64,000 bases of DNA, taken from Cloacibacterium normanense (GTDB taxonomy: Bacteria; Bacteroidota; Bacteroidia; Flavobacteriales; Weeksellaceae). The notes below the pieces were generated by a model that ran no database searches, was not told the origin of the DNA, and worked only from the letters and a program-made list of their open reading frames with translations. The stretch spans positions 1,550,001 through 1,614,000 of the forward strand of contig NZ_CP034157.1 of assembly GCF_003860565.1 (NCBI RefSeq). Reading direction: 5' to 3'. This document shows positions 1 to 64,000 of the stretch, in pieces. The translations under genes were made by a program, and so were the position numbers. The first letter of the stretch is position 1. Every line of letters starts with the position of its first letter.

Positions 1-233
1 TCACCTATTCTGAAGCTTTTCAAGCAGAAATGAAAACCTTGAAAATAGACGAAAAATTTCTGAAAGACAGCATTATTACCAAAGGAGAAATTAACTTTGA
101 TAAGAGCGATGCACAGAAAAAACCTTGTCCAAGTTATTTACTTACCGCTCCAGAAGTAAATCCTACCTATGAAATTACTTTTGAAAAATGTAAAGAAAAT
201 GCCCATTTCATCAGTCTTAAAAAGCTAAAATAA
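1..233 (+). CDS. 3' end of a hypothetical protein gene (truncated by window)
   Basis: The reading frame is open from base 3 to the TAA at 231-233, with no stop before the first in-frame ATG at 30, so the gene begins upstream of the window. The visible 77 or so residues are lysine-rich and polar, with a Cys-Pro-Ser-Tyr stretch and a second Cys near the end. There is no membrane segment and I recognise no family. The next gene starts 6 bp downstream on the same strand, so it probably belongs to the operon leading to tyrA. Confidence 0.6.
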   Translation, partial: TYSEAFQAEMKTLKIDEKFLKDSIITKGEINFDKSDAQKKPCPSYLLTAPEVNPTYEITFEKCKENAHFISLKKLK

Positions 234-239
234 CAAAAT

Positions 240-476
240 ATGCAAAAGAAAAAATACACAGACCTGAGTGTTCCCGAATTAAAAAAACTACAAAAAGTTT
301 TCTTAGGAATCTTTTTAGGATTGGTTATTCTTTGGATTATTGTACTCAGCATGATGTATTACAACGGAAAATCTTTTGCAACCTTTATTGCAGTAGCAGT
401 GGCTACGTTGATTCCCAATTTTATTAATATTCTTAATATTTCTAATCAAATCAAACAAAAGGAAAAAGAACTCTAA
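240..476 (+). CDS. Small two-TM membrane protein, hypothetical
   Basis: This 78-residue protein has a charged Lys-rich N-terminus, two hydrophobic segments at about residues 20-42 and 48-68, and a Lys/Glu-rich tail. That fits a small inner-membrane hairpin. Similar short proteins are common in flavobacteria and are often labelled 'redox-active disulfide protein 2' without support; this copy has no cysteine. It sits 6 bp after the upstream gene and 14 bp before tyrA, so it is probably co-transcribed with them. No function can be assigned. Confidence 0.65.
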   Translation: MQKKKYTDLSVPELKKLQKVFLGIFLGLVILWIIVLSMMYYNGKSFATFIAVAVATLIPNFINILNISNQIKQKEKEL

Positions 477-490
477 AAATTAATTTCAAA

Positions 491-1333
491 ATGAAGATTG
501 CTATTATTGGTGTAGGTTTAATTGGTGGTTCTATCGCCCTAAAACTCCGTGAAAAAAATTTCGGAGCAGAATTTATAGGAATTGACAAATCAGAAATTCA
601 CCTTCAAGAAGCCCAAGAATTAGGAATTATAGACCGTTTCGAAGATTTTGAAAACGGTGTTAAAAACGCAGACCTTATCATCACTGCTATTCCAGTTGAT
701 GCTACGGTTAAAATTTTACCACAAGTTCTAGATTTAATTACCGATAAACAAACGGTAATGGATACCGGTTCTACCAAATCTGGAATTGTAGAAGCCATCA
801 AAAATCACCCGAACCGAAAAAGATTTGTAGCATTTCACCCAATGTGGGGAACCGAAAATTCTGGACCTAAAGCTGCGCAGAAAGAAAGTTTTGCAGGAAG
901 AGCAGCCGTAATTTGCGACCGTGAAGATTCTGATCAAGATGCATTAGCATTGGTAGAAAATATTGCCAAAAATCTAGAAATGCACCTGATTTACATGAAT
1001 GCAGACGCTCATGACGTTCACACTGCGTACATTTCTCACATTTCTCACATCACTTCTTACGCTTTGGCAAACACGGTTTTAGAAAAAGAGCGAGAAGAAG
1101 ATACCATTTTCCAATTGGCGAGTTCTGGTTTTTCGAGTACGGTTCGTTTGGCGAAATCTCATCCAGAAATGTGGGTTCCTATCTTCAAACAAAACAAAGA
1201 AAATGTATTAGACGTTCTTAATGAACACATTACACAGCTCAGAAAATTCAAATCTGCTCTAGAAAAAGAGAATTTTGAACTTCTGGAAGAACTCATCAAA
1301 AACGCCAATAAAATCCGAGGCATCTTAAAATAA
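491..1333 (+). CDS. tyrA: Prephenate dehydrogenase
   Basis: This enzyme oxidatively decarboxylates prephenate to 4-hydroxyphenylpyruvate with NAD(P)+ in tyrosine biosynthesis. The 280-residue protein starts at an ATG whose frame opens directly with the Rossmann glycine motif GVGLIGGS (residues 7-14). The active-site segment AFHPMWG with the catalytic His is at about 114-120, and the helical dimerisation half follows, with the conserved HxxxxxHISHI pattern near 178-190. The length fits a monofunctional TyrA with no chorismate mutase or ACT domain. It lies 7 bp upstream of the esterase gene on the same strand. Confidence 0.93.
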   Translation: MKIAIIGVGLIGGSIALKLREKNFGAEFIGIDKSEIHLQEAQELGIIDRFEDFENGVKNADLIITAIPVDATVKILPQVLDLITDKQTVMDTGSTKSGIVEAIKNHPNRKRFVAFHPMWGTENSGPKAAQKESFAGRAAVICDREDSDQDALALVENIAKNLEMHLIYMNADAHDVHTAYISHISHITSYALANTVLEKEREEDTIFQLASSGFSSTVRLAKSHPEMWVPIFKQNKENVLDVLNEHITQLRKFKSALEKENFELLEELIKNANKIRGILK

Positions 1334-1339
1334 TTCGTC

Positions 1340-2164
1340 ATGAAAAATTTCTTTCGCTTTCTGTTTATCATCAGTTGTACTTTTTTATGGAGTCAAGAAA
1401 GAAAAAGCACGGCGACAGAAAATGTGAAGATTATTTCTGAAAATTTCGACGTTCCTCAACTTAAAACCACACGAAGAATTTGGATTTATTTGCCTAAAGA
1501 TTACGAAACTTCACGCAAAAAATATGAAGTGATGTATCTTCAAGATGCGCAAAATCTTTTTAACGATGCTACTTCTTATGCTGGAGAATGGCAAGTAGAT
1601 GAAACGCTGAACAAAATTTTCGAAAAAACCGGAAAATCTGTAATTGTTATAGGAATAGATAACGGTGGCGAAAAACGAATTGAAGAACTTTCTCCTTTCA
1701 AAAATGCAAAATACGACGGCGGAAATGGAGAAAACTACGTAAAATTTATCGTGGAAACATTGAAACCTTATATCGATAAAAATTACAGAACAAAATCTTG
1801 TAAAAAACACACCACGATTGGTGGAAGTTCACTCGGAGCGCTAATCTCTGTTTATGCCGCGGTAAAATATCCTGAAACTTTCGGGAAGGTTTTGGCTTTT
1901 TCTTCTGCTTTTTGGTTTAATGCTGAAGATTTGAATGCATTTATTAGCCATTCTAAAGTCAATTTAAAGCATCAGAAATATTATTTTGTTCAAGGAAAAC
2001 ACGAAGATGAAGACATGGAAGCACAAACCAATCGTGTCATCGAAAATCTGAAATCTAAAAACGTGAAATCTAAAAATATTTTCCTAAAAATAGACGAAGA
2101 CGGAAAACACAATGAAATGTATTGGCGTAGAGAATTTGAGGGAGCTGTTTTGTGGTTAGATTAG
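1340..2164 (+). CDS. Secreted esterase D-like alpha/beta hydrolase
   Basis: This 274-residue protein has a signal peptide (residues 1-18, ending near FLWSQ) and the putative esterase fold of the esterase D/Fes family. The nucleophile elbow is GGSSLG (Ser164), and the candidate catalytic His is in DGKHNE near 257. A conserved FSSAFW segment follows strand 6. Relatives include siderophore-ester hydrolases, acetylxylan esterases and mycolyltransferase-like enzymes, so the substrate cannot be named. Only 7 bp separate it from tyrA, so it is probably co-transcribed, although a metabolic link is not obvious. Confidence 0.82.
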   Translation: MKNFFRFLFIISCTFLWSQERKSTATENVKIISENFDVPQLKTTRRIWIYLPKDYETSRKKYEVMYLQDAQNLFNDATSYAGEWQVDETLNKIFEKTGKSVIVIGIDNGGEKRIEELSPFKNAKYDGGNGENYVKFIVETLKPYIDKNYRTKSCKKHTTIGGSSLGALISVYAAVKYPETFGKVLAFSSAFWFNAEDLNAFISHSKVNLKHQKYYFVQGKHEDEDMEAQTNRVIENLKSKNVKSKNIFLKIDEDGKHNEMYWRREFEGAVLWLD

Positions 2165-2213
2165 ATTTATTTCCCGCAGATTACGCAGATTTACAGATTA
2201 TTTTAACAGCATT

Positions 2214-2283
2214 TTTGTCATTCCGTAGAAATCTTTATATAGTATTAAAAATTTTGGAATTTAGATTCCTACGGAATGACAAA
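2214..2283. repeat. Intergenic inverted repeat (GTCATTCCGTAG family)
   Basis: Two 21-bp arms, 2214-2234 and 2263-2283, are reverse complements with one mismatch (TTTGTCATTCCGTAG ... CTACGGAATGACAAA). They are separated by 28 bp of AT-rich sequence, so the RNA would form a long hairpin. It lies just after the esterase gene. An ATG inside the right arm (2276) is in frame with the next gene but is unlikely to be the true start. Confidence 0.8.
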
Positions 2284-2302
2284 CTTCACACAAACAATTA
2301 AA

Positions 2303-2854
2303 ATGAAAAAAATTTTAGAATATTCAAAATGGGTAATTATTTCAAGTATATTACCCGTAATACTAATTTTTGTATTGAGCATTCACATAAACAATATCAG
2401 AAAAAATAAATCCGAATTTAATCTTTCATCTGGAAATATTCATATTATTGGATTTACAGAAAAGATTTACCAAGGTAAAAGTTATCGTTCATTTCCGTTT
2501 CCAACTAAAACTAAAGTTCTTTATGTAAAATTAAAAAACGACAATAATTTATATTCTTTCTTCTCTAAAGACACAATGGAATATACTAACTTACTTTCAC
2601 AATTAAATGAAAATGACTACGTAAAAATATATAATGAGGGAATTAAGAAAACACAAAACACAATTGATATCATTCAATTAGAGAAAGGAAACAAAATTAT
2701 TATCAATAAAGAAATTTATAACAAGAAGGAACGAGGTGATGCAATATTTATTTTAATTATTCTAATTTTATATTTTTCATTTCCAATATTATTCATAATT
2801 AAGTCTAAATACGAAGAGAAAAAAAATCACAAGTCAAAAATTAGAAAGCGATGA
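2303..2854 (+). CDS. Hypothetical membrane protein with N- and C-terminal TM segments
   Basis: The 183-residue reading uses ATG 2303, which begins MKKILEYSK. The longer frame from 2276 begins inside an inverted repeat and is less likely. A TM segment spans about residues 8-30 and a second about 150-172. Between them is a soluble, probably extracytoplasmic beta-rich domain of about 115 residues. The layout resembles DUF3592-type proteins, but I see no decisive motif. It is markedly AT-rich and bounded by repeat elements on both sides, consistent with an accessory gene. Confidence 0.55.
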   Translation: MKKILEYSKWVIISSILPVILIFVLSIHINNIRKNKSEFNLSSGNIHIIGFTEKIYQGKSYRSFPFPTKTKVLYVKLKNDNNLYSFFSKDTMEYTNLLSQLNENDYVKIYNEGIKKTQNTIDIIQLEKGNKIIINKEIYNKKERGDAIFILIILILYFSFPILFIIKSKYEEKKNHKSKIRKR

Positions 2855-2891
2855 TTTATTTAGTTTTATTCCAGAAACTAAACAAAAATCC

Positions 2892-3003
2892 TAGCCCTGA
2901 TTGAGCAATTGTTTGAGCTCTTTTTGTTTTTTTTGTCATTCTGAGCGGAGTCGAAGAATCTAAAAAAACAAAAAAGCGAGTTGCGAAAGCAGGACTGAAC
3001 GTG
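2892..3003. repeat. Dispersed repeat element, copy 1 (TAGCCCTGATT...GCAGGACT)
   Basis: This element of about 112 bp recurs at 56928-57040. The left end reads TAGCCCTGATT...TTTGAGCTCTTTTTG, and the right end AAAACAAAAAAGCGAGT...GCGAAAGCAGGACT. The T-rich and A-rich inner parts can pair into a long stem. The apex of this copy holds a second repeat, 2935-2961 (GTCATTCTGAGCGGAG then TCGAAGAATCT). It lies between convergent genes, where it could also act as a transcript end. Confidence 0.8.
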
Positions 3004-3028
3004 AAAAGAAGCAAAAAACATCTTGCTC

Positions 3029-3529
3029 CTAATCGTAAGAATTCGGGTGTTCTTTTTTGATTTCTTCGATGGTAGAAAGCACTTTTTCTTTCAGGCTCAA
3101 TTGATAAATTTCTAATTTTGCAGAAATTTCTTCGTCTGAACTTCCTAGAATTTTAGCAGCTAAAATCCCAGCATTGGTAGCTCCGTTCAAAGCAACAGTT
3201 GCCACAGGAATTCCTGAAGGCATTTGCAAAATAGACAATACAGAATCCCAACCATCAATAGAATTGCTGCTCAAAATAGGCACGCCAATCACCGGCAAAG
3301 TAGTACAACTCGCCACCATTCCTGGCAAATGTGCAGCACCTCCTGCTCCTGCAATGATGACTTTTACGCCTCTATTTTTGGCAGATTTTGCAAAATCAAA
3401 CATGCGTTCTGGCGTTCTGTGCGCAGAAACTACGGTAAGTTCGTAAGGAATTTCTAGAGATTTTAAAAAATCAGCAGCTTGTTGCATAATTGGCAAATCG
3501 CTCTGACTGCCCATGATAATTGAAACCAT
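3029..3529 (-). CDS. purE: N5-carboxyaminoimidazole ribonucleotide mutase
   Basis: Class I PurE converts N5-CAIR to CAIR in de novo purine synthesis. The 166-residue protein starts MVSIIMGSQSDL, with GSQSD at residues 7-11 binding the substrate phosphate. The SAHRTP motif carries the active-site His, and GAGGAAHLPG and LNGATNAG complete the site. The length is typical for a bacterial octameric PurE. Its partner purK lies on the same strand about 1.3 kb upstream, and an EamA gene on the opposite strand separates them, so purE has its own promoter (box at 3549-3556). Confidence 0.95.
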   Translation of the reverse strand: MVSIIMGSQSDLPIMQQAADFLKSLEIPYELTVVSAHRTPERMFDFAKSAKNRGVKVIIAGAGGAAHLPGMVASCTTLPVIGVPILSSNSIDGWDSVLSILQMPSGIPVATVALNGATNAGILAAKILGSSDEEISAKLEIYQLSLKEKVLSTIEEIKKEHPNSYD

Positions 3530-3548
3530 TTTTACATTTTTACTCCTT

Positions 3549-3556
3549 CAAAGATA
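3549..3556 (-). promoter_or_regulatory. Candidate -7 box for purE
   Basis: The minus strand reads TATCTTTG, a match to the Bacteroidota TAnnTTTG box, 19 bp upstream of the purE ATG. No clear -33 TTG is visible. Confidence 0.5.
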
Positions 3557-3634
3557 GAAAAAAATATCGTTTCCTTTTGAAGAGAATGCTTCTATTATTA
3601 TCAATGCTTAATACAAAGAAATTGTGAATAAGAT

Positions 3635-3790
3635 AAAACGCAAAGACGCTAATTCACTTTACCAGCAAAAACGTTTTTAAGACGCAAGAAAATCAAAAAT
3701 TTTCAATTTTAACGAAGTTAAAAGTTGCGTCTTAAAAGCATAAAGATTTTAAAATTTAGATTTGCGCCATTGCGATGAAAAAAATTTTGG
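3635..3790. repeat. Intergenic repeat region with 13-bp inverted repeat
   Basis: The stretch 3557-3876 between divergent purE and the EamA gene contains no gene. It holds a perfect 13-bp inverted repeat, TTTTAAGACGCAA at 3675-3687 and its complement at 3725-3737. The 33-bp segment 3674-3706 recurs with two mismatches at 10766-10798. The flanks contain 'cgcaaagacgc' and 'gcgccattgcg' sequences of the same style as 7603-7747. Confidence 0.7.
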
Positions 3791-3876
3791 TGAAAGATTA
3801 AGTTTTTTTCATAAAATTAAAAATTTAGAAAGACTCTTTGTTCAGAATTGAATATCTTCGTGGAGCGAAAATCATT

Positions 3877-4809
3877 ATGAACACAGAAAAAGATTTCAAA
3901 CTTATTTTAGCCATTCTTACGGTTGCAATAGTTTGGGGAACTACATATTTAGGAATTAGAATTGCTGTAGAAACCATACCACCTTGGTTTGTTACCGGAA
4001 TCAGACAAAGCATTGCCGCACTTTTATTGTTGGGTTTTTTGGTCTATAAAAAACAACTGAAATGGATTGGTTTGAAAAATCTGAAAACTCAAATCATTCT
4101 TTCTACATTAATGATTATCATTGCTAACGGAATGACAACCATTGCCGAGAAACACATCAATAGCAGCCTCGCTTCGGTTCTTACTGCTACTTCGCCGATA
4201 ATTGTATTTCTGGGAAGTGTATTCATTGGTTTAGAACAATTCAAACTGAAATCTGTTTTAGGATTAATCTTAGGTTTTAGTGGTGTTCTGTTAATTTTTT
4301 CTGATGGTTTACAAGAATTGCTAAATCCTGATTACAGATTGGGACTTATTGTTTTATTTATCGGGATTTTAGGTTGGGCTTCTGGAACACTTTTCACCAA
4401 AAAAATCACGATTCATTCTGATAATATTTTATTGAATTTATTCTATCAATTTGCTTTTGCTGGAATTGTTCAACTTATTTTCGCCTTTGCTTTTACCAAA
4501 AATTATGATTTCGAAAAATGGAGTGCAGAATCATTTGCTTACGTAGTTTATTTGGGTGTTTTCGGCTCGGTGATTACTTATTATGCGTTTCTTTATGCAC
4601 TAAAAAGGGTAAATCCATCACAAATTTCAATGCTGAATTACGTGAATACGATTATCGCCATTTTCTTAGGTTGGCTGATTTTAGATGAAAAAATAACCAC
4701 AAAATTTATTTTTGCGGCTATTCTTATTATTTCTGGAGTCTTTATTATGAACCTAAAAAAGGAAATGTTTAAAAAGTCTGAAGCTAGAAGTCTGAAGTCC
4801 GAAGATTAA
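3877..4809 (+). CDS. EamA/DMT family transporter
   Basis: This is a drug/metabolite-type exporter of 310 residues with about ten hydrophobic segments arranged as two EamA repeats. The second half repeats the pattern 'GxxxWASGTLFTKK ... GVFGSVITYYAFLYAL ... NYVNTIIAIFLGW', with the conserved Pro/Asn region before the last helices. I start at ATG 3877 (MNTEKDFK); the upstream TTG at 3838 would add an unlikely leader. The last residues (SEARSLKSED) are encoded by a repeat-like stretch, gaagctagaag-tctgaag, so the natural C-terminus may have been extended. The substrate is unknown. It interrupts the purK-purE pair on the opposite strand. Confidence 0.85.
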   Translation: MNTEKDFKLILAILTVAIVWGTTYLGIRIAVETIPPWFVTGIRQSIAALLLLGFLVYKKQLKWIGLKNLKTQIILSTLMIIIANGMTTIAEKHINSSLASVLTATSPIIVFLGSVFIGLEQFKLKSVLGLILGFSGVLLIFSDGLQELLNPDYRLGLIVLFIGILGWASGTLFTKKITIHSDNILLNLFYQFAFAGIVQLIFAFAFTKNYDFEKWSAESFAYVVYLGVFGSVITYYAFLYALKRVNPSQISMLNYVNTIIAIFLGWLILDEKITTKFIFAAILIISGVFIMNLKKEMFKKSEARSLKSED

Positions 4810-4821
4810 TGACGAAAGTTT

Positions 4822-4846
4822 AAAACTCTACAACTCTCCCATTCTA
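4822..4846. repeat. Short dispersed repeat (AAAACTCTAC-AACTCTCCC type)
   Basis: A 25-bp segment just after the EamA gene matches 62271-62295, inside the GT4 gene, at 23 of 25 positions. The surrounding 4811-4858 is built of 'aaactct' and 'ctctccc' units, a low-complexity intergenic repeat. It sits between convergent EamA and purK. Confidence 0.65.
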
Positions 4847-4858
4847 AAACTCTTCCAT

Positions 4859-5968
4859 TTAAGAAATCACTCTTACCAAAGTTTTAATATAATTCAGTTT
4901 TTCTAGTAATTCTTCTCTGGAATTGGCTAAAACATTGATGTGTCCCATTTTTCTACCCGGTTTGGTTTCTGTTTTTCCGTAGAGATGAACATAAGTTTTT
5001 GGAAGTTTCAAAACCTCTTCTAAACCTTCATATTTAACTTTTCCGCTGTAGTTTTGTTCACCAACTAAATTCAGCATTCCTGAAAATCCAAAAGCATCTG
5101 TATCTGCTAAAGGAAGATTTTTCAAAGTTCTATAAAATTGTTCGAACTGAGAATTCGCGTTTCCTTCTTGCGTTTGATGACCAGAATTGTGCAATCTAGG
5201 CGCTGTTTCATTTACCCAAACTTTTCCGTTTTTATCAAGGAATAATTCGATGGCAAAAAGTCCAGCAGAATTTGCCGCTTTGATGAATTTTTCGGCAATG
5301 GCATCAATTTGAGATTGAACTTCTGATGAAATATCGGCAGGACAAATATTGAAATCCAAAAGGTTCAATTTTTCATCGGCAACCATTTCTGTCACAGGAA
5401 AGGTTTTGGTTTCGCCATTTTCATTTTTAGCAATGATAATGGAAAGTTCTTTGTCTATATCCACCAAATTCTCTAAAACCGAATCTTCTGTCCAAAGATT
5501 TTTTAAGTCTTCGGCATTTTTGATGATTTGAACTCCTTTTCCGTCGTAACCTCCAGTATTTAGTTTTTGAACGAAAGGAAATTTGATTTTAATTTCGTCT
5601 GAAGTTCCGTCAAAAATTTCGAAATCAGGACTTGGAATGTTGTGTTTTTTATAAAACTCTTTTTGTAGAATTTTTTGTTGAATGGTTTTGATGATTTCCG
5701 CATTGGGAATCACTTTTTTGCCTTGTTTTTCCAATTCGAAAAGTGCATCTACATTTACATGTTCTATTTCTATGGAAATCACATCTTTATCTTGACCGAA
5801 AGCCAAAACATCTTCATAATTATTAAAATTTCCTTGAGAAAAATGTGAAATATACGCACAAGAACAATCAGAGTTGGGGTCTAAAACGTGAAATTCATCG
5901 TCGTAGTTTAATGCATTTTGAATGAACATTCTTCCGAGTTGGCCTCCACCAAGAATTCCAATTTTCAT
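4859..5968 (-). CDS. purK: 5-(carboxyamino)imidazole ribonucleotide synthase
   Basis: PurK uses ATP and bicarbonate to make N5-CAIR from AIR, feeding PurE. The 369-residue protein opens with GILGGGQLGRM (residues 4-14, the N-terminal nucleotide-fold motif). An ATP-grasp core follows, with VQKLNTGGYDGKGVQ as the glycine-rich ATP loop, FAIELFLD, and the metal/substrate segment VNETAPRLHNSGH. The length is normal. The start ATG is unambiguous, since the motif begins at residue 4. It shares purine-pathway function with purE on the same strand but not an uninterrupted operon. Confidence 0.95.
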   Translation of the reverse strand: MKIGILGGGQLGRMFIQNALNYDDEFHVLDPNSDCSCAYISHFSQGNFNNYEDVLAFGQDKDVISIEIEHVNVDALFELEKQGKKVIPNAEIIKTIQQKILQKEFYKKHNIPSPDFEIFDGTSDEIKIKFPFVQKLNTGGYDGKGVQIIKNAEDLKNLWTEDSVLENLVDIDKELSIIIAKNENGETKTFPVTEMVADEKLNLLDFNICPADISSEVQSQIDAIAEKFIKAANSAGLFAIELFLDKNGKVWVNETAPRLHNSGHQTQEGNANSQFEQFYRTLKNLPLADTDAFGFSGMLNLVGEQNYSGKVKYEGLEEVLKLPKTYVHLYGKTETKPGRKMGHINVLANSREELLEKLNYIKTLVRVIS

Positions 5969-6053
5969 AATTTACTTTTTATTTTATTAGATTTTCAGAT
6001 TTACTGCGTAAAAATACGGAAAATGAATAATTTAGCATAAACTTTAAAGGCAA

Positions 6054-7148
6054 ATGATAGAACTTCTCTGTTTTCTCTCAATCTTTCTTTTGATATTGAG
6101 CGTTTTACCGTTCAGTAAAAACCAGCATTGGATTTTTAGAGTTCCTGAATTTTTGATGCTTCAAATCACCATTTTACAAGTCATTGTTTTTGGAATTTCT
6201 TGGTTTTGGGCAAAAGGAGAGACCTTACTTTTTGTTTTACAAATTTTTCAATTAGGATTTATCATTTATCATATTTTTACTCTTATTCGATTTACTAAAT
6301 TTTATAAATACAAAGACCATCGAAGACCAAAACACGCTTCAAAATTGGTAAGAGGAATTGCTGTAAATGTTTATCAATTCAATACTCAATTTCAAAAATT
6401 AATTGATTTAATTGCGAAAGAACAACCCGATTTTTTCATTACGATGGAGAGTAACTCGGATTGGGAAAAAGCAATGCGAGTAGTAGAAAAAGATTATCCA
6501 TTTTCTGAAAAAGTGACTTTAGAAAACACTTACGGAATGCATTTTTACTCAAAATTGGAAATTCTAGAAGTAAAAACGCATTATTTTGTTGCCGATGATT
6601 TGCCGAGTATTGAAGCAAAATTAAAAACCAAAGATGGATATGAATTTGTATTTTTTGGTGTTCATCCTCCTCCACCAAGTCCTACTGAAGAAAAAACGTC
6701 TAAAGAAAGAGATGGCGATTTATTAAGCATTGCCAAAAAAGTGAAAAGTTATAAAATTCCCGTTTTGGTTTCGGGAGATTTCAATAATGTAGCTTGGGCA
6801 TATTCTTCGCAATTATTTAGAAAAACCAGCGAACTCATAGATGCGAGAATTGGAAGAGGAATTTTCGCCACTTTTCATGCCAAACATTGGTTTTTTAGAG
6901 TTCCGCTTGATTTATTATATCACAGCAAAGAGATTTTTGTGAAAAAAATTTTCACTTATCCTAGCATTGGTTCAGACCATTTTCCATTGGGATTCAGTTT
7001 TTTTATTGACCGTGAAAATGATGAACAAAAAGAGGAAATTAAAACTTTAGAAAATGGCGAGATTCACGAAGTAAACCAACTGATTGAAGAAGGCAAAAAA
7101 GAAAAAAGCGACAACCGAGAGGAAGTCGCTACAGAAGATGAAATCTAA
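6054..7148 (+). CDS. Membrane-anchored endonuclease/exonuclease/phosphatase family protein
   Basis: The 364-residue protein has three N-terminal TM segments (about residues 2-19, 33-52, 57-80) followed by a soluble EEP (DNase I-like) domain. Recognisable catalytic elements are the metal-binding Glu in ITMESN (132), the His in GVHPPP (204), SGDFNN (Asp242, Asn244) and the terminal SDH motif (307-309). The acidic, Lys-rich tail after about 320 is unconserved. Such proteins in flavobacteria are only loosely characterised as secreted or periplasmic nucleases or phosphodiesterases. Its stop overlaps that of the convergent next gene by 3 bp. Confidence 0.83.
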   Translation: MIELLCFLSIFLLILSVLPFSKNQHWIFRVPEFLMLQITILQVIVFGISWFWAKGETLLFVLQIFQLGFIIYHIFTLIRFTKFYKYKDHRRPKHASKLVRGIAVNVYQFNTQFQKLIDLIAKEQPDFFITMESNSDWEKAMRVVEKDYPFSEKVTLENTYGMHFYSKLEILEVKTHYFVADDLPSIEAKLKTKDGYEFVFFGVHPPPPSPTEEKTSKERDGDLLSIAKKVKSYKIPVLVSGDFNNVAWAYSSQLFRKTSELIDARIGRGIFATFHAKHWFFRVPLDLLYHSKEIFVKKIFTYPSIGSDHFPLGFSFFIDRENDEQKEEIKTLENGEIHEVNQLIEEGKKEKSDNREEVATEDEI

Positions 7149-7573
7149 TCACATTTTTTTCTTCTAGTATCAATGATATATTGAATTTTCCATTCATTAT
7201 TGATTTTCGCGAGTTGAAAACTGTTTACTCCGCAATGCGAAAAATTACCTTTATAATAAAACTGATACGGAACCCAAACCGAAGCCATATTTCCATCAAC
7301 CAAAATTTTAGAAATGGTGAATCTTTCGTCTAAATCGCCAGTTTGAGATGCGCCAACTTGTTTGGCAAAATCTTCTACTTTATCCGTTCTTATTTCTTGA
7401 TTTTTCCCAAAAGTCTGCATAATAGCTGAACCTGAAAAAGCGTTTTTCACTCCAAGAGAATCAGCAGATTTCATTGCATTGAAAAGGGTTTCAATCGGCT
7501 TTACGATTTCTTTTTCTGATGCGTTTTGAGCAAAAGAAAAACTGGAAATCAGGAGAAAGAAGATTTTTTTCAT
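7145..7573 (-). CDS. Secreted NTF2-like (DUF4440/lumazine-binding-like) protein
   Basis: This 142-residue protein has a signal peptide (MKKIFFLLISSFSFA) and then an NTF2-like cone fold. The signature is an N-terminal helix pair with 'VKPIETLFNAMKSAD' and late beta strands ending VNSFQLAKI, NNEWKIQYIIDTR. The family is usually described as nuclear transport factor 2 or putative lumazine-binding, with no demonstrated reaction. Two cysteines (about 118 and near the C-terminus) could pair after export. It is convergent with, and overlaps the end of, the EEP gene. Confidence 0.7.
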   Translation of the reverse strand: MKKIFFLLISSFSFAQNASEKEIVKPIETLFNAMKSADSLGVKNAFSGSAIMQTFGKNQEIRTDKVEDFAKQVGASQTGDLDERFTISKILVDGNMASVWVPYQFYYKGNFSHCGVNSFQLAKINNEWKIQYIIDTRRKKCD

Positions 7574-7602
7574 GTCAAAAATATTACATATTATTTTTAT
7601 AT

Positions 7603-7747
7603 AAACGCAAAGAAGATAAAAATTTAAATCTATTTTAAGGAAGCATAGAAGCGAAATAATTCGCTTGAAGCTTACGCTTAAAAATTCGCAAAGCGAAAAA
7701 ACTTTGCTTTCTTTGTTTGATTGTTGTTAAAATAAAACTTTGCGTTT
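7603..7747. repeat. Nested hairpin repeat (AAACGCAAAG ... CTTTGCGTTT)
   Basis: Inverted arms AAACGCAAAG (7603-7612) and CTTTGCGTTT (7738-7747) enclose a perfect small hairpin at 7649-7666 (AAGCGAA-ATAA-TTCGCTT) and further 'gcgaaa/ctttgc' units. The gap 7574-7820 otherwise shows no gene. The element is close in style to those at 3635-3790 and 10735-10800. Confidence 0.65.
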
Positions 7748-7820
7748 CAGAAACATTTGTTCATAAATCACAAAAATTTCTTAAAAATTCAATAAATAAG
7801 TCTTTTGAGATTTTGAAAAG

Positions 7821-8198
7821 TTACATTTCGTAAAATTCTAAAGGCAAATCATCTGGATCTGCGATGAAAAAGAATTTTTTCTCAGTAAATTCATCTATTT
7901 TGATTTCTTCACAATTCACTCCTTTTTGCAATAGTTCTGTTCGTTTTTCTTCCACATTTTCAACTGCAAAAGCCAAATGTCTCAAACCACAACTTTCTGG
8001 CCTGGAAGGTCTTTTTGGCGGATTCGGAAATGAAAATAATTCAATAACATAATCATCACCAATCGCCAAATCTAGTTTGTAAGATTGTCTTTCTTCTCGG
8101 TAAATTTCTCTGATAATATTCAGTCCTAAAACTTCCGTGTAAAACTTTTTAGAAACCTCATAATCAGAGCAAATAATAGCAATATGATGTATTTTCAT
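7821..8198 (-). CDS. VOC family protein (YaeR/GloA2-like)
   Basis: This 125-residue protein is a single vicinal-oxygen-chelate domain with paired beta-alpha-beta-beta-beta modules. Candidate metal ligands are His4 or His5 (KIHHIAI), Glu53 (IELFSF), His74 (LRHLAF) and Glu121 (LEFYEM), the glyoxalase-I-like arrangement. The 'PNPPKRPSRPE' loop and 'DPDDLPLEFYE' end are characteristic of the YaeR/GloA2 subgroup, whose substrate is not settled. It lies 10 bp downstream of the broken LLM oxidoreductase gene on the same strand, so the two were probably one operon. Confidence 0.85.
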   Translation of the reverse strand: MKIHHIAIICSDYEVSKKFYTEVLGLNIIREIYREERQSYKLDLAIGDDYVIELFSFPNPPKRPSRPESCGLRHLAFAVENVEEKRTELLQKGVNCEEIKIDEFTEKKFFFIADPDDLPLEFYEM

Positions 8199-8208
8199 GA
8201 CTTTAAAT

Positions 8209-9206
8209 TTATCTTACTTTTTCAGCAACTTTCGTTCCGAATAATTCTATACTTTTCATCATCACCTCGTGATTAGGCGCGCCAACATCCATGTGAGCGA
8301 TATATCTGGTTAAGCCAAACATTTCTTTCACCATATTGATTTTTTCAGCTACTTCATCAGAATTTCCAATAAATAGAGCGCCTTCTTTGCTTCTGCCGCC
8401 ATCATATTGCATTTTGGTGTAAGCAGACCAACCTCTAGAACTGCCAATTCTGTTCATTTGAGCGGCATAATTTTCAAAATATCCATCAATTACCTCAGGA
8501 TTTTCGCTGACTAAAGTGTGAGAGTGAATCCCAATTTGCATTTCTTCTGGATTGTGACCATGTCTCAGATATTCTTTTTTGTAAAAATCAATCAAAGGTT
8601 TAAACTGTCTTGGCAAACCTAATCTAGCAGCTCTTAAAACCGATTCTGGAGTTCCGCCAACTGCAATCCAAACTGGTAATTTTCCGTTGTTCGTTGCTCT
8701 AGGATAAACCGTTTGATTTTCCATAGGAGCACGAAGTTTGCCTTTCCAAGTTACGTTTTCTTGAGTATTTATTTTAAGTAATAAATCTAATTTTTCTTCA
8801 AAAAGTTCGTGATAATCATCTAAATCATAACCAAAAAGCGGAAAAGATTCAATGAAACTTCCTCTACCTACGCCAATTTCGGCTCTTCCACCAGAAATTA
8901 AATCCAAAGTAGAAAAATCTTGATACACTTTTACGGGTTCTGCTGAACTTAAAACAGTAACCGCGCTCATTAACTTAATATTTTTAGTGATAGAAGCAGC
9001 TGCAGAAAGCACCATTTCTGGGAAGAAACCACATAATCTGGACGGTGATGTTCACCCAAAGCAAATACATCAATTCCTAACTCATCTGCCAGTCTTATTT
9101 CCGCTAAAATTTCCTGTAATTTTTGTTGAGGATCAGCAAATTTTCTGGTTTCCTTATCGAAAGCCAAATCGCCAAACATTCCAACTCCTATTTCGAATTT
9201 TTTCAT
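8209..9206 (-). pseudogene. LLM-class flavin-dependent oxidoreductase, frameshifted
   Basis: Two frames together encode one bacterial luciferase-like monooxygenase. The N-terminal 60-odd residues (start at 9206, MKKFEIGVGMFGD ... LGEHHRPDYVVSS) are in one frame. The remainder (MVLSAAASITKNI ... GGRAEIGVGRGSF ... GGTPESVLRAA) is in another, down to 8209. The break falls at a C run (GGG at 9020-9022 on the + strand) with one base missing; an added C restores the expected VVSSPEMVLSAA junction. Apart from this point the protein looks intact at about 330 residues. It could be a recent pseudogene, a phase-variable tract or a homopolymer sequencing error. F420 or FMN use cannot be decided. Confidence 0.85.
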
Positions 9207-9283
9207 TTTCTAAATTTTCTTCAAAATTACCATTTTTGAGAAACGAATGAATTGATGTAAGGTAAGAAATGGATTTTTATGGT

Positions 9284-9616
9284 CTATAAATTTTCAAGAA
9301 TACTTCCAAAAACATAAACAATAAAAGCAAATATTATCAATGATTTTGAATATTTTAGATTCTTATTAAAAATAGAAATTAAACTCAAAACAGAAACAAA
9401 TGTCCATAAAATTCCCAAAACTAAATTATAAATAGTATAATTTTTGGCACTTTCATATTGCCACAATCCTGCAACGGGACCTTCTGCTCCAAAAGGATAA
9501 TTTTCTACATTTTTTAAAATTCCCACTTCATAAAATTCTAACCATGAAGCAAGAGAAAAAATTAAACTTAAAATAAGTATAAAAATCAAAACAAATAAAA
9601 GTGGGCTATTTTTCAT
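9284..9616 (-). CDS. Small hypothetical membrane protein
   Basis: This 110-residue protein has three hydrophobic segments, at about residues 6-26, 61-81 and 91-107. A polar loop with aromatic residues (WLEFYEVG, GLWQYESAKNY) lies between the first and second. I recognise no family. It is isolated between the LLM pseudogene and mvaD on the same strand, and its AT content is at the high end for the window. Confidence 0.55.
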   Translation of the reverse strand: MKNSPLLFVLIFILILSLIFSLASWLEFYEVGILKNVENYPFGAEGPVAGLWQYESAKNYTIYNLVLGILWTFVSVLSLISIFNKNLKYSKSLIIFAFIVYVFGSILENL

Positions 9617-9674
9617 TTAGAAATTAAGATTTCTTTTAAAAACTTCCAGCTTCCAGCATCATTCTTCCAACAAA

Positions 9675-10721
9675 TTAAAACCTCATCACATCTTTTACTA
9701 CTCCTCCTTTTTGGGTATGAGGCAATAATTCTGCAGAGATAAAATCTTTTATAACTGTTGTGTTTTCGTTTTCTGGAAAAAGCAAATGAACATTTGCTCC
9801 TGCATCTAGCGTAAAAAATAATGGATGGCCTGTTTCTTTTCGGAAATTCCAGAGTTTATTAATGACTTCTAGTGTTCCCGTTTTCATTAAAATAAAAGCC
9901 GGTTCGCTCATCATCATCATCGCATGAAGCGTTAATGCTTCGTGTTCTACCAACGTAATAAATTTTTCAAGATTTCCCGTTTTCAGAATTTCCTTCAGAG
10001 GAACAAAATTATCTCTCGCCTCTTGGAAACGTCTTTCTGCGTAAGGATTTGTATTCATCAAACCGTGACCAACTGTAGAACTCACCGATTTTTCGCCTTC
10101 GTGAATAAGTAAAACCCAATCATTGAAATTCTTAAAAATCGGATGAATTTCCTCATCAGGATATTTTACAGCGTATAAATCAGAACTACCTTCTACTTCA
10201 TCCGTTTTTCCCCAAACTACAAGTCCGTTGTACAAACTTCTGCAAGCACTTCCGCTTCCTAAACGCGCTAAAAAAGAGGTTTTCTTTACATCAATTTCTG
10301 TATTGGTAAATACTTTATCCAACTCCATCAAACAACTTGCAATCGCTCCAAAACCAGAAGCAGAGCTTGCAATTCCTGAACTGTGCGGAAATGTATTTTC
10401 GGTTTTAATAATGTATTTCCCTTTGAGAATCCAAGGCAAATATTGTTCAATATTTTTAAAATATTTTTCGATTTTTTCTGCAAATTTCACTTCTTCATTT
10501 CCTGCCAAAAAAGTCTGAACAGAAAAAGGTTCATCAGCAAAAATCTCCATTGAAGTTTGGGTATTGCAATGATTCAAAGTATATGAAATACTCGGATTTG
10601 CAGGAATTTGGTTGGCATATTTTCCCCAATATTTGATTAACGCAATGTTGGATGGACAAGTTGCAGAAACAACTTGATTAGATATATTGAAATGTTGATT
10701 TCCTAAAAATTGATTTTCCAT
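9675..10721 (-). CDS. mvaD: Diphosphomevalonate decarboxylase
   Basis: This GHMP-kinase family enzyme decarboxylates mevalonate 5-diphosphate to isopentenyl diphosphate with ATP. In the 348-residue protein the diagnostic N-terminal block ATCPSNIALIKYWGKY is at residues 20-35 and the phosphate-binding loop PHSSGIASSASGFGA is near 112-126. RLGSGSACRS and the C-terminal TLDAGANVHLL segment are also present. Their presence indicates the mevalonate route to isoprenoids, known in flavobacteria. The gene stands alone; other mevalonate genes are not in the window. Confidence 0.93.
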   Translation of the reverse strand: MENQFLGNQHFNISNQVVSATCPSNIALIKYWGKYANQIPANPSISYTLNHCNTQTSMEIFADEPFSVQTFLAGNEEVKFAEKIEKYFKNIEQYLPWILKGKYIIKTENTFPHSSGIASSASGFGAIASCLMELDKVFTNTEIDVKKTSFLARLGSGSACRSLYNGLVVWGKTDEVEGSSDLYAVKYPDEEIHPIFKNFNDWVLLIHEGEKSVSSTVGHGLMNTNPYAERRFQEARDNFVPLKEILKTGNLEKFITLVEHEALTLHAMMMMSEPAFILMKTGTLEVINKLWNFRKETGHPLFFTLDAGANVHLLFPENENTTVIKDFISAELLPHTQKGGVVKDVMRF

Positions 10722-10734
10722 AATTATTAACGCA

Positions 10735-10800
10735 ATGACGCAAATTAATTTTTAAATAATGTATTTTTTTAAGGCGCAAGAAAATCAAAGATTTTCAAAC
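10735..10800. repeat. Intergenic repeat, second copy of the 3674-3706 element
   Basis: Between mvaD and the upstream SDR, the 33-bp segment 10766-10798 repeats 3674-3706 with two mismatches (core AAGGCGCAAGAAAATC). The rest resembles the 'acgcaatgacgc' repeats seen elsewhere. No gene is visible here. Confidence 0.7.
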
Positions 10801-10809
10801 TTCCAGCTT

Positions 10810-11823
10810 CTAACTCCCTACTTCCTTTCTCTTTAAATAATTTTCTAAATGAAAAGCTAAACTTTCTTCCACAGTAATGAATTGATAATTAAGCTTATCT
10901 TTTATTTTTTTATTTGATATTTTATTGAATTCGGTAACCGATTGTACGTTTACTTTATTCGCCATTTTGAGCGGAGAAATAAGCCAACCTAAAATCGTAT
11001 TCAAGAAAACGCCAACTTTTAATAAATTATTTGGAACAATTTTAACGGTTGGTTTTCCTAGTTTTTGTTTGATAAAATTGGCAACGTCTTGGTATTTTTT
11101 ATTTTCAGAAATTAAGATAAATCTTTCGCCAAAAATATTTTTTTCCATCAATTCAATGGAAATCTGAGCCACATCTCGAACATCTACGTAAGAAGTTCCT
11201 CCAGAAAATGTATAATCATTTTTTTCAAACTCCATAAAGAGGGTTCCGCTGCTTTCTTTCCAATTGCCAGAACCTATAATTAAACCAGGATTTACAATTA
11301 CCGTGTTTAAACCTTCTGCTGAAGCTCTCCAAACTTCCATTTCCGAAAAATGTTTAGAAATTGCATACGCAGAATGGTCGATTTTCGGGTTAAAATCAGA
11401 ACTTTCGTCTAATTCTCCGTTTTCATTCAATCCATCTAAAACCGCGATAGAACTTACAAAAAGGAATTTCTTCACCGAAGAATTTTGACAAGCAAATAGA
11501 AGTTGTTTGGTGCCTTCAATATTAGTTTGATACATTTTTTTTTCATCTTTAGGATGAAAACTCACTTTAGCGGCACAATGATAAACCTCTTCTACTCCAT
11601 TTAAGGCGTTTTGTAGCGAATGAATATCCTCGAAATCTACTTCTATCCATTCTATGGAATCAAAATATTCATTAGGAGTTTCTGTATAAAATTGAAATGA
11701 TTTTCTAACCTCCTGCAGATTGCTGGATTTTCTTTTTGTAGCGCGTACTGTTTTGCCACGTTTTAGCAGTTCTAAAACGATTACTCTTCCGAGAATTCCT
11801 GTTGCACCTGTAACTAATATCAT
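10810..11823 (-). CDS. NAD(P)-dependent epimerase/dehydratase (extended SDR)
   Basis: This 337-residue extended short-chain dehydrogenase has the cofactor motif TGATGILG at residues 5-12, the downstream HCAAKVSF segment, and catalytic Ser (FVSSIAV, near 124-125), Tyr153 and Lys157 (YAISK). The overall pattern resembles the dihydroflavonol-4-reductase/3-beta-HSD-like branch, and the 'NPGLIIGSGNW' strand is typical. The substrate is unknown. The start abuts the end of the 78-residue membrane gene (2 bp gap), so the three small genes probably form one transcript. Confidence 0.85.
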   Translation of the reverse strand: MILVTGATGILGRVIVLELLKRGKTVRATKRKSSNLQEVRKSFQFYTETPNEYFDSIEWIEVDFEDIHSLQNALNGVEEVYHCAAKVSFHPKDEKKMYQTNIEGTKQLLFACQNSSVKKFLFVSSIAVLDGLNENGELDESSDFNPKIDHSAYAISKHFSEMEVWRASAEGLNTVIVNPGLIIGSGNWKESSGTLFMEFEKNDYTFSGGTSYVDVRDVAQISIELMEKNIFGERFILISENKKYQDVANFIKQKLGKPTVKIVPNNLLKVGVFLNTILGWLISPLKMANKVNVQSVTEFNKISNKKIKDKLNYQFITVEESLAFHLENYLKRKEVGS

Positions 11824-11825
11824 TT

Positions 11826-12062
11826 TTATGAAGGGTGATGGATGTTAGATGATGGATGATTTTGGAAAATATTCCTTGCAAAAATAACATTTATAATTGC
11901 AAAAACAATTAATCCAATCCCAATAAACAAATAATCTTTTAAAGGTAAATTTTTAAATTCTGGATTTTGAATTTTATCTGTTAGCGCCCAAAAATAAATC
12001 CCAAATAAAAAAAGATTAAAAAAGATTGAGATTATTATTGTAATTTTTGCAATCTTTCTCAT
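11826..12062 (-). CDS. Small two-TM membrane protein, tandem paralogue B
   Basis: This 78-residue protein has two hydrophobic helices (about 8-29 and 47-66). It matches the 70-residue neighbour at 12059-12271 in topology and in the second helix (YLFIGIGLIVFAIINVIF versus FLVSGLILVFITMLNFIL), so the pair looks like an old tandem duplication. Its ATG overlaps the neighbour's stop by 4 bp, indicating translational coupling. The last ten residues (HPSSNIHHPS) are encoded by a 'gatggatg' repeat, probably a late extension. Function unknown. Confidence 0.6.
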   Translation of the reverse strand: MRKIAKITIIISIFFNLFLFGIYFWALTDKIQNPEFKNLPLKDYLFIGIGLIVFAIINVIFARNIFQNHPSSNIHHPS

Positions 12063-12271
12063 TGTTGATACACTTTTTTATACAAAATAAAATTTAACAT
12101 TGTAATAAACACCAAAATTAACCCAGAAACTAAAAATTCTATTGGATTTAAACTTTTCATTTCATTAAATCTGTAAAAAACTGCAATTAAATAGAATATA
12201 AATAAGACTGAATTAACAATAACCGAACAGAAAAAAAATGTCTGAAATATTATTTTTAAAAGTGGCTTCAT
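12059..12271 (-). CDS. Small two-TM membrane protein, tandem paralogue A
   Basis: This 70-residue protein has two TM helices (about 10-33 and 47-65) and a short Lys/Gln tail (YKKVYQQ). It is paralogous to the overlapping downstream gene. It is the first gene of a probable minus-strand unit running into the SDR. No conserved catalytic residues are visible, and the function is unknown. Confidence 0.6.
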   Translation of the reverse strand: MKPLLKIIFQTFFFCSVIVNSVLFIFYLIAVFYRFNEMKSLNPIEFLVSGLILVFITMLNFILYKKVYQQ

Positions 12272-12377
12272 TTAGAAAATATTTATTTTCAATAAAAAAT
12301 TTATTAAATCCTAAAGATAGAAAGATTTATAGAAATTTAAAGAATTTTAATTTTGCAATTTAGACGATAAAGTTTGT

Positions 12378-12385
12378 TATTTTTG
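12378..12385 (+). promoter_or_regulatory. Candidate -7 box for the GT39 gene
   Basis: TATTTTTG matches TAnnTTTG 15 bp before the ATG at 12401. A TTTG at 12352-12355 is 22 bp upstream, a plausible -33 element. The upstream TTG codon at 12374 is inside the promoter, which supports the later start. Confidence 0.55.
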
Positions 12386-12400
12386 CAAAAAGCAAAAGAT

Positions 12401-14071
12401 ATGTCTGAAATTCTAAAAAATCCACATAAAAAATTTTATTTCTTTTTAATTCTCATCACTTTGGTGAATCTTTTACAGGCATATTTTACTGAAATCACTT
12501 TAGACGAAGCCTATTACTTTCAATATGCTAGAGAATTAGACTGGGGATATTATGACCATCCACCGATGGTTGCATTGGTCATTAAGATTTCGCAGCTCTT
12601 TTTTGATGGAAATCTGGGAGTAAGATTTTTAACCGTTTTATTATTTTCTGGAAATTTATTTCTCATTTGGAAATACCTTTTGCCTCAAGATAAAGCCTCT
12701 TATGTAAATGAATTTATCATTCTATCACTAGGCTTAGTCATGATGAATGCTTATTCCTTCATCACCACGCCAGATGTTCCTTTGCTATTTTTCGGGACAA
12801 TATTTTTTATTTTGTATAAAAGATTTACCGAAAAACAAAATTTCTGGAACGCAGTTTTATTAGGAATTTCTGTAGCATTGCTTTTTTACAGTAAATATCA
12901 AGCGGTTTTATTGGTGTTTTTCGTGGTGATTTCTAACTTAAAAATGCTGACAAAACCTTACATTTATCTTGCAGGAATTGTAACTTCTCTATTGATGATT
13001 CCGCATTTAATGTGGCATATTCAGCATGATTTCCCGACGTTTCAATATCATTTAGTAGACCGTTCAGAAAAGTTTAAAATCAAATATTTCCTAGAATATC
13101 TACCGAATCAGTTTGCGGTTTTCAATCCGTTTATTTTAGTTCCTTTTGTGATTTTACTTTTTAAAAATAAATACCAAAATCTTCAAGAAAAAGCCTATTA
13201 TTTTGTAAGTGTAGGTTTCTTGGTTTTCTTTGCTTTAACCAGTCTTAGAGGACATGTAGAACCACACTGGACAGTTATTGCATCTATTCCTATGGTGATT
13301 TTATTTTTACAATTTATCAAAGAAAAACCATCTTGGCAAAAATATGCGCGCACTATCGTTTTAGGTTCACTGGTTTTGGTTTTCACCACCAGAGTTTTAT
13401 TGCTCACAGACCTTTTACCTAAAAAACTAGAATTCACAGGTAAAGAACAGAAATACAAAGCTTTAGCTGAAAAAATAGGAAAAACTCCCGTTTTATTTAC
13501 TGGTTCATTCCAATCGACTTCTTTGTACAACTATTTTACAGGAAATGAATCTTCAACTCTAGGTTCTTTAAATGTGAAAAAAACACAATTTGACATTTGG
13601 AAAAGAGAACAAAACTATTTTGGAAAAAGAGTTTTTGTAGAAAAACCAAACACACCAAGATCTCAAAAAATCATTGATGAAAACAATATTAATTTCAATG
13701 GTTTTTATGTAGAACATTTCCAAACGCCCAACCGATTAAAAATAGAATTTGAGCTTCCTTCCGAACAACTCAAAAACAATCAAATTATCCCGATTACGAT
13801 TTATAATCTTACCAAAAATGCTGTTGATTTCAATCATCCTGAAATTCCAGTGACCATTACTGCTGTATTTTTGGCGCATAGAGAAACAACGGATATTCCT
13901 ACAGAAATTGAAAAAATGCCAACCGTTTTAAAACCTGGCGAAAGTTTCAAAACTCAGATTAAAATCAACACGCAAAACCTAAAAGCTGGCGATTACAATT
14001 TCGGCATTACCACCAATTGTATTTTGGGAAATGCTTATAATTCGAAATTTGTAAAAGCAACGGTAAATTAA
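12401..14071 (+). CDS. ArnT/PMT-like glycosyltransferase family 39 protein
   Basis: This is a multi-spanning membrane glycosyltransferase that would use a polyprenyl-phosphate sugar donor at the periplasmic face. The 556-residue protein has about 10-12 TM helices to around residue 345, then a soluble beta-rich C-terminal domain. The first periplasmic loop has the family signature: the acidic pair in TLDEAYYF (Asp35, Glu36) and WGYYDHPPM (about 48-56). The TPDVPLLFF segment is also typical. The start is ATG 12401 (MSEILKN), because the earlier TTG lies in the promoter. The acceptor is unknown (lipid A or protein are candidates). It is convergent with the hydrolase, overlapping by 4 bp. Confidence 0.82.
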   Translation: MSEILKNPHKKFYFFLILITLVNLLQAYFTEITLDEAYYFQYARELDWGYYDHPPMVALVIKISQLFFDGNLGVRFLTVLLFSGNLFLIWKYLLPQDKASYVNEFIILSLGLVMMNAYSFITTPDVPLLFFGTIFFILYKRFTEKQNFWNAVLLGISVALLFYSKYQAVLLVFFVVISNLKMLTKPYIYLAGIVTSLLMIPHLMWHIQHDFPTFQYHLVDRSEKFKIKYFLEYLPNQFAVFNPFILVPFVILLFKNKYQNLQEKAYYFVSVGFLVFFALTSLRGHVEPHWTVIASIPMVILFLQFIKEKPSWQKYARTIVLGSLVLVFTTRVLLLTDLLPKKLEFTGKEQKYKALAEKIGKTPVLFTGSFQSTSLYNYFTGNESSTLGSLNVKKTQFDIWKREQNYFGKRVFVEKPNTPRSQKIIDENNINFNGFYVEHFQTPNRLKIEFELPSEQLKNNQIIPITIYNLTKNAVDFNHPEIPVTITAVFLAHRETTDIPTEIEKMPTVLKPGESFKTQIKINTQNLKAGDYNFGITTNCILGNAYNSKFVKATVN

Positions 14072-14841
14072 GTCAAAAACTCTTTTACCGCTTGATTGAA
14101 ATCTTTTGGATTTTCGGCTTGAAGCCAGTGTCCTGCATTAGCAATAGAAACCAATTGATATTTCGGGAATTGTTGGCGCATCAATAATTCATCTTGCGGA
14201 AGAATATAATGAGATTTTGCACCTGCTAAAAACAAGGTTTCGCCCTCGAATTTTCCAAATTTTATGGCATTGGCAACGAAATCATTGTATTTTTCTGCCA
14301 AAGTATTGATATTAAAACGCCAATTGAGTTTTTTATCTTCCGTCCAATACAAGTTTTTAGTCAAAAACTGAATTACAAATTTCTCTGGAATATACTGAGA
14401 TAAAACATTTTCTACGTCTTGTCTTGATTTTACTTCATCAAAATTTACCGATTGAAGCGCTTTGATAATTCCTTGATGATGTGGAGGATACGCTTTCGGA
14501 GCAATATCTGCTACAATCAGTTTTTCAACTTTTTCAGGATAAGAAATTGCGAAAGTCATCACCGCTTTTCCACCGAGAGAATGCCCGAGAAGATTGGCTT
14601 TTTCAATGCCGTGAAAGTTCATATAATTGAGAATGTCATCTGCCAAAACTTGATGATTCATCTCATCTGAATGGAAACTTTTCCCGTGATTTCTCAAGTC
14701 AATTAAATGAGTTGGAAACAATTCTCCAAACTCTTTTCCGAAACTTCCCCAATTATCTAGCATCCCGAAAAGTCCATGAAAGACAAGCAATGGCGTTCCT
14801 TTTTTTTCTTGTCCGTATATTTTTGAATGTAAAATTTGCAT
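14068..14841 (-). CDS. Alpha/beta hydrolase (YbfF-like esterase), copy A
   Basis: The 257-residue alpha/beta hydrolase contains LLVFHGLFGMLDNWG (oxyanion strand), the nucleophile elbow GHSLGG (Ser88) and the terminal catalytic His in AGHWLQ (about 238). This is the pattern of the YbfF esterase family. I start at MQILHSKIYG. The upstream frame to 14895 is not conserved in frame in the duplicate at 19418-20194, where one base in a T run shifts it, so it is leader sequence. The two copies differ at about 18 of 257 residues, mostly in the last third. The copies flank the phytase/TonB-receptor pair as direct repeats. The substrate is unknown. Confidence 0.85.
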   Translation of the reverse strand: MQILHSKIYGQEKKGTPLLVFHGLFGMLDNWGSFGKEFGELFPTHLIDLRNHGKSFHSDEMNHQVLADDILNYMNFHGIEKANLLGHSLGGKAVMTFAISYPEKVEKLIVADIAPKAYPPHHQGIIKALQSVNFDEVKSRQDVENVLSQYIPEKFVIQFLTKNLYWTEDKKLNWRFNINTLAEKYNDFVANAIKFGKFEGETLFLAGAKSHYILPQDELLMRQQFPKYQLVSIANAGHWLQAENPKDFNQAVKEFLT

Positions 14842-14954
14842 ATTTTTTTCACGCAAAGTGCGCAAGGATTTTTTATTTATTTCTAAAGCTCGCAAAGAAA
14901 AATCAATTTTTAGAATACAATTTTTCTCGCTGATTTTGCTGATTGAGCAGATTT
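14842..14954. repeat. Duplicated leader region of hydrolase copy A
   Basis: This 113-bp region is nearly identical to 20195-20307, upstream of copy B, including 'cacgcaaagtgcgca', 'tctaaagctcgcaaag' and 'gctgattgagcagattt'. The duplication therefore included the 5' flank and probably the promoter. Confidence 0.75.
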
Positions 14955-15281
14955 CTATTTTTTCAAAATTAAGGAATCTATTTTATTTGAAATTTCGTTG
15001 TGGTAAAATCTAATTCCGTTGATGTGAGGTTTGTCAATTTCAAAAAATTCTTTGGGTTGATTAGCATTTTTAAAAATTTGTTTGCCCAACTTAAAATTTA
15101 CCACTCTATCTTCTTTGCTATGAACTATTAAAATTGGTTTTTTGAAATTTTTCAAATTTTGTCTGTTGTTGTAATTATTACTAATTATTAAACCTCCAAT
15201 TACCTGAAAGTCAATTATTAACAAAAAAATTGCACAAAAAACTACTATTACAAAAGTTAGAAAAAGTTTATTGAGTTTCAT
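14955..15281 (-). pseudogene. Internally deleted alpha/beta hydrolase (remnant or small ORF)
   Basis: The 108-residue frame has an N-terminal TM anchor (about residues 7-33). It then runs straight into what looks like only the last 70 residues of a membrane-anchored alpha/beta hydrolase. The strand PILIVHSKEDRVVNF carries the catalytic Asp, FKNANQPKEFFEID follows, and KPHING carries the catalytic His. The nucleophile-serine half, about 150-180 residues in relatives, is absent. The gene is open and may be expressed, but it cannot hold a complete triad. The best explanation is an in-frame internal deletion. Confidence 0.6.
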
Positions 15282-15285
15282 GTTA

Positions 15286-15293
15286 CAAATATA
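15286..15293 (-). promoter_or_regulatory. Candidate -7 box immediately before the 108-aa ORF
   Basis: TATATTTG on the minus strand ends only 4 nt before the ATG (15281), implying a leaderless transcript. It overlaps the T tract of the phytase terminator, so it may be fortuitous. Confidence 0.35.
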
Positions 15294-15298
15294 AAAAA

Positions 15299-15325
15299 CC
15301 TCGTTTCAAATTGAATGAAACGAGG
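15299..15325. terminator. Rho-independent terminator after the phytase gene
   Basis: A perfect 10-bp stem, CCTCGTTTCA (15299-15308) with TGAAACGAGG (15316-15325), encloses a 7-nt loop. On the minus strand it is followed by a T run. It ends the TonB-receptor/phytase transcript. Confidence 0.85.
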
Positions 15326-15346
15326 CAATAAAAAGTAAAAATGTAA

Positions 15347-16375
15347 TTATTTTGTAGAATTAATTTTAGCTTCTAGGTCTCTCCAATCATAGATATGGAA
15401 GACCTTGCCATTGGTCATTGCTACAAAAATTCCCTTTGGAAATTGAGCATTGAGATTGACCGCACTAACATCTGAACCATCACTTTCTAAGGTAGAAACT
15501 GGTATTTCGGCTATCCTTCCTTTTGCAGGGTTTTCCCTTAAATAAACATTAAACATATTGGCTTGCTGATTAGAAACCAAAATATAGCCAGTCTTTTCTG
15601 AAGTGGGATAGATAGAAATTCCTTCTATATCTTCTTTGAAATCTCCCTTTCCGAAAAGCAAAAGTTCATCATTTCCTTTATTAGGGTCAGCATAGTATTG
15701 ATGTACCGCAAAACCTTCATCAGAATAATAAATATATCCTAAAGCATCATCTACAGCAATACTCTCTATTTCTTTACCTCCATTGAAATTTCCGAATTTT
15801 CTTACCAATTCTCCAGTAATTTTCCCTTCTTTTTCTACCAATTTATATTGCCAAAGATAGCTTCCTGATGGACCAGTTTTTCTACCAACTATGGCATATA
15901 TTTCTTGGGTTTCAGGATTTTTATACAGAGAAATTCCCATTGGACTTCTTTGCTGTTCGCCGTCAAAAACACTAAATTCTCCTACTTCTTTTAATTCTGG
16001 AAGACTATATAGTTTCACCTTGTTGGTTTCTCTTTCGGTAAGAGCGGCAATATCAATATTTTGACCATTTAAAACAAATCCGTAGCGCAAATCTACATTG
16101 TTTGGGCGCTTTAGATTTGGTACTTTATTCACAATTTTACCGGTGATATCAAAGGCAAAAAGGCCGCCATTAGTGTCTTTATCTGTTCCTATGATGATGC
16201 TTTTGGAGGCGTCTGTTGGGTGAATCCAAATGGCAGGATCATCGGTGTCAAAATTTACTTTTTCAGTAATATATATTGGTTTTAACTTGTCATTATTTAA
16301 TCCTGAGCCAACTGATGAACAACTAGCTAAAATGATAACTAATGATAAATAGGCTATATTCTTTAAAAATTTCAT
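15347..16375 (-). CDS. Beta-propeller 3-phytase lipoprotein
   Basis: Beta-propeller phytases release phosphate from inositol hexakisphosphate using bound Ca2+. The 342-residue protein begins with a lipoprotein signal peptide (lipobox LASC, Cys19), so it is envelope-anchored. The family hallmark DTDDPAIWIHPTDASKS is at about residues 43-59, and further propeller blades follow, such as RPNNVDLRYGF, RSPMGISLYK, GGKEIESIAVDD and DIEGISIY. The length fits a single-domain enzyme. It follows the TonB receptor by 11 bp in one operon, which suggests uptake of the phytate-derived product or a metal-phytate complex. Pho-type control is likely in general but no box is visible. Confidence 0.9.
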   Translation of the reverse strand: MKFLKNIAYLSLVIILASCSSVGSGLNNDKLKPIYITEKVNFDTDDPAIWIHPTDASKSIIIGTDKDTNGGLFAFDITGKIVNKVPNLKRPNNVDLRYGFVLNGQNIDIAALTERETNKVKLYSLPELKEVGEFSVFDGEQQRSPMGISLYKNPETQEIYAIVGRKTGPSGSYLWQYKLVEKEGKITGELVRKFGNFNGGKEIESIAVDDALGYIYYSDEGFAVHQYYADPNKGNDELLLFGKGDFKEDIEGISIYPTSEKTGYILVSNQQANMFNVYLRENPAKGRIAEIPVSTLESDGSDVSAVNLNAQFPKGIFVAMTNGKVFHIYDWRDLEAKINSTK

Positions 16376-16386
16376 AAATCGATAAA

Positions 16387-19203
16387 TTAAAAATCAAACT
16401 TTAAACCAGCTGTAAACCTTGGTTTGTAATATTCCATTTGCATAGTTCTAGCAGATACCCCTTGGTAATATCTTAACGGTTGGTTGGTCAAATTATTGGC
16501 TTCAACAAAGAATCTTAACCAATCATTAATAGAATAAGAAGCATTTGCATCTAAAAAAGTTTGTTTGTCATAATATCTATCTTCAAAATCACCTCCTCCT
16601 AACTCATCTAGATAAGCTGCAGTATGATTAAGCGATATTCTGGCAGAAAATCTTTTGTTTTCCCAAGAAAGTGAAGAATTAAACATATGTGGTGCTGTCC
16701 CTGGCAACATAAGACCTTTTCTTAAATCTCCATCTGCATTGTAAATTCCTTTGGCTTCAGATTTGGTGTAAGTATAGTTAACATATACTCCAAAATTCTT
16801 TAAAAAACCAGGTAAGAAATCTAGTTGTCTTTGTAGCGCAACTTCAAAACCATATACATTTACACTTTCTCCGTTTTTAGGATATAGAAGGGTGTAATTT
16901 TGACCTGGGACTAATGAATTTGGTAAGTCTGGAAACAATTCTGAGAATTTGTCGTAGGTAAAATTTTGGTCTCTATAATCATAGATAAAATCATTGATTT
17001 TTTTATAAAATCCGCCTACCGAAAGTAAACCTACTGATTTGAAATAATATTCTCCCATGAGATCAAAGTTATGAGCAAATGATGATTTCAAATCTGGATT
17101 CCCAGCAGTAATGTCTCTGTCATCTGGAATAATACCAACGAAAGGGGATAATTTGTAATAACTAGGTCTAGCCAATGCCGTAGAATAGGCCGCTCTAACA
17201 ACAATATTGGTTGTAGGGGAATACTTGAAGGCTAAGCTTGGTAAAAAGTTGGTATAATCATTTTTTATTCCTCTGGTTGCTGTTAGTTTTTCTTCGTCTT
17301 CTACCACGTTTCCAGTATAATTGGTATGGGTATTCTCTACTCTTACCCCTGCAATCATAGATAGTTGATCTGTGAAATTTTGATCCCATCTTACATAACC
17401 TGCATAGATTTTTTCGTCTGCTGAGTAATTTGCAAAAAGAAATTCTGAAGGCTTTTCGCTTTTCTTAAATAATGAAGGATTATGTAAGTCTAAATTTCCT
17501 AAATATTGATTAGATACAAAATATCCTGGACTGTACTTAGAATTCGGATTAAATTTTTCTCCTCCCCAAAAAACCAAGTCAGTTTGGTCCATTGTATTCA
17601 TGTTAGAACCTGTAGGTTTGTAAGAGAAGAAATCATTGTCTCTTTCTTTGGTTTTTAATCTGGTTTTAGCTCCAAGTCTTAATCTTCCTTTTTGCCCTTC
17701 GATAATAGAAAATGGTAATCTAAAATTAAATCTAGCTGTAATTTCTTCCTCATAAGTAAAACCATTTTGGTCTGTTAGATCTTGTAATTTTAATTTATTA
17801 AGCGCAACTGGAGTGGTTGGTTTTAGAAGTGGTTCTTCTGGAGAATCAAAATTTTTATCAAAAGAAACACCACTTACTCTGTAATGAATGTATCTTTCGT
17901 CTGGTCTTTGTTCTTCAGCTTTAGAGTAAGATGCGCCCCAATTCATTTCTAATTTACTCCCCAAAACGTGTTCGCCATTTACAGCATAGTTTTGCATAAT
18001 CTGTCTTTCTAATCTTGTATTATCATTAAGGTTGTTATTAACCCCTCCTTTGGTTTGATAACCTGCTCTACCAGTAAATCCAGAAATAATGGTTTTTGCT
18101 GCATCAGAATACACAGGTACTATGCTACTGTATCTTAATCTATATCTGTTTTCCCAGTCATCTCTCCAGTTATACATGGCTGAAAAACGAATTTTGTTTT
18201 TGTCATTAAATTTAAAATCCAAATCTGCTCCTACACTTTTTCTTTCTCTTTTTACATCATATTTTCTGATGTCCATTTCTTCAATATATACATTTCCTGC
18301 ATCATCTTTTGCCCAAACAGCTTCTACATTATCAGAACCATAATCGTTATTATTATAAGACCCATTAAGAACCATTCCTAATTTATTATTCAAAAATCGG
18401 TTGCTGTATACAAAACTGGTATTGTAAAGTGCTTTTTCTCTAATCGGATTATAACCAGATGCAGTAGAAAGCGATATTCTCTCTTTGGCAGAAGCACTTC
18501 TTGTAATTAAATCCACAGAACCTCCAATAGCATCAGCATCTTGGTCAGAAGTAAGGGTTTTATTTACTTCTACAATTTGTATCATATCCGAAGGAATAAG
18601 ATCCATTTGTACTTTTCTGTTGTCTCCTTCTGCAGAAGGTATTCTACTTCCGTTAATGGTTACAGAATTCAACTCTGGAGCTAAACCTCTGATGATAATG
18701 TCTCTAGCTTCACCTTGATCATTTTGCATCGTTACACCAGGTACTCTTTTTAGGGCATCTCCTATATTAGAATCAGGAAATTTACCAATTTGATCGGCCG
18801 AAATTACATTGGTAATATTAGCATTACTTTTTTGCTTATTCAATGCTCTTGCTTGATTTTGCAAGTTAAAACCAGTCAATTTTACTTCTTTTATTGTAAC
18901 TTCCTTTTTATCAAAAACAATGTTTTGTTTTGTGTTTTTTTCTGCATCTACCACCAATTCGTATTCTCTACTTCCGTAACCAATGTAGTCAACCTTCATG
19001 GTATATTTCCCTGCTGGTACATTTAGGAAAACAAAATTTCCGTATTCATCTGAAACGGTATATATATTTCCTGGAGATAAGGTAATTTTAGCACCTGGAA
19101 GTGCAATTTTAGAATTATCATTAATATTACCAGAAACGGTTCCAGTTTGTGCATAAATAAACAATCCTGCACACAAAAAAATAGTAGTAAAGATTTTTTT
19201 CAT
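16387..19203 (-). CDS. TonB-dependent receptor (phytase-linked)
   Basis: This 938-residue outer-membrane transporter has a signal peptide (about 1-18), a CarboxypepD-like regulatory beta domain (about 20-92, GTVSGNINDN ... GKYTMKVDYIGYGSREYEL), a plug domain (NVISADQIGKFPDSNIGDALKRVPG onwards) and a 22-strand barrel ending in the aromatic C-terminus GLKFDF. The plug motif IIRGLAPELNSVTINGSRIP is characteristic of the large receptors often paired with phytases and other hydrolases. There is no SusD partner gene, so it is not a classical SusCD pair. A -7 box lies 21 bp upstream (19224-19231). It is first in the operon with the phytase. Confidence 0.92.
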   Translation of the reverse strand: MKKIFTTIFLCAGLFIYAQTGTVSGNINDNSKIALPGAKITLSPGNIYTVSDEYGNFVFLNVPAGKYTMKVDYIGYGSREYELVVDAEKNTKQNIVFDKKEVTIKEVKLTGFNLQNQARALNKQKSNANITNVISADQIGKFPDSNIGDALKRVPGVTMQNDQGEARDIIIRGLAPELNSVTINGSRIPSAEGDNRKVQMDLIPSDMIQIVEVNKTLTSDQDADAIGGSVDLITRSASAKERISLSTASGYNPIREKALYNTSFVYSNRFLNNKLGMVLNGSYNNNDYGSDNVEAVWAKDDAGNVYIEEMDIRKYDVKRERKSVGADLDFKFNDKNKIRFSAMYNWRDDWENRYRLRYSSIVPVYSDAAKTIISGFTGRAGYQTKGGVNNNLNDNTRLERQIMQNYAVNGEHVLGSKLEMNWGASYSKAEEQRPDERYIHYRVSGVSFDKNFDSPEEPLLKPTTPVALNKLKLQDLTDQNGFTYEEEITARFNFRLPFSIIEGQKGRLRLGAKTRLKTKERDNDFFSYKPTGSNMNTMDQTDLVFWGGEKFNPNSKYSPGYFVSNQYLGNLDLHNPSLFKKSEKPSEFLFANYSADEKIYAGYVRWDQNFTDQLSMIAGVRVENTHTNYTGNVVEDEEKLTATRGIKNDYTNFLPSLAFKYSPTTNIVVRAAYSTALARPSYYKLSPFVGIIPDDRDITAGNPDLKSSFAHNFDLMGEYYFKSVGLLSVGGFYKKINDFIYDYRDQNFTYDKFSELFPDLPNSLVPGQNYTLLYPKNGESVNVYGFEVALQRQLDFLPGFLKNFGVYVNYTYTKSEAKGIYNADGDLRKGLMLPGTAPHMFNSSLSWENKRFSARISLNHTAAYLDELGGGDFEDRYYDKQTFLDANASYSINDWLRFFVEANNLTNQPLRYYQGVSARTMQMEYYKPRFTAGLKFDF

Positions 19204-19223
19204 AACTTCTTATTAAACTGACG

Positions 19224-19231
19224 CAAATGTA
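19224..19231 (-). promoter_or_regulatory. Candidate -7 box for the TonB-receptor/phytase operon
   Basis: The minus strand reads TACATTTG, matching TAnnTTTG, 21 bp upstream of the receptor ATG. The rest of 19232-19417 is extremely AT-rich with no gene. No clear -33 TTG is present at the usual spacing, so an activator may be needed. Confidence 0.5.
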
Positions 19232-19417
19232 GAAGTATGAAAACAGAATAATCTTAATTGAAATTTAAAGATATATTAAAAAAATATAAATCAATCAAAA
19301 GTATAATTAAATTTAAAACACTGATAGTATGACAATTAAATAAAATTAAATATAAGGAATTCTATCAAAAATTAAAATTAATTTAAAACAAAACTATCTC
19401 AATAAAATTTAAAATTA

Positions 19418-20194
19418 TTATTGAGATAGAAATTCTTTGACCGCAAAATTAAAATCTTTCGGGTTTTGTGCTTGTACCCAATGCCCCGAATTTTCTATGG
19501 TAACCAATTGATATTTAGGAAATTGTTGACGTATCAATAATTCATCTTGTGGAAGAATATAATTCGATTTTGCACCTGCAATAAACAATGTTTCGCCTTC
19601 AAATTTCCCAAATTTTATCGCATTCGAAACAAATTCTGTGTATTTTTCTGCCAAAGTATGGAGATTGAAACGCCAATTGAGTTTTTTATCTTCCGTCCAA
19701 TACAAATTTTTAGTCAAAAACTGAATTACAAATTTCTCTGGAATGTACTGAGCCAAAACGTTTTCCACGTCTTGTCTTGATTTTACTTCATCGAAATTTA
19801 CAGATTGAAGTGCTTTTATAATTCCTTGATGATGAGGAGGATATGCTTTTGGAGCAATGTCTGCAACAATGAGTTTTTCTACTTTTTCAGGATAAGAAAT
19901 GGCGAAAGTCATCACTGCTTTTCCGCCAAGAGAATGCCCGAGAAGATTGGCTTTTTCAATGCCGTGAAAGTTCATATAATTGAGAATGTCATCTGCCAAA
20001 ACTTGATGATTCATCTCTTCTGAATGAAAACTTTTTCCGTGATTTCTCAAATCAATCAAATGAGTTGGAAACAATTCTCCAAACTCTTTTCCGAAACTTC
20101 CCCAATTGTCTAACATCCCGAAAAGTCCATGAAAAACGAGCAATGGCGTTCCAGATTTTTCTTGTCCGTATATTTTTGAATGTAAAATTTGCAT
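19418..20194 (-). CDS. Alpha/beta hydrolase (YbfF-like esterase), copy B
   Basis: The 258-residue paralogue of copy A has the same catalytic elements: GHSLGG with Ser88, and SGHWVQ with His near 238. Differences cluster after residue 150, for example in the cap and strand-7 region (AGAKSNYILPQ, ENSGHWVQAQ), so the copies may have diverged in substrate preference or be held similar at the 5' end by gene conversion. The start is MQILHSKIYG for the reason given for copy A. It is transcribed in the same direction as the receptor and phytase genes but lies upstream of their promoter. Confidence 0.85.
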   Translation of the reverse strand: MQILHSKIYGQEKSGTPLLVFHGLFGMLDNWGSFGKEFGELFPTHLIDLRNHGKSFHSEEMNHQVLADDILNYMNFHGIEKANLLGHSLGGKAVMTFAISYPEKVEKLIVADIAPKAYPPHHQGIIKALQSVNFDEVKSRQDVENVLAQYIPEKFVIQFLTKNLYWTEDKKLNWRFNLHTLAEKYTEFVSNAIKFGKFEGETLFIAGAKSNYILPQDELLIRQQFPKYQLVTIENSGHWVQAQNPKDFNFAVKEFLSQ

Positions 20195-20307
20195 ATTTTT
20201 TTTCACGCAAAGTGCGCAGAATTTTTTATTTATTTCTAAAGCTCGCAAAGAAAAATCAATCTTTAGAATACAATTTTTCTCTCTGATTTTGCTGATTGAG
20301 CAGATTT
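20195..20307. repeat. Duplicated leader region of hydrolase copy B
   Basis: This is the counterpart of 14842-14954. A T-run length difference (one base) directly upstream of the ATG and a short indel at 'gtgcgcagaatt' are the main changes. It marks the 5' end of the segmental duplication. Confidence 0.75.
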
Positions 20308-20337
20308 AAAATTCTCAACTATCAATTTTCAATTGAT

Positions 20338-21057
20338 TTACCATTTCGCCAATCTCTTTAAATACACTTGAATAGTGTTCTCTAAACCCAAATACAACGC
20401 TTCAGAAATCAGAGCATGACCTATTGAAACTTCCAATAAATTAGGAATATTATCTGCGAAATATTTTAAATTATCTAAACTCAAATCATGACCTGCATTA
20501 ATTCCTAAACCATATTTTGTAGCTTCTACAGCGGTTTCATAGTAAGGTTTTATAGCGGCTTCTTTGTCGGTTTCGTAATTTCTGGCGTAAGCTTCTGTAT
20601 ACAATTCAATTCTGTCTGTTCCTGTTTCTGCTGCAAATTTTACCATTTCTGGATTTGGGTCAAGGAAAATAGACGTTCTAATCCCTGCATTTTTAAATTC
20701 TGCAATCACGGATTTCAAAAAATCTAGATTTTTTTCACAATCCCAACCTGCATTAGAAGTGATGGCATCATCTGCATCTGGAACCAAGGTAACTTGCTCT
20801 GGTTTTACTTCTAAAACCATATCAATAAAAGGACGATGAGGATTTCCCTCGATATTAAATTCTGTATACACCAAAGGTTTCAAATCGTACACATCTTTTC
20901 TGGTGATATGTCTTTCGTCTGGTCTTGGATGGATGGTAATTCCTTGTCCGCCAAATTCCTGAATTTTGATCGCTGCTTCGGTTACACTAGGAGTTTCTGC
21001 GCCTCTTGCATTTCTGATGGTCGCTATTTTATTGATATTTACTGATAATTTTGTCAT
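20338..21057 (-). CDS. pdxJ: Pyridoxine 5'-phosphate synthase
   Basis: PdxJ condenses 1-deoxy-xylulose 5-phosphate with 3-amino-2-oxopropyl phosphate to give pyridoxine 5'-phosphate. From [10 protein letters not shown] the protein is 239 residues, the normal size. It contains the N-terminal [14 protein letters not shown], the catalytic-loop block [32 protein letters not shown] and [15 protein letters not shown]. The open frame extends 41 codons further to 21180, but that part lacks homology, overlaps the end of the MscS gene and is rejected. It lies 58 bp downstream of the MscS gene on the same strand. Confidence 0.94.
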
Positions 21058-21115
21058 TTTCTGTTGTTGGTAATTTAATACTTGGTTCTTTTTTCTTTTT
21101 AATTGGCTCTTTGAC

Positions 21116-22351
21116 TTACGCTTTTGCCACTTGCATGATTTCAAGGTCAAATTCTTGTGCTGCGGTAAGAATATGGTCAAAAATATCTGCCTGAATTCTT
21201 TCGTAATCTACCAATTCTGCTTTGTTGGCAAAACAATAGATTTCCAAAGGCATTCCTTGAGGTGAAATTTCTAACTGACGAACCAAAATGATTTCGTCTT
21301 GATCTACTTTTGGATTATTTTTGAGGTAATTCAACACATAATTTCTAAAAAGTCCGATGTTGGTTAACTGTTGACCATTGATAATTCTTTCAGCATGTGG
21401 AATATTCTTCTTGCTTTCTGCAATTTCGCGAAGTTTTCTATCCATATATTCAGAAATCAAGTTGATGTCTTTTACTTTTTCATAAAATTCATCATCCACA
21501 AATTTGAAAGACTTGATATTGAAATAAATCGAACGCTTAATTCTTCGGCTGCTTCCTTCGTACATTACTTGGTGATTTCTGATTTCCGTAGAAAGCAAAT
21601 CATAGGTAGGAATCGTGGAAATGGTTTTGTCAAAATTGACAATTTTAGTCGTCAATAAGTTGATATCTTGAATATTTCCTTCAATATTATACTTCGGAAT
21701 TCCAATCCAGTCGCCTACTTTCATATTTTTGGAAGTAGAAACGTGCACTCCAGTTACAAAACCTAAAATGGTATCTCGAAAAACCAATAAAATAACGGCT
21801 GTAATTGCTCCTAAAAAGGTAATTACCGTATTAAGGCTGATTCCAAAAATGACAAAAATTCCGATAATGGCGAAAATGACCATTCCAAAAATTCTTAAAC
21901 TTTCAGAAATTGCTTTAATTGCTGTAATCCTGTATCGATCTTCTTTGTGAATGTAATATGCCTCAAAAGTTTTCACAATTCTATAAGCCAACATGGTAAA
22001 AACCAAAACTTGCCCAAACATTAATAGTCTTTCAAAAAAAGTAAAACTTTTAGGATGTCGCCAAAAAATATCATCTATGAGCCAAAAACAAAATGCTAAT
22101 GAAAATAAATGTGCAATAGAGTTTTGAACCTTAGCTTTGTAGGCAAATTTTAAAAATTCATTATTAGAAATTCTGACAAAAATTCTTGAAATGAGAGTAA
22201 TTGTAACTCTCAAAAGAATATCAATCACGAAAAAAAACGCAAAGAGCAAAAGCATTTTTAACCCAATTTGAAAGGGCAAAATAAGACTGTCTGTAAAATT
22301 ATCTTTCACAAAAAAATGAATCTGTTCGCTAAAACTTTTTAGAAATCCCAT
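21116..22351 (-). CDS. MscS-family mechanosensitive channel (YbdG-like)
   Basis: The 411-residue protein has about five N-terminal TM helices (first at about 25-55, last a pore-lining helix near 165-200 with ALxxG-like small residues, [19 protein letters not shown]). The MscS beta domain follows ([37 protein letters not shown]), then an alpha/beta C-terminal domain. The longer TM region and the extended '[12 protein letters not shown]' part resemble the E. coli YbdG/MscM subgroup. It would relieve osmotic pressure at the inner membrane. Confidence 0.88.
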
Positions 22352-22433
22352 ATTAGAAATTTACGCAAAAATAAAAAATATCATTGGGAATTTGCTTTTA
22401 TTTATTACTTTTAACCAAACTAATTAAAGATTT

Positions 22434-22919
22434 ATGGAGCAAAATATTATTACCATTGTCTCTCTTATCATCATAGGAATAGGAATTCTAGGAACTTTCT
22501 TGCCTATTTTACCAGGATTAGCGGTGAGTTTTGTAGGATTAATTCTTTACAAATACGGTGCAAATCCAGATTTTTCTGTTTGGTATATTGTCATTTTTGG
22601 GATTTTAACGCTCATTTCATTGGTGCTCAATTACATTATTCCCATCAAAACCACAGAGAAATATGGCGGCAGCAATTACGGAAAATATGGAGGTTTCATT
22701 GGGACGATAGTTGGACTATTTTTTCCACCACTTGGTTTTCTTATTGGTATGTTATTAGGTGTTTTCTTAGGCGAACTCTTGCATGATAGAAACGACAAAC
22801 AAAAAGCACTCAAAGCTACAAAAGGTGCTTTCATTGGCTTCATCTACGGAACGGGTTTTAATCTTATGATAGGATTGGCAATGTTTTTGGTAGTACTTAT
22901 TAATATCTTCAATTCTTAA
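22434..22919 (+). CDS. DUF456 family membrane protein
   Basis: The 161-residue protein has four to five TM helices and the repeated Gly/Pro-rich motifs of DUF456: GTFLPILPGLAVSFVG near residues 20-35, then TTEKYGGSNYGKYGGFIGTIVGLFFPPLGFLIG. A cytoplasmic basic stretch (HDRNDKQKALKATKG) precedes the last helix. The molecular role is unknown. It is divergent from the MscS gene and 3 bp ahead of the next lipoprotein-like gene, so the two form an operon. Confidence 0.88.
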   Translation: MEQNIITIVSLIIIGIGILGTFLPILPGLAVSFVGLILYKYGANPDFSVWYIVIFGILTLISLVLNYIIPIKTTEKYGGSNYGKYGGFIGTIVGLFFPPLGFLIGMLLGVFLGELLHDRNDKQKALKATKGAFIGFIYGTGFNLMIGLAMFLVVLINIFNS

Positions 22920-22922
22920 AAT

Positions 22923-23402
22923 ATGAACACTAAATTCTTAATATTAGCAGCAGCTACCTTTTTGGTAACTCAATGCACTTGCCAACAAAAATCTACAGAA
23001 ATGAAAATGCCTGTAACCAGCTCTAAAGAAGTAAATTCTACCTATCCTACAGAAAAACCAGAATCTGGCGTTACTCGTTTGATAGAAAAACAAAATATCT
23101 TTTTAGAAAAAGAAAAAGTAAACATCACCTTCAATAAAGTGACCGAAGACAACAGATGTCCTATGAACGCTCGTTGTGTTTGGGCAGGTTATGCTTCCGC
23201 AGAAATAGAAGTGATGAGTGTGCATTCTAGACCTAGAAAATTCATCGTTTCTACGATAGATGATGCTGGAAAAAACCTTAAAAATTCTTTCGTTTTTAAT
23301 GGTCACAAATACACGCTTGTTAATTTTTATCCCGCTAATTCTACAGAAGTAAACTTTGAAAAACTGAAAGGAAAATACGTGGTAGATATTAAAGTAGAAT
23401 AA
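22923..23402 (+). CDS. Exported lipoprotein-like protein with CxxxxxCVWAG motif
   Basis: This 159-residue protein has a signal peptide with Cys at about 18 and 20 (VTQCTC), a probable lipoprotein or exported protein. A beta-rich domain follows. The distinctive block EDNRCPMNARCVWAGYA (about residues 75-92) has two cysteines and the CxWAG pattern shared by a group of uncharacterised Bacteroidota lipoproteins. I infer a disulfide-stabilised beta sandwich. No reaction is known. It is co-transcribed with DUF456 (3 bp gap). Confidence 0.65.
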   Translation: MNTKFLILAAATFLVTQCTCQQKSTEMKMPVTSSKEVNSTYPTEKPESGVTRLIEKQNIFLEKEKVNITFNKVTEDNRCPMNARCVWAGYASAEIEVMSVHSRPRKFIVSTIDDAGKNLKNSFVFNGHKYTLVNFYPANSTEVNFEKLKGKYVVDIKVE

Positions 23403-23407
23403 TTTTT

Positions 23408-23540
23408 GGGCGTGTCTTTTTCTCCAAAACTTTTGCCAACAACCGAAAAAAGACCGTGCTTTCCGTTACAATCTTTTTTTCGGCGGCTTCGTCAAGCTCA
23501 GCCACAAAAAAAAGGATTTCCACTGCAATCGCTCACGCAA
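23408..23540. repeat. Dispersed intergenic repeat (GGGCGTG ... CACGC ends)
   Basis: This block of about 130 bp lies between convergent genes. Its ends carry GCGTG/CACGC complementarity. Inside, 'ccgttacaatcttttttt' pairs with 'aaaaaaaaggatttcc', and 'actgcaatcgctcacgc' is at the right end. I recognise the layout (GGGCGTG, CCGCTACAATC, T-run, A-run, CACTGCAATC-CCTCACGC) from Flavobacteriia genomes. No protein is encoded. Confidence 0.6.
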
Positions 23541-23564
23541 AAGAACGGTAAATCATAAAATTCA

Positions 23565-24206
23565 CTACCAATTTATCGGTTTCTTATTTTTAGAAATCAG
23601 ATATTCATTAATTTTAGAAAAAGGTCTGCTTCCATAGAAACCTCTGTACACCGAAAACGGAGAAGGATGCGCCGACTGAATGATAAAATGCTTCGTTTCA
23701 TCTATGAGCGAAGCTTTTTTTTGTGCAAAAGCGCCCCACAAAACAAAAACTACATTTTCCTTTTTCTCAGAAATTTCTTTAATGATAAAATCTGTGAATT
23801 TTTCCCAGCCCAAATCTTTGTGAGAATTCGGTTCATGCGCACGAACTGTTAAAGTAGCATTCAACAATAAAACACCTTGTTTCGCCCAAGAATCCAGTTC
23901 GTTACTGGTTTTTTCAATTCCCAAATCGTCTTTCAGTTCTGTAAAAATATTCTTCAAAGAAGGTGGCGCTTTTACCAAATCAGAAACCGAAAAACACAAA
24001 CCATTTGCCTGAAAATCATTATGATAAGGATCTTGACCAATAATTACAACTTCAACGTCCTCAAAAGGCGTGAGTTCTATCGCTCGGAAAATTTGATTTT
24101 TTGGTGGGAAGCATTTGGTGGTAGCATATTCATTTTTTACTTTTTGCCAAAGCGTTTCAAAATATTCTGTATTTTTTATTGGGGCAAGAATTTCTGTCCA
24201 AGTCAT
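23565..24206 (-). CDS. ung: Uracil-DNA glycosylase
   Basis: Family 1 UDG excises uracil from DNA. From MTWTEILAPIK the protein is 213 residues. The catalytic water-activating loop GQDPYHN is at 57-63, with Asp59 the general base. GLCFSVSDLVKAPPSLKNIF follows, then LLNATLTVRAHEPNSHKDLGWEKF, VFVLWGAFAQKKASLI and the Leu-intercalation loop. That loop reads HPSPFSVYRGF, with Phe where most families have Leu (HPSPLS). A longer frame to 24251 adds 15 unconserved residues and is not preferred. Confidence 0.94.
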   Translation of the reverse strand: MTWTEILAPIKNTEYFETLWQKVKNEYATTKCFPPKNQIFRAIELTPFEDVEVVIIGQDPYHNDFQANGLCFSVSDLVKAPPSLKNIFTELKDDLGIEKTSNELDSWAKQGVLLLNATLTVRAHEPNSHKDLGWEKFTDFIIKEISEKKENVVFVLWGAFAQKKASLIDETKHFIIQSAHPSPFSVYRGFYGSRPFSKINEYLISKNKKPINW

Positions 24207-24276
24207 GATTTGTTGTAAAGTTGTGAATTTGTTGAGTTGTAAAATCGTCATTGCAAGAAACGAAAATCTTTTGAAA

Positions 24277-24990
24277 TTATCTGAATTGTTCTTCGTTTAT
24301 ACTTCCATCATATTCTCTTGAAACAAAATCTAAAATTTTAAATCTTAATTTTGTTTTATAATTTCCTTTGTAGTGAAACATTGAAGTAATAATAATTTCG
24401 TTTGGAGGTAAACAAACTAATTTAAAAAAAGAGCCACAATTATATGGAAACTTATTTACTTCAATCCATTTTCCTTTTTTATTTTTCGCTTCTAATATTA
24501 GCGGAAAATAACCTTCTGTTCCTAAACTCAAGGTATCTTTTGAAACATTTTTAATATATATGGGAAAACTTTTATAATAGTCTAGATTAATATCATCAAA
24601 ACTAATAATTGTATCTTTTTCATTGAATTCAAGAGTAATATTTCCTTTTTTAATCAATTGATACTTGTGAAAATCTTTTAAATATTTCATCAAATCTTCC
24701 CAAATCATTTCTTTTTTCAATCTATATTTTTTCCACTTCTTATCTTCATTAGAACTTACCAAAGGTTCAGGAGGAGGTGGTAAAAAAAGATTATCTAACA
24801 ATTCTAAACTATCTTTTATTTTTCCAATATACATGATATTAGATGTTGCATAATCCTTTTCTTTTATATTTTTTATTTTTAAATTTTGAACACTATCTTG
24901 AATTATTGTTATGTTTTTGGAAAATGTTTGAACTTCCTTTTTACAAGAAATCAAACTTAAAACAGTAAAAATTGCTATTAGTTTTTTCAT
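24277..24990 (-). CDS. Hypothetical lipoprotein
   Basis: The 237-residue protein begins MKKLIAIFTVLSLISC, a clear lipobox with Cys16. A coiled, charged stretch (about 25-100) follows, then a beta-rich C-terminal half with KNVSKDTLSLGTEGYFPLIL and GSFFKLVCLPPNEIIITSMF. I recognise no family. The -7 box CAAATTTA (minus TAAATTTG) at 25005-25012 supports this start. It is AT-rich and stands between ung and mutS2. Confidence 0.6.
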   Translation of the reverse strand: MKKLIAIFTVLSLISCKKEVQTFSKNITIIQDSVQNLKIKNIKEKDYATSNIMYIGKIKDSLELLDNLFLPPPPEPLVSSNEDKKWKKYRLKKEMIWEDLMKYLKDFHKYQLIKKGNITLEFNEKDTIISFDDINLDYYKSFPIYIKNVSKDTLSLGTEGYFPLILEAKNKKGKWIEVNKFPYNCGSFFKLVCLPPNEIIITSMFHYKGNYKTKLRFKILDFVSREYDGSINEEQFR

Positions 24991-25004
24991 AAAATCCATT
25001 TCCT

Positions 25005-25012
25005 CAAATTTA
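25005..25012 (-). promoter_or_regulatory. Candidate -7 box for the hypothetical lipoprotein
   Basis: Minus-strand TAAATTTG matches TAnnTTTG, 14 bp upstream of the ATG at 24990. Confidence 0.45.
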
Positions 25013-25062
25013 CAAAAATCATCGGAACGATTTTACAACTTTACAATTCAACGACTTTACAT

Positions 25063-25070
25063 TATCTTTG
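25063..25070 (+). promoter_or_regulatory. Candidate -7 box for mutS2 (leaderless?)
   Basis: TATCTTTG is a full match to TAnnTTTG and ends 4 nt before the GTG start at 25075. A transcript from it would begin at or next to the start codon. Confidence 0.5.
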
Positions 25071-25074
25071 CATT

Positions 25075-27225
25075 GTGCAAGTAACCAAAGAAAATTTACA
25101 AGAATTAGAATTCCCGAAATTGCTCGCGGAAATTTCTCCTTATGCGTATTCGCCAAAAGTGGCAGAAAAAATCCTTCATCTCAAACTTTTAAAAATAGAT
25201 GAAGCAGAAATTACTTTGAAAAAAACTGCCGAATATCTCACGAGTTACGAGAGTTCAAACGCAATTCCGTTTAGTGAATACGAAGACATAGAAGCAGAAC
25301 TCAAGGTAATGCATATCGAAAATTTCAGGTTAGAAAACGCTGCTTTTATCAAGATTAAAAACCTCACCGAACAAATCGGGAAATTGCAGAAATTCTTTCC
25401 CGTGCTTGCCGAAACCTTCCCTATTTTGCTGGAAGAAGTGATGCAATTGGATTTCAAAAAGGAAATTGTAGATAAAATCGACAAAGTTTTTAATCGTTTT
25501 GGCGAAGTAAAATCTGAAGCTTCTCCTATTTTAAAATCTTTGAGAACCGAAATTCAGCACGCTAAAAAACACATTCAAGAGAATTTTAGCAAAACGCTTT
25601 CTCACCTTTCTTCAACCGATTTTTTAGATGAAATTAAAGAAACGGTGATTGATGACCAAAGAGTTTTGGCAGTAAAATCTGGCTTCAAAAAACGTGTTCC
25701 TGGTAGAGTTTTAGGCGTTTCTAAAACAGGTTCTATCACTTACATTCAGCCAGAAAGTGTTTCTAGACATTATTTTAAACTTCGTGAAGCGGAAGAAGAA
25801 GAAAAGAAAGAAGTGGATAAAATTCTGCGAAAACTTACGGCAGAAATTGCCATTTTCGCACCTGAATTAGAAGAATATCAAAAATATATATTCGATTTAG
25901 ATATCACCAGAGCAAAAGCCAAATTTGCAGAAAAAATTGGCGGCGTTTTGCCGAAAATCAATCGTCATAAAACCATGAGATTGGTCAACGCATTTCACCC
26001 GTTGCTTTTATTGAGAAACCGAGAAGAAAAAAAGGAAATCTATCCGCAAACATTGACTTTGACGGAGCATAACCGAATTCTCTGTATTTCTGGACCAAAT
26101 GCTGGTGGAAAATCCATCACGCTGAAAACCGTTGGTTTGCTTCAACTCATGATTCAGAGTGGAATTTTGGTTCCTGTTCATCCGAAATCTGAAATGTTCT
26201 TTTTTGAAAAAATTAGAACGGATATTGGTGACAATCAATCTATTGAAAATCACCTTTCTACCTACAGTTCTCGACTCAAAAAAATGTCTGGAATTATCAG
26301 AGAAGCTGATGATAATACTTTGCTTCTGATTGATGAATTCGGAACGGGTTCTGATCCAGAATTAGGTGGCGCTTTAGCAGAAAGTTTTCTAGAATTTTTT
26401 TACGAAAAAAAATCTTTCGCGATTATTACCACGCATTACACCAACATTAAATTGGTGGTAGAACAATTGCCCAATGCGACCAATGCGGCGATGCTTTTCG
26501 ATGAATATTCATTGGAACCTTTATATAAATTAGAAGTGGGACAAGCTGGAAGTTCTTTCACTTTTGAAGTGGCAGAAAAAAATAGAATTCCAAGATTTAT
26601 CATTAAAAATGCTCGTTCTAAAGTAGAAAAAGACGTGGTAAATCTCGATAAAACCATCGTGAAATTGCAACAAGAAAAATTTGAGGTTGAAAAACTGAAA
26701 TCTAACCTTGTCGAGCAAAAAGAATCGGTAGAAGATAAGCGTGAAAATCTGCAAAAACTGAATGAGCAACTTCAACAAAAACTGTATAATTTTCAGAAAT
26801 TGTATGAAGAAGAACATCGAAAATTACAGTTTGGAAATAAAATAGAAGCCTTTATTGATGGTTATCTGAAAGGAAAATCCAGAAAAGATATCGTGAAAGA
26901 TTTTGTAAAAATTCTGGAGCAGGAAAAATTCCGAAAACTAGGCTCAGACAAAGCAGAATCTGAGAAACTGAAAGTTACCAAACGTAAAGTAGAACAACAA
27001 CTGAAAAAAGAAAACATACAAGTTCAAATTGCAGAAACCAACCAAAAATTGGAAGAAAAAACGCAAAAAGAACGCGCCGTTTGGATGAAAGTTGGTCAAC
27101 GTGTAAGAATTGCGGGTTCTACTTCTGTGGGAACCATAGAAACCATTCACAAAAACGGAAAAGTAACCGTGAATTACGGACTTTTTAAAACGCAAATTTC
27201 TCAAGACGAGTTGGAGAGAATTTAA
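25075..27225 (+). CDS. mutS2: MutS2-type endonuclease/recombination suppressor
   Basis: This MutS-family ATPase acts in recombination or ribosome-collision processing, not in mismatch repair as such. The 716-residue protein begins at GTG, giving MQVTKENLQELEF, which aligns with the usual MutS2 start. Core and clamp helices come first, then the ATPase: Walker A GPNAGGKS (about 340-347), Walker B LLIDEFGTGSDPELGG (about 417-432), and TTHYTNIK. A coiled coil covers about 520-590 and a KOW-like tail ends WMKVGQRVRIAGS onwards. The C-terminal Smr nuclease domain found in B. subtilis MutS2 (785 residues) is missing, as in some Bacteroidota. Confidence 0.92.
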   Translation: MQVTKENLQELEFPKLLAEISPYAYSPKVAEKILHLKLLKIDEAEITLKKTAEYLTSYESSNAIPFSEYEDIEAELKVMHIENFRLENAAFIKIKNLTEQIGKLQKFFPVLAETFPILLEEVMQLDFKKEIVDKIDKVFNRFGEVKSEASPILKSLRTEIQHAKKHIQENFSKTLSHLSSTDFLDEIKETVIDDQRVLAVKSGFKKRVPGRVLGVSKTGSITYIQPESVSRHYFKLREAEEEEKKEVDKILRKLTAEIAIFAPELEEYQKYIFDLDITRAKAKFAEKIGGVLPKINRHKTMRLVNAFHPLLLLRNREEKKEIYPQTLTLTEHNRILCISGPNAGGKSITLKTVGLLQLMIQSGILVPVHPKSEMFFFEKIRTDIGDNQSIENHLSTYSSRLKKMSGIIREADDNTLLLIDEFGTGSDPELGGALAESFLEFFYEKKSFAIITTHYTNIKLVVEQLPNATNAAMLFDEYSLEPLYKLEVGQAGSSFTFEVAEKNRIPRFIIKNARSKVEKDVVNLDKTIVKLQQEKFEVEKLKSNLVEQKESVEDKRENLQKLNEQLQQKLYNFQKLYEEEHRKLQFGNKIEAFIDGYLKGKSRKDIVKDFVKILEQEKFRKLGSDKAESEKLKVTKRKVEQQLKKENIQVQIAETNQKLEEKTQKERAVWMKVGQRVRIAGSTSVGTIETIHKNGKVTVNYGLFKTQISQDELERI

Positions 27226-27321
27226 TAATGAAAAATTAAAAACTCTCGCTGATTGAGCGAATTGGGCAGATTAATTTTTCCAATAATATGCATGATTACT
27301 AAAATCTGTATGAAAATTAAT

Positions 27322-28506
27322 ATGAAATCAAACACCATCAAAAATCGTGATTTACAAATTGCTATTGCAGTATTTTTGGCGGGATTGTCATGTTTTGGAT
27401 TGTTGTATTATTATCAAGCATTGCTTCCTGATTTGGTAGAATATTTCAAAATCAATAAAGCCAAAAGCAGTTTTGCGGTTTCTTCTGCGACTTTGGGAAT
27501 GGCTCTTGGTTTAATTACTTCCACTTTCTTAGCAGACCGATACAGCCGAAAAAAAGTTATCGGATATTGTTTATTTGCATCGGCAGTTTTAGCTTTTACC
27601 TCATCATTTTCTGAAAATTTCAACGTGCTGATTGCGCTTAATTTCTTGAAAGGATTTTTGCTTTCGGGTGCTACTTCGGTTTGTTTGGCTTACATTGCAG
27701 AAGAAGTTTCAGAAAACAGAAAATTAAGAATTACAGGATTTTACATCGCAGGAAATGCAGTGGGCGGAATGGTAGGAAGAGTGATTTCTTCTCAGGTTTC
27801 ACATTATAAATCTTGGCAATTTGCTTCAGAATTTATTGGAATTTGGTGTCTTATTTTTGCTGTTTTATTTTTTATACTCGCTCCTAAATCACAAAATTTC
27901 AAACCAAAGAAAGAATCGTTTAAAACTTTAATAGAACCGAATTTCAAACTCATTACTCATCCCAAATTATTGCCTTATTATATTACAGGTTTTCTTTTGC
28001 TGGGAACGTTTGTCAGTTTGTACAATTACATGGCTTTTTTCTTGGTCAAAGCACCATTTAACATTTCCAGAAGCTGGATTTCTTATGTTTACGTACTCTA
28101 TATTTCTGGCGTTTTTGGTTCTATGAATGTCAGTTTTTGGGAAAGAAAACTCAAAAATTCTGAAAATGTTTTAAAAACCATGAGTTTAGTCGGAATTCTA
28201 GGAATTCTCTTCTTTTTCCTGCAAAATACGATAGCTGTGATTGTAGGATTAGCCGTTTTCACGTACAGTTTTTTCGTAGCGCATACCGTTTGCAGTAAAT
28301 CGGTGGGGAATTTTTCAAAAGAAAAAAGAACGGTAACCATTGCGTTTTATTTGCTGCTCTATTACTTTGGCGCAAGTACTTTAGGAAGTTTCAGCGGTGT
28401 GATTTTACAGAAATTAGATTGGCAAGTTTTCTTGGTTTTTCTCACTCTTATTTTCGGAATTATTTATTTGATTTTTGCCTTACAAAAAGAAAAAATCGAA
28501 CCTTAA
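27322..28506 (+). CDS. MFS transporter
   Basis: The 394-residue protein from MKSNTIKNRDLQ has twelve hydrophobic segments. The conserved loop 2-3 motif reads STFLADRYSRKKVIGY (about 55-70, the MFS D-R-x-x-R-K signature). Helix 5 contains NAVGGMVGR, matching the antiporter-like motif C. The pattern is like YnfM/YdhP arabinose-efflux-type members, but the substrate is unknown. An upstream TTG frame from 27253 covers the repeat-like 'cgctgattgagcgaattgggcag' and is not used. It may follow mutS2 in one transcript. Confidence 0.85.
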   Translation: MKSNTIKNRDLQIAIAVFLAGLSCFGLLYYYQALLPDLVEYFKINKAKSSFAVSSATLGMALGLITSTFLADRYSRKKVIGYCLFASAVLAFTSSFSENFNVLIALNFLKGFLLSGATSVCLAYIAEEVSENRKLRITGFYIAGNAVGGMVGRVISSQVSHYKSWQFASEFIGIWCLIFAVLFFILAPKSQNFKPKKESFKTLIEPNFKLITHPKLLPYYITGFLLLGTFVSLYNYMAFFLVKAPFNISRSWISYVYVLYISGVFGSMNVSFWERKLKNSENVLKTMSLVGILGILFFFLQNTIAVIVGLAVFTYSFFVAHTVCSKSVGNFSKEKRTVTIAFYLLLYYFGASTLGSFSGVILQKLDWQVFLVFLTLIFGIIYLIFALQKEKIEP

Positions 28507-28520
28507 AAAAGATTCGATTT
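28493..28520 (+). terminator. Weak hairpin at the end of the MFS gene
   Basis: AAATCGAA (28493-28500) pairs with TTCGATTT (28513-28520) around a 12-nt loop, overlapping the MFS stop. No long T run follows directly, so termination here is uncertain. Confidence 0.4.
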
Positions 28521-28544
28521 CTAAAATTTATCAATTTTTTCTGA

Positions 28545-29492
28545 TTATTTAATCAATCCTAATTCTACTAATCTTTCGTGCAAGAATTCTCCAGCAGTCG
28601 TGTCTTCGTATAATTTAGGATGGTCTTCGTCAATACAATTTTCTAAACAGTTTAACGGCATTTCGCTTACTGGATGCATGAAAAACGGAATAGAATATCT
28701 AGAAGTTCCCCATAATTCTCTCTCTGGATTTACCACTTGGTGAATTGTAGATTTCAGTTTATTATTGGTGTGTCTAGAAAGCATATCGCCCACATTAATC
28801 ATCAATTCGTCTGGTTGAGCAATCGCATCTACCAAATTTCCTTCGTGGTCTCTTACTTGCAATCCTTTTCCGTGAGCTCCCATTAAAAGAGTGATTAAAT
28901 TAATATCACCATGAGCTGCTGCTCTTACTGCATCTTTTGGCTCTTCCGTAATTGGTGGATAGTGAATTGGTCTAAGAATACTGTTTCCTTCTGCTACAAA
29001 TTTATCGAAATAAAACTCATCTAAACCTACATATAATGCTAAAGCTCTCAATACATAAATTCCAGTTTTTTCTAACATTTTATAGGCTTCTTTTCCTACT
29101 TTGTTAAATTCTGGCGCTTCTGCAACTTCTACATTTTCTGGATATTCTGCTAAATATTTAGAACCTTCTGGTAAATATTGTCCGAAATGCCAAAACTCTT
29201 TTAAATCTGCTGCTTTGAAGCCTTTTGCAGTTTCTTTTCCGAAACCTACATAACCTCTTTGACCACCAATTCCAGGAATTTCATATTTTGATTTTGCTTC
29301 TACAGGAAGGCTAAAGAAGTTTTTGATTTCGGCGTACAATTGGTCTACTAAATTTTGGTCTAAGAAATGACCTTTTAGCGCTACGAAGCCTATTTCTTCG
29401 TATGCTTTACCAATTTCATTTACAAATTTTTGTTTTCTTGTTTCGTCTCCCGAAAGAAAATCGCGTAAGTCTACGCTAGGAATTTTATTCAT
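28545..29492 (-). CDS. 2-oxoglutarate/Fe(II) oxygenase (isopenicillin N synthase-like)
   Basis: From MNKIPSVDLRDF the protein is 315 residues. The N-terminal DIOX_N segment (about 1-110) precedes the 2OG-FeII core. The facial triad is the His and Asp of AAHGDINLITLL (about 205-216) and the later His in KSTIHQVVNP. The 2-oxoglutarate anchor is the Arg in SRYSIPFFMHP. The length and 'EIGFVALKGH' start fit the isopenicillin N synthase/flavanone hydroxylase family, widely found in bacteria without antibiotic pathways. The substrate is unknown. A frame extension to 29576 is rejected. Confidence 0.88.
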   Translation of the reverse strand: MNKIPSVDLRDFLSGDETRKQKFVNEIGKAYEEIGFVALKGHFLDQNLVDQLYAEIKNFFSLPVEAKSKYEIPGIGGQRGYVGFGKETAKGFKAADLKEFWHFGQYLPEGSKYLAEYPENVEVAEAPEFNKVGKEAYKMLEKTGIYVLRALALYVGLDEFYFDKFVAEGNSILRPIHYPPITEEPKDAVRAAAHGDINLITLLMGAHGKGLQVRDHEGNLVDAIAQPDELMINVGDMLSRHTNNKLKSTIHQVVNPERELWGTSRYSIPFFMHPVSEMPLNCLENCIDEDHPKLYEDTTAGEFLHERLVELGLIK

Positions 29493-29553
29493 TTTTAAAT
29501 AATTAATCGTTAATCTCCGGGATGCGAAAATAGAGAAATTTATTGAATAAGTG

Positions 29554-30141
29554 CTATAAAAGTTTATCTTCGTCAAAAGCCTTTCTAATCAGCACATCAA
29601 AAGTATCAAGCATATCTTCTGAAGCCAATTCTATTCTCGGACGAAGCATTTTTTGCACCTTCTCGAACTCTACTCCTGCTTCTATCCAACTCAAACCATT
29701 GTTAAAACAATTCATCACAAAAGGAATCATTCTGTCTACAGCACTTGCAAAAATGGCGGTTTCGGTTTCTCCAGCTTCAAATTCTAACCAAAGATTCATA
29801 AATTCTGATTTCATAGGTTCAGCCAAAATTCCGAAAATTCTTTCAGCAGAAGCCAGTTCACGCTCGAATTTCCCTTCATTTGCTTTTTCATCATAGAAAA
29901 ATGTATCTCCTGCATCTATTTCTACCACATCATGGATAGAAAGCATTTTAATTACTCTTCCTAAATCTATTTTTTCTTTGTTTCGAGCATAGGGAAAAAG
30001 TATCTGCGCAAAAACAATTACTTGCCATGAATGTTCTGCTGTATTTTCTCTTCGGGAATTGTCATGATTAAAATTTCTACGGATTACGTTTTTGAGTTGG
30101 TCTAAAGTAAGGATGAACTCTATCTCTTTTTCTAAGTACAT
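29554..30141 (-). CDS. HD-domain phosphohydrolase (YfbR/HDDC2-like)
   Basis: The 195-residue all-helical protein has the metal-dependent HD residues: His37 in TAEHSW, His70-Asp71 in LSIHDVVEID, and a later Asp in ASAVDRMIPF (about 137). The spacing and the 'HDxxEIxxGDTF' sequence match the HD_3 group that contains the 5'-deoxynucleotidase YfbR and human HDDC2. Dephosphorylation of deoxynucleoside monophosphates is therefore the best guess. It has its own -7 box at 30156-30163. Confidence 0.85.
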   Translation of the reverse strand: MYLEKEIEFILTLDQLKNVIRRNFNHDNSRRENTAEHSWQVIVFAQILFPYARNKEKIDLGRVIKMLSIHDVVEIDAGDTFFYDEKANEGKFERELASAERIFGILAEPMKSEFMNLWLEFEAGETETAIFASAVDRMIPFVMNCFNNGLSWIEAGVEFEKVQKMLRPRIELASEDMLDTFDVLIRKAFDEDKLL

Positions 30142-30155
30142 TTTCTATTTTTTTA

Positions 30156-30163
30156 CAAATTTA
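30156..30163 (-). promoter_or_regulatory. Candidate -7 box for the HD-domain gene
   Basis: Minus-strand TAAATTTG, 14 bp upstream of the ATG. It diverges from the regulated promoter of the SQR-like gene about 100 bp away. Confidence 0.45.
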
Positions 30164-30218
30164 AGTCAAATAAAAATAACGGATTTTATTTCGATTTTAG
30201 TGACAAAAGTCATTGAGG

Positions 30219-30240
30219 TTGTGTAATATAAGTTACACAA
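30219..30240. promoter_or_regulatory. Crp/Fnr-type palindrome upstream of the SQR operon
   Basis: A perfect 8-bp inverted repeat, TTGTGTAA and TTACACAA, flanks a 6-bp centre, giving the core GTAAT-ATAA-GTTAC. Its centre (30229.5) is 29.5 bp before the first base of the -7 box at 30259, about -41 from the expected start site, the class II activator position. The same core and spacing recur at 41204-41217. Confidence 0.7.
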
Positions 30241-30258
30241 GTCCATTTTGTGCTGATG

Positions 30259-30266
30259 TAACTTTG
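30259..30266 (+). promoter_or_regulatory. Candidate -7 box for the SQR-TusE-DsrE operon
   Basis: TAACTTTG matches TAnnTTTG; the ATG is 44 nt downstream. It is preceded by the Crp/Fnr-like palindrome at the class II position. Confidence 0.6.
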
Positions 30267-30310
30267 TACAAGAAAATTAAGAATTACTCATTCTTATAAA
30301 GTTAGAAAAT

Positions 30311-31558
30311 ATGAAAAACTTAGTAATCTTAGGAGCAGGAACCGCCGGAACTATGATGGCGAATCACCTAGTAAAAAAACTGAATAAAAAAGATTGGCAA
30401 ATTACTTTGGTAGATCAATTTAAGTCTCATTACTATCAGCCAGGATTTTTATTTATTCCTTTTGGAACCTATCAACCAGAAGATGTAAAAAGAACGATTG
30501 ATGAATTTTTACCAAAAGGAATTCAACTTATTCGTGAAAAAATCGACAGAATAGATAAAGATACAGATACCGTTATTTTAGAAAGCGGAAGAAATGTAAA
30601 ATATGATATTCTCATCATTGCTACAGGTTGTAAAATCGCTCCAGAAGAAGTTCCTGGAATGAAAGGAGACACTTGGCAAAAAAATATTTTCGATTTCTAC
30701 ACTTTCGAGGGAAGTTGTGCTTTGGCAAAAAAATTAGAAACTTGGCCAGGAGGAAAATTAGTTGTTCACATCACCGAAATGCCAATAAAATGTCCTGTTG
30801 CTCCGCTAGAATTTGCATTTTTAGCAGACGACTTCTTCACCAAAAAAGGAATGAGAGACAAAGTAGAAATTTCTTACGTTACTCCACTTTCTGGTGCATT
30901 TACTAAAGAAAAATGCACCAAAGCTTTAGAATATCTATTAAAAGATAAAAACATCAAGATTGTTCCTGATTTCGCAGTAGAGCACATAGAAGGAGAAAAC
31001 GGAAAAATGTTCGATTACGGTGGCGAAGTGGTAGATTTTGATTTATTAGTTACTGTTCCTACCAATATGGGAGATGAATGTATTCTTCGTTCAGGTTTTG
31101 GAGATGATCTAAACTATGTTCCTACTGATAAAAATACCTTACAAAGTAAAGTAAAAGAAAACATTTTCGTAATCGGTGATGCTACGAATGTTCCTGCTTC
31201 TAAAGCTGGTTCTGTAGCACATTTCGAAGCCGAAATTCTTACTGAAAATATTCTAAAATATATAGAAGGAAAACCACTTAATCCAGAATTTGACGGTCAC
31301 GCCAATTGTTTCATAGAAACAGGAAAAGGAAAAGCATTATTGATTGACTTCAATTATGATGTGGAACCATTAAAAGGAAAATTCCCATTTGCTGGAATCG
31401 GTCCGCTAAATTTATTAGAAGAAAGTGCTTTTAACCACTTCGGAAAAATGGCTTTCAAATGGGTGTATTGGAATATGCTTCTTCCTGCTAGAAAAATACC
31501 TTTCGTAACGCCTACTATGAGCAGAGCAGGAAAGAAATTTGACAAAGAAACAGTATAA
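30311..31558 (+). CDS. Sulfide:quinone oxidoreductase-like FAD flavoprotein
   Basis: This 415-residue two-dinucleotide-binding flavoprotein has the FAD motif GAGTAGTM (8-15), IIATGCKIAP (about 104-113) and the second FAD block VIGDATNVPASKAG (about 294-307). Cysteines in ATGCK, PIKCPVAPLEF, TKEKCTKAL, GDECILRSG and HANCFIET fit the redox-Cys plan of SQR and flavocytochrome-c sulfide dehydrogenase subunits. The C-terminal amphipathic part (HFGKMAFKWVYWNML) could dock to the membrane for quinone reduction. It heads an apparent unit with the TusE-like and DsrE2-like genes, supporting sulfide or persulfide oxidation. SQR subtype not settled. Confidence 0.85.
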   Translation: MKNLVILGAGTAGTMMANHLVKKLNKKDWQITLVDQFKSHYYQPGFLFIPFGTYQPEDVKRTIDEFLPKGIQLIREKIDRIDKDTDTVILESGRNVKYDILIIATGCKIAPEEVPGMKGDTWQKNIFDFYTFEGSCALAKKLETWPGGKLVVHITEMPIKCPVAPLEFAFLADDFFTKKGMRDKVEISYVTPLSGAFTKEKCTKALEYLLKDKNIKIVPDFAVEHIEGENGKMFDYGGEVVDFDLLVTVPTNMGDECILRSGFGDDLNYVPTDKNTLQSKVKENIFVIGDATNVPASKAGSVAHFEAEILTENILKYIEGKPLNPEFDGHANCFIETGKGKALLIDFNYDVEPLKGKFPFAGIGPLNLLEESAFNHFGKMAFKWVYWNMLLPARKIPFVTPTMSRAGKKFDKETV

Positions 31559-31637
31559 AAGTGAATAGTGAATTCGCTGGGCTGTGAACGGTGAATTTCT
31601 AAAATTTCAAAAAAATTAACAAAAAAATATTATCAAA

Positions 31638-31946
31638 ATGGAAAAAACTTATGCAGGTTTTACAATCAATGTAAACGACGAGGGATACCTTACAGACATG
31701 AACCAATGGAATCACGAAGTAGCTAAAGAAATGGCTAAAGAAGACGGTTTAGAATTAGGAAACAGACATTTCGACGTGTTAGAATATTTAAGAGACCAAC
31801 AGAAAAAAGATGTAGCATTAACCATAAGAGGCGTAGGAAAATCTGGCGTAGTAGATATTAAAGAATTCTATGAATTGTTCCCAAAAGGACCACTTAAAAT
31901 CTCTAGTAGATTAGCAGGAATTTCTAAACCAAAATCTTGTATTTAA
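31638..31946 (+). CDS. TusE/DsrC family sulfur-carrier protein
   Basis: The 102-residue protein matches the DsrC/TusE fold: NVNDEGYLTDMNQWNHEVAKEMA near residues 11-33, then DVLEYLRDQQKK and the flexible arm ending KPKSCI. The penultimate Cys101 is the conserved sulfur-carrying CysA. The second arm cysteine ten residues earlier, present in true DsrC, is Arg91 here, so it is TusE-like. As no tus genes are adjacent, and it follows an SQR-like gene, it probably relays persulfide sulfur in this pathway, not in tRNA thiolation. Confidence 0.9.
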   Translation: MEKTYAGFTINVNDEGYLTDMNQWNHEVAKEMAKEDGLELGNRHFDVLEYLRDQQKKDVALTIRGVGKSGVVDIKEFYELFPKGPLKISSRLAGISKPKSCI

Positions 31947-32046
31947 AAAGGATTTAGGAATTAGAATGAAGGGATTAGTAAATTGATTTTTTTTCAAATA
32001 CTAAAAACCTAATCCCTCAAGCCCTCAATAAATAAAACAAAAAAAT

Positions 32047-32565
32047 ATGGAAACTACATTATTAAAAAATCCATTAGCAGATTTAGATAAATCTCTAAAA
32101 CCTATAGAAAAAGTAATGGTAATCATTTCTAAAGGAACTTTAGAAAGTGTTTACGCAGGTTTTATTTTGGCAAACGGTGCGAGAATGGAAGGTATGGAAG
32201 CAGAAATTTTCTTTACTTTCTTCGGACTAGATGCTGTAATTAAAGACAGACTAAAAGACATTCATGTGGCTACTGTGGGAAATCCTGCAATGCACATGCC
32301 TACCATGTTAGGAGGTTTACCAGGAATGGAAGCTCTTGCTACCAAAATGATGAAATCTAAAATGGAAAAACTAGACATTCCGCCAATTGATGAATTTATA
32401 GAAATTTTATCAGCTTCTGGTTGCAGACTTTGGGTTTGTAAATTGGCTTTTGAAATGTTTGATTTAAAAGAAGAAGACTTAACTCCAGAAGTGGAAGGCA
32501 TCTTAACCGTAGGAGATTTCTACGCAAGAGCAGCTGGAGAAGGCACTCAAATTATTTTTATCTAA
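32047..32565 (+). CDS. DsrE2-like (DsrE/DsrF/DrsH) sulfur-transfer protein
   Basis: The 172-residue protein has the DsrE-type alpha/beta fold with the DsrE2 (peroxiredoxin-like) features FFTFFGLDAV, a Met/Gly/Pro-rich central loop (PTMLGGLPGMEALATKMM, then KMEKLDIPP) and a C-terminal GDFYARAAGEGTQIIFI. Cysteines in SASGCRLWVCKLAF (about 118-127) include the position expected to carry persulfide sulfur. It is the third gene of the SQR-TusE-DsrE set. Some DsrE2 proteins are membrane-anchored; no TM helix is evident here. Confidence 0.88.
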   Translation: METTLLKNPLADLDKSLKPIEKVMVIISKGTLESVYAGFILANGARMEGMEAEIFFTFFGLDAVIKDRLKDIHVATVGNPAMHMPTMLGGLPGMEALATKMMKSKMEKLDIPPIDEFIEILSASGCRLWVCKLAFEMFDLKEEDLTPEVEGILTVGDFYARAAGEGTQIIFI

Positions 32566-32586
32566 ATAAAAACTTTTGTGTTGAAA

Positions 32587-32616
32587 AAATCCTCACCGAG
32601 AAATTGGTGGGGATTT
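32587..32616 (+). terminator. Rho-independent terminator after the DsrE2 gene
   Basis: AAATCCTCACC (32587-32597) pairs with GGTGGGGATTT (32606-32616) with one bulge or mismatch, followed by TTTATTTTTTC. It closes the SQR-TusE-DsrE unit. Confidence 0.8.
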
Positions 32617-32670
32617 TTATTTTTTCTAAATCCCACCAACTATTTTCAGTACATTACCTTCTAAATCAAA

Positions 32671-32694
32671 AAACCTCCCAAATTCGGGAGGTTT
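32671..32694. terminator. Bidirectional terminator after the PFOR gene
   Basis: AAACCTCCC (32671-32679) and GGGAGGTTT (32686-32694) form a 9-bp stem with a 6-nt loop. A-rich upstream and T-rich downstream sequence suit both strands. It ends the minus-strand PFOR operon. Confidence 0.8.
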
Positions 32695-32725
32695 TCATTT
32701 TCAATTTTCAACTTTCAATTTTCAA

Positions 32726-35700
32726 TTAAAAAGTCGGTTGGAAGTTTTCAGCTCCAAGTGAAGCCATATCTTCGTATGTTTTCCATCTTAAATCCACAAT
32801 TTCTTGTGCTAATTGCATCAAATGTTCTGCATCTTGCGGTTGCGTTTGTTTTAGAACTCGGTAACGCAATTCGTTGTACGCATATTCTTCAAACGGAATT
32901 GTAGGACGAATAGAATCTAAGATAAACGGATTTTTATTATTTTTTCTCAACACAGGATTGAATCTAATCAATGGCCAATAACCACTTGCTACAGCCATTT
33001 TTTGTTGATTCAAACCTTTTTCCATATCAATTCCGTGTGCAATACAATGACTGTACGCTAGAATTAATGAAGGCCCGTCATAAGCTTCCGCTTCACGCAT
33101 TGCCAATAATGTTTGTTGAGGATTTGCTCCCATCGCAACAGTTGCTACGTAAACATTTCCATAAGAAATAGCTTGCATCGCCAAATCTTTTTTGCCCACA
33201 CGTTTTCCTGCAGTTGCAAATTTCGCAGAAGCAGCAGTTGGTGTCGCTTTAGAACTTTGTCCACCCGTATTACTATAAACCTCAGTATCTAAAACCAAAA
33301 CATTGATATTTCTACCTGTAGAAAGTGCATGATCTAAACCTCCACTTCCGATATCATAAGCCCAACCATCACCACCAATCAGCCAAACAGCACGATGAAC
33401 CAAATGATCTGCAAGAGAATAAAGATGTTTCGCATCTGGATTTTCAGAAAATTGCAATCTATTTTTTAGAATTTCTACTCTTTCTCTTTGTTTGATGATT
33501 TGACTTTCTAATTTTTGAGGTGCATGGATAATTTCATTGATGAAATCTTCGCCCAACTCTGGTTTCAATTTTTCGGCGTAATAATGAGCCATTTGCAATT
33601 GCTTATCCGCAGAAAGTCTCATTCCCAGACCAAATTCGGCATTATCTTCGAAGAGAGAATTGCTCCAAGCTGGTCCTTTTCCTTTAGAATTAGAACTCCA
33701 AGGTGTAGTTGGTAAATTTCCTCCAAAAATTGAGGAACAACCAGTTGCATTAGCAACCATTAATCTATCACCGAAAAGTTGAGTGAGAACTTTAATATAA
33801 GGTGTTTCTCCACAACCAGCGCAAGCTCCAGAAAACTCGAACATTGGCTCTAAGAATTGTACACCGTGAACTGTGGAATAATTTACCATATTTTTCTCGT
33901 GAATTGGCAATTTCTCGAAATAAGAAATTACTTTTCTTTGTTTTTTAAGATCTGGATTTTTTGGTAAAATATTAATTGCGCGTAATTCTTCGTTTTCCTG
34001 ATCAATTACTGGACATGCTTCGTAGCATAATTTACAACCAGTACAATCTTCTTCGTACACCTGAAGCGTGAACTTGGTTTCTGGGAAACCTCTTGCATTA
34101 ATAGGTGCAGATTGGAAACCTTCTGGAACTTCAGTCAATAAATCTTTGTGATAAAATTTAGAACGAATCACAGAATGAGGACAAACAAAACTACAATTAC
34201 CACACTGAATACAGATGTCTGAATTCCAATGGGCTACTTTTTCAGAAATATTACGTTTTTCCCATTTTGTAGTTCCGTTTGGATACGTTCCATCAGCAGG
34301 AATAGCACTTACAGGTAAATCATCACCTTTGCCAATCATCATTTTGTAAGTGATATTTTTCACAAAATCTGGCGCATTTTCGTCAACAGTTCGCTCCTCT
34401 CCTTTTTCGGCAGTTACTGCATTTGGAATTTTAACTTCAAACAAATTCGCTAACGTTTGATCAACAGCTAAGAAATTTTTATCTACTACAGCTTGCCCTT
34501 TTTTGATATACGTTTTTTCAATTGCTTTTTTGATTTGTTTAATGGCTTCTTCTTCTGGCAAAACCCCTGAAAGTTCAAAGAAACAAGTCTGCATAATGGT
34601 ATTAATTCTGCCTCGCATTCCTGTATTTTCGGCAACTTCATTGGCATCTATCACGAAAAATCTAATATTTTTTTCAATCAATTGTTGCTGAACTTGGTAA
34701 GGCAATTTATCCCAAACTTCGTCTTTAGAATAAGGTGAATTCAATAAAAATTTCGCTCCATTTTTAGCAAAACTGAGCATATCTTCATTTTCTAAAAATT
34801 TGAAAAAATGACAAGCGATGAAATCTGCTTTTGAAATCAAATAAGGTGCTTCAATCGGCTCGTGCCCAAAACGAAGGTGAGAAACGGTTTTCGCTCCAGA
34901 TTTTTTAGAATCATAAACGAAATATCCTTGCGCTGAAAGTTCTGTATTTTCGCCAATAATCTTAATAGAGTTTTTATTTGCACCTACAGTTCCATCTGCT
35001 CCCAAACCGAAAAATAGAGCTTGGTTCCATCCAGAATCATCTAATTTAAAGTTATAATCTACATTAATACTAGTAAAACTTACATCATCTGTAATCCCTA
35101 CCGTAAAATGGTTTTTAGAATTTTCGGTTTTTAAATTATCATAAACTGCTTTTACCATTGCTGGAGTAAATTCTTTAGACGAAAGTCCGTATCTACCGCC
35201 AATAATTTTTGGCATATTTTCTAAAGTTCCATTGGTAAGCGCTTCTGTAAGGCAAACCAGAATATCTTGATACATTGGTTCACCGTTGCTTCCTGGTTCT
35301 TTGGTCCTGTCTAAAACAGCGATTTTTTTCACAGATTTTGGTAAAACCGAAATGAAATCTTCATTTGGGAATGGTCTAAACAACGAGATTTTCAGAACAC
35401 CTGTTTTTTCTCCATTTTTATTCAAAAATTCAGAAGTTGGAATCACGGTTTCTACTCCAGAACCCATAATTACGATAACATTTTCTGCTTCTGGATGCCC
35501 GTAATACTTTACAGGAGCATAATTTCTACCTGAAATTTCAGAAAATTTCTTCATTTCTTCCTTTAAAATGGTAGGAATTTTAGCATAATAAGGATTAGAA
35601 GTTTCTCTTCCTTGGAAATAAACATCAGGATTCTGAGCCGTTCCTCTTACGAAAGGTTTATCAGGATTTAAACTTCTATTTCTGTGTGCAATCACCAATT

Positions 35701-36298
35701 CATCATCTATCATTGCACGAATTTGGTCATCATTTAAAAGATTAATTTTATTCACTTCGTGAGAAGTTCTGAAACCGTCAAAGAAATGAATAAAAGGAAT
35801 TCTCGCTCTCAAAGTGGTAGCTTGTGCAATGAGCGCCATATCGTGTGCTTCTTGAACACTTGCAGAAGAAAGCATTGCAAAACCAGTAGTTCTTGCTGCC
35901 ATTACATCTTGATGATCGCCAAAAATCGACAAAGCTTGCGCTGCCAAAGAACGTGCTGCCACGTGAAAAACGGCACTCGTAAGTTCTCCTGCAATTTTGT
36001 ACATATTTGGAAGCATCAGCATTAAACCTTGTGAAGCCGTGAAAGTGGTAGTTAAAGCACCTGCTTGAAGCGAACCGTGAACTGTACCAGCTGCACCGCC
36101 TTCACTTTGCATTTCTATAATTTCGGGAACGTTTCCCCAGATATTTTTAATTCCTTTAGACGCCCATTCGTCTGCCAATTCTGCCATAGTAGAAGATGGC
36201 GTAATAGGATAAATGGCACAAACTTCGTTTACTCGGTATGCAATGTAAGCAGCGGCTTCGTTACCGTCGATGGTTGCTATGATTGGATTTTTATTCAT
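32726..36298 (-). CDS. nifJ: Pyruvate:ferredoxin (flavodoxin) oxidoreductase
   Basis: This single-chain PFOR (1190 residues) converts pyruvate + CoA to acetyl-CoA + CO2 with low-potential electrons. The N-terminal domain I contains YPITPSSTMAELADEW (substrate side) and domain II GSGVETV. The two-cluster ferredoxin domain has CIQCGNCSFVCP and CTGCKLCYEACP at about 690-770. A proximal-cluster Cys block (CAGCGETPY) precedes the TPP domain GDGWAYDIGSGG with LDTEVYSNTGGQSS. All domains look intact. It is the last gene of a minus-strand operon that also encodes a GltD-like iron-sulfur flavoprotein, a possible NAD(P)H or ferredoxin partner. Confidence 0.95.
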   Translation of the reverse strand: MNKNPIIATIDGNEAAAYIAYRVNEVCAIYPITPSSTMAELADEWASKGIKNIWGNVPEIIEMQSEGGAAGTVHGSLQAGALTTTFTASQGLMLMLPNMYKIAGELTSAVFHVAARSLAAQALSIFGDHQDVMAARTTGFAMLSSASVQEAHDMALIAQATTLRARIPFIHFFDGFRTSHEVNKINLLNDDQIRAMIDDELVIAHRNRSLNPDKPFVRGTAQNPDVYFQGRETSNPYYAKIPTILKEEMKKFSEISGRNYAPVKYYGHPEAENVIVIMGSGVETVIPTSEFLNKNGEKTGVLKISLFRPFPNEDFISVLPKSVKKIAVLDRTKEPGSNGEPMYQDILVCLTEALTNGTLENMPKIIGGRYGLSSKEFTPAMVKAVYDNLKTENSKNHFTVGITDDVSFTSINVDYNFKLDDSGWNQALFFGLGADGTVGANKNSIKIIGENTELSAQGYFVYDSKKSGAKTVSHLRFGHEPIEAPYLISKADFIACHFFKFLENEDMLSFAKNGAKFLLNSPYSKDEVWDKLPYQVQQQLIEKNIRFFVIDANEVAENTGMRGRINTIMQTCFFELSGVLPEEEAIKQIKKAIEKTYIKKGQAVVDKNFLAVDQTLANLFEVKIPNAVTAEKGEERTVDENAPDFVKNITYKMMIGKGDDLPVSAIPADGTYPNGTTKWEKRNISEKVAHWNSDICIQCGNCSFVCPHSVIRSKFYHKDLLTEVPEGFQSAPINARGFPETKFTLQVYEEDCTGCKLCYEACPVIDQENEELRAINILPKNPDLKKQRKVISYFEKLPIHEKNMVNYSTVHGVQFLEPMFEFSGACAGCGETPYIKVLTQLFGDRLMVANATGCSSIFGGNLPTTPWSSNSKGKGPAWSNSLFEDNAEFGLGMRLSADKQLQMAHYYAEKLKPELGEDFINEIIHAPQKLESQIIKQRERVEILKNRLQFSENPDAKHLYSLADHLVHRAVWLIGGDGWAYDIGSGGLDHALSTGRNINVLVLDTEVYSNTGGQSSKATPTAASAKFATAGKRVGKKDLAMQAISYGNVYVATVAMGANPQQTLLAMREAEAYDGPSLILAYSHCIAHGIDMEKGLNQQKMAVASGYWPLIRFNPVLRKNNKNPFILDSIRPTIPFEEYAYNELRYRVLKQTQPQDAEHLMQLAQEIVDLRWKTYEDMASLGAENFQPTF

Positions 36299-36328
36299 AA
36301 TTGATAGTTGATGATTGTTGAATTATTT

Positions 36329-37555
36329 TTAATTTTTCAACCATTGATTAATAATTTCTTGATATTTTTCTAAATCTGTATATTTTCTTATTCTGATGGT
36401 TTCAAAATCTTTTTTGTAACCGTTTTCCAATTCTTTGCTATAAATTCTTGGTTCTGATTTTCTAGTGACTTTATCAAATAAATTCCAATCGTTTATAAAT
36501 TGTTGAAAATCTGCATTTATAAAGAAATTTTTCACTCCTGATGAATTAACTTGTTTGTCTAATGGCAAATAATACACAAATCCGGTAAAAACATCTTCAT
36601 ATTTATCATCTGTTTTGGTAGCTTGCCAAATATCAAAATTATCTTTTCCGAAAGGAGAATTTTTAAAATCAAAACCTACATTTTCTTTTTTAGCTAACTT
36701 AAATGAAGCATCCCATTTTCCATTTTGAATGGGAACTTGTTCTGGACCTTGAAACATTTTTGCTTTTTCTTTATCTCGTTCATCAACTTTGTTTAATGAT
36801 GCTAAATAATTTATATACACATTAGCAGTTTTTCCTTTATATTTTTTAAATAAATAGTCTCCCACATTTCTATCTTTAGTATAAGATTTTGAAAAAGCAT
36901 GTCTATAATTCATAATTACTAAAGCTTTTTTCTTACTAGAGTATTTATTTAAGCTATCTAAAGTTTTAATAACATAACTAGCCATTAAACTGTCTCTTTT
37001 AACATAATTTGCCAAAACATATTTTCTCATTCCTTTCTCATCATTTCTTTCATCTATTGAAGGATTCATGCTTCCTGAAGTAAAAAGATTAATTTGCTTT
37101 TTATTCTTTAAAGTTGAATTTAATGAATTAAGCCTTCCTGTAAAATCATAGAAATTCGTATTAAGCCAATTATTTGGAAAAAAACCATTTCTGTATATTT
37201 CTGCTTGCTTAATCTGTTTTAAACTATCATTAGAAAATTTAGTTTTAATAAAATTTAAAGTATTTTGCCTATTACTGTAAGAACCTACTTCTGTAAAAAT
37301 ATTACCAACATTTTTATGAAAGTAAGGTGAACTTACAATATCATAAATCAAATCATATTGAGTTGTTTCTGTGTGTTGTCTTTCACATAAAATAACAACA
37401 TCATACTTTTTAAATAAGTTTAAAACATAATCTTTTGCAGAAACATTTTGTTTTTCAAGAAAATTAACATATTTGGTAAGTTCAGGATTTGTTTTTTGAC
37501 AAAAAGCTAGCATGCTAATCAGGAAAAACGTTAAACCTATGAATCTCTTTTTCAT
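36329..37555 (-). CDS. Secreted EreA/ChaN-like superfamily protein
   Basis: This 408-residue exported protein has a signal peptide (about 1-20). The N-terminal strand-turn VVILCERQHTETTQYDLI (Glu58, Arg59, His61) resembles the E-x-x-H core of erythromycin-esterase/TIKI/ChaN-like folds, and MNYRHAFSKS near 220 could be the second His site. The rest is Lys/Asn-rich with no recognised domain. Function, if enzymatic, is unknown; it should not be read as an antibiotic-resistance gene. It sits 47 bp after the GltD-like gene and 30 bp before nifJ on the same strand, an unexpected passenger in a redox operon. Confidence 0.5.
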   Translation of the reverse strand: MKKRFIGLTFFLISMLAFCQKTNPELTKYVNFLEKQNVSAKDYVLNLFKKYDVVILCERQHTETTQYDLIYDIVSSPYFHKNVGNIFTEVGSYSNRQNTLNFIKTKFSNDSLKQIKQAEIYRNGFFPNNWLNTNFYDFTGRLNSLNSTLKNKKQINLFTSGSMNPSIDERNDEKGMRKYVLANYVKRDSLMASYVIKTLDSLNKYSSKKKALVIMNYRHAFSKSYTKDRNVGDYLFKKYKGKTANVYINYLASLNKVDERDKEKAKMFQGPEQVPIQNGKWDASFKLAKKENVGFDFKNSPFGKDNFDIWQATKTDDKYEDVFTGFVYYLPLDKQVNSSGVKNFFINADFQQFINDWNLFDKVTRKSEPRIYSKELENGYKKDFETIRIRKYTDLEKYQEIINQWLKN

Positions 37556-37602
37556 ATTTTTAAATTTAAACTAAAGTCATTTATTTTGACTTAAAAAATC
37601 AA

Positions 37603-39237
37603 TTAATGTTCTAAAACCATATCTAAAGCGTGACAAGGACATTGTTCTGCGCAAACACCACAACCTGTACACAAATCGTAATTGATGGTGTAACCTTCTC
37701 CTTTTCCATTTTTGGAAATCGCACCTTCGGGACACGCTCCGTAACAACTATCGCACTCGAAACAATTTCCGCAAGAGAGACAACGCTGTGCTTCGTAAAC
37801 CGCTTCTTCGGTGGTATAACCTGCTACAATTTCGTCAAAAGTTTCTACCGCTTTTTCTATTTCTAAATGTTGTTGAGCTTTTGCTTCTGCATTGGTTTTG
37901 AACCAAATTTGTAGTTTTTCGATGGTAACCAAAGGGTTGTTGGCTGGTTTTTCGTAAGTAGAATTTCTGAGCCAAGCATCAATATTTCTGGCTGCTTTTT
38001 TACCGTGTCCCGTTGCAATGGTAACCGTTCTTTCACTTGGAACCATATCTCCTCCTGCAAAAATTCCGGGATAACCTGTCATCATTGAAGGATTTACCTC
38101 AACGGTTGTTCCATCCTCTTTGAAGGTAATTCCTTCTATATTTTTTAAGAAATCGGTATCTGCTTCTTGTCCGAGAGCTAGAATTAAAGAATCTGCTTCC
38201 AAAGTTTCATATTCACCAGTAGGAACGGCTTTTCCGTCCACAACTTGCATTTTTTCTACGGTGATAGAAGAAGTTTCCATATTTTTAATGGTGCTCAACC
38301 AATGGATTTTTACGCCTTCACTTAAAGCTTCATCTGCTTCAAATTCGTGAGCAGGCATATGTTCACGGTCTCTTCTGTAGATAATCATTGCTTCATCTGC
38401 ACCTAATCTTTTAGCAGTTCTGGCTGCATCCATTGCGGTATTTCCACCACCATAAATGGCGACTCTTCTTCCTAAAAGTGGTTTATTATCGCTATTTTCA
38501 TCTGCTTCTTTCAAGAAAGAAACGGCATCTAAAATTTTACTCGCTTCTTGAGCAGGAATATTTACTTTTTTGGCTAAATGCGCTCCAATAGCTACAAAAA
38601 CCGCATCGAAACCACCATTTTCTTTTTCTTTGAGAATATCTTGAACTTTATAATTGAGGACAATTTTCACTCCGAAATTTTCAATTCTTTTAATTTCAGC
38701 TTGAAGAATATTTCTAGGCATTCTGTACGCAGGAATCCCAAAATTCATCATTCCACCAGCAACTGGGCCAGCTTCGAAAATAGTGACTTCGTGGCCTAAT
38801 TTTCTAAGATGATATGCCGCCGAAAGTCCAGAAGGACCTGCACCTACAATCATAATTTTCTTACCAGTAAGTGTTTTTGGGGGATAAAATTGCCAATTAT
38901 TTTTTAATGCTTCGTCTCCTAAGAATCTTTCTACCGCGTGAATACTCACCGAAGAATCTAAATCTTTTCTGTTGCAAGAATTTTCGCAAGGATGATAACA
39001 AACTCTCCCATGAATTGCAGCCATAGGATTTTGCTCGGTTAATTTTCTCCAAGCATCTTCTATTTTTCCTTCTTGAGCCAGAGAAAGCCAAGCCTGAATA
39101 TTTTCGCCAGCTGGACAAGCGTTATTACAAGGTGGAAAAAAATCAACGTATTCTGGTTTACTTTTTCTAATAGAACCAGTTCCCTTGCTTTTATTAAGGT
39201 TTGCAAGTTTGGTTAAATCCGTTTTAATAAAACTCAT
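37603..39237 (-). CDS. GltD-like NAD(P)H/FAD iron-sulfur oxidoreductase
   Basis: The 544-residue protein has an N-terminal iron-sulfur domain (PPCNNACPAGENIQ at about 36-49 and CYHPCENSCNR). The flavin domain follows, with FAD site VGAGPSGLSAAYHL, EAGPVAGGMMNFGIPAYRMP, NAD(P) site YGGGNTAMDAARTA and IFAGGDMV. The C-terminal ferredoxin domain reads CLSCGNCFECDSCYGACP and CTGCGVCAEQCPCHAL. This is the glutamate synthase beta-subunit/NfnB type with an added 2[4Fe-4S] tail. Being upstream of PFOR, it probably passes electrons between ferredoxin and NAD(P)H, not glutamate synthesis. No gltB partner is nearby. Confidence 0.87.
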   Translation of the reverse strand: MSFIKTDLTKLANLNKSKGTGSIRKSKPEYVDFFPPCNNACPAGENIQAWLSLAQEGKIEDAWRKLTEQNPMAAIHGRVCYHPCENSCNRKDLDSSVSIHAVERFLGDEALKNNWQFYPPKTLTGKKIMIVGAGPSGLSAAYHLRKLGHEVTIFEAGPVAGGMMNFGIPAYRMPRNILQAEIKRIENFGVKIVLNYKVQDILKEKENGGFDAVFVAIGAHLAKKVNIPAQEASKILDAVSFLKEADENSDNKPLLGRRVAIYGGGNTAMDAARTAKRLGADEAMIIYRRDREHMPAHEFEADEALSEGVKIHWLSTIKNMETSSITVEKMQVVDGKAVPTGEYETLEADSLILALGQEADTDFLKNIEGITFKEDGTTVEVNPSMMTGYPGIFAGGDMVPSERTVTIATGHGKKAARNIDAWLRNSTYEKPANNPLVTIEKLQIWFKTNAEAKAQQHLEIEKAVETFDEIVAGYTTEEAVYEAQRCLSCGNCFECDSCYGACPEGAISKNGKGEGYTINYDLCTGCGVCAEQCPCHALDMVLEH

Positions 39238-39314
39238 TTTATGTGTTTATTTGATGTTATCTACATTTATAAAAAGTGACTTTTAGAAAAGATTAGTCAC
39301 AAAAGTTCAATTAA

Positions 39315-39322
39315 CAAATTTA
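39315..39322 (-). promoter_or_regulatory. Candidate -7 box for the GltD-like/EreA-like/PFOR operon
   Basis: Minus-strand TAAATTTG matches TAnnTTTG, 77 bp upstream of the ATG. The leader contains an inverted repeat GTGACT (39276-39281) and AGTCAC (39295-39300), which could be an operator or a leader hairpin. The Crp/Fnr-like site found at the other two promoters is absent at the corresponding place. Confidence 0.4.
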
Positions 39323-39427
39323 TTAATTAAAGCATAAGAACTTTGAGTTTTGTAAGCATACATTTGTCATGTTTTGGGGATTTCTGATTAAAATCATATT
39401 ATTATTGAACAATTATTGAAATGAAAA

Positions 39428-39451
39428 AGGCTCCAATAAAAATTGAAGCCT
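39428..39451 (-). terminator. Rho-independent terminator after the CoA-disulfide reductase gene
   Basis: Arms at 39428-39437 and 39442-39451 form a 10-bp stem with one mismatch (AGGCTTCAAT on the minus strand) and an AAAA/TTTT loop, followed on the minus strand by TTTTTC. Confidence 0.8.
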
Positions 39452-39473
39452 ACTTGTTAACAAAAAACTATTA

Positions 39474-41114
39474 CTATGATTGAACTTTTGACCAAAGGTT
39501 ATACCCTCCGTTTAAGTTCACGGCTCGGAAACCGTTATTTCTCATAATTCTATTGGCTAAATAACCACGCAAACCAACTTGGCAATAAATGGCATATACT
39601 TTATTTCTGTCTAAATTTTCAAGATTTGCTCGTAAATCATCTACATTTATATTAATTGCGCCTTCAATTGCACCTCCTGAAAATTCTTTAGAAGTTCTTA
39701 CGTCTAAAATTACCGCATCATTTTCTTTCACAAAATCCCAAAATTCATCATAATTCACCATTTCTAAATCTCCTTTCAAAATATTTTCTGCAGCATAACC
39801 AGCAATGTTTACAGGGTCTTTCGCCGAGTTAAATGGAGGAGCATAAGTAATTTCTATTTCTGGCAAATCATAAACCGTAAGATTTCCTTTAATCGCCGTT
39901 GCAATAACGTCTATTCTTTTATCAACACCATCTTCGCCAACAGCTTGAGCACCGAAAATTTTCCCGTTTTCGTCAAAAATAAGTTTCAAAACCATATTTT
40001 TTGCTCCAGGATAATAACCAGCGTGATGACCGCGAGTTACAATGGCAGTTTTATAAGGAATTCCGAATCTTTTTAAAGTCTTCTCATTCAAACCAGTGGA
40101 AGCCACAGAAAGTTCGAAAAATTTCAAAATAGAAGAACCCAAACTTCCTGTATATTTGTATTGATTTCCTAAAACGATATTGTCAGCTACTATTCTACCT
40201 TGTCTATTCGCTGGCCAAGCTAAAGGAATCAACACTTTTTTATTGTTGATGTAATGCGCTACTTCTATTGCGTCTCCCACTGCATAAATATCAGGATTAG
40301 AGGTTTGCATAAATTCGTTCACCAAAATTCCACGAGTTTCCCCGATTTCCAAACCAGCTTCTACCGCCAATTTAGTCTCTGGTTTTACACCAATTGCCAA
40401 AATTACGGCGTCTGTTTCTAAAGAAGTTCCATCATTCAAAAAAACTTCTATAGTTTCTCCTTTATCGTTAAATTTATCTACGCCAACATTTAATAAAAGT
40501 TCGAGATTTTTCTGTTTGGCTTTTTCGTGAACGAAACTTGCAATATCAAAATCTACGGGAGCCATTACTTGATTGCCGAGTTCTACCAACTTTACAGATT
40601 TTCCAGCCTCAATCAAGTTTTCGGCAACTTCTAAACCAATGAAACCACCACCTACAACTACAAAATTCTGTGCATTTTTGGTTTTTGCCACGATTTTATC
40701 CATATCAGGAATATTTCTGAGCGTATAAATTTTATCAGAATCAATTCCTTCAAAAGGTGGTTTTATAGGTTCTGCACCTGGTGAAAGCAATAGTTTATCA
40801 TAGTCTTCTAAGTAAATTTCGCCTGTTTGTAAATTTTTGACAGAGATTTTTTTCTCGTCTGTATAAATAGATAAAACTTCTGTGAAAACCCTTACATCTA
40901 AGTTGTATCTTTCTTTTAGGGATTCTGGTGTTTGTAATAAAAGAGCGTCTCTCTTGTCAATCGTTCCGCTGATATGATAAGGCAAACCGCAATTCGCAAA
41001 ACTTACATATTGTCCTTTTTCAAAAATTATGACTTCGTTTTCTTCTGAGAGTCTTCTTAATCTGGTTGCTGCTGTAGCGCCTCCTGCAACTCCTCCTACT
41101 ATTAGTATTTTCAT
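39474..41114 (-). CDS. CoA-disulfide/persulfide reductase with rhodanese domain
   Basis: This 546-residue enzyme has the single-Cys pyridine-nucleotide-disulfide oxidoreductase core (FAD motif GGVAGGATAA at 7-16). The redox Cys is Cys42 in SFANCGLPYH, the diagnostic of CoADR, and the NAD(P) motif is VVGGGFIGLEVAENL (about 151-165). After a dimerisation domain (EDGVDKRIDV, APPFNSAKDPVN) comes a C-terminal rhodanese domain with active Cys511 in YCQVGLRG. CoADR-Rhd proteins reduce CoA-disulfide, CoA-persulfide or polysulfide. Together with the SQR-like, TusE-like and DsrE2-like genes it indicates sulfane-sulfur metabolism. Its promoter carries the same Crp/Fnr-type site as the SQR operon. Confidence 0.9.
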   Translation of the reverse strand: MKILIVGGVAGGATAATRLRRLSEENEVIIFEKGQYVSFANCGLPYHISGTIDKRDALLLQTPESLKERYNLDVRVFTEVLSIYTDEKKISVKNLQTGEIYLEDYDKLLLSPGAEPIKPPFEGIDSDKIYTLRNIPDMDKIVAKTKNAQNFVVVGGGFIGLEVAENLIEAGKSVKLVELGNQVMAPVDFDIASFVHEKAKQKNLELLLNVGVDKFNDKGETIEVFLNDGTSLETDAVILAIGVKPETKLAVEAGLEIGETRGILVNEFMQTSNPDIYAVGDAIEVAHYINNKKVLIPLAWPANRQGRIVADNIVLGNQYKYTGSLGSSILKFFELSVASTGLNEKTLKRFGIPYKTAIVTRGHHAGYYPGAKNMVLKLIFDENGKIFGAQAVGEDGVDKRIDVIATAIKGNLTVYDLPEIEITYAPPFNSAKDPVNIAGYAAENILKGDLEMVNYDEFWDFVKENDAVILDVRTSKEFSGGAIEGAININVDDLRANLENLDRNKVYAIYCQVGLRGYLANRIMRNNGFRAVNLNGGYNLWSKVQS

Positions 41115-41173
41115 CTATAAATCTTTAATGGATTAAAAAACTTCATTTCTAAAGTGAAACAAAATTGATACTG

Positions 41174-41181
41174 CAAAATTA
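41174..41181 (-). promoter_or_regulatory. Candidate -7 box for the CoA-disulfide reductase gene
   Basis: Minus-strand TAATTTTG matches TAnnTTTG, 59 bp upstream of the ATG. Its distance to the palindrome at 41204-41217 is identical to that at the SQR promoter. Confidence 0.55.
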
Positions 41182-41203
41182 CGGTTGGTTTTCACCAATT
41201 TCG

Positions 41204-41217
41204 GTAACAGATGTTAC
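41204..41217. promoter_or_regulatory. Crp/Fnr-type palindrome upstream of the CoA-disulfide reductase gene
   Basis: GTAAC-AGAT-GTTAC is a perfect 5-bp palindrome with a 4-bp centre. The centre (41210.5) is 29.5 bp upstream of the -7 box on the minus strand, as at 30219-30240. The half-site GTAAC-N4-GTTAC resembles, from memory, sites of HcpR-type Crp/Fnr regulators. Confidence 0.7.
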
Positions 41218-41317
41218 AATGAAAAAGTGATTTTTGTCAAAAACAAAAATTATTAAAATTTACACTTGAAATTTTTATAACTGATTATCAACAACTTAAA
41301 TAAATTAATAAAAATAT

Positions 41318-41345
41318 TTACTACTTTGTATTGCATAATACTAAA
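41318..41345 (+). promoter_or_regulatory. Candidate PadR operator 1 (PspC gene)
   Basis: This 28-bp segment (TTACTACTTTGTATTGCATA, then ATACTAAA) matches 41686-41713 at 26 of 28 bases. It contains the inverted repeat GTATT-GCAT-AATAC and a TTG (41331-41333) placed 21 bp before the -7 box. Confidence 0.65.
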
Positions 41346-41354
41346 TTTTATATA

Positions 41355-41362
41355 TATCTTTG
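41355..41362 (+). promoter_or_regulatory. Candidate -7 box for the small PspC gene
   Basis: TATCTTTG matches TAnnTTTG, 27 bp before the ATG at 41390. A TTG start codon at 41360 would lie inside this box, so ATG 41390 is preferred. Confidence 0.6.
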
Positions 41363-41389
41363 CATAAGAAAATCACAAAAATCATTAAA

Positions 41390-41668
41390 ATGAAAACTTA
41401 TCAACAAAATGAAAACCAATATTACACTGGTTGCAGAGCAAAACTAACTCGCGATGGAGACAATAGAAGAATCGCTGGGGTTTGTTCAGGACTTGGAAGA
41501 TATTTCGGGATAGATGTCTCTTTAGTAAGAGTTGCATGGTTCTTACTGGCATTCTTCGGAATATTTTCGGCGGGAATTTCTACGTTTATGGTCGTATTCG
41601 TCTATTTTTTACTTTGGTTACTTTTACCAAAAACGAGAACGATTCACTACTTCGAAGAAAGAAAATAG
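41390..41668 (+). CDS. PspC-domain membrane protein (short)
   Basis: The 92-residue protein has a short polar N-terminus and then a PspC domain: KLTRDGDNRRIAGVCSGLGRYFGIDVSLVRVAW (about 19-51), then two TM segments ending LLWLLLPKTR. The domain closely matches the one in the larger gene at 42137. PspC proteins are inner-membrane components linked to phage-shock or envelope stress and often controlled by PadR-type repressors. A near-identical operator-like sequence stands before this gene and before padR, so co-regulation is likely. Confidence 0.88.
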   Translation: MKTYQQNENQYYTGCRAKLTRDGDNRRIAGVCSGLGRYFGIDVSLVRVAWFLLAFFGIFSAGISTFMVVFVYFLLWLLLPKTRTIHYFEERK

Positions 41669-41685
41669 TAATATATTTTTTTGCA

Positions 41686-41713
41686 TTACTACTTTGCATT
41701 GCATATTACTAAA
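41686..41713 (+). promoter_or_regulatory. Candidate PadR operator 2 (padR gene)
   Basis: This 28-bp segment (TTACTACTTTGCATTGCATA, then TTACTAAA) is a near-copy of 41318-41345. Its TTG (41699-41701) is 19 bp before the TATTTTTG box at 41721, so a bound repressor would cover the -33 element. Autoregulation is inferred. Confidence 0.65.
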
Positions 41714-41720
41714 AAATACC

Positions 41721-41728
41721 TATTTTTG
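41721..41728 (+). promoter_or_regulatory. Candidate -7 box for padR
   Basis: TATTTTTG fits TAnnTTTG, with TTG 19 bp upstream, the best -33/-7 pair in this part of the window. The padR ATG is 68 nt downstream. Confidence 0.65.
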
Positions 41729-41796
41729 TTCAACAGAAAAAAATTCGTAAAATGAATGTTATAACAAATTATAAAAACCACTAATAACTAAAAAAC

Positions 41797-42126
41797 ATGA
41801 ACACAGAAAATACCAAAGCGCAAATGCGAAAAGGAATTCTAGAGTTCTGTATTTTGAGCCTTATCAATAATAAAGAAATGTATGTTTCTGATTTAATAGA
41901 CGAACTCAAAAAAGGAAAGCTAGATGTAGTAGAAGGAACTCTTTATCCGCTACTTACAAGATTGAAAAATGGAGAATTTCTTGCTTACAGATGGGAAGAA
42001 TCTACCAGTGGACCGCCAAGAAAATACTACCAAATCACTGAAAAAGGAAAAACCTTTTTAGCAGAATTACAAAATACTTGGAATGAATTAACAGAATCTG
42101 TAAACCAAATCACCAAAACATCATAA
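41797..42126 (+). CDS. PadR-family transcriptional repressor
   Basis: The 109-residue protein is a single PadR winged helix-turn-helix domain: RKGILEFCILSLINNKEMYVSDLIDELKK (HTH, about 11-39), the wing VVEGTLYPLLTRLKNGEFLAYRWEES, and the C-terminal dimerisation helix PPRKYYQITEKGKTFLAELQNTW. This is PadR subfamily 2 size (no Vir_act_alpha tail). It lies 10 bp upstream of the large PspC gene and after the short PspC gene. The common pattern is that PadR represses its own operon and the neighbouring psp-like genes until envelope stress occurs. Confidence 0.93.
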   Translation: MNTENTKAQMRKGILEFCILSLINNKEMYVSDLIDELKKGKLDVVEGTLYPLLTRLKNGEFLAYRWEESTSGPPRKYYQITEKGKTFLAELQNTWNELTESVNQITKTS

Positions 42127-42136
42127 AAACTAAACT

Positions 42137-43876
42137 ATGAACAAAACATTATCAATAGGACTTGCTGGTTTTTCTTTCGTAATAGAAGAACACGCATACA
42201 TAAAACTGAGTGACTACCTCACTGCACTGAGAAGTTCTCTAGAGGAATCAGAAGCAGACGAAATTATGCATGATATCGAAATTAGAATTGTAGAAATTCT
42301 AAAAGATAACATGGGAAAAAGAGAAGTGGTAAATGATGATGATATAGAAAAAGTAATTGCCCAAATTGGTAAACCAGAAGTAATAGAAGAACAAGAAGAA
42401 GCTTATTTTTCTGACAAAACTGCCAATAAAAAATCAAGACCTTCATTTTCTTCGGCACAGCAAAAACAATTGTTCCGTGACCCAGAAAATATGAAATTAG
42501 CAGGTGTTTGCTCTGGTCTAGCTGCCTATTTCGGGATGGATGTAACTTGGATGAGAGTGATCTGGTTTGGTGTAGCATTTTTAGGATTGTTCACCGCTGG
42601 AATCTCTACTACCCTCATCGTATTCTTATATTTAGTATTTTGGATTATCCTTCCAAAAGCAGAAACTGCAGCAGATTTTCTTAAAATGAAAGGAAAACCC
42701 TTGAATTTTGATAATTTAAAAGAAGAATCTAGCAATATCGTAAAATTTGCCAATGAATCTACTGCAAAAGTAGGCGAAATGTACAATGAAGCTAAACCTG
42801 TAGTAACTTCGGCTGGTAGTGGATTACTAAACGTTTTAAGAGTTCTTTTCGGTGCTATTTTCGCTTTCTTGGCACTTGGAGCAATCATCTTTTTATTCTT
42901 CTTTTTCAATTTATTTGGAAATCCTGATTTTCCTGGTGTAAGTAAAATGAACTTCCTTTTTGATGACGGTGGAATGAAATATATCCTTTCTTCTCTGATT
43001 GTATTAGGAACATTATTTGCTGCGGTTCTTTTCAGCTTAATCAGCATCAAATTATTATCTCCTAAAACTAAATTAAGAAACTTAGGATATGTATTAGGTG
43101 GTTTATTCTTAGCAATTGTGCTTTTAGGAACTTATTTCGGAGTAAACATGGCAAAAATAGATATGTCTTATAAAGGTGACAAAGAAGAAACCGAAAATAT
43201 TTCTATCAATGTTCAGTCAACTGATAGCCTTATCATTGACAAAAAACAAGTAAACATTCCAGCGAATTATACTGCTTATGATGATGATATTTTCTCTGAC
43301 AAGAAAATGGTTTTCGAAGAAGATTATCCAAACGTAGAAGTTGTAAGAAATCCTAATATTACTCAGCCTTACCTCATCATCAAAAAATATGCGGAAGGTT
43401 ATAACAAACCTCTAGAACTTAATGTTCCTGTAGAAGTGGTAGGCAACAAAATTTTATTACCAAATTTCGTAAGTTATCCTTACCAATACAGATTCAGACA
43501 TTACAGTGTAGATTATGAATTGGTAGTTCCTAAAGATATGAAAGTTGCAAAAGGAAACGAACATCTGAATGTAAACGGTGACCTTAATGCAAACGGAATA
43601 GATGATGACGATGAAAATAACAACAATGAGAATGGAGATATCGTTATCGAAAAAAATAAAATAAACATCAACGGAACTACGATAGAATATGACTCTGAAA
43701 ATGCTGACAGTGTAATTATCAACGGAAAAAAATATCCTAAAAAAGTTGCAGACAGCATTTTAGAAAAAGACATCAAAAATATTAACAGTCTAAAAGATTT
43801 AGAAAATTTAAAAGACCTTAATATTTCAATTAAAGATGGCGATTCTAAGATAGAAATTAACACCAAAAATAAATAG
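42137..43876 (+). CDS. PspC-domain protein with N-terminal regulatory and C-terminal adhesin-like region
   Basis: This 579-residue protein begins with a soluble segment (LSDYLTALRSSLEESEADEIMHDIEIRIVEIL, about 23-54) resembling the DUF1700-type N-terminal module. The PspC domain follows (about 115-180, MKLAGVCSGLAAYFGMDVTWMRV), then three or more TM helices (about 232-345). A long extracytoplasmic beta-rich region (from about 365) ends in an Asp/Asn-rich stretch and a Lys/Glu tail. It is probably the effector of the PadR-controlled unit. The 'DDDDENNNNE' stretch near 490 is low complexity. Confidence 0.85.
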   Translation: MNKTLSIGLAGFSFVIEEHAYIKLSDYLTALRSSLEESEADEIMHDIEIRIVEILKDNMGKREVVNDDDIEKVIAQIGKPEVIEEQEEAYFSDKTANKKSRPSFSSAQQKQLFRDPENMKLAGVCSGLAAYFGMDVTWMRVIWFGVAFLGLFTAGISTTLIVFLYLVFWIILPKAETAADFLKMKGKPLNFDNLKEESSNIVKFANESTAKVGEMYNEAKPVVTSAGSGLLNVLRVLFGAIFAFLALGAIIFLFFFFNLFGNPDFPGVSKMNFLFDDGGMKYILSSLIVLGTLFAAVLFSLISIKLLSPKTKLRNLGYVLGGLFLAIVLLGTYFGVNMAKIDMSYKGDKEETENISINVQSTDSLIIDKKQVNIPANYTAYDDDIFSDKKMVFEEDYPNVEVVRNPNITQPYLIIKKYAEGYNKPLELNVPVEVVGNKILLPNFVSYPYQYRFRHYSVDYELVVPKDMKVAKGNEHLNVNGDLNANGIDDDDENNNNENGDIVIEKNKININGTTIEYDSENADSVIINGKKYPKKVADSILEKDIKNINSLKDLENLKDLNISIKDGDSKIEINTKNK

Positions 43877-43936
43877 TTCTAGTTTAGTTGGGTTGCTGAT
43901 GATAACAACAGAAACTTCCGCAACCCTACACTAGAA
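43877..43936 (+). other. Two-tier hairpin after the PspC/PadR operon
   Basis: TTCTAGT (43877-43883) pairs with ACTAGAA (43930-43936), and inside it GGGTTGC (43890-43896) with GCAACCC (43920-43926), around a 23-nt loop. It begins immediately after the stop codon. No U-tract follows, so it is not a standard terminator. It may stabilise or process the transcript. Confidence 0.55.
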
Positions 43937-44074
43937 ACTAAGTAGCCGAAGTGAAAGATATTTTTCAAGATTTTATAAAATTTTAACATTTAAAATATTT
44001 TAAAATTAAAAATAATTAATAACTTCGCTAGGTGAATGAAACTCACATAAAACAAACAAAAAACACTTGAAATT

Positions 44075-44137
44075 ATGATACAATTTGTCTTAGAAATCGT
44101 GATGAAAATAATGGAGTTCATCAGCAGTCTATTTTAG
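44075..44137 (+). CDS. Possible 20-aa hydrophobic peptide
   Basis: ATG 44075 to TAG 44137 encodes 20 residues (M-I-Q-F-V-L-E-I-V-M-K-I-M-E-F-I-S-S-L-F), an amphipathic, membrane-active-looking helix. A weak TAACTTCG promoter-like box lies at 44020-44027, and a terminator-like hairpin follows at 44171. Size and composition recall type I toxin-like or regulatory peptides, but no antisense RNA or family is visible. Low confidence. Confidence 0.3.
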   Translation: MIQFVLEIVMKIMEFISSLF

Positions 44138-44161
44138 AAAGATTATAATCTATAAAATAAT

Positions 44162-44169
44162 TATATTTG
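44162..44169 (+). promoter_or_regulatory. Candidate -7 box before the acyltransferase gene
   Basis: TATATTTG fits TAnnTTTG. It lies directly in front of the terminator-like hairpin, so a transcript from it would begin within or just before the hairpin. No -33 TTG is evident. Confidence 0.4.
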
Positions 44170-44170
44170 C

Positions 44171-44208
44171 AAGTAACCTTTTTGCTAGGGTTACTTGTTT
44201 TGTTTTTT
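44171..44208 (+). terminator. Terminator-like hairpin ahead of the acyltransferase gene
   Basis: AAGTAACC (44171-44178) pairs with GGTTACTT (44189-44196) around a 10-nt loop, followed by GTTTTGTTTTTT. It fits a rho-independent terminator for the upstream small ORF, or an attenuator in the leader of the acyltransferase gene. Confidence 0.65.
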
Positions 44209-44220
44209 AAAGAGAAAAAT

Positions 44221-44796
44221 ATGAAATTTATTAAGAAGATTATCGCAAAGTTTATCCTTTGGGTTTGGGGTTGGAAGATTGTGTTAGAAGGTCCCGCAAG
44301 TAATTTAGACCGTTGTATTCTTGTGGTAGCTCCACACACTGCCAATGATGAATACATTTTAGGAAATCTAGCTTATTGGGTTCTTGATAAGAAACTAAAA
44401 GTTATCATAAAAGATGCTCACACAAAGGCTTGGTACGGTTTTATTGTAAAAGCATTGGGAGGAGTTGGAATCGATAGAAGCCAAAGAAATAATTTAGTTC
44501 AATTTGTAGTAAACGAATTTAAAAAAGATAATTTTTCTTTAGTCATTACACCAGAAGGAACCAGAAGTTGGGTGCCAAAATGGAGAAAAGGTTTCTATAA
44601 TATGGCAATTGAAGCAAAAGTACCTATCGTTATTGCTGCTGGAGATTTTAAAACCAAAAGTATTCATTTAGGAAAACAAATTTCAGTAGAAGACATTCAG
44701 ACCAGAAGCTACGAAAGCATCATGGAAGAATTACAAGAATATTACAAAAAAATCACTCCAAAATATCCAGAAAAGTGGAATCCAAAAATCTACTAA
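44221..44796 (+). CDS. PlsC-like lysophospholipid acyltransferase family protein
   Basis: The 191-residue protein from MKFIKKIIAKF has the acyltransferase-type layout: a hydrophobic N-terminus, then LVVAPHTANDEYILGNL (about 35-51), LKVIIKDAHTKAWYG, GVGIDRSQRNN, the glycine motif TPEGTRSWVPKWRKGFYNMA (about 117-136) and PIVIAAGDF. The catalytic His39 is followed by T-A-N-D-E, so Glu occupies the Asp position of the HX4D motif, with Asp one residue earlier. The substrate is unknown; a role in phospholipid or ornithine-lipid acylation is possible. The TTG at 44167 is not used, as it lies in the promoter/hairpin region. Confidence 0.8.
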   Translation: MKFIKKIIAKFILWVWGWKIVLEGPASNLDRCILVVAPHTANDEYILGNLAYWVLDKKLKVIIKDAHTKAWYGFIVKALGGVGIDRSQRNNLVQFVVNEFKKDNFSLVITPEGTRSWVPKWRKGFYNMAIEAKVPIVIAAGDFKTKSIHLGKQISVEDIQTRSYESIMEELQEYYKKITPKYPEKWNPKIY

Positions 44797-44814
44797 TCTA
44801 AAAGTTGAATTTTT

Positions 44815-45243
44815 ATGATGACCAACGAAGAAAAATTAGCACAGCTCAACCTTTGGAATAAAAACACTTTAATGGAAACTTTAGAAATCGTTTTCACCGA
44901 TTTAGGAGACGATTATTTGGTGGGAACTATGCCCGTAAATTCTAGAGTTCATCAGCCATTAGGTTTATTGCATGGCGGTGCTAATATTGCATTTGCAGAA
45001 AGTTTAGGCTCATGTCTTTCTAATATTTTGGTAGCTCACGAAGGAAAAGCTGCTGTAGGAACCAATATCAATTCTAATCACCTGAAAAGTAAAACCGACG
45101 GAACCGTTACTGGAACGGCTAGAATGATTAGAAAAGGACAAACCCTCCATTTTTTGGAAATAGAAATAAAAGACGAAAACGGAAGTTTACTGTGTCATTC
45201 TACGATGACGAACATGGTGATTAACCGAAAAATAGAAAAGTAA
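44815..45243 (+). CDS. menI: Hotdog thioesterase, probable DHNA-CoA hydrolase
   Basis: This 142-residue PaaI/EntH-type hotdog protein has the helix-loop HQPLGLLHGGANIAFAESLGS (about 46-66), with His53 and Glu62 in the positions of thioesterase active-site residues. It ends with beta strands HFLEIEIKDENGSLLCHSTMT. Its stop codon overlaps the ATG of the isochorismate synthase gene (TAATG). In menaquinone biosynthesis a thioesterase of this type releases 1,4-dihydroxy-2-naphthoate from its CoA ester, so MenI is the best call. The alternative is a phenylacetate-type thioesterase. Confidence 0.7.
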   Translation: MMTNEEKLAQLNLWNKNTLMETLEIVFTDLGDDYLVGTMPVNSRVHQPLGLLHGGANIAFAESLGSCLSNILVAHEGKAAVGTNINSNHLKSKTDGTVTGTARMIRKGQTLHFLEIEIKDENGSLLCHSTMTNMVINRKIEK

Positions 45244-46217
45244 TGAAAGCTATTTTCAGATTACCTTTTGACGAAAAATTTATCCTGATACATCATCATG
45301 AAGCTGCAAGAAATGTAGCTTCTTTTTTTCCTTTCACCAAAGGAAAAGCCATTCATTTACAAGCAGAAAATCTAGAAGTTTGTACTTCAGAAGAACTCAA
45401 ATCTTCTTTTTTTGAGGTAGAAAATTTTCCTGAAATGAATGCTGAACTAAATATTCCTCAGCATGAAGAATATCTACAAAAATTAGAAAAAGCGATTGAA
45501 ATTATCAAGCAAAATAACTTGCCAAAACTGGTTATTTCTAGACCTATTGCTAAAGAAATTTCTTCCATCAATTTAGAAGAAACCTACCAACTACTTTGCA
45601 AAAAATACCCAAATACGCTTTGTTATCTTCTTATTTCTGGTGAAGAAATTTGGATCGGTGCAACACCAGAAATTTTAGGAAAATTCAATAAAAAAACACA
45701 TGAGTTTTTCACCATGAGTTTAGCCGGAACCCTTCCTGTAAATGAAGAATGGAGCGAAAAAGAAATTGAAGAGCAGAAACCTGTTACCCATTATATTTCT
45801 GAAATTTTAAAAAAATATGTCACTCTGAGCGAAGTTAAAGAGTCTGAAACTTACAATCATATTTCGGGGAATATTAAGCATCTCAGAACTGATTTCACTG
45901 CTAAAATCGAAGATAATAGACTTGAAGAATTAATTGAAGAACTGCACCCTACTCCTGCAGTTTGTGGAATTCCGAAGGAATTTTGCAAAGAAAAAATTAT
46001 AGAAATTGAAAAATATAACCGTGAATTTTACGCAGGTTACATTAAAATAGAAACCGAGGAAGAAATTTATTACTTTGTGAATCTTAGATGTGCAAAAATT
46101 TACAAAAATCAAGTAATCGCTTTTGCTGGTGGCGGAATTACGGCACTTTCTTCGCCAGAAAAAGAATGGCGAGAAACCGAACTGAAATCTCAAGCTATTC
46201 TTCTTCATTTACAATAA
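45243..46217 (+). CDS. menF: Isochorismate synthase (chorismate-binding)
   Basis: MenF isomerises chorismate to isochorismate, the first step to menaquinone. The 324-residue protein is compact, as in other Bacteroidota. Blocks are PKLVISRPIAKEI, WIGATPEILGKF (about 139-150), FFTMSLAGTLPVNEEWS (about 157-173), HPTPAVCGIPKEF (about 238-250), REFYAGYI and FVNLRCAKI. A short stretch near residue 193-201 (TLSEVKESE) is encoded by an intergenic-type repeat (45819-45845). It overlaps the thioesterase gene by one base. Confidence 0.9.
   Translation: MKAIFRLPFDEKFILIHHHEAARNVASFFPFTKGKAIHLQAENLEVCTSEELKSSFFEVENFPEMNAELNIPQHEEYLQKLEKAIEIIKQNNLPKLVISRPIAKEISSINLEETYQLLCKKYPNTLCYLLISGEEIWIGATPEILGKFNKKTHEFFTMSLAGTLPVNEEWSEKEIEEQKPVTHYISEILKKYVTLSEVKESETYNHISGNIKHLRTDFTAKIEDNRLEELIEELHPTPAVCGIPKEFCKEKIIEIEKYNREFYAGYIKIETEEEIYYFVNLRCAKIYKNQVIAFAGGGITALSSPEKEWRETELKSQAILLHLQ
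45819..45845. repeat. Dispersed repeat inside menF (GTCACTCTGAGCG type)
   Basis: This 27-bp segment matches the intergenic repeat 2935-2961 at 22 of 27 positions (GTCACTCTGAGCGAAG versus GTCATTCTGAGCGGAG). It stays in frame and lies in a surface-like loop between conserved menF blocks. Confidence 0.65.
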
Positions 46218-46219
46218 AA

Positions 46220-46243
46220 AAATCCGCTTCTAGAAGCGGATTT
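46220..46243. terminator. Bidirectional rho-independent terminator after menF
   Basis: A perfect 24-bp palindrome, AAATCCGCTTCT and its complement, has A- and T-runs on either side. It lies between convergent menF and the small membrane gene and serves both strands. Confidence 0.85.
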
Positions 46244-46247
46244 TTCC

Positions 46248-46445
46248 TTAACTATTTTTCTGCGAAAGTTTTTTCCAAGTGTTCATGACCAGAGTAACTA
46301 AAATTCCTATAATAGATGCGACTATAGAGAATAAGAATTTATTGTTTTCTGAATGCATAAAACCTAAATTCCAGTCGATTGCATAAAGATTTACTCCTAA
46401 AAATATAATAAACAGAACTAAAAAAACTTTGTAAAAGGTTGTCAT
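46248..46445 (-). CDS. Small two-TM membrane protein, hypothetical
   Basis: The 65-residue protein has hydrophobic helices at about 5-23 and 37-54 and a Lys-rich tail (NTWKKLSQKNS). I recognise no family. The short spacing from the convergent menF terminator and the ATG at 46445 make a real small gene plausible. Confidence 0.55.
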   Translation of the reverse strand: MTTFYKVFLVLFIIFLGVNLYAIDWNLGFMHSENNKFLFSIVASIIGILVTLVMNTWKKLSQKNS

Positions 46446-46478
46446 TGGTATGAGATTTATAATTTAATATTTATAATT

Positions 46479-47075
46479 TTAAAAATGTACGTAACTAGAA
46501 AATAACTGCGCAAAGTTAGCGGTAAATAATTTAATAGAAATCGCTAAAAGGATAATTCCAAAAACTTTTTTGAAAATCATCAGCGTAGCATCTCCTATTT
46601 TCTCTTCTAAGAAATTGGCAGATTTTAGAACGATGTAAACCAAAATGGTATTGAGCAAAATCCCTAAAATAATATTCACTACATGAAATTCTGCACGAAG
46701 GGATAAGGTAGTTGTCAACGTTCCAGCTCCGGCTACTAAAGGAAACGCAATCGGAACGATAGAAGCAGCCTTCACGTTTTCTACTTTGTGAATTTCTATT
46801 CCCAAAATCATTTCCAAAGCAATAATAAAAATTACCAAAGCACCAGCAATTGCAAACGAATTCACGTCTATCCCGATGAATTTTAGCATTTCTTTTCCTA
46901 CAAAAAGAAAAACAATCATCAATGCTCCAGAAACAATCGATGCTCTTTCTGCATCAATATGCCCGAATTGCTTTCTAAGAGAAACAATAATAGGAACAGA
47001 ACCTAAAATATCAATTACTGTAAACAAAACCATAAAACAAGTCAAGGTTTCTTTAAAAGAAAACGATTCTAACAT
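46479..47075 (-). CDS. MarC family integral membrane protein
   Basis: The 198-residue protein has six TM helices and the MarC/SnatA features VIDILGSVPIIVSL near residues 20-33, FAIAGALVIFIIALEMILG (about 74-92), and PIAFPLVAGAGTLTTTLSL (about 107-125). It carries the paired Pro-Gly segments of the MarC/YchE/SnatA fold. Transport of small amino acids has been reported for one relative only. A -7 box at 47100-47107 (minus TACTTTTG) supports the ATG at 47075. Confidence 0.9.
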   Translation of the reverse strand: MLESFSFKETLTCFMVLFTVIDILGSVPIIVSLRKQFGHIDAERASIVSGALMIVFLFVGKEMLKFIGIDVNSFAIAGALVIFIIALEMILGIEIHKVENVKAASIVPIAFPLVAGAGTLTTTLSLRAEFHVVNIILGILLNTILVYIVLKSANFLEEKIGDATLMIFKKVFGIILLAISIKLFTANFAQLFSSYVHF

Positions 47076-47099
47076 AGTGTGATTTTTTTATTATTTTCA

Positions 47100-47107
47100 C
47101 AAAAGTA
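47100..47107 (-). promoter_or_regulatory. Candidate -7 box for marC-like gene
   Basis: Minus-strand TACTTTTG matches TAnnTTTG, 24 bp upstream of the ATG, just downstream of the batD 3' end. Confidence 0.5.
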
Positions 47108-47120
47108 TGAAATACTTTTA

Positions 47121-48833
47121 TTATTCCATAATTTCAGAATACATAGCAGTTATAGAGTTGTAAAGCTCTTCTAAATGAGAGTTATCATGAATAGGCGAGT
47201 ATTTTTCTATTGAAATTTGTTGCTCTAAATTTCTGAAATCTTCGGTGAACTGAGAACCTTTGTAATTTTCTAAAAATGCTTTCAATCCCATTCCAAATTT
47301 TTGCTGAATATGCTGTTCTGCATCTTGTTGCAATTCTTCATAAGTAGCAAAAAATGCTGAATAGTCTCTGTTAGACAAAAGCGTTTTCAGATATTCTAAA
47401 TTCGCTTCAAAGCCTGGTTTTAGAAGATTTTTAATTTTTTCTTCCTCTTCTCTAATCGTAGTAATGGGTTTATTTTCTACAGTAACCAAAGCTTTTTTCT
47501 TTGGTCTAATCCACAAGAAGAAAAGGAAAGTTCCCATCACAAGAACTGCCAAACCAGAAAATAAATTTTTAAAATTAAAACGGTAAGACTGTGTGTGTTT
47601 TTCTTTTTCGATAACAGGCAAAGGAACACTGTTTAAAACATTAGCAGTGTAATCATCTACAATGTCAATTGTTGATTTCTGCGCCGCAATTTGAGCTGAG
47701 TTCAGAACATTTAATACAATACTTTTCACGCCCAAATCTATGTACTGATTCAGTTCTGGATTGAAAAATGAAAATGGTTCAGTAGAAATATTGATTTTCC
47801 CTTCATGTTTAGGAATCACCACATATTTTGCGGTAATCGAACCTTTTACACCATTTTTATTGGTGGATAATTTGCTTATAATCTGAGGTTTGAAAAAAGT
47901 ATAATCTTTAGATTCCAATAATTTTGGCAATTTATCTTCGTCTAAATTTCCTAAACCAGAAATTTTCACCAAAACATCAATCGGTTTATTTACTTCCAGA
48001 GGTTCTGTTTTTGCAATTTCTTTAATGGAAACCTGAAATTTTCCTACCGCATTTTTAAAATTCTCTGGAGAATCTTTCGGCAAAGTTTTTACATTAATTT
48101 TAACCTTATTCGAAACAATTTTATTGATTTCTGGCGTTTTCACCATTGCCGAAACAGGCTCTATTTCTACATTACCAGCTTCTTCTGGGAAAATAATAAA
48201 CATAGCAATCACTTGCGAAGCCATTTCGCCATTTACATTTTCTATATCTTGTTTTTTGTAACTGATAGGCTTAATTCTCGCATTATTCTGTTGCGGAAAT
48301 TTTATGTTTTCTAACTTTCTGAAGTTATCATAATTCTTACTATAAGCTCTTAAAACCGCTACAGTTGGCTGATTTTCATAAACTTCCTTATCTTGAACTT
48401 CTACATTCAAATAAACGTCTTTAGAAAGATATTCGGTTTCAGCTCGTGACGTTTCTTTCACCAGAATGTCAAAAGGTTCTGATTTATATCTTTTTCCATT
48501 TACAGTAATTAAAGCAGAACCAATTTTCACTCTTCCCGTAACTTTTGGCTGAAGATATAATTGATATATAAGTTGATTTACTCTAATTCCTTTTTTTTGG
48601 TCAATGAAAGTATTTTGCTCTGATGCGCTTCCCACAATATCAAATTTAGACAAATCCATAAGTTGAAGAGGACTTTCTTGTACCATGTTTTCGCCTACCA
48701 CTTCTTGTACAATGGTGAGAACAACGGGTTCATTTTGCTTCGGTTCTTTGGTGTTGACATCGGTCAAAACGGTAACTTGTCCGTAAGAAATTGCAGACAT
48801 TACAAAAAATAATATGTTGAGAATTTTTTGCAT
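47121..48833 (-). CDS. batD: Aerotolerance protein BatD
   Basis: The 570-residue exported protein has a signal peptide (about 1-19), then repeated Ig/BACON-like beta domains typical of BatD/OxyR-like proteins. Recognisable strands are ITVNGKRYKSEPFDI, the central ISGLGNLDEDKLPKL and the penultimate IPKHEGKINISTEPFSFFNPE. A single TM helix lies at about 423-443, and the basic cytoplasmic tail is helical. It is last in the Bat operon, 3 bp after batC. The Bat proteins are thought to form a membrane-anchored complex with MoxR ATPase and VWA proteins in stress tolerance. Its exact job is unknown. Confidence 0.88.
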   Translation of the reverse strand: MQKILNILFFVMSAISYGQVTVLTDVNTKEPKQNEPVVLTIVQEVVGENMVQESPLQLMDLSKFDIVGSASEQNTFIDQKKGIRVNQLIYQLYLQPKVTGRVKIGSALITVNGKRYKSEPFDILVKETSRAETEYLSKDVYLNVEVQDKEVYENQPTVAVLRAYSKNYDNFRKLENIKFPQQNNARIKPISYKKQDIENVNGEMASQVIAMFIIFPEEAGNVEIEPVSAMVKTPEINKIVSNKVKINVKTLPKDSPENFKNAVGKFQVSIKEIAKTEPLEVNKPIDVLVKISGLGNLDEDKLPKLLESKDYTFFKPQIISKLSTNKNGVKGSITAKYVVIPKHEGKINISTEPFSFFNPELNQYIDLGVKSIVLNVLNSAQIAAQKSTIDIVDDYTANVLNSVPLPVIEKEKHTQSYRFNFKNLFSGLAVLVMGTFLFFLWIRPKKKALVTVENKPITTIREEEEKIKNLLKPGFEANLEYLKTLLSNRDYSAFFATYEELQQDAEQHIQQKFGMGLKAFLENYKGSQFTEDFRNLEQQISIEKYSPIHDNSHLEELYNSITAMYSEIME

Positions 48834-48836
48834 TAA

Positions 48837-49628
48837 TTACCAATCTTTTGTATTGCTTTCTGGTGAATAGTAACCATTTTTATTGAGTAATTTTTTGGCG
48901 GTTTCTCTTTCTTGATTTGCACTTCTTTGCAGAATTAATTTTTGCAAATCTTTCGGAATTTTATTCTGGTCATTAGGATTTTGCGGTTCGTTTTTCTGAT
49001 TTTGTTTTTCCGCTCCTTGATTTCCTTTTCCTTTATTTTGGTCACCTATATTACCGTTCGGTTGATTTTTAGTATTGTTATTTTTATTTTCATGATTTTG
49101 GTCTCCTTGCTGATTTTGATTATTATCTTGGTTTTTATTTTGGTTATTTTGTTGATTTTGCTGTTGGTTTTGTTGATTTTGTTTATTGTCTTTTTGCTTT
49201 TGCTTCTTCTTTGCAATTTGTAAATTTTTTAAAATCGCTTCATTATCTGGATCGAATTTCAAAGCATTCTTATAAGCATTAACTGCTTTTTCGCCATCAC
49301 CATTTTGAAGATGAGCATTTCCTTCGTTGTAATAAGAAGCAGCTTTTTCATCTTTATTATTGGTGATTTTTTGAGCTTTTTGATATTCGGCAATCGCTTC
49401 GTCGTACTTTTTTATTTTGTACAAAGAATTGCCCAAATTATAATGCGCACCAAAATCTTTTTCATTTTTTTTCACCGCTTCCGAAAATGTAGAAGTAGCT
49501 TCGCCATACTTTTGTTTGTCGAAGCTTCGGTTTCCTCTGAAGATTAGGGTGTTTAAACTTTCTTGGGCCTTAACGGCAATTAGACCAAGAAAAAATAAGC
49601 TAATATGTACAAAAAACTTTCTCAACAT
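48837..49628 (-). CDS. batC: BatC, TPR protein with Gln/Asn-rich segment
   Basis: From MLRKFFVHISLFF (signal peptide) this 263-residue protein has TPR repeats in the first half (YNLGNSLYKIKKYDEAIAEY; YYNEGNAHLQNGDGEKAVNAY). A highly Gln/Asn-rich stretch follows (about 150-225, runs of NQQ and NNQN) and then a charged C-terminus. This is the BatC arrangement: the TPR part is a likely docking scaffold for BatA/BatB. The repeat-rich segment explains a long antisense ORF, which I do not call. The start is downstream of the in-frame ATG at 49640. Confidence 0.88.
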   Translation of the reverse strand: MLRKFFVHISLFFLGLIAVKAQESLNTLIFRGNRSFDKQKYGEATSTFSEAVKKNEKDFGAHYNLGNSLYKIKKYDEAIAEYQKAQKITNNKDEKAASYYNEGNAHLQNGDGEKAVNAYKNALKFDPDNEAILKNLQIAKKKQKQKDNKQNQQNQQQNQQNNQNKNQDNNQNQQGDQNHENKNNNTKNQPNGNIGDQNKGKGNQGAEKQNQKNEPQNPNDQNKIPKDLQKLILQRSANQERETAKKLLNKNGYYSPESNTKDW

Positions 49629-49750
49629 TTGTTGGTACAAAAATATCGCTTTAATTCTTAAAATTAAATCCTAGAAATGTTAAATAATTGATAAAAAATA
49701 GTTTTTTGAGACTAAAATTCAAGGTTTTGCGTTTTCTAAAGTTTTCATTT

Positions 49751-50758
49751 TTAAAAATTGAAATCTTTTTTAGGATTAAAAAGAAAAATAATCACAAATA
49801 TAAAAAGCGAAATGCCTAAAAACCACTGGTAATAATGCACCGCAGATTGTGTATTTACCAATGTTTCCGAAGCTCCTTTTTGGTTTCTGAGTTGCAAAAC
49901 AATTTTATTCACCGCTGCTTCCATATCATTTCCGTCTACATATTCACCATTGGTATCAAAAGCGAGAGACATCAATGCTTCTGTTTGTCTTTTGGTAATA
50001 ATCGTTTCGCCGAGAACATCTGTTTTATAGCCCATTAATTGCCCAAATTCATAAATAGGAATTGGCGCTCCATCATCTTTTCCTATTCCTACGGAATTGA
50101 TGGTTATTCCTTGTCTCAATGCTTCATCTATCGCCGCTTTGTCATTTCCTTCATTGTCTTCGCCATCACTAATTAATACGATTTTTCTAGCACCTTTCGG
50201 AACATTTTTAAATTTTTCTGTGGCTACTTCTATTGCTTTTAGAAAATCTGTCCCTTGTTTTCCAATCGTAGTGGTTTCTATCGCTCCAATATACGTTTCG
50301 GCGGCAGAATAATCTGTAGTAAGTGGCATTATAGATTGTGCATCTCCTGCAAAAACTACGATTCCTACTTTGTCATCACCCAAATTTTGTATGGTATTAA
50401 TCAAAATATTTTTCGCTTGTTCTAATCGAGAAGGTTGTACATCTTGCGCGTTCATAGAGTTAGAAACATCTAGCAAAAAAATTACAGAATTTACTTTTTG
50501 TTGGATTTTCATCTCTTCTTTTCCTCCTAGAAAATCTACCATTGCTAAAATCAAAAACACAAAAGCCAACAAATATAAAACTGGAAAAAATTTAGAAAAT
50601 TGATAATCTTTCGGAAACAAATCTTCTTGAAATTGAGTTTCAGCAAAGATATTTCTCCTTTCTGATTTCCATTTTTTGAAACCAAAAAGAAGCCACGTTA
50701 TTACTGGCAAAAGCAATAACAGCAATAAATACCAAATATTTCCTAGACTAAAATTCAT
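49751..50758 (-). CDS. batB: BatB, VWA-domain membrane protein
   Basis: The 335-residue protein has an N-terminal TM helix (about 5-25), a second at about 60-80, and a von Willebrand A domain with the MIDAS motif DVSNS (about 96-100) and TTDYS. A final TM helix comes near the C-terminus (WFLGISLFIFVIIFL). It is a partner of BatA. The VWA region and TM topology match the aerotolerance proteins. It follows batA by 7 bp. There is a 122-bp space before batC, with an AT-rich stretch but no clear terminator. Confidence 0.9.
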   Translation of the reverse strand: MNFSLGNIWYLLLLLLLPVITWLLFGFKKWKSERRNIFAETQFQEDLFPKDYQFSKFFPVLYLLAFVFLILAMVDFLGGKEEMKIQQKVNSVIFLLDVSNSMNAQDVQPSRLEQAKNILINTIQNLGDDKVGIVVFAGDAQSIMPLTTDYSAAETYIGAIETTTIGKQGTDFLKAIEVATEKFKNVPKGARKIVLISDGEDNEGNDKAAIDEALRQGITINSVGIGKDDGAPIPIYEFGQLMGYKTDVLGETIITKRQTEALMSLAFDTNGEYVDGNDMEAAVNKIVLQLRNQKGASETLVNTQSAVHYYQWFLGISLFIFVIIFLFNPKKDFNF

Positions 50759-50765
50759 TTCTATT

Positions 50766-51749
50766 TTAATTAAAAATTCTGAAAATTCTCCATCTTAAAA
50801 CTGCATCTATCAATAAAAACGCCAAGGCAATCCAAAGAAAAACCCTGAAATATTCTTCGTAATTGTAAATTTTATTGGTCTTAATTTTCGATTTTTCTAA
50901 AGAATTAATCTCGTTATATACATTTTCTAAACTCGTATTAGAAGTGGCTCTGTAATATTTTCCACCTGTTAAAGTCGCAATTTCAGAAAGCGTAGCTTCA
51001 TCAATCTGTACTTCTTGCTCGAAAAATTCAATTCCAAAAGGTGTAATCTGCGGAAATAGCGCAAAACCATTCGTTCCGATTCCTATCGTGTACACTTTAA
51101 TTCCGTAGGATTTTGCCAATTCACCTGCAAACTGTGGTGGCATCGCATTCGGAACCGTATTTACGCCATCAGTCATTAAAATAATGATTTTTGACTTTGA
51201 TTTACTGTCTTTCAAATGATTAACCGCTACAGAAAGTCCTTCTCCAATTGCTGTTCCTGTAAGTTCTTCACTAGGACTCATGTCTCTAATTTCATCTAAA
51301 ACCACTTGATGGTCAGAAGTGAGCGGAACTTTTGTAATTCCTTCTCCCCAATATTCTACAATTCCTATTCTATCGCCTTCCCTTTTTTTGACAAAATCCG
51401 TTGCAATTTTTTTCAAAGCTGTAATTCTATCGGGCTCTAAATCTTGAGCCAACATACTGGGCGAAATGTCAATTGCCAAGAAAATATCAATCCCTTTGGT
51501 TTCGTCTCTATCGCTAAAAATGGTGTAAGTTCTAGGTCTTGCCAAAGCAATAATCAGCGCAGAAAGAATGATGTATTTAGAAAATTGTAAAAATTTTTGA
51601 ACCCAAGAAAAACTTCCTGCTATAGACATATTTTGGGTAGTCGGAACATTAATTCCCGAATTTTTCTTCTTGCTAAAATCCCTTATCAAAAGTGGAATAA
51701 AAAGCAAAAAGAGCAATAAAAAATATGGACTGTCTATCTCAAAATTCAT
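50766..51749 (-). CDS. batA: BatA, VWA-domain membrane protein
   Basis: The 327-residue protein has two N-terminal TM segments (about 8-22, 50-66), the MIDAS motif DISPS (about 91-95) with the downstream TSDHQVV strand and the metal-binding MTDGVNT (about 167-173), and a C-terminal TM helix. It sits between the small BatD-like gene (1 bp gap) and batB. BatA/BatB are thought to be chaperoned by the MoxR ATPase of the same operon. Confidence 0.9.
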   Translation of the reverse strand: MNFEIDSPYFLLLFLLFIPLLIRDFSKKKNSGINVPTTQNMSIAGSFSWVQKFLQFSKYIILSALIIALARPRTYTIFSDRDETKGIDIFLAIDISPSMLAQDLEPDRITALKKIATDFVKKREGDRIGIVEYWGEGITKVPLTSDHQVVLDEIRDMSPSEELTGTAIGEGLSVAVNHLKDSKSKSKIIILMTDGVNTVPNAMPPQFAGELAKSYGIKVYTIGIGTNGFALFPQITPFGIEFFEQEVQIDEATLSEIATLTGGKYYRATSNTSLENVYNEINSLEKSKIKTNKIYNYEEYFRVFLWIALAFLLIDAVLRWRIFRIFN

Positions 51750-51750
51750 C

Positions 51751-52758
51751 TTAATGTACTTCTCTTAAATGTTCTGCTTCAATATCTGTAACCGAACGCT
51801 CTACAAATTCATAAATCTCTAAAAAATCACGCTCCATTAATTCTTGATTCGGAAGGATTTTAGCAAATTTCACCAAATCTCCTCTCAGAAAAACCTCTTC
51901 CACTATTTTTTCATTCTCAGGCGAAATTTTATTGGTATGTTTCATCACATCGATTAAATCATCGGTCAGTAAAACATCTGCAGGTATATGATATTGTTTT
52001 ACCAAAAATGCTCTGGTTATGTCTATCAACTCTACATAAAACATTCTGTAATTGCCTTTTTCTGCGTATTTCTTCTTTTCTAGATTTTTTAGATCTTGTA
52101 ATGTTTTATGAATCGGACTTTTCTCTTTTCCTGAATTTCTGAAAACGCCATTTTTGAAGAAACTTAAAAATAAAAACAGGGAAGTAAAAATCACCAAACC
52201 TCCTAAAATATACCATTTGTACATTTCCCAATAATCGCTGAAACCCAAATCAACTTGCTTATTGTTCATAATATCGTTGATTTGATCATCTGCATTCACA
52301 GGATTATAAACCGTGATTTCATAGGGAATCGTTTTGATGGTTTCTGCTCCATTTATCGAAAACTCAAGTTCTGGAATGGTAAATTTCCCTTCCTCAAAAA
52401 CCTGAAATTCTACAGTTCTGGTGTATTGATCGTATGTTTTATTGATTTCGTCTTTGGTTTCTTCTAAATGAAAAGGCAAAAGTTCATTTTTAGGTTTAGA
52501 AATCACATCTTTTCCTTCTAAACCATTGATGGTTACTCGAAAGGTTGCTTTTTCGCCTAGCGCAATTTTTTCTTTAGATAAATTAGAAGAAAGCGTCTGT
52601 GCAGAAAAACATTGAGCAACAAAAACAAACAACAAAGCCAATTTTTTAATCACTCCAAAAGCAACAAAAGGCCATTTAAACCTTTTTAGATTTGGCGAAA
52701 CTTTATCGAGTTGTCTGTCTATATATTGATTGAAAATTTTTAAAAAATTTTTCTTCAT
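51751..52758 (-). CDS. BatD-like/BatE-region membrane protein
   Basis: The 335-residue protein has a TM anchor (about 34-53) and an Ig-like beta domain (about 58-150, LGEKATFRVTINGLEG, TVEFQVFEEGKFTIPELEF). A second TM (about 184-202) leads to a helical cytoplasmic region (ADVLLTDDLIDVM and so on). The Ig-like half resembles BatD domains, so it looks like a shortened second BatD-type subunit. The 'RFVFLGDLVKFAK'-type helix could contact VWA partners. It is one gene downstream of DUF58, 13 bp apart. Confidence 0.7.
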   Translation of the reverse strand: MKKNFLKIFNQYIDRQLDKVSPNLKRFKWPFVAFGVIKKLALLFVFVAQCFSAQTLSSNLSKEKIALGEKATFRVTINGLEGKDVISKPKNELLPFHLEETKDEINKTYDQYTRTVEFQVFEEGKFTIPELEFSINGAETIKTIPYEITVYNPVNADDQINDIMNNKQVDLGFSDYWEMYKWYILGGLVIFTSLFLFLSFFKNGVFRNSGKEKSPIHKTLQDLKNLEKKKYAEKGNYRMFYVELIDITRAFLVKQYHIPADVLLTDDLIDVMKHTNKISPENEKIVEEVFLRGDLVKFAKILPNQELMERDFLEIYEFVERSVTDIEAEHLREVH

Positions 52759-52771
52759 TAATTGCTATTTT

Positions 52772-53647
52772 CTATTTTTTCTGAAAATAATTATACAAAA
52801 TTTTGGTATAATCTTCCTCTGCTTTTACTTCTACAAAACTTGCAGAACTTTTCTCAAAAACTTCTCTCAGATGTCTTATTTTTTGTTTCTGAGCTTCTGC
52901 ATAGTTGTAACGCCATCTTTGGTTAGACGTATTTACCCAAATTTGTTTTCCTGTTTCAATATCTCTGAAAAAAGCGTAACCTACATCTGGAATTTCATTG
53001 TCTTTTTCGTCAAAAACTCTCAAACCCAGTAATTGATGTTTTTTGGAAGCGATTTTCAATAATTTTTCGTCAAATTCATCTGCAAAATCCGAAAAAAGAA
53101 ACGCTAGAGATTTCTTTTTGAAAACATGCATCATATATTCTAAAGCCGCATCTATATTGGTTTCTGCCTGCACATAATCTGCGGTCAAAATCGTAGAAAT
53201 TATCGCTAAAATGTGTTTTCTGCCTTTCTGTGGCGGAATGACTTTATATACTTTATCCGCAAACAAAATCAGCCCTACTTTATCATTATTTCCTGCCGCC
53301 GAAAATCCTAAACTCGCCGAAATTTCTGCCACCAATTCACGTTTCAGTTGAATTTTTGTTCCATAATTCATAGAAGCAGAAATATCTACCAAAATCATCA
53401 TGGTGAGTTCACGTTCTTCTTCCATCACCTTTACATAAGGTTCTTTGAAACGTGCGGTTTTGTTCCAATCAATTCTGCGAATATCATCTCCAAATTGATA
53501 CGGACGAACTTCTGCAAAAGCCATTCCTTGACCTTTAAAAGCACTGTGATATTGCCCCATCAAAGTATTTTCCGTTCTCTTTCGAGTACGGATTTCTATT
53601 TGTTTTACTTTTTTGACGATATCTTTTATTTGCACTTTAACATTCAT
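52772..53647 (-). CDS. DUF58 domain protein of the Bat operon
   Basis: The 291-residue protein has a DUF58/VWA-like core: FAEVRPYQFGDDIRRIDWNKTAR (about 44-66), then MMILVDISASMNYG with a degenerate MIDAS, and FSDFADEFDEKL. It lacks the typical N-terminal TM and looks soluble. It is the standard partner of MoxR AAA+ ATPases in these operons. A small unrelated gene (53665-54111) separates it from moxR. Confidence 0.9.
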   Translation of the reverse strand: MNVKVQIKDIVKKVKQIEIRTRKRTENTLMGQYHSAFKGQGMAFAEVRPYQFGDDIRRIDWNKTARFKEPYVKVMEEERELTMMILVDISASMNYGTKIQLKRELVAEISASLGFSAAGNNDKVGLILFADKVYKVIPPQKGRKHILAIISTILTADYVQAETNIDAALEYMMHVFKKKSLAFLFSDFADEFDEKLLKIASKKHQLLGLRVFDEKDNEIPDVGYAFFRDIETGKQIWVNTSNQRWRYNYAEAQKQKIRHLREVFEKSSASFVEVKAEEDYTKILYNYFQKK

Positions 53648-53664
53648 TTAAAACATCAAAAACA

Positions 53665-54111
53665 TTAATTAATAGTGATTAATTTTCTAAAACCTTCACT
53701 ATAATTTTCTGGAGTTAATATAACTTCTTTGTTTAAAATTTTTGAAATTGATTTTAAATATTCTATTATTAAATTATGTTGCTCAATAGTTTTAACTTCT
53801 TCTGGAAAGAAATCATTTTCAATTTCATCAATTGAAAAAAAATAACATTTCAATAAAACTTCTCCAACTAAAAATTCTGCACTTATTGAATTTTCATAAT
53901 TGTTCCAATATTTTGAGACTTCGTCAAAATTAATTTTAGACTCAATTTTCTTATTTCCCTGATTATCAAAATATTCAAATTTCACCTGATAATTTTCGTT
54001 AATAAAATCAATCCATTTCTTCCAATCTTCAATAGTGGAATCAAGTACATAGATATCTCTTAAAGAACCATCAGAATAATAAATGTCCGTTTTGATTTTT
54101 TCCCAAATCAT
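53665..54111 (-). CDS. Hypothetical protein inserted between moxR and DUF58
   Basis: The 148-residue soluble protein is acidic, aromatic and AT-rich (EDWKKWIDFINENYQVKFEYFDN and so on). It has no TM or signal peptide and no motif I recognise. The length and Trp/Tyr-rich character recall SMI1/KNR4- or immunity-type proteins, but that is only an impression. It lies 17 bp after its downstream neighbour's start region and 9 bp from the moxR stop, so it shares the transcript. Most Bat operons lack a gene here. Confidence 0.6.
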   Translation of the reverse strand: MIWEKIKTDIYYSDGSLRDIYVLDSTIEDWKKWIDFINENYQVKFEYFDNQGNKKIESKINFDEVSKYWNNYENSISAEFLVGEVLLKCYFFSIDEIENDFFPEEVKTIEQHNLIIEYLKSISKILNKEVILTPENYSEGFRKLITIN

Positions 54112-54120
54112 AATTCAACG

Positions 54121-55125
54121 TTAAGGAGCAGAAACTTTTCCCAAAATTTTATCTACAATTGCATCTGCATCTACATCTTCTGCTTCCGCCTCGAAGCTTA
54201 AACCAATTCTGTGACGAAGAACATCTTTCGCAATTGCTTTTACATCTTCAGGAATGACGAATGCTCTTCCTTTCAAAAATGCAAAAGCTCTGGAAGCAAT
54301 CGCCAAATTAATAGAAGCTCTAGGTGAAGCCCCAAAACTGATGTAATTTTTAAGTTCAGAAAGTCCATATTTCTCTGGAAATCTGGTCGCAAAAACCATA
54401 TCGAGAATATATTTCTCAATTTTTTCGTCTAGATAAATTTGATTGATGATTTTCTTAGCATCTACAATTTGTTCCAAAGAAATTACAGGTTTTATTTGTG
54501 GAATATCCGAAGTAGAAACCATTCTCATGACTTGTCTTTCGTCTTCAAATTCAGGATAATCAATTTTACATTTCAGCATAAAACGGTCGGTTTGCGCTTC
54601 TGGCAAAAGATAAGTTCCTTCTTGGTCAATTGGATTTTGAGTTGCCAAAACCAAAAATGGCGTTGGCAATTTCATAGTTTCATCACCAATTGTCACTTGT
54701 TTTTCTTGCATTACTTCCAAAAGTGCAGATTGCACTTTTGCAGGAGCACGGTTGATTTCATCCGCCAAAACAAAATTTGCAAAAACAGGACCTTTTTTAA
54801 TGGAAAAATCGTTTTCTTTCACATTATAAATCTGCGTACCGATAACGTCTGCAGGCAATAAATCTGGCGTAAACTGAATTCTAGAAAACGCTCCATGAAC
54901 CGCTTCTGAAAGTGTTTTGATGGCTAAAGTTTTTGCCAAACCAGGAACACCTTCCAGCAAAACGTGACCATTTCCTAGCAGACCAATCAAAAGTCTGTCT
55001 ACCATGTATTCTTGTCCGATAATTGCTCTGTTAATTTCCTTTTTCAAAAGTGAAAAGTAAACGTTCTGTTCTTTTACTTTTTCGGTGAGTTGTTTAATAT
55101 CTTCGGCTTGATTAAGTTCTTGCAT
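54121..55125 (-). CDS. MoxR-family AAA+ ATPase
   Basis: The 334-residue protein from MQELNQAEDIKQ has the AAA+ core: Walker A GVPGLAKT (about 59-66), Walker B VLADEINRAPAKVQ with the MoxR-type extension, sensor LATQNPIDQEGTYLLPEAQTDRF, and the sensor-2/lid helices. MoxR ATPases act as chaperones for VWA-domain proteins, here BatA/BatB. It heads the operon. A longer frame to 55182 adds an unconserved leader and is not used. Confidence 0.93.
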   Translation of the reverse strand: MQELNQAEDIKQLTEKVKEQNVYFSLLKKEINRAIIGQEYMVDRLLIGLLGNGHVLLEGVPGLAKTLAIKTLSEAVHGAFSRIQFTPDLLPADVIGTQIYNVKENDFSIKKGPVFANFVLADEINRAPAKVQSALLEVMQEKQVTIGDETMKLPTPFLVLATQNPIDQEGTYLLPEAQTDRFMLKCKIDYPEFEDERQVMRMVSTSDIPQIKPVISLEQIVDAKKIINQIYLDEKIEKYILDMVFATRFPEKYGLSELKNYISFGASPRASINLAIASRAFAFLKGRAFVIPEDVKAIAKDVLRHRIGLSFEAEAEDVDADAIVDKILGKVSAP

Positions 55126-55218
55126 AATTTTTTGAAAAATTAGACTGTAAATTTCACGATTTTCAAGGAATTGGCAACACAATTAATGCCAAATTTTGGT
55201 TAAAGTTTGTTAAAAAAA

Positions 55219-55371
55219 GATGGAAGTCGGAAGTCAGAAGTCAGAAGTTAAAAAATTGACAATCTTTTTCCGCGCAAAAACAATCATTAAAATATTGATT
55301 TTCAATAAATTAAAACAACAAAAAAACTTTAAGAATATTTTATAAAAAACTTCCATCTTCCAACTTCCATC
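55219..55371. repeat. Inverted repeat with GAAGTC/TTCCATC units
   Basis: GATGGAAGTCGGAAG (55219-55233) is complementary to 55357-55371 at 14 of 15 positions. The left arm continues into 'tcagaagtcagaagt' and the right into 'cttccatcttcc', a tandem type also seen near 4780 and 9650. The 290-bp gap 55126-55415 otherwise shows no gene. Confidence 0.65.
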
Positions 55372-55387
55372 TTCCGTTCAATTTCAG

Positions 55388-55395
55388 TATTTTTG
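55388..55395 (+). promoter_or_regulatory. Candidate -7 box for the DinB-like gene
   Basis: TATTTTTG matches TAnnTTTG, 20 bp before the ATG at 55416. Confidence 0.5.
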
Positions 55396-55415
55396 GAGAT
55401 TAAAATCAATTTTAA

Positions 55416-55886
55416 ATGAATACTCATTTTCAAAATCATAGAGCAGTAAGAAAAAACCTTCTGAATATTTTACAAAATACGTCTCACAAAGACTTGTTGA
55501 CCATTCCAGATGGTTTTAACAATAATATTTATTGGAATATTGCACATTGCGTAGCTACTCAGCAACTTTTGTGTTATTATTTAAGCGGAAATCCTTTTAG
55601 AATAGACAAATATTGGGTAGATACTTACAAAAAAGGCACTCTTCCTAATCTGGATGTTTCTGAATCTGAAGTGGAAGATTTAGGTTTCCTACTCATCGAA
55701 ACTTCTAAAATTCTGATGAAAGATTATGATGATGATTTTTTCCCAGATTACACCGCTTATTCTACAAGTTTTGGAATTGATTTAAAAAATATTCAAGATG
55801 CAATTATTTTCAACAATATGCACGAAAGTTTACATTTTGGATACGCAATGGCTCAAAAACGTGCTTTAGCGGGAGAACAGTTTTAG
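55416..55886 (+). CDS. DinB-family protein
   Basis: The 156-residue helical protein fits the DinB/YfiT four-helix-bundle family: NIYWNIAHCVATQQLL (first metal-type His near 48) and MHESLHFGYAMAQKR (second His pair near 137-142). These His positions usually bind a divalent metal. Such proteins are often annotated as damage-inducible or as thiol-transferase relatives, but the substrate is unknown. The stop lies in a GGTTAA tandem repeat. Confidence 0.75.
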   Translation: MNTHFQNHRAVRKNLLNILQNTSHKDLLTIPDGFNNNIYWNIAHCVATQQLLCYYLSGNPFRIDKYWVDTYKKGTLPNLDVSESEVEDLGFLLIETSKILMKDYDDDFFPDYTAYSTSFGIDLKNIQDAIIFNNMHESLHFGYAMAQKRALAGEQF

Positions 55887-55903
55887 GTTAAGGTTAAGGT
55901 TAA
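55886..55903. repeat. Hexanucleotide tandem repeat, GGTTAA x3
   Basis: Three GGTTAA units begin on the last base of the DinB-like gene's stop codon. The rest of the gap to 56020 holds a 'gttccgtaggaac' repeat fragment but no gene. Confidence 0.6.
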
Positions 55904-56020
55904 GGCAAAATTTAAATCTTGCTCTGTGAGAGCAAAAAGTTTGTACAATACAGTAGAAAAATATCATTTTGAGTTCCGTAGGAACGACACAAATAGAATT
56001 CAAATTTAAAAATCAAAAAA

Positions 56021-56881
56021 TTGGGAGAATTTAATAAAAAATATAACTCAGGCGAGAGAAGAAGTTTTGGTTCAAAAAATTTCGATAGAAAACCTCGTTT
56101 TGAGAATAATAGAAATTCAGATAATGAATCTAAAAGTGAAAAAGAAGATTTCATTTTCGGTTTGAGACCTGTAATGGAAGCGATAGAAGCTGGGAAAACC
56201 ATTGACAAAATTTTTGTGCAAGGCGGTTTGCAAGGTGAGATTTATTCAGAATTAAAAAAATTACTGAAAAAATACAACATCAGACCAAACACGGTTCCGG
56301 TAGAAAAACTGAACCGTTTTACCAGAAAAAATCACCAAGGTGTAGTCGCATTTATCTCAGAAATTCCGTTTTATAAAATCGAGGATTTGTTGCCACAGAT
56401 TTTTGAAGAAGGAAAAGTTCCGTTTTTGTTGATTTTGGATAGATTGACAGATGTAAGAAATTTCGGTGCGATTGCCAGAACTGCAGAATGTGTAGGAATA
56501 GACGCAATTGTAATTCCAGACAAAGGTGCTGCTCCTATCAATTCTGATGCGATAAAAACTTCGGCGGGAGCTTTGTATAATGTGAAAATTTGTAAAGAAA
56601 ATAATTTGGCTCACGTAGTAGATTTTCTTCAGCAGTCAGGAGTTACCGTTTTTGCAGCCACTGAAAAGGCAGAAAAAATGATTTATGACGCTCATTTTTC
56701 AGAACCTTGCGCCATCGTAATGGGAAATGAAGAAACAGGAATTTCTAAAGAAGTAATGCATCATGCTGATGAAAAAATAAAATTGCCGATCACTGGAAAA
56801 ACACAATCTCTGAACGTTTCTGTAGCTTGTGGAGCGATTCTTTATGAAGCAGTGAGACAGAAAATGGTGGGAGAATTGTAA
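56021..56881 (+). CDS. rlmB: 23S rRNA 2'-O-methyltransferase, RlmB-type SPOUT
   Basis: This is a TrmH/SPOUT methyltransferase. The 286-residue protein has an N-terminal basic/polar linker (about 1-45). The rRNA-binding domain follows (FIFGLRPVMEAIEAGKTIDKIFV, about 46-70). The knot contains LDRLTDVRNFGAIARTAEC (about 142-160), IVMGNEETGIS (about 228-238) and the AdoMet loop LPITGKTQSLNVSVACGAIL. The RlmB assignment (G2251-type) is by resemblance to Bacteroidota proteins. The start appears to be TTG 56021, as no ATG precedes the first motif in frame. Confidence 0.88.
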   Translation: MGEFNKKYNSGERRSFGSKNFDRKPRFENNRNSDNESKSEKEDFIFGLRPVMEAIEAGKTIDKIFVQGGLQGEIYSELKKLLKKYNIRPNTVPVEKLNRFTRKNHQGVVAFISEIPFYKIEDLLPQIFEEGKVPFLLILDRLTDVRNFGAIARTAECVGIDAIVIPDKGAAPINSDAIKTSAGALYNVKICKENNLAHVVDFLQQSGVTVFAATEKAEKMIYDAHFSEPCAIVMGNEETGISKEVMHHADEKIKLPITGKTQSLNVSVACGAILYEAVRQKMVGEL

Positions 56882-56927
56882 AAAAAAGAATTTTCAAAAA
56901 TTCCTAAAAAAACCAAATCGTGAATAT

Positions 56928-57040
56928 TAGCCCTGATTAAGCGATATGTTTGAGCTCTTTTTGTTTTTTCAGATGTTTCCACTCTGATCAATATGATAAA
57001 AAAAACAAAAAAGCGAGTCGCGAAAGCAGGACTAAAAGTG
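56928..57040. repeat. Dispersed repeat element, copy 2 (TAGCCCTGATT...GCAGGACT)
   Basis: This copy of about 113 bp shares both ends with 2892-3003 (TAGCCCTGATTAAGC ... GCGAAAGCAGGACT). Its apex differs: 'cagatgtttccactctgatc' here, instead of the GTCATTCTGAGCGGAG repeat. The A-rich and T-rich inner arms are conserved. It lies between rlmB and the DUF6263 gene. Confidence 0.8.
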
Positions 57041-57090
57041 AATAAAAAGGCAAGATTCTTGCTTCAAATGATACAAAATAATTAAAATCA

Positions 57091-58143
57091 ATGAAAAAAA
57101 TTACAGCAATTGCGCTGCTTTCAATAGCAATCGTTTCTTGTCAAAAAGAAACAAAAACCGTAACCAAAGTTGACCCTAAAACGGGGAAAACCATCACCGT
57201 AGAAGTTCCTGTGGAAGATAAAGAAACGGCAAAAGTAGAAAATCCTGCCATCAAAGATTCTCTAGGTGTTTATCACGCAACTTTTAAATTAGAAAAAGGA
57301 AAAACGTATCCTTTCAGCACTTATCAAAGAGATGTGCAAACGCTTTCTGACGGAAAACAAAATATTTCTGGAACGAATGAATCTACAGACGAAATGACGT
57401 TTACTGTAGATAATATCGATGCAAAAGGAAACTATGAAATTTCTATGACGCTGGTTGGGAAAAGAATGTCTGCGACTTCTCAAGGAAAAACCCAAGCGAT
57501 AGACACGAAAGGAAGCGCTCCTGAAGATGCTCAACAAAAATTTATGTGGGCAGTACAAAAAGCACAAACAGGTAATAAATTAAAAATTACCATGGACAAA
57601 ACTGGGAAAATTCTTTCAATTACAGGTTTTGAACCCGTTTATAAAAAAACCAATGATGCGGCTGCTTCGGTGATTAAAGATGCTGCTCAACTTAAAAATT
57701 TCATGGAAGGATTTAAATTGAGTTTCAACGAGAAATTTTTAAAAGAACAATTTGGAAAAAACCTAAATATTCTTCCAGCAAAAGGCGTAAAATTAGGCGG
57801 AACATGGACACAGTCTGACAATGTAACTCCAGATGGAAGTGTAAAAATAAATACCACTTATACTCTAGCAAAAGTAGAAGACGGAATTGCAGAAATTACC
57901 ATAAAAGGAGGAATCCCTAGAAAAGCAAAAACACAGTCTAAAAACGGAATGACGCATTCTGTAAGCATAGAAGGTGTACAAACGGGAACCATAAAAATAG
58001 ACGCCAACTCTGGTTGGATTCTAGGCTCTAAAATCCAAATGAACACTACGGAAAAAGAAAGTTTGAGCGACGGAAAACAATCTCAAAGCATGTCTAAAAA
58101 GACCAACTCTTTAGTTACAATCAATCCTAGTTATAAATTTTAA
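57091..58143 (+). CDS. DUF6263 family lipoprotein
   Basis: The 350-residue protein has a lipobox at VSC (about 17, MKKITAIALLSIAIVSC) and then a Lys/Thr-rich linker (TKVDPKTGKTITVEVP). A large beta-rich domain follows, with repeated 'KYxFxTYQRDVQTLSDGKQ' and 'TMDKTGKILSITGF' strands and a C-terminal SLSDGKQSQSMSKK. I assign DUF6263 from the overall pattern; function unknown. It is 4 bp upstream of the DUF4834 gene. Confidence 0.75.
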   Translation: MKKITAIALLSIAIVSCQKETKTVTKVDPKTGKTITVEVPVEDKETAKVENPAIKDSLGVYHATFKLEKGKTYPFSTYQRDVQTLSDGKQNISGTNESTDEMTFTVDNIDAKGNYEISMTLVGKRMSATSQGKTQAIDTKGSAPEDAQQKFMWAVQKAQTGNKLKITMDKTGKILSITGFEPVYKKTNDAAASVIKDAAQLKNFMEGFKLSFNEKFLKEQFGKNLNILPAKGVKLGGTWTQSDNVTPDGSVKINTTYTLAKVEDGIAEITIKGGIPRKAKTQSKNGMTHSVSIEGVQTGTIKIDANSGWILGSKIQMNTTEKESLSDGKQSQSMSKKTNSLVTINPSYKF

Positions 58144-58146
58144 AAA

Positions 58147-58380
58147 ATGGCACTGGTTAAATATTTATTCGAATTAGTTTTAGCAACCATCATTATATTC
58201 TTTGTTTGGAATATTTTGAAAAGGATATTCTTTAATCAATTTTATAAAAATTTTCCTAGTCTTAATCCTAGAAACAGAGAAAACGTTTCGCCCAAACCTG
58301 CAAAACCTACTAAAGAACAAGTAAAATGGGATGCAGAAACTGTGGAATATGAAGAAGTAGAGGAGAAAAATCAGAGGTAA
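58147..58380 (+). CDS. DUF4834 family small membrane protein
   Basis: The 77-residue protein has one TM helix (about 5-28), the typical FFNQFYKNFPSLNPR stretch, and an acidic tail (KWDAETVEYEEVEEKNQR). This is the usual DUF4834 pattern of Flavobacteriia. Function unknown. It follows the DUF6263 gene by 3 bp. Its stop codon is embedded in an AGGTAA tandem repeat. Confidence 0.75.
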   Translation: MALVKYLFELVLATIIIFFVWNILKRIFFNQFYKNFPSLNPRNRENVSPKPAKPTKEQVKWDAETVEYEEVEEKNQR

Positions 58381-58398
58381 AGGTAAAGGTAAAGGTAA
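58375..58398. repeat. Hexanucleotide tandem repeat, AGGTAA x4
   Basis: Four perfect AGGTAA units, followed by an imperfect fifth, start inside the last codons of the DUF4834 gene. The gene's stop TAA (58378-58380) lies in the first unit. Slippage by whole units would not change the frame. Confidence 0.75.
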
Positions 58399-58474
58399 AG
58401 GTTGAGGAAAAGAACTCAACAATAATTTGGAATTTATTCCGAGAAAAAATGAAATAAATTAATTTTTGCAAAAT

Positions 58475-61012
58475 ATGCTGAAAAATAAAAACATTCTTTA
58501 TATCGTCATTTCATTGGCGATTTTTGTAGTTTTAGCTTTAGTTTATAACAATCCTATCATTTCTGGGAAACAACTTTTGCAACATGACATTGTACAATAC
58601 AAAGGTGGCGCAAAAGAACTTCTAGACTACAGAGCCGAAAATGGCAAAGAAACCTATTGGAGTGATGCCATGTTTGGCGGAATGCCTACTTATCAGTCGG
58701 GTTCGCAATTTAGAGGAGATCTCATCAAAAAAATAGATGACACACTGAACTTTTTGCCAAAACCTGCTAATTTTATTTTTCTGCTTTTTGCCGGATTTTT
58801 CTTACTCGGTTATGTTGCGACTAAAAATTGGAAATACGCTTTGTTAGGTTCCACTTTTTTTGGACTTTCCACGTATTTCTACATTATCATCGCAGCAGGT
58901 CATAATGGTAAAGTAGCCACTTTAACTTATTTTGCACCACTTTTAGCGGGAATTTTACTCGTCTATATTCGTAAAAAATATATTCTTGGCTTTATTGTCA
59001 CTGCACTTTTCATGGGCTTGCAAATTGCCGCTAATCACCCACAAATGACGTATTACCTTTTCTTGGCATTAGGATTTTTATTCTTGTCTGAGTTGGTAAG
59101 AGCAGCTACAGGAAAAACGCCATGGAAACACTTTTTCATTTCTTCGGGAGTTCTAGCTTTGGCGATGATTCTTGGAATTGGAATGAACAGTCAGAGACTT
59201 CTTGCCAATTCTGAATATGTAAAAGAAACCGTTCGTGGAAAACAAATTCTGAAATCTGAGCACAACGCTGCGGATAATGACGGAATGAAAAAACAAGAAA
59301 TTCTGAACTGGAGCTATGGTAAACTAGAAACTTTAAACTTATTCATTCCAAGAGCAATGGGAGGAGCAAGCGATGAAGAAGGCTCAGACGAAATGATGAA
59401 AAAAGTTCAGGAATTGGTACAAGAAAATGTAACCTCACAAGAAGAATATGACCAAATTTCTAAAGGATTTGGAGGAAGTTTAACGTATTGGGGAGACCAA
59501 CCAGGAACTTCTGGACCGGCTTATCAAGGCGCTATTGTGGTATTTTTAGCCATTTTAGGATTTTTCTTCGGGTGGGAAAAATATCGTTATTGGATTTTAG
59601 GCGCATCTGTACTTTCTGTGCTTTTAGCTTGGGGAAGTAATTTCATGCCGCTGTCTGAATTATTCATCAAATTTGTTCCGTTTTATGACAAATTTAGAGC
59701 ACCAAGCTCTATCTTAGTTGTTGTGGAATTATTGTTCCCACTGATTGCAATCATTGGATTATACAGATTTTTCAACGATGAAAAACTTACAGAAGAATAC
59801 AAACAAAAAGTTTTAGTTTACGGAAGTTCTGCAGTTCTAGGAATTACTTTATTTTTGGTAATTTTCGGGAAAAGTTTACTTGGATTTTCTACTTCAAACG
59901 AAACTGCTTATTTGCCTCCTTATTTATTAGATTATTTGGTTGGCGAACGTTTCACGATGTTTAGAATCGATGCCATTAAAGCCATGATTTATGTTTCTAT
60001 CACTGCTTTAGCACTATATTTTGCATTGAAGAAAAAATTATCTCAAAACATTGCTCTAATCGTTATAGGATTGGTAAGTTTATTTGATTTATGGTCTGTG
60101 AACAAGCGATATTTAAACAGTGATAATTTTGTTGATAAAGCTTTTGCACAAACTCCATTTGTGACCGAAAATTCAGATTATTTAGCTGGAAAAGCGGGCG
60201 ACAATCCACTTTTAAATGATTTGCTTTCTCGAGCGAATATGAATAAAACTTTAGAAGAAATCACCGAAAAAGATAAAACCCATTACAGAATTTTCAACCA
60301 ACTTTTAGGGCCTTTTAATGAAACCAATACTTCTTATTACAAAGCTTCTGTTGGTGGTTATCACGCTGTGAAATTGAGAAGATATGACGATTTAATCAAT
60401 CATTATTTTTATGCTGAAGACAGTTTGAAGTCTGCTCAAATTCCTCAAATTCTCAATTTATTGAACACCAAATATGTAGTTGGCGGAACTTTGGAACAAC
60501 CTCAAGTTCAAATCAATCCGAATGCAAATGGAAATGCTTGGCTGGTTTCTGATGTGAAATTTGTGAATACACCGAATGAAGAAATAGATGAAATAGGAAA
60601 TATTGATTCTAAAAAAACGGCGGTTATTTTGAAGGATGATCAAAAATATTTTGAAGGAAAAACTTTAGCAGCTGATTCTACTGCTTTTGTAAATTTAACG
60701 AAATATCAAGCCGATGAACTAGAATATAAAACACAGTCTAAAACGCCACAATTGGCTGTTTTTTCTGAAATTTATTATCCAAAAGGCTGGAAAATGTTTG
60801 TAGACGGAAAAGAAGTTCCATACATCAAAGCTGATTATTTATTGAGAGCCGTTTACGTTCCAGCGGGAAATCACACGGTAAAAATGATATTCGAGCCAGA
60901 AGTGATAGCAAATGGAAAAACGATTTCCTTAATTGCTTTTGGTTTGTTTGTATTGCTTTCTTTGGTGGGGATATTTTTATTAAACCGCAAAAGCGACAAA
61001 AGAAATAATTGA
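58475..61012 (+). CDS. YfhO-family multi-spanning membrane protein
   Basis: From MLKNKNILYIV this 845-residue protein has about 12 TM helices in the first two thirds. They include the first-loop segment VYNNPIISGKQLLQHDIVQYKGGAKELLDYR and the repeat 'GGMPTYQSGSQ'. A C-terminal extracytoplasmic beta domain (about 640-810, EIYYPKGWKMFVDGKEVPYIKADYLLRAVYVPAGNHTV) precedes a last TM. YfhO proteins are linked to glycosylation of teichoic or envelope polymers, but the flavobacterial role is untested. The TTG frame start at 58466 is not preferred. Confidence 0.85.
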   Translation: MLKNKNILYIVISLAIFVVLALVYNNPIISGKQLLQHDIVQYKGGAKELLDYRAENGKETYWSDAMFGGMPTYQSGSQFRGDLIKKIDDTLNFLPKPANFIFLLFAGFFLLGYVATKNWKYALLGSTFFGLSTYFYIIIAAGHNGKVATLTYFAPLLAGILLVYIRKKYILGFIVTALFMGLQIAANHPQMTYYLFLALGFLFLSELVRAATGKTPWKHFFISSGVLALAMILGIGMNSQRLLANSEYVKETVRGKQILKSEHNAADNDGMKKQEILNWSYGKLETLNLFIPRAMGGASDEEGSDEMMKKVQELVQENVTSQEEYDQISKGFGGSLTYWGDQPGTSGPAYQGAIVVFLAILGFFFGWEKYRYWILGASVLSVLLAWGSNFMPLSELFIKFVPFYDKFRAPSSILVVVELLFPLIAIIGLYRFFNDEKLTEEYKQKVLVYGSSAVLGITLFLVIFGKSLLGFSTSNETAYLPPYLLDYLVGERFTMFRIDAIKAMIYVSITALALYFALKKKLSQNIALIVIGLVSLFDLWSVNKRYLNSDNFVDKAFAQTPFVTENSDYLAGKAGDNPLLNDLLSRANMNKTLEEITEKDKTHYRIFNQLLGPFNETNTSYYKASVGGYHAVKLRRYDDLINHYFYAEDSLKSAQIPQILNLLNTKYVVGGTLEQPQVQINPNANGNAWLVSDVKFVNTPNEEIDEIGNIDSKKTAVILKDDQKYFEGKTLAADSTAFVNLTKYQADELEYKTQSKTPQLAVFSEIYYPKGWKMFVDGKEVPYIKADYLLRAVYVPAGNHTVKMIFEPEVIANGKTISLIAFGLFVLLSLVGIFLLNRKSDKRNN

Positions 61013-61045
61013 AAATATAGCCATTAAAAAGTAAAAAAAGAGTTA

Positions 61046-61453
61046 ATGATTACGCAACAATATCTTACCGATTTAACATATAAAATTAATGGAGCTTGTA
61101 TTGAGGTTCATAAAATTTTAGGTGCAGGTTTAGCAGAAGTTGTTTATCACAAAGCTTTAGAAGAAGAATTCAAATTAAGAAATTTAAATTTCAAGTCAGA
61201 ATTTCAAATTCCTGTTTTTTATAAAGAAAAGAAATTAGATTGTGATTTTAAATGTGATTTTCTGATTGAAGATTTAATCGTTTTAGAGTTAAAATCTGTC
61301 TCTAACATTTTAGATGTTCATAAATTTCAAGTTTTGAATTACATGAATTTACTTAAAGTACCGAAAGGAATTTTAGTAAATTTTAATGTTAAAAATCTTT
61401 ATCATCATGGACAAGAAACATATATTAATAAATATTACGATGAATTAATGTAA
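61046..61453 (+). CDS. GxxExxY protein (PD-(D/E)XK-like)
   Basis: The 135-residue protein has the name-giving GLAEVVY motif at residues 28-34 and the downstream DCDFKCDFLIEDLIVLELKSVSN, with acidic and Lys residues of a PD-(D/E)XK-type fold. The pattern is that of a restriction-endonuclease-like family; the true activity is unknown. It lies 33 bp after the YfhO gene on the same strand. AT-rich and small, it looks like an accessory gene in an otherwise housekeeping neighbourhood. Confidence 0.85.
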   Translation: MITQQYLTDLTYKINGACIEVHKILGAGLAEVVYHKALEEEFKLRNLNFKSEFQIPVFYKEKKLDCDFKCDFLIEDLIVLELKSVSNILDVHKFQVLNYMNLLKVPKGILVNFNVKNLYHHGQETYINKYYDELM

Positions 61454-61529
61454 AATCTTTTTTTACTTTTGAATAACTTATAATACATAGAAAATCTTTT
61501 GTCGCTTTTGCGGTTTAAAAATTATAAAC

Positions 61530-62858
61530 TTGAAACAAAAAAAAACACTCATCATCTCTTATTACTGGCCTCCAGCTGGAGGACCGGGAGTTCAACGTTG
61601 GTTGAAATTTGTAAAATATTTGCCTGATTTCGGTTGGGAACCTACCGTTTTTATTCCAGAAAATCCTAGTTATCCAATTGTAGATGAAACCTTGCAAAAA
61701 GACGTTCCCAAAAATCTCAAAATGATTAAAACCAAAATTTGGGAACCTTACCAATTGGCAGAAAAATTCGGGAAAGACAATAAAAAATTCAAAGCGGGAC
61801 AGTTTGATGTAGGTGAAAACCAATCTTGGAAAGCCAAATTTTCGATTTTTGTTCGTGGCAATTTCTTTATTCCAGATGCAAGAGTTTTTTGGGTAAAACC
61901 TTCCGTAGAATTTTTAGAAAAATACTTGAAAGTCAATCACTATGATGTTTTGGTAACTACTGGACCTCCACATTCTTTGCATTTGATTGGGTTAGGCTTA
62001 AAGAAAAAATTTCCAGACTTAAAATGGATTGCAGATTTCCGTGATCCATGGACTGAAATTTCGTATTACAAACACTTGAAACTGACTAAAATTGCCGATA
62101 AAAAGCATAGGAAATTAGAATCTGAAGTGTTCAAAAATGCAGATATTACTTTGGCAACAAGTTATACCGATGCTGAAAATTTCAGAAAAAAAGGCGCAAA
62201 TGCTTTCTGCATTACGAATGGATTTGATGTAGATGCTTCGACTACGCTCAGCATGACAGAAGAAAACTCTAAAACTCTACTACTCTCCAATTCTACCACT
62301 AAATTCACGTTAAGTTACATCGGTATTTTAGAACAGCTTAGAAATCCTGAAATTTTGTGGGAAACTTTAAATGTTTTGGTTCAAGAAAATGCAGACTTCA
62401 AAAACGATTTTGAGTTGAAATTTGTAGGGAGATTAGACGATAAAATTTTACAAAAAATAGAAAGTTCAGCTCTTAAAAATAACTTAACGAATTTGGGTTA
62501 TCAAACGCATGATGTTGCGTTAAAACACATGCAAGATTCATCAGTTTTATTGATGACCAATTTTCCTCAAGAATCTTCAAAAGGGATTATTCCAGGGAAA
62601 ATTTTCGAATATTTGGCAACGGGAAAAACGATTCTTTCTTTCGGTCCAAAAGATGCAGATGTAGAAAAAATATTGAACGAAACCAAAGCTGGAAAACATT
62701 TTGGCTATGATGAAAAAGAGAATCTAAAGAATTTTATTTTAGAATCTTACCAAAATTGGAAATCAGGAATGCTGAACCAAAACGCTGAAAACATTGAGCA
62801 ATTTTCTAGAAAAAATTTGACTCAGAAACTAGTCGATTTAATGAATAAATGGTTTTAA
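61530..62858 (+). CDS. Glycosyltransferase family 4-type protein
   Basis: The 442-residue protein has the GT-B fold of a GT4-like enzyme. The N-terminal Gly motif reads YYWPPAGGPGVQRWLKF (about 11-28) and WIADFRDPWTE is at about 170-180. The C-terminal domain contains LLMTNFPQESSKGIIPGKIFEYLATGKTILSFGP (about 345-378), with the donor-binding EYLATGKP-type sequence. The start TTG 61530 is inferred, since no ATG precedes the motif. Residues of about 235-255 (DASTTLSMTEENSKTLLLSNS) derive from two intergenic repeats and are absent from the expected fold. Confidence 0.85.
   Translation: MKQKKTLIISYYWPPAGGPGVQRWLKFVKYLPDFGWEPTVFIPENPSYPIVDETLQKDVPKNLKMIKTKIWEPYQLAEKFGKDNKKFKAGQFDVGENQSWKAKFSIFVRGNFFIPDARVFWVKPSVEFLEKYLKVNHYDVLVTTGPPHSLHLIGLGLKKKFPDLKWIADFRDPWTEISYYKHLKLTKIADKKHRKLESEVFKNADITLATSYTDAENFRKKGANAFCITNGFDVDASTTLSMTEENSKTLLLSNSTTKFTLSYIGILEQLRNPEILWETLNVLVQENADFKNDFELKFVGRLDDKILQKIESSALKNNLTNLGYQTHDVALKHMQDSSVLLMTNFPQESSKGIIPGKIFEYLATGKTILSFGPKDADVEKILNETKAGKHFGYDEKENLKNFILESYQNWKSGMLNQNAENIEQFSRKNLTQKLVDLMNKWF
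62232..62295. repeat. Two dispersed repeats in frame inside the GT4 gene
   Basis: 62232-62257 is the reverse complement of the 2935-2961-type repeat (GTCATGCTGAGCGTAG then TCGAAGCATC, 23 of 26 positions). 62271-62295 matches 4822-4846 (23 of 25 positions). Both stay in the reading frame and encode a polar, Ser/Thr-rich insert. Confidence 0.75.
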
Positions 62859-62859
62859 A

Positions 62860-63453
62860 ATGAAATTGGTATCCGCTTTTTTACTTTCGCTATTTTTAGT
62901 TTCGTGTTCATTGATGCAACCGAGAACAGCTAGAACTTCATCTCAACTTTCTGAAAAAGAAATCATTACAATTACGCAACTCATTGGCAAAGAGAAAATT
63001 ACAAAAGAAGTTTACGAAAATTTCTATGCACAATATCAGAACAATCTTTTCGGAAATATTGCCAAAAGAAAGCAAAAACACATTGAAATTTGGAAAAACA
63101 TTCTTGCAAAACAGAATATCACCGTTCTAGAAAATGAAAGTTTAGAAGAAACAGAAAACCTTAAAAACCAACTACTTTCAGAAGCAATAGATGAAACTTT
63201 GGCGCTGAAAACTGCTATAAAAATAGAAGAGTTGAATCTCAATGACATCTATATCGTAAGAAAAAATAGCCAAAAATCAAGCATTAGAGAAGCAGCAAAT
63301 GGTATAGAATGCGGTACTAAGAATCATCTTTTTGTTTATTACAAAGCTTTGAGAGAAAAAGGCGAAAAATACACCCATCAATACATTTCGGGCAAAGAAT
63401 TTAAAAATGTTGTGAATGGTTCTGTGAATTCTTGCAGCATAAAATACGACTAA
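62860..63453 (+). CDS. DUF2202-like ferritin-type lipoprotein
   Basis: The 197-residue protein has a lipoprotein signal peptide (SLFLVSCS, Cys16). The helical segment LIGKEKITKEVYENFYAQYQNNLFGNIAKRKQKHIEIWKNIL (about 41-82) resembles the first helices of DUF2202 ferritin-like domains. The C-terminal half is helical to beta, with 'HLFVYYKAL' and 'HQYISGKEF'. Metal binding is likely in the family but not demonstrated. It begins 1 bp after the GT4 stop. Confidence 0.65.
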   Translation: MKLVSAFLLSLFLVSCSLMQPRTARTSSQLSEKEIITITQLIGKEKITKEVYENFYAQYQNNLFGNIAKRKQKHIEIWKNILAKQNITVLENESLEETENLKNQLLSEAIDETLALKTAIKIEELNLNDIYIVRKNSQKSSIREAANGIECGTKNHLFVYYKALREKGEKYTHQYISGKEFKNVVNGSVNSCSIKYD

Positions 63454-63455
63454 AA

Positions 63456-63483
63456 AAATCGGGAAGATTGCTCTTCCCGATTT
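63456..63483. terminator. Bidirectional rho-independent terminator
   Basis: AAATCGGGAAGA (63456-63467) and TCTTCCCGATTT (63472-63483) form a 12-bp perfect stem with a TTGC tetraloop, with A-rich upstream and T-rich downstream flanks. It separates the lipoprotein gene from the convergent cysteine synthase gene. Confidence 0.88.
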
Positions 63484-63510
63484 TATTTATTTTGAATTGA
63501 TTATTTTGTA

Positions 63511-64000
63511 TTAATCTAGCCAACCCATTTCTTTCATCCAGTCATCATTATAGATTTTCCCTACATATCTAGAACCGTGATCATGAAGTAAAACTACTAT
63601 GATATCATCTTTGGTAAATTGATCTTGCATTTGCTTAATCGCAGCAATCGCACTTCCTGCAGAATAACCACAGAAAATCCCTTCTTCTTTAGCTAATTTT
63701 CTTGCATAGATCGCGCCATCTTTATCTGTAACTTTCTCGAAATGGTCTATCACAGACATGTCATAGTTTTCAGGCAAAATATCCTCACCAATTCCTTCTG
63801 TAATATAAGTGTAAGCATTTTCTAAGTGAATTTCTCCCGTTTCATGAATTTCTTTCAAAATAGAACCATAAGTATCTACACCAATAACTTTGATATCTTT
63901 ACTTTTTTCTTTGAAAAACGTTCCGCAACCTGTAATCGTGCCTCCTGTTCCTGCTCCTACTACAAAATGAGTCAATTTCCCTTCAGTTTGTCCCCAAATT
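63511..64000 (-). CDS. Cysteine synthase/cystathionine beta-synthase, 3' part
   Basis: The gene is cut at the window edge, and the frame continues upstream of the apparent start (I-W-G-Q-T-E-G-K before THFVVGAGTGGTITGCG). The visible 163 residues are the C-terminal half of a PLP-dependent beta-synthase: the phosphate/Gly motif VGAGTGGTITG, EGIGEDILPENYD, and the C-terminus IIVVLLHDHGSRYVGKIYND plus DWMKEMGWLD. That ending and the lack of CBS domains fit the cysteine synthase/cystathionine beta-synthase branch of Bacteroidota. The PLP-lysine half is off the window, so CysK, CysM and CBS cannot be separated. Confidence 0.88.
   Translation of the reverse strand, partial: IWGQTEGKLTHFVVGAGTGGTITGCGTFFKEKSKDIKVIGVDTYGSILKEIHETGEIHLENAYTYITEGIGEDILPENYDMSVIDHFEKVTDKDGAIYARKLAKEEGIFCGYSAGSAIAAIKQMQDQFTKDDIIVVLLHDHGSRYVGKIYNDDWMKEMGWLD

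Follow-up and report, generated by a model that had tools for sequence, protein, structure and literature searches.

A Phytase/TonB-Receptor Cassette between Two Hydrolase Copies in Cloacibacterium normanense: Probably Two Versions of an Exchangeable Slot in Tandem

Introduction

In Cloacibacterium normanense, the genes for a phytase and its TonB-dependent receptor lie between two similar hydrolase genes that have the same orientation. This raises the question of how a cassette came to be bracketed by copies of one gene and whether these copies could be the means of its loss. An earlier note on this DNA attributed the likeness of the copies to gene conversion or recent duplication. The answer that we prefer, and hold to be probable, is that the interval between the hydrolase and an epimerase gene is an exchangeable slot, two versions of which stand here in tandem as the outcome of one-sided homologous plus illegitimate recombination.

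The window, meaning the whole stretch of 64,000 nucleotides that was analysed, comes from one of seven Cloacibacterium genomes, one per species. Among the others, G002, G003, G004, and G006 constitute the PMT-linked clade, and G001/G005 (the C. rupense/UBA1937 type) serve as the contrasting type. The features of the locus are the following.

10810–11823, minus strand: NAD-dependent epimerase/dehydratase-like gene, a core gene on the slot side opposite to pdxJ
12374–14071, plus strand: PMT-family glycosyltransferase gene (PF13231), which is what the slot carries in the PMT-linked clade; it has a 4-bp overlap with the 3′ end of hydA
14068–14841 (14895 with the upstream TTG), minus strand: hydA, a YbfF-like alpha/beta esterase gene, uniformly of the PMT-linked clade type
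14842–14954: 5′ flank of hydA, 113 bp in common with hydB
14955–15281, minus strand: broken lipase-like (S33/Hydrolase_4) gene, its C-terminal 83 codons fused to 27 unrelated codons
15347–16375, minus strand: beta-propeller phytase gene (PF02333), the N-terminus of the product resembling a lipoprotein signal
16387–19203, minus strand: gene for the TonB-dependent receptor paired with the phytase (TIGR01782 above cut-off)
19418–20194 (20248 with the upstream TTG), minus strand: hydB, a mosaic YbfF-like esterase copy, of the G001/G005 type in the 3′ third (about 19445–19667) and in a patch (about 19802–19928), the remainder being compatible with the PMT-linked clade
20195–20307: 5′ flank of hydB, 113 bp in common with hydA
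20338–21063 (ORF to 21180 with the upstream TTG), minus strand: pdxJ, a conserved core gene bounding the locus on one side

The Cassette

The phytase carries PF02333 above cut-off and matches solved 3-phytases, and this domain, together with the receptor assignment, bears out the cassette content given in the earlier note. In F. johnsoniae, the genes of the phytase/TonB pair Fjoh_1367/Fjoh_1368 are both induced by phosphate depletion, and the scavenging of phosphate from phytate has been proposed (PMC8115612); a phytase–TonB receptor pair has likewise been noted in Citromicrobium (PMC3400609). As in F. johnsoniae, the PF02333 phytase of the window adjoins a TonB-dependent transporter with PF07715 and PF13715; unlike the F. 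johnsoniae pair, characterised by its response to phosphate depletion, the pair in the window is distinguished by its place in the hydrolase slot. Because phytase and TonB receptor are a known pairing, phytate use by this strain can reasonably be expected, and the two proteins probably scavenge phosphate from phytate.

Several candidate origins were rejected. A plasmid origin of the phytase was discarded in view of the plasmid matches, none of which reaches 60% identity and most of which come from other phyla. Base composition gives no signal, as it is nowhere atypical (GC3 is 0.22–0.30 throughout). The locus does not qualify as a composite transposon, since its terminal repeats are esterase genes that encode no transposase. 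An integrase-driven island was dismissed as well: a domain search turned up neither an integrase nor a transposase domain in any of the slot genes, and the window was found to contain no tRNA. A search for the source of the PMT cargo returned relatives outside Cloacibacterium that are only 29–36% identical.

The Two Hydrolase Copies

hydA and hydB match far beyond chance. Counted from the ATG of MQILHS, their proteins differ at 18 of 257 positions (93.0% identity), and the two genes with their flanks form an 878-bp repeat with 91% DNA identity and two 1-bp gaps. The starts of the genes, which have equal orientation, are 5,353 bp apart, and these are the only full copies of the hydrolase in the 2.76-Mb single-contig genome. 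Assembly error is unlikely, given that about 9% of bases are different between the copies and that both sit in one contig. In windows of 75 columns, identity is 89–98% up to alignment column ~675 and 71–88% thereafter, and the longest exact stretch common to the copies is 89 bp. The description in the earlier note thus holds in its main points, namely two proteins about 93% identical with 113-bp 5′ flanks, direct repeats that bracket the cassette, and the greatest likeness in the 5′ half.

A 20-mer, TTTTGCTGATTGAGCAGATT, is present in both flanks (14934–14953 and 20287–20306), and a pattern search found it dispersed 4–9 times (with at most 2 mismatches) in six of the seven Cloacibacterium genomes. 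Since the final ~30 bp of the 5′ flank is a dispersed repeat, that part is not specific to the hydrolase duplication.

The mosaic structure of hydB was demonstrated using the 33 sites that separate the PMT-linked clade from G001/G005. hydA has the clade allele at 30 of them; hydB has it at 10, and at the other 23, which comprise 3 sites of the middle patch and 20 of the 3′ third, it carries the G001/G005 allele. The MaxChi permutation test gave a p value of 0.0014. Trees group the 3′ segment of hydB with G001/G005 (UFboot 93–94) and place the patch there likewise. A position of hydB at the base of the PMT-linked clade is not rejected for the 3′ part (AU 0.167), and AU rejects none of the four placements tested for the 5′ part.

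That the hydrolase was recently duplicated around the cassette, or that ongoing gene conversion keeps the 5′ halves similar, would be in keeping with the fact that the 5′ halves are more alike than the 3′ halves and with a weak grouping of the two copies in the tree of the 5′ part (UFboot 65–71). Against this, the 5′ parts of A and B are as far apart in dS (0.35) as those of different species (0.34 for A and G006), and in the 3′ part the value rises to 0.91, far above the 0.12 for A and G006; moreover, a sister relationship of A and B is rejected both for the 3′ part and for the patch (AU p 4.7e-6 and 5e-4). The copies are therefore not closer to one another than to their orthologues in sister species, which argues against recent duplication and recent conversion alike. 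The conservation of hydB–receptor–phytase as a unit in other genera (see below) also speaks against this explanation, so the earlier note's account of the likeness was not borne out, and we give it next to no chance of being correct. The divergence between the 5′ parts of hydB and hydA means that the fusion is not recent or that the 5′ part was exchanged later. As for the 3′ types, that of the PMT-linked clade appears to be the divergent one, the distance of the hydB type to G001/G005 (dS 0.38–0.41) being about equal to that between G001 and G005 (0.49).

The Locus in Other Cloacibacterium Species

The genus shares the order pdxJ–hydrolase–(PMT)–epimerase, and PMT itself occurs in five of its seven genomes. 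The earlier note had proposed a search among relatives for single-hydrolase versions lacking phytase, and such versions were found in all six other species: each has one hydrolase and no phytase, and a receptor comparable to that of the cassette is absent from these six genomes. The pdxJ–hydrolase–PMT layout in G002, G003, and G006 is the exact product to be expected from a crossover between A and B, and is consistent with excision. In G004, a lipase-like alpha/beta hydrolase gene stands intact between pdxJ and the hydrolase, and there is no trace of phytase. Among the genomes of the genus, no Cloacibacterium donor with a hydB-type 3′ end and a phytase was found.

These layouts bear on the possibility that the tandem is ancestral. 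The ancestor of the PMT-linked clade would have had both units, which the lineage of the window would have kept, whilst the others would have lost hydB–receptor–phytase, some of them by the A × B crossover that would leave the layout of G002, G003, and G006. The dS values of the hydB 3′ end are such that B may be the native type of the genus, and the species-level divergence of the 5′ parts could mean that the tandem state is old. However, several independent losses, including those in G001/G005, would be needed in place of one gain; G004, with its complete lipase-like gene, is not the product of an A × B crossover; and the cassette is demonstrably mobile at the same slot in other genera. On balance, we think such an ancestral tandem unlikely.

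Two further features lie near pdxJ. Positions 21116–22351 encode an mscS-like channel protein that is 96% identical to that of G002 only and about 76% identical to those of G003, G004, and G006; the nucleotide identity of the gene to the latter three drops to ~65% over 22000–22300, which makes a second mosaic tract beside pdxJ. On the minus strand, 23448–23543 correspond to a Flavo-1 RNA (RF01705), above the gathering score.

The Broken Lipase-Like Gene

The second junction of the cassette lies in a broken gene. This lipase-like remnant is 93% identical in nucleotides to the gene of G004 up to position 15199 and unrelated to it beyond; compared with the G004 gene, the first 213 codons are missing in the window, which amounts to a loss on the assumption of a G004-like recipient. 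A search of the 38 other genomes returned no copy comparably similar to the lipase-like gene. The simplest reading of this junction would be that pdxJ–hydB–receptor–phytase was inserted beside a resident hydA–PMT.

The stretch from 15200 to 15281 (about 27 codons), unrelated to the G004 gene, is fused in frame at the start of the minus-strand ORF. G001 was considered as the source of these extra codons and rejected, since the 34-bp match there falls in an unrelated gene. The 20-mer described above also flanks the lipase-like gene in G004 and could mediate the loss of that gene.

The Slot in Other Genera

The order epimerase–phytase–receptor–hydrolase–pdxJ recurs in four other genera (g9, g20, g26, and g27), and in a fifth (g19, genome G024), phytase–receptor–hydrolase–pdxJ extends up to the contig end. 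In many relatives, the slot is empty or otherwise filled: between the same two core genes, there may be phytase and receptor, PMT, graspetide-like genes, an esterase, or nothing. Since hydB–receptor–phytase is the conserved slot order in other genera, copy B belongs with the cassette and did not arise by duplication of a resident gene around it. Given that this unit is so widely shared, the oddity of the window is the extra unit behind it, lipase fragment–hydA–PMT.

The contents of the slot have a history that differs from that of its flanks. Four g9 genomes (G123, G094, G137, and G141) have phytase and receptor genes that are 98.6–99.5% identical in nucleotides; in the pairs with G123, the flanks are 67–80% identical and the epimerase and pdxJ genes 73–76%. 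The shared tracts start about 155–200 bp inside the epimerase gene and finish in or at the hydrolase. The flanks of G137 and G094 are close as well (96% for the epimerase and 92% for pdxJ), so this pair alone is no evidence of transfer. Across genera, the cassettes of G089 (g26) and G032 (g27) are 94% identical, as against 69–80% for the flanks, the shared tract running from within the epimerase gene to a point next to the hydrolase; set against its congener G031, which has an empty slot, G089 has a clean insertion in the space that separates the two flanking genes. Finally, the phytase and receptor trees group the genomes otherwise than the hydrolase and epimerase trees do, and in a matching way. 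With 94–100% identity in the cassette as against 67–80% in the flanks, these comparisons show that the cassette has been transferred between species and genera at the hydrolase–epimerase slot, with breakpoints that lie within the flanking genes or next to them.

Other cargo was seen in several loci. An ATP-grasp-like gene pair lies between the epimerase and the hydrolase in three g20 loci (L104, L105, and L100 of G155, G242, and G025, respectively), two of which also encode a large ABC-transporter-like protein that begins like a C39 peptidase; named by eye from the sequence alone, these loci suggest a graspetide-like cluster as an alternative cargo. In G014 (g9), an alpha/beta esterase-like gene (locus L097, 7991–8932) fills the slot. 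A related receptor–phytase pair occupies the hydrolase slot in g20 (L104 and L105 of G155 and G242) and lies elsewhere in g9 (L114 and L115 of G118 and G160), with about 79–89% nucleotide identity in most 250-bp windows; the difference in location suggests that the pair also moves between loci.

Origin of the Tandem Arrangement

How, then, did two units come to stand side by side? In the reading that we prefer, the interval from the hydrolase next to pdxJ to the NAD-epimerase would be an exchangeable slot. Strains and species would trade its contents through homologous recombination in the core genes on either side, for which a mobile element would be unnecessary. Incoming DNA with pdxJ–hydB–receptor–phytase would have entered a cell with the locus pdxJ–lipase-like gene–hydA–PMT and would have recombined homologously on its pdxJ/hydrolase side. 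An illegitimate join inside the lipase-like gene (15199/15200) would have removed the N-terminal part of this gene and spared hydA–PMT, so that the incoming version would have come to stand next to the resident one and not in its place. We infer this one-sided mechanism, along with the lineage of the donor and the order of events, from the junctions and alleles described above.

Precedents exist for several of these steps. Recombination hotspots without mobile elements have been described (PMC5635113). Like them, the present locus, compared alone, has variable cargo between two conserved core genes and a recombination signal in the flanking genes, with no integrase or tRNA found in the window; unlike them, it is one slot across genera, and a flanking gene would have been duplicated by an additive event. 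For the T6SS immunity arrays of V. cholerae, homology-facilitated illegitimate recombination, with resident genes kept, has been proposed (PMC5361080), and the process is summarised in PMC3240628. Judged from the recipient side of the join, the likeness lies in a broken resident gene and in the remaining residents beside the new module, and would extend to a homology anchor on one side; the cargo here serves nutrient uptake. Riemerella, a relative of Cloacibacterium, is naturally competent (PMC8459023).

Another possibility is an integration of the Campbell type, in which a circular molecule with lipase fragment–hydrolase–receptor–phytase would have entered by one crossover inside the single hydrolase of a G003-like recipient. 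This would account for a cassette enclosed by two directly oriented hydrolases, and the breakpoint that it predicts inside a hydrolase matches hydB. It would also make the two copies reciprocal mosaics, so that the 5′ part of hydA would be of the donor type, yet hydA is of the clade type at all but three of the diagnostic sites; the circular donor that it requires, moreover, sits badly with the low identity of the plasmid phytase matches. We consider this route decidedly improbable and retain the one-sided addition beside the resident unit.

Stability and Significance

Exact tracts of up to 89 bp are in principle enough for a RecA-dependent crossover, so the deletion of the cassette by a crossover between A and B is plausible. 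A broader and rather doubtful proposal is that the hydrolase is a family-wide docking gene with a 3′ third that travels with the cargo, the duplicated state being a transient intermediate in cargo swapping. If this were true, additive events would yield a two-hydrolase tandem, from which either cargo could later be dropped by an A × B crossover.

An accessory slot exchanged through flanking core genes is of a kind already known, and the locus described here offers a well-resolved instance of it in the tandem state. It means that a trait that is likely to be phosphate scavenging can reach the same slot across species and genera without a recognisable mobile element and with breakpoints visible at the level of the sequence, that the scar of an additive event can be a duplicated core gene, and that the resulting direct repeats would provide a simple route for the loss of the phytase/receptor trait.
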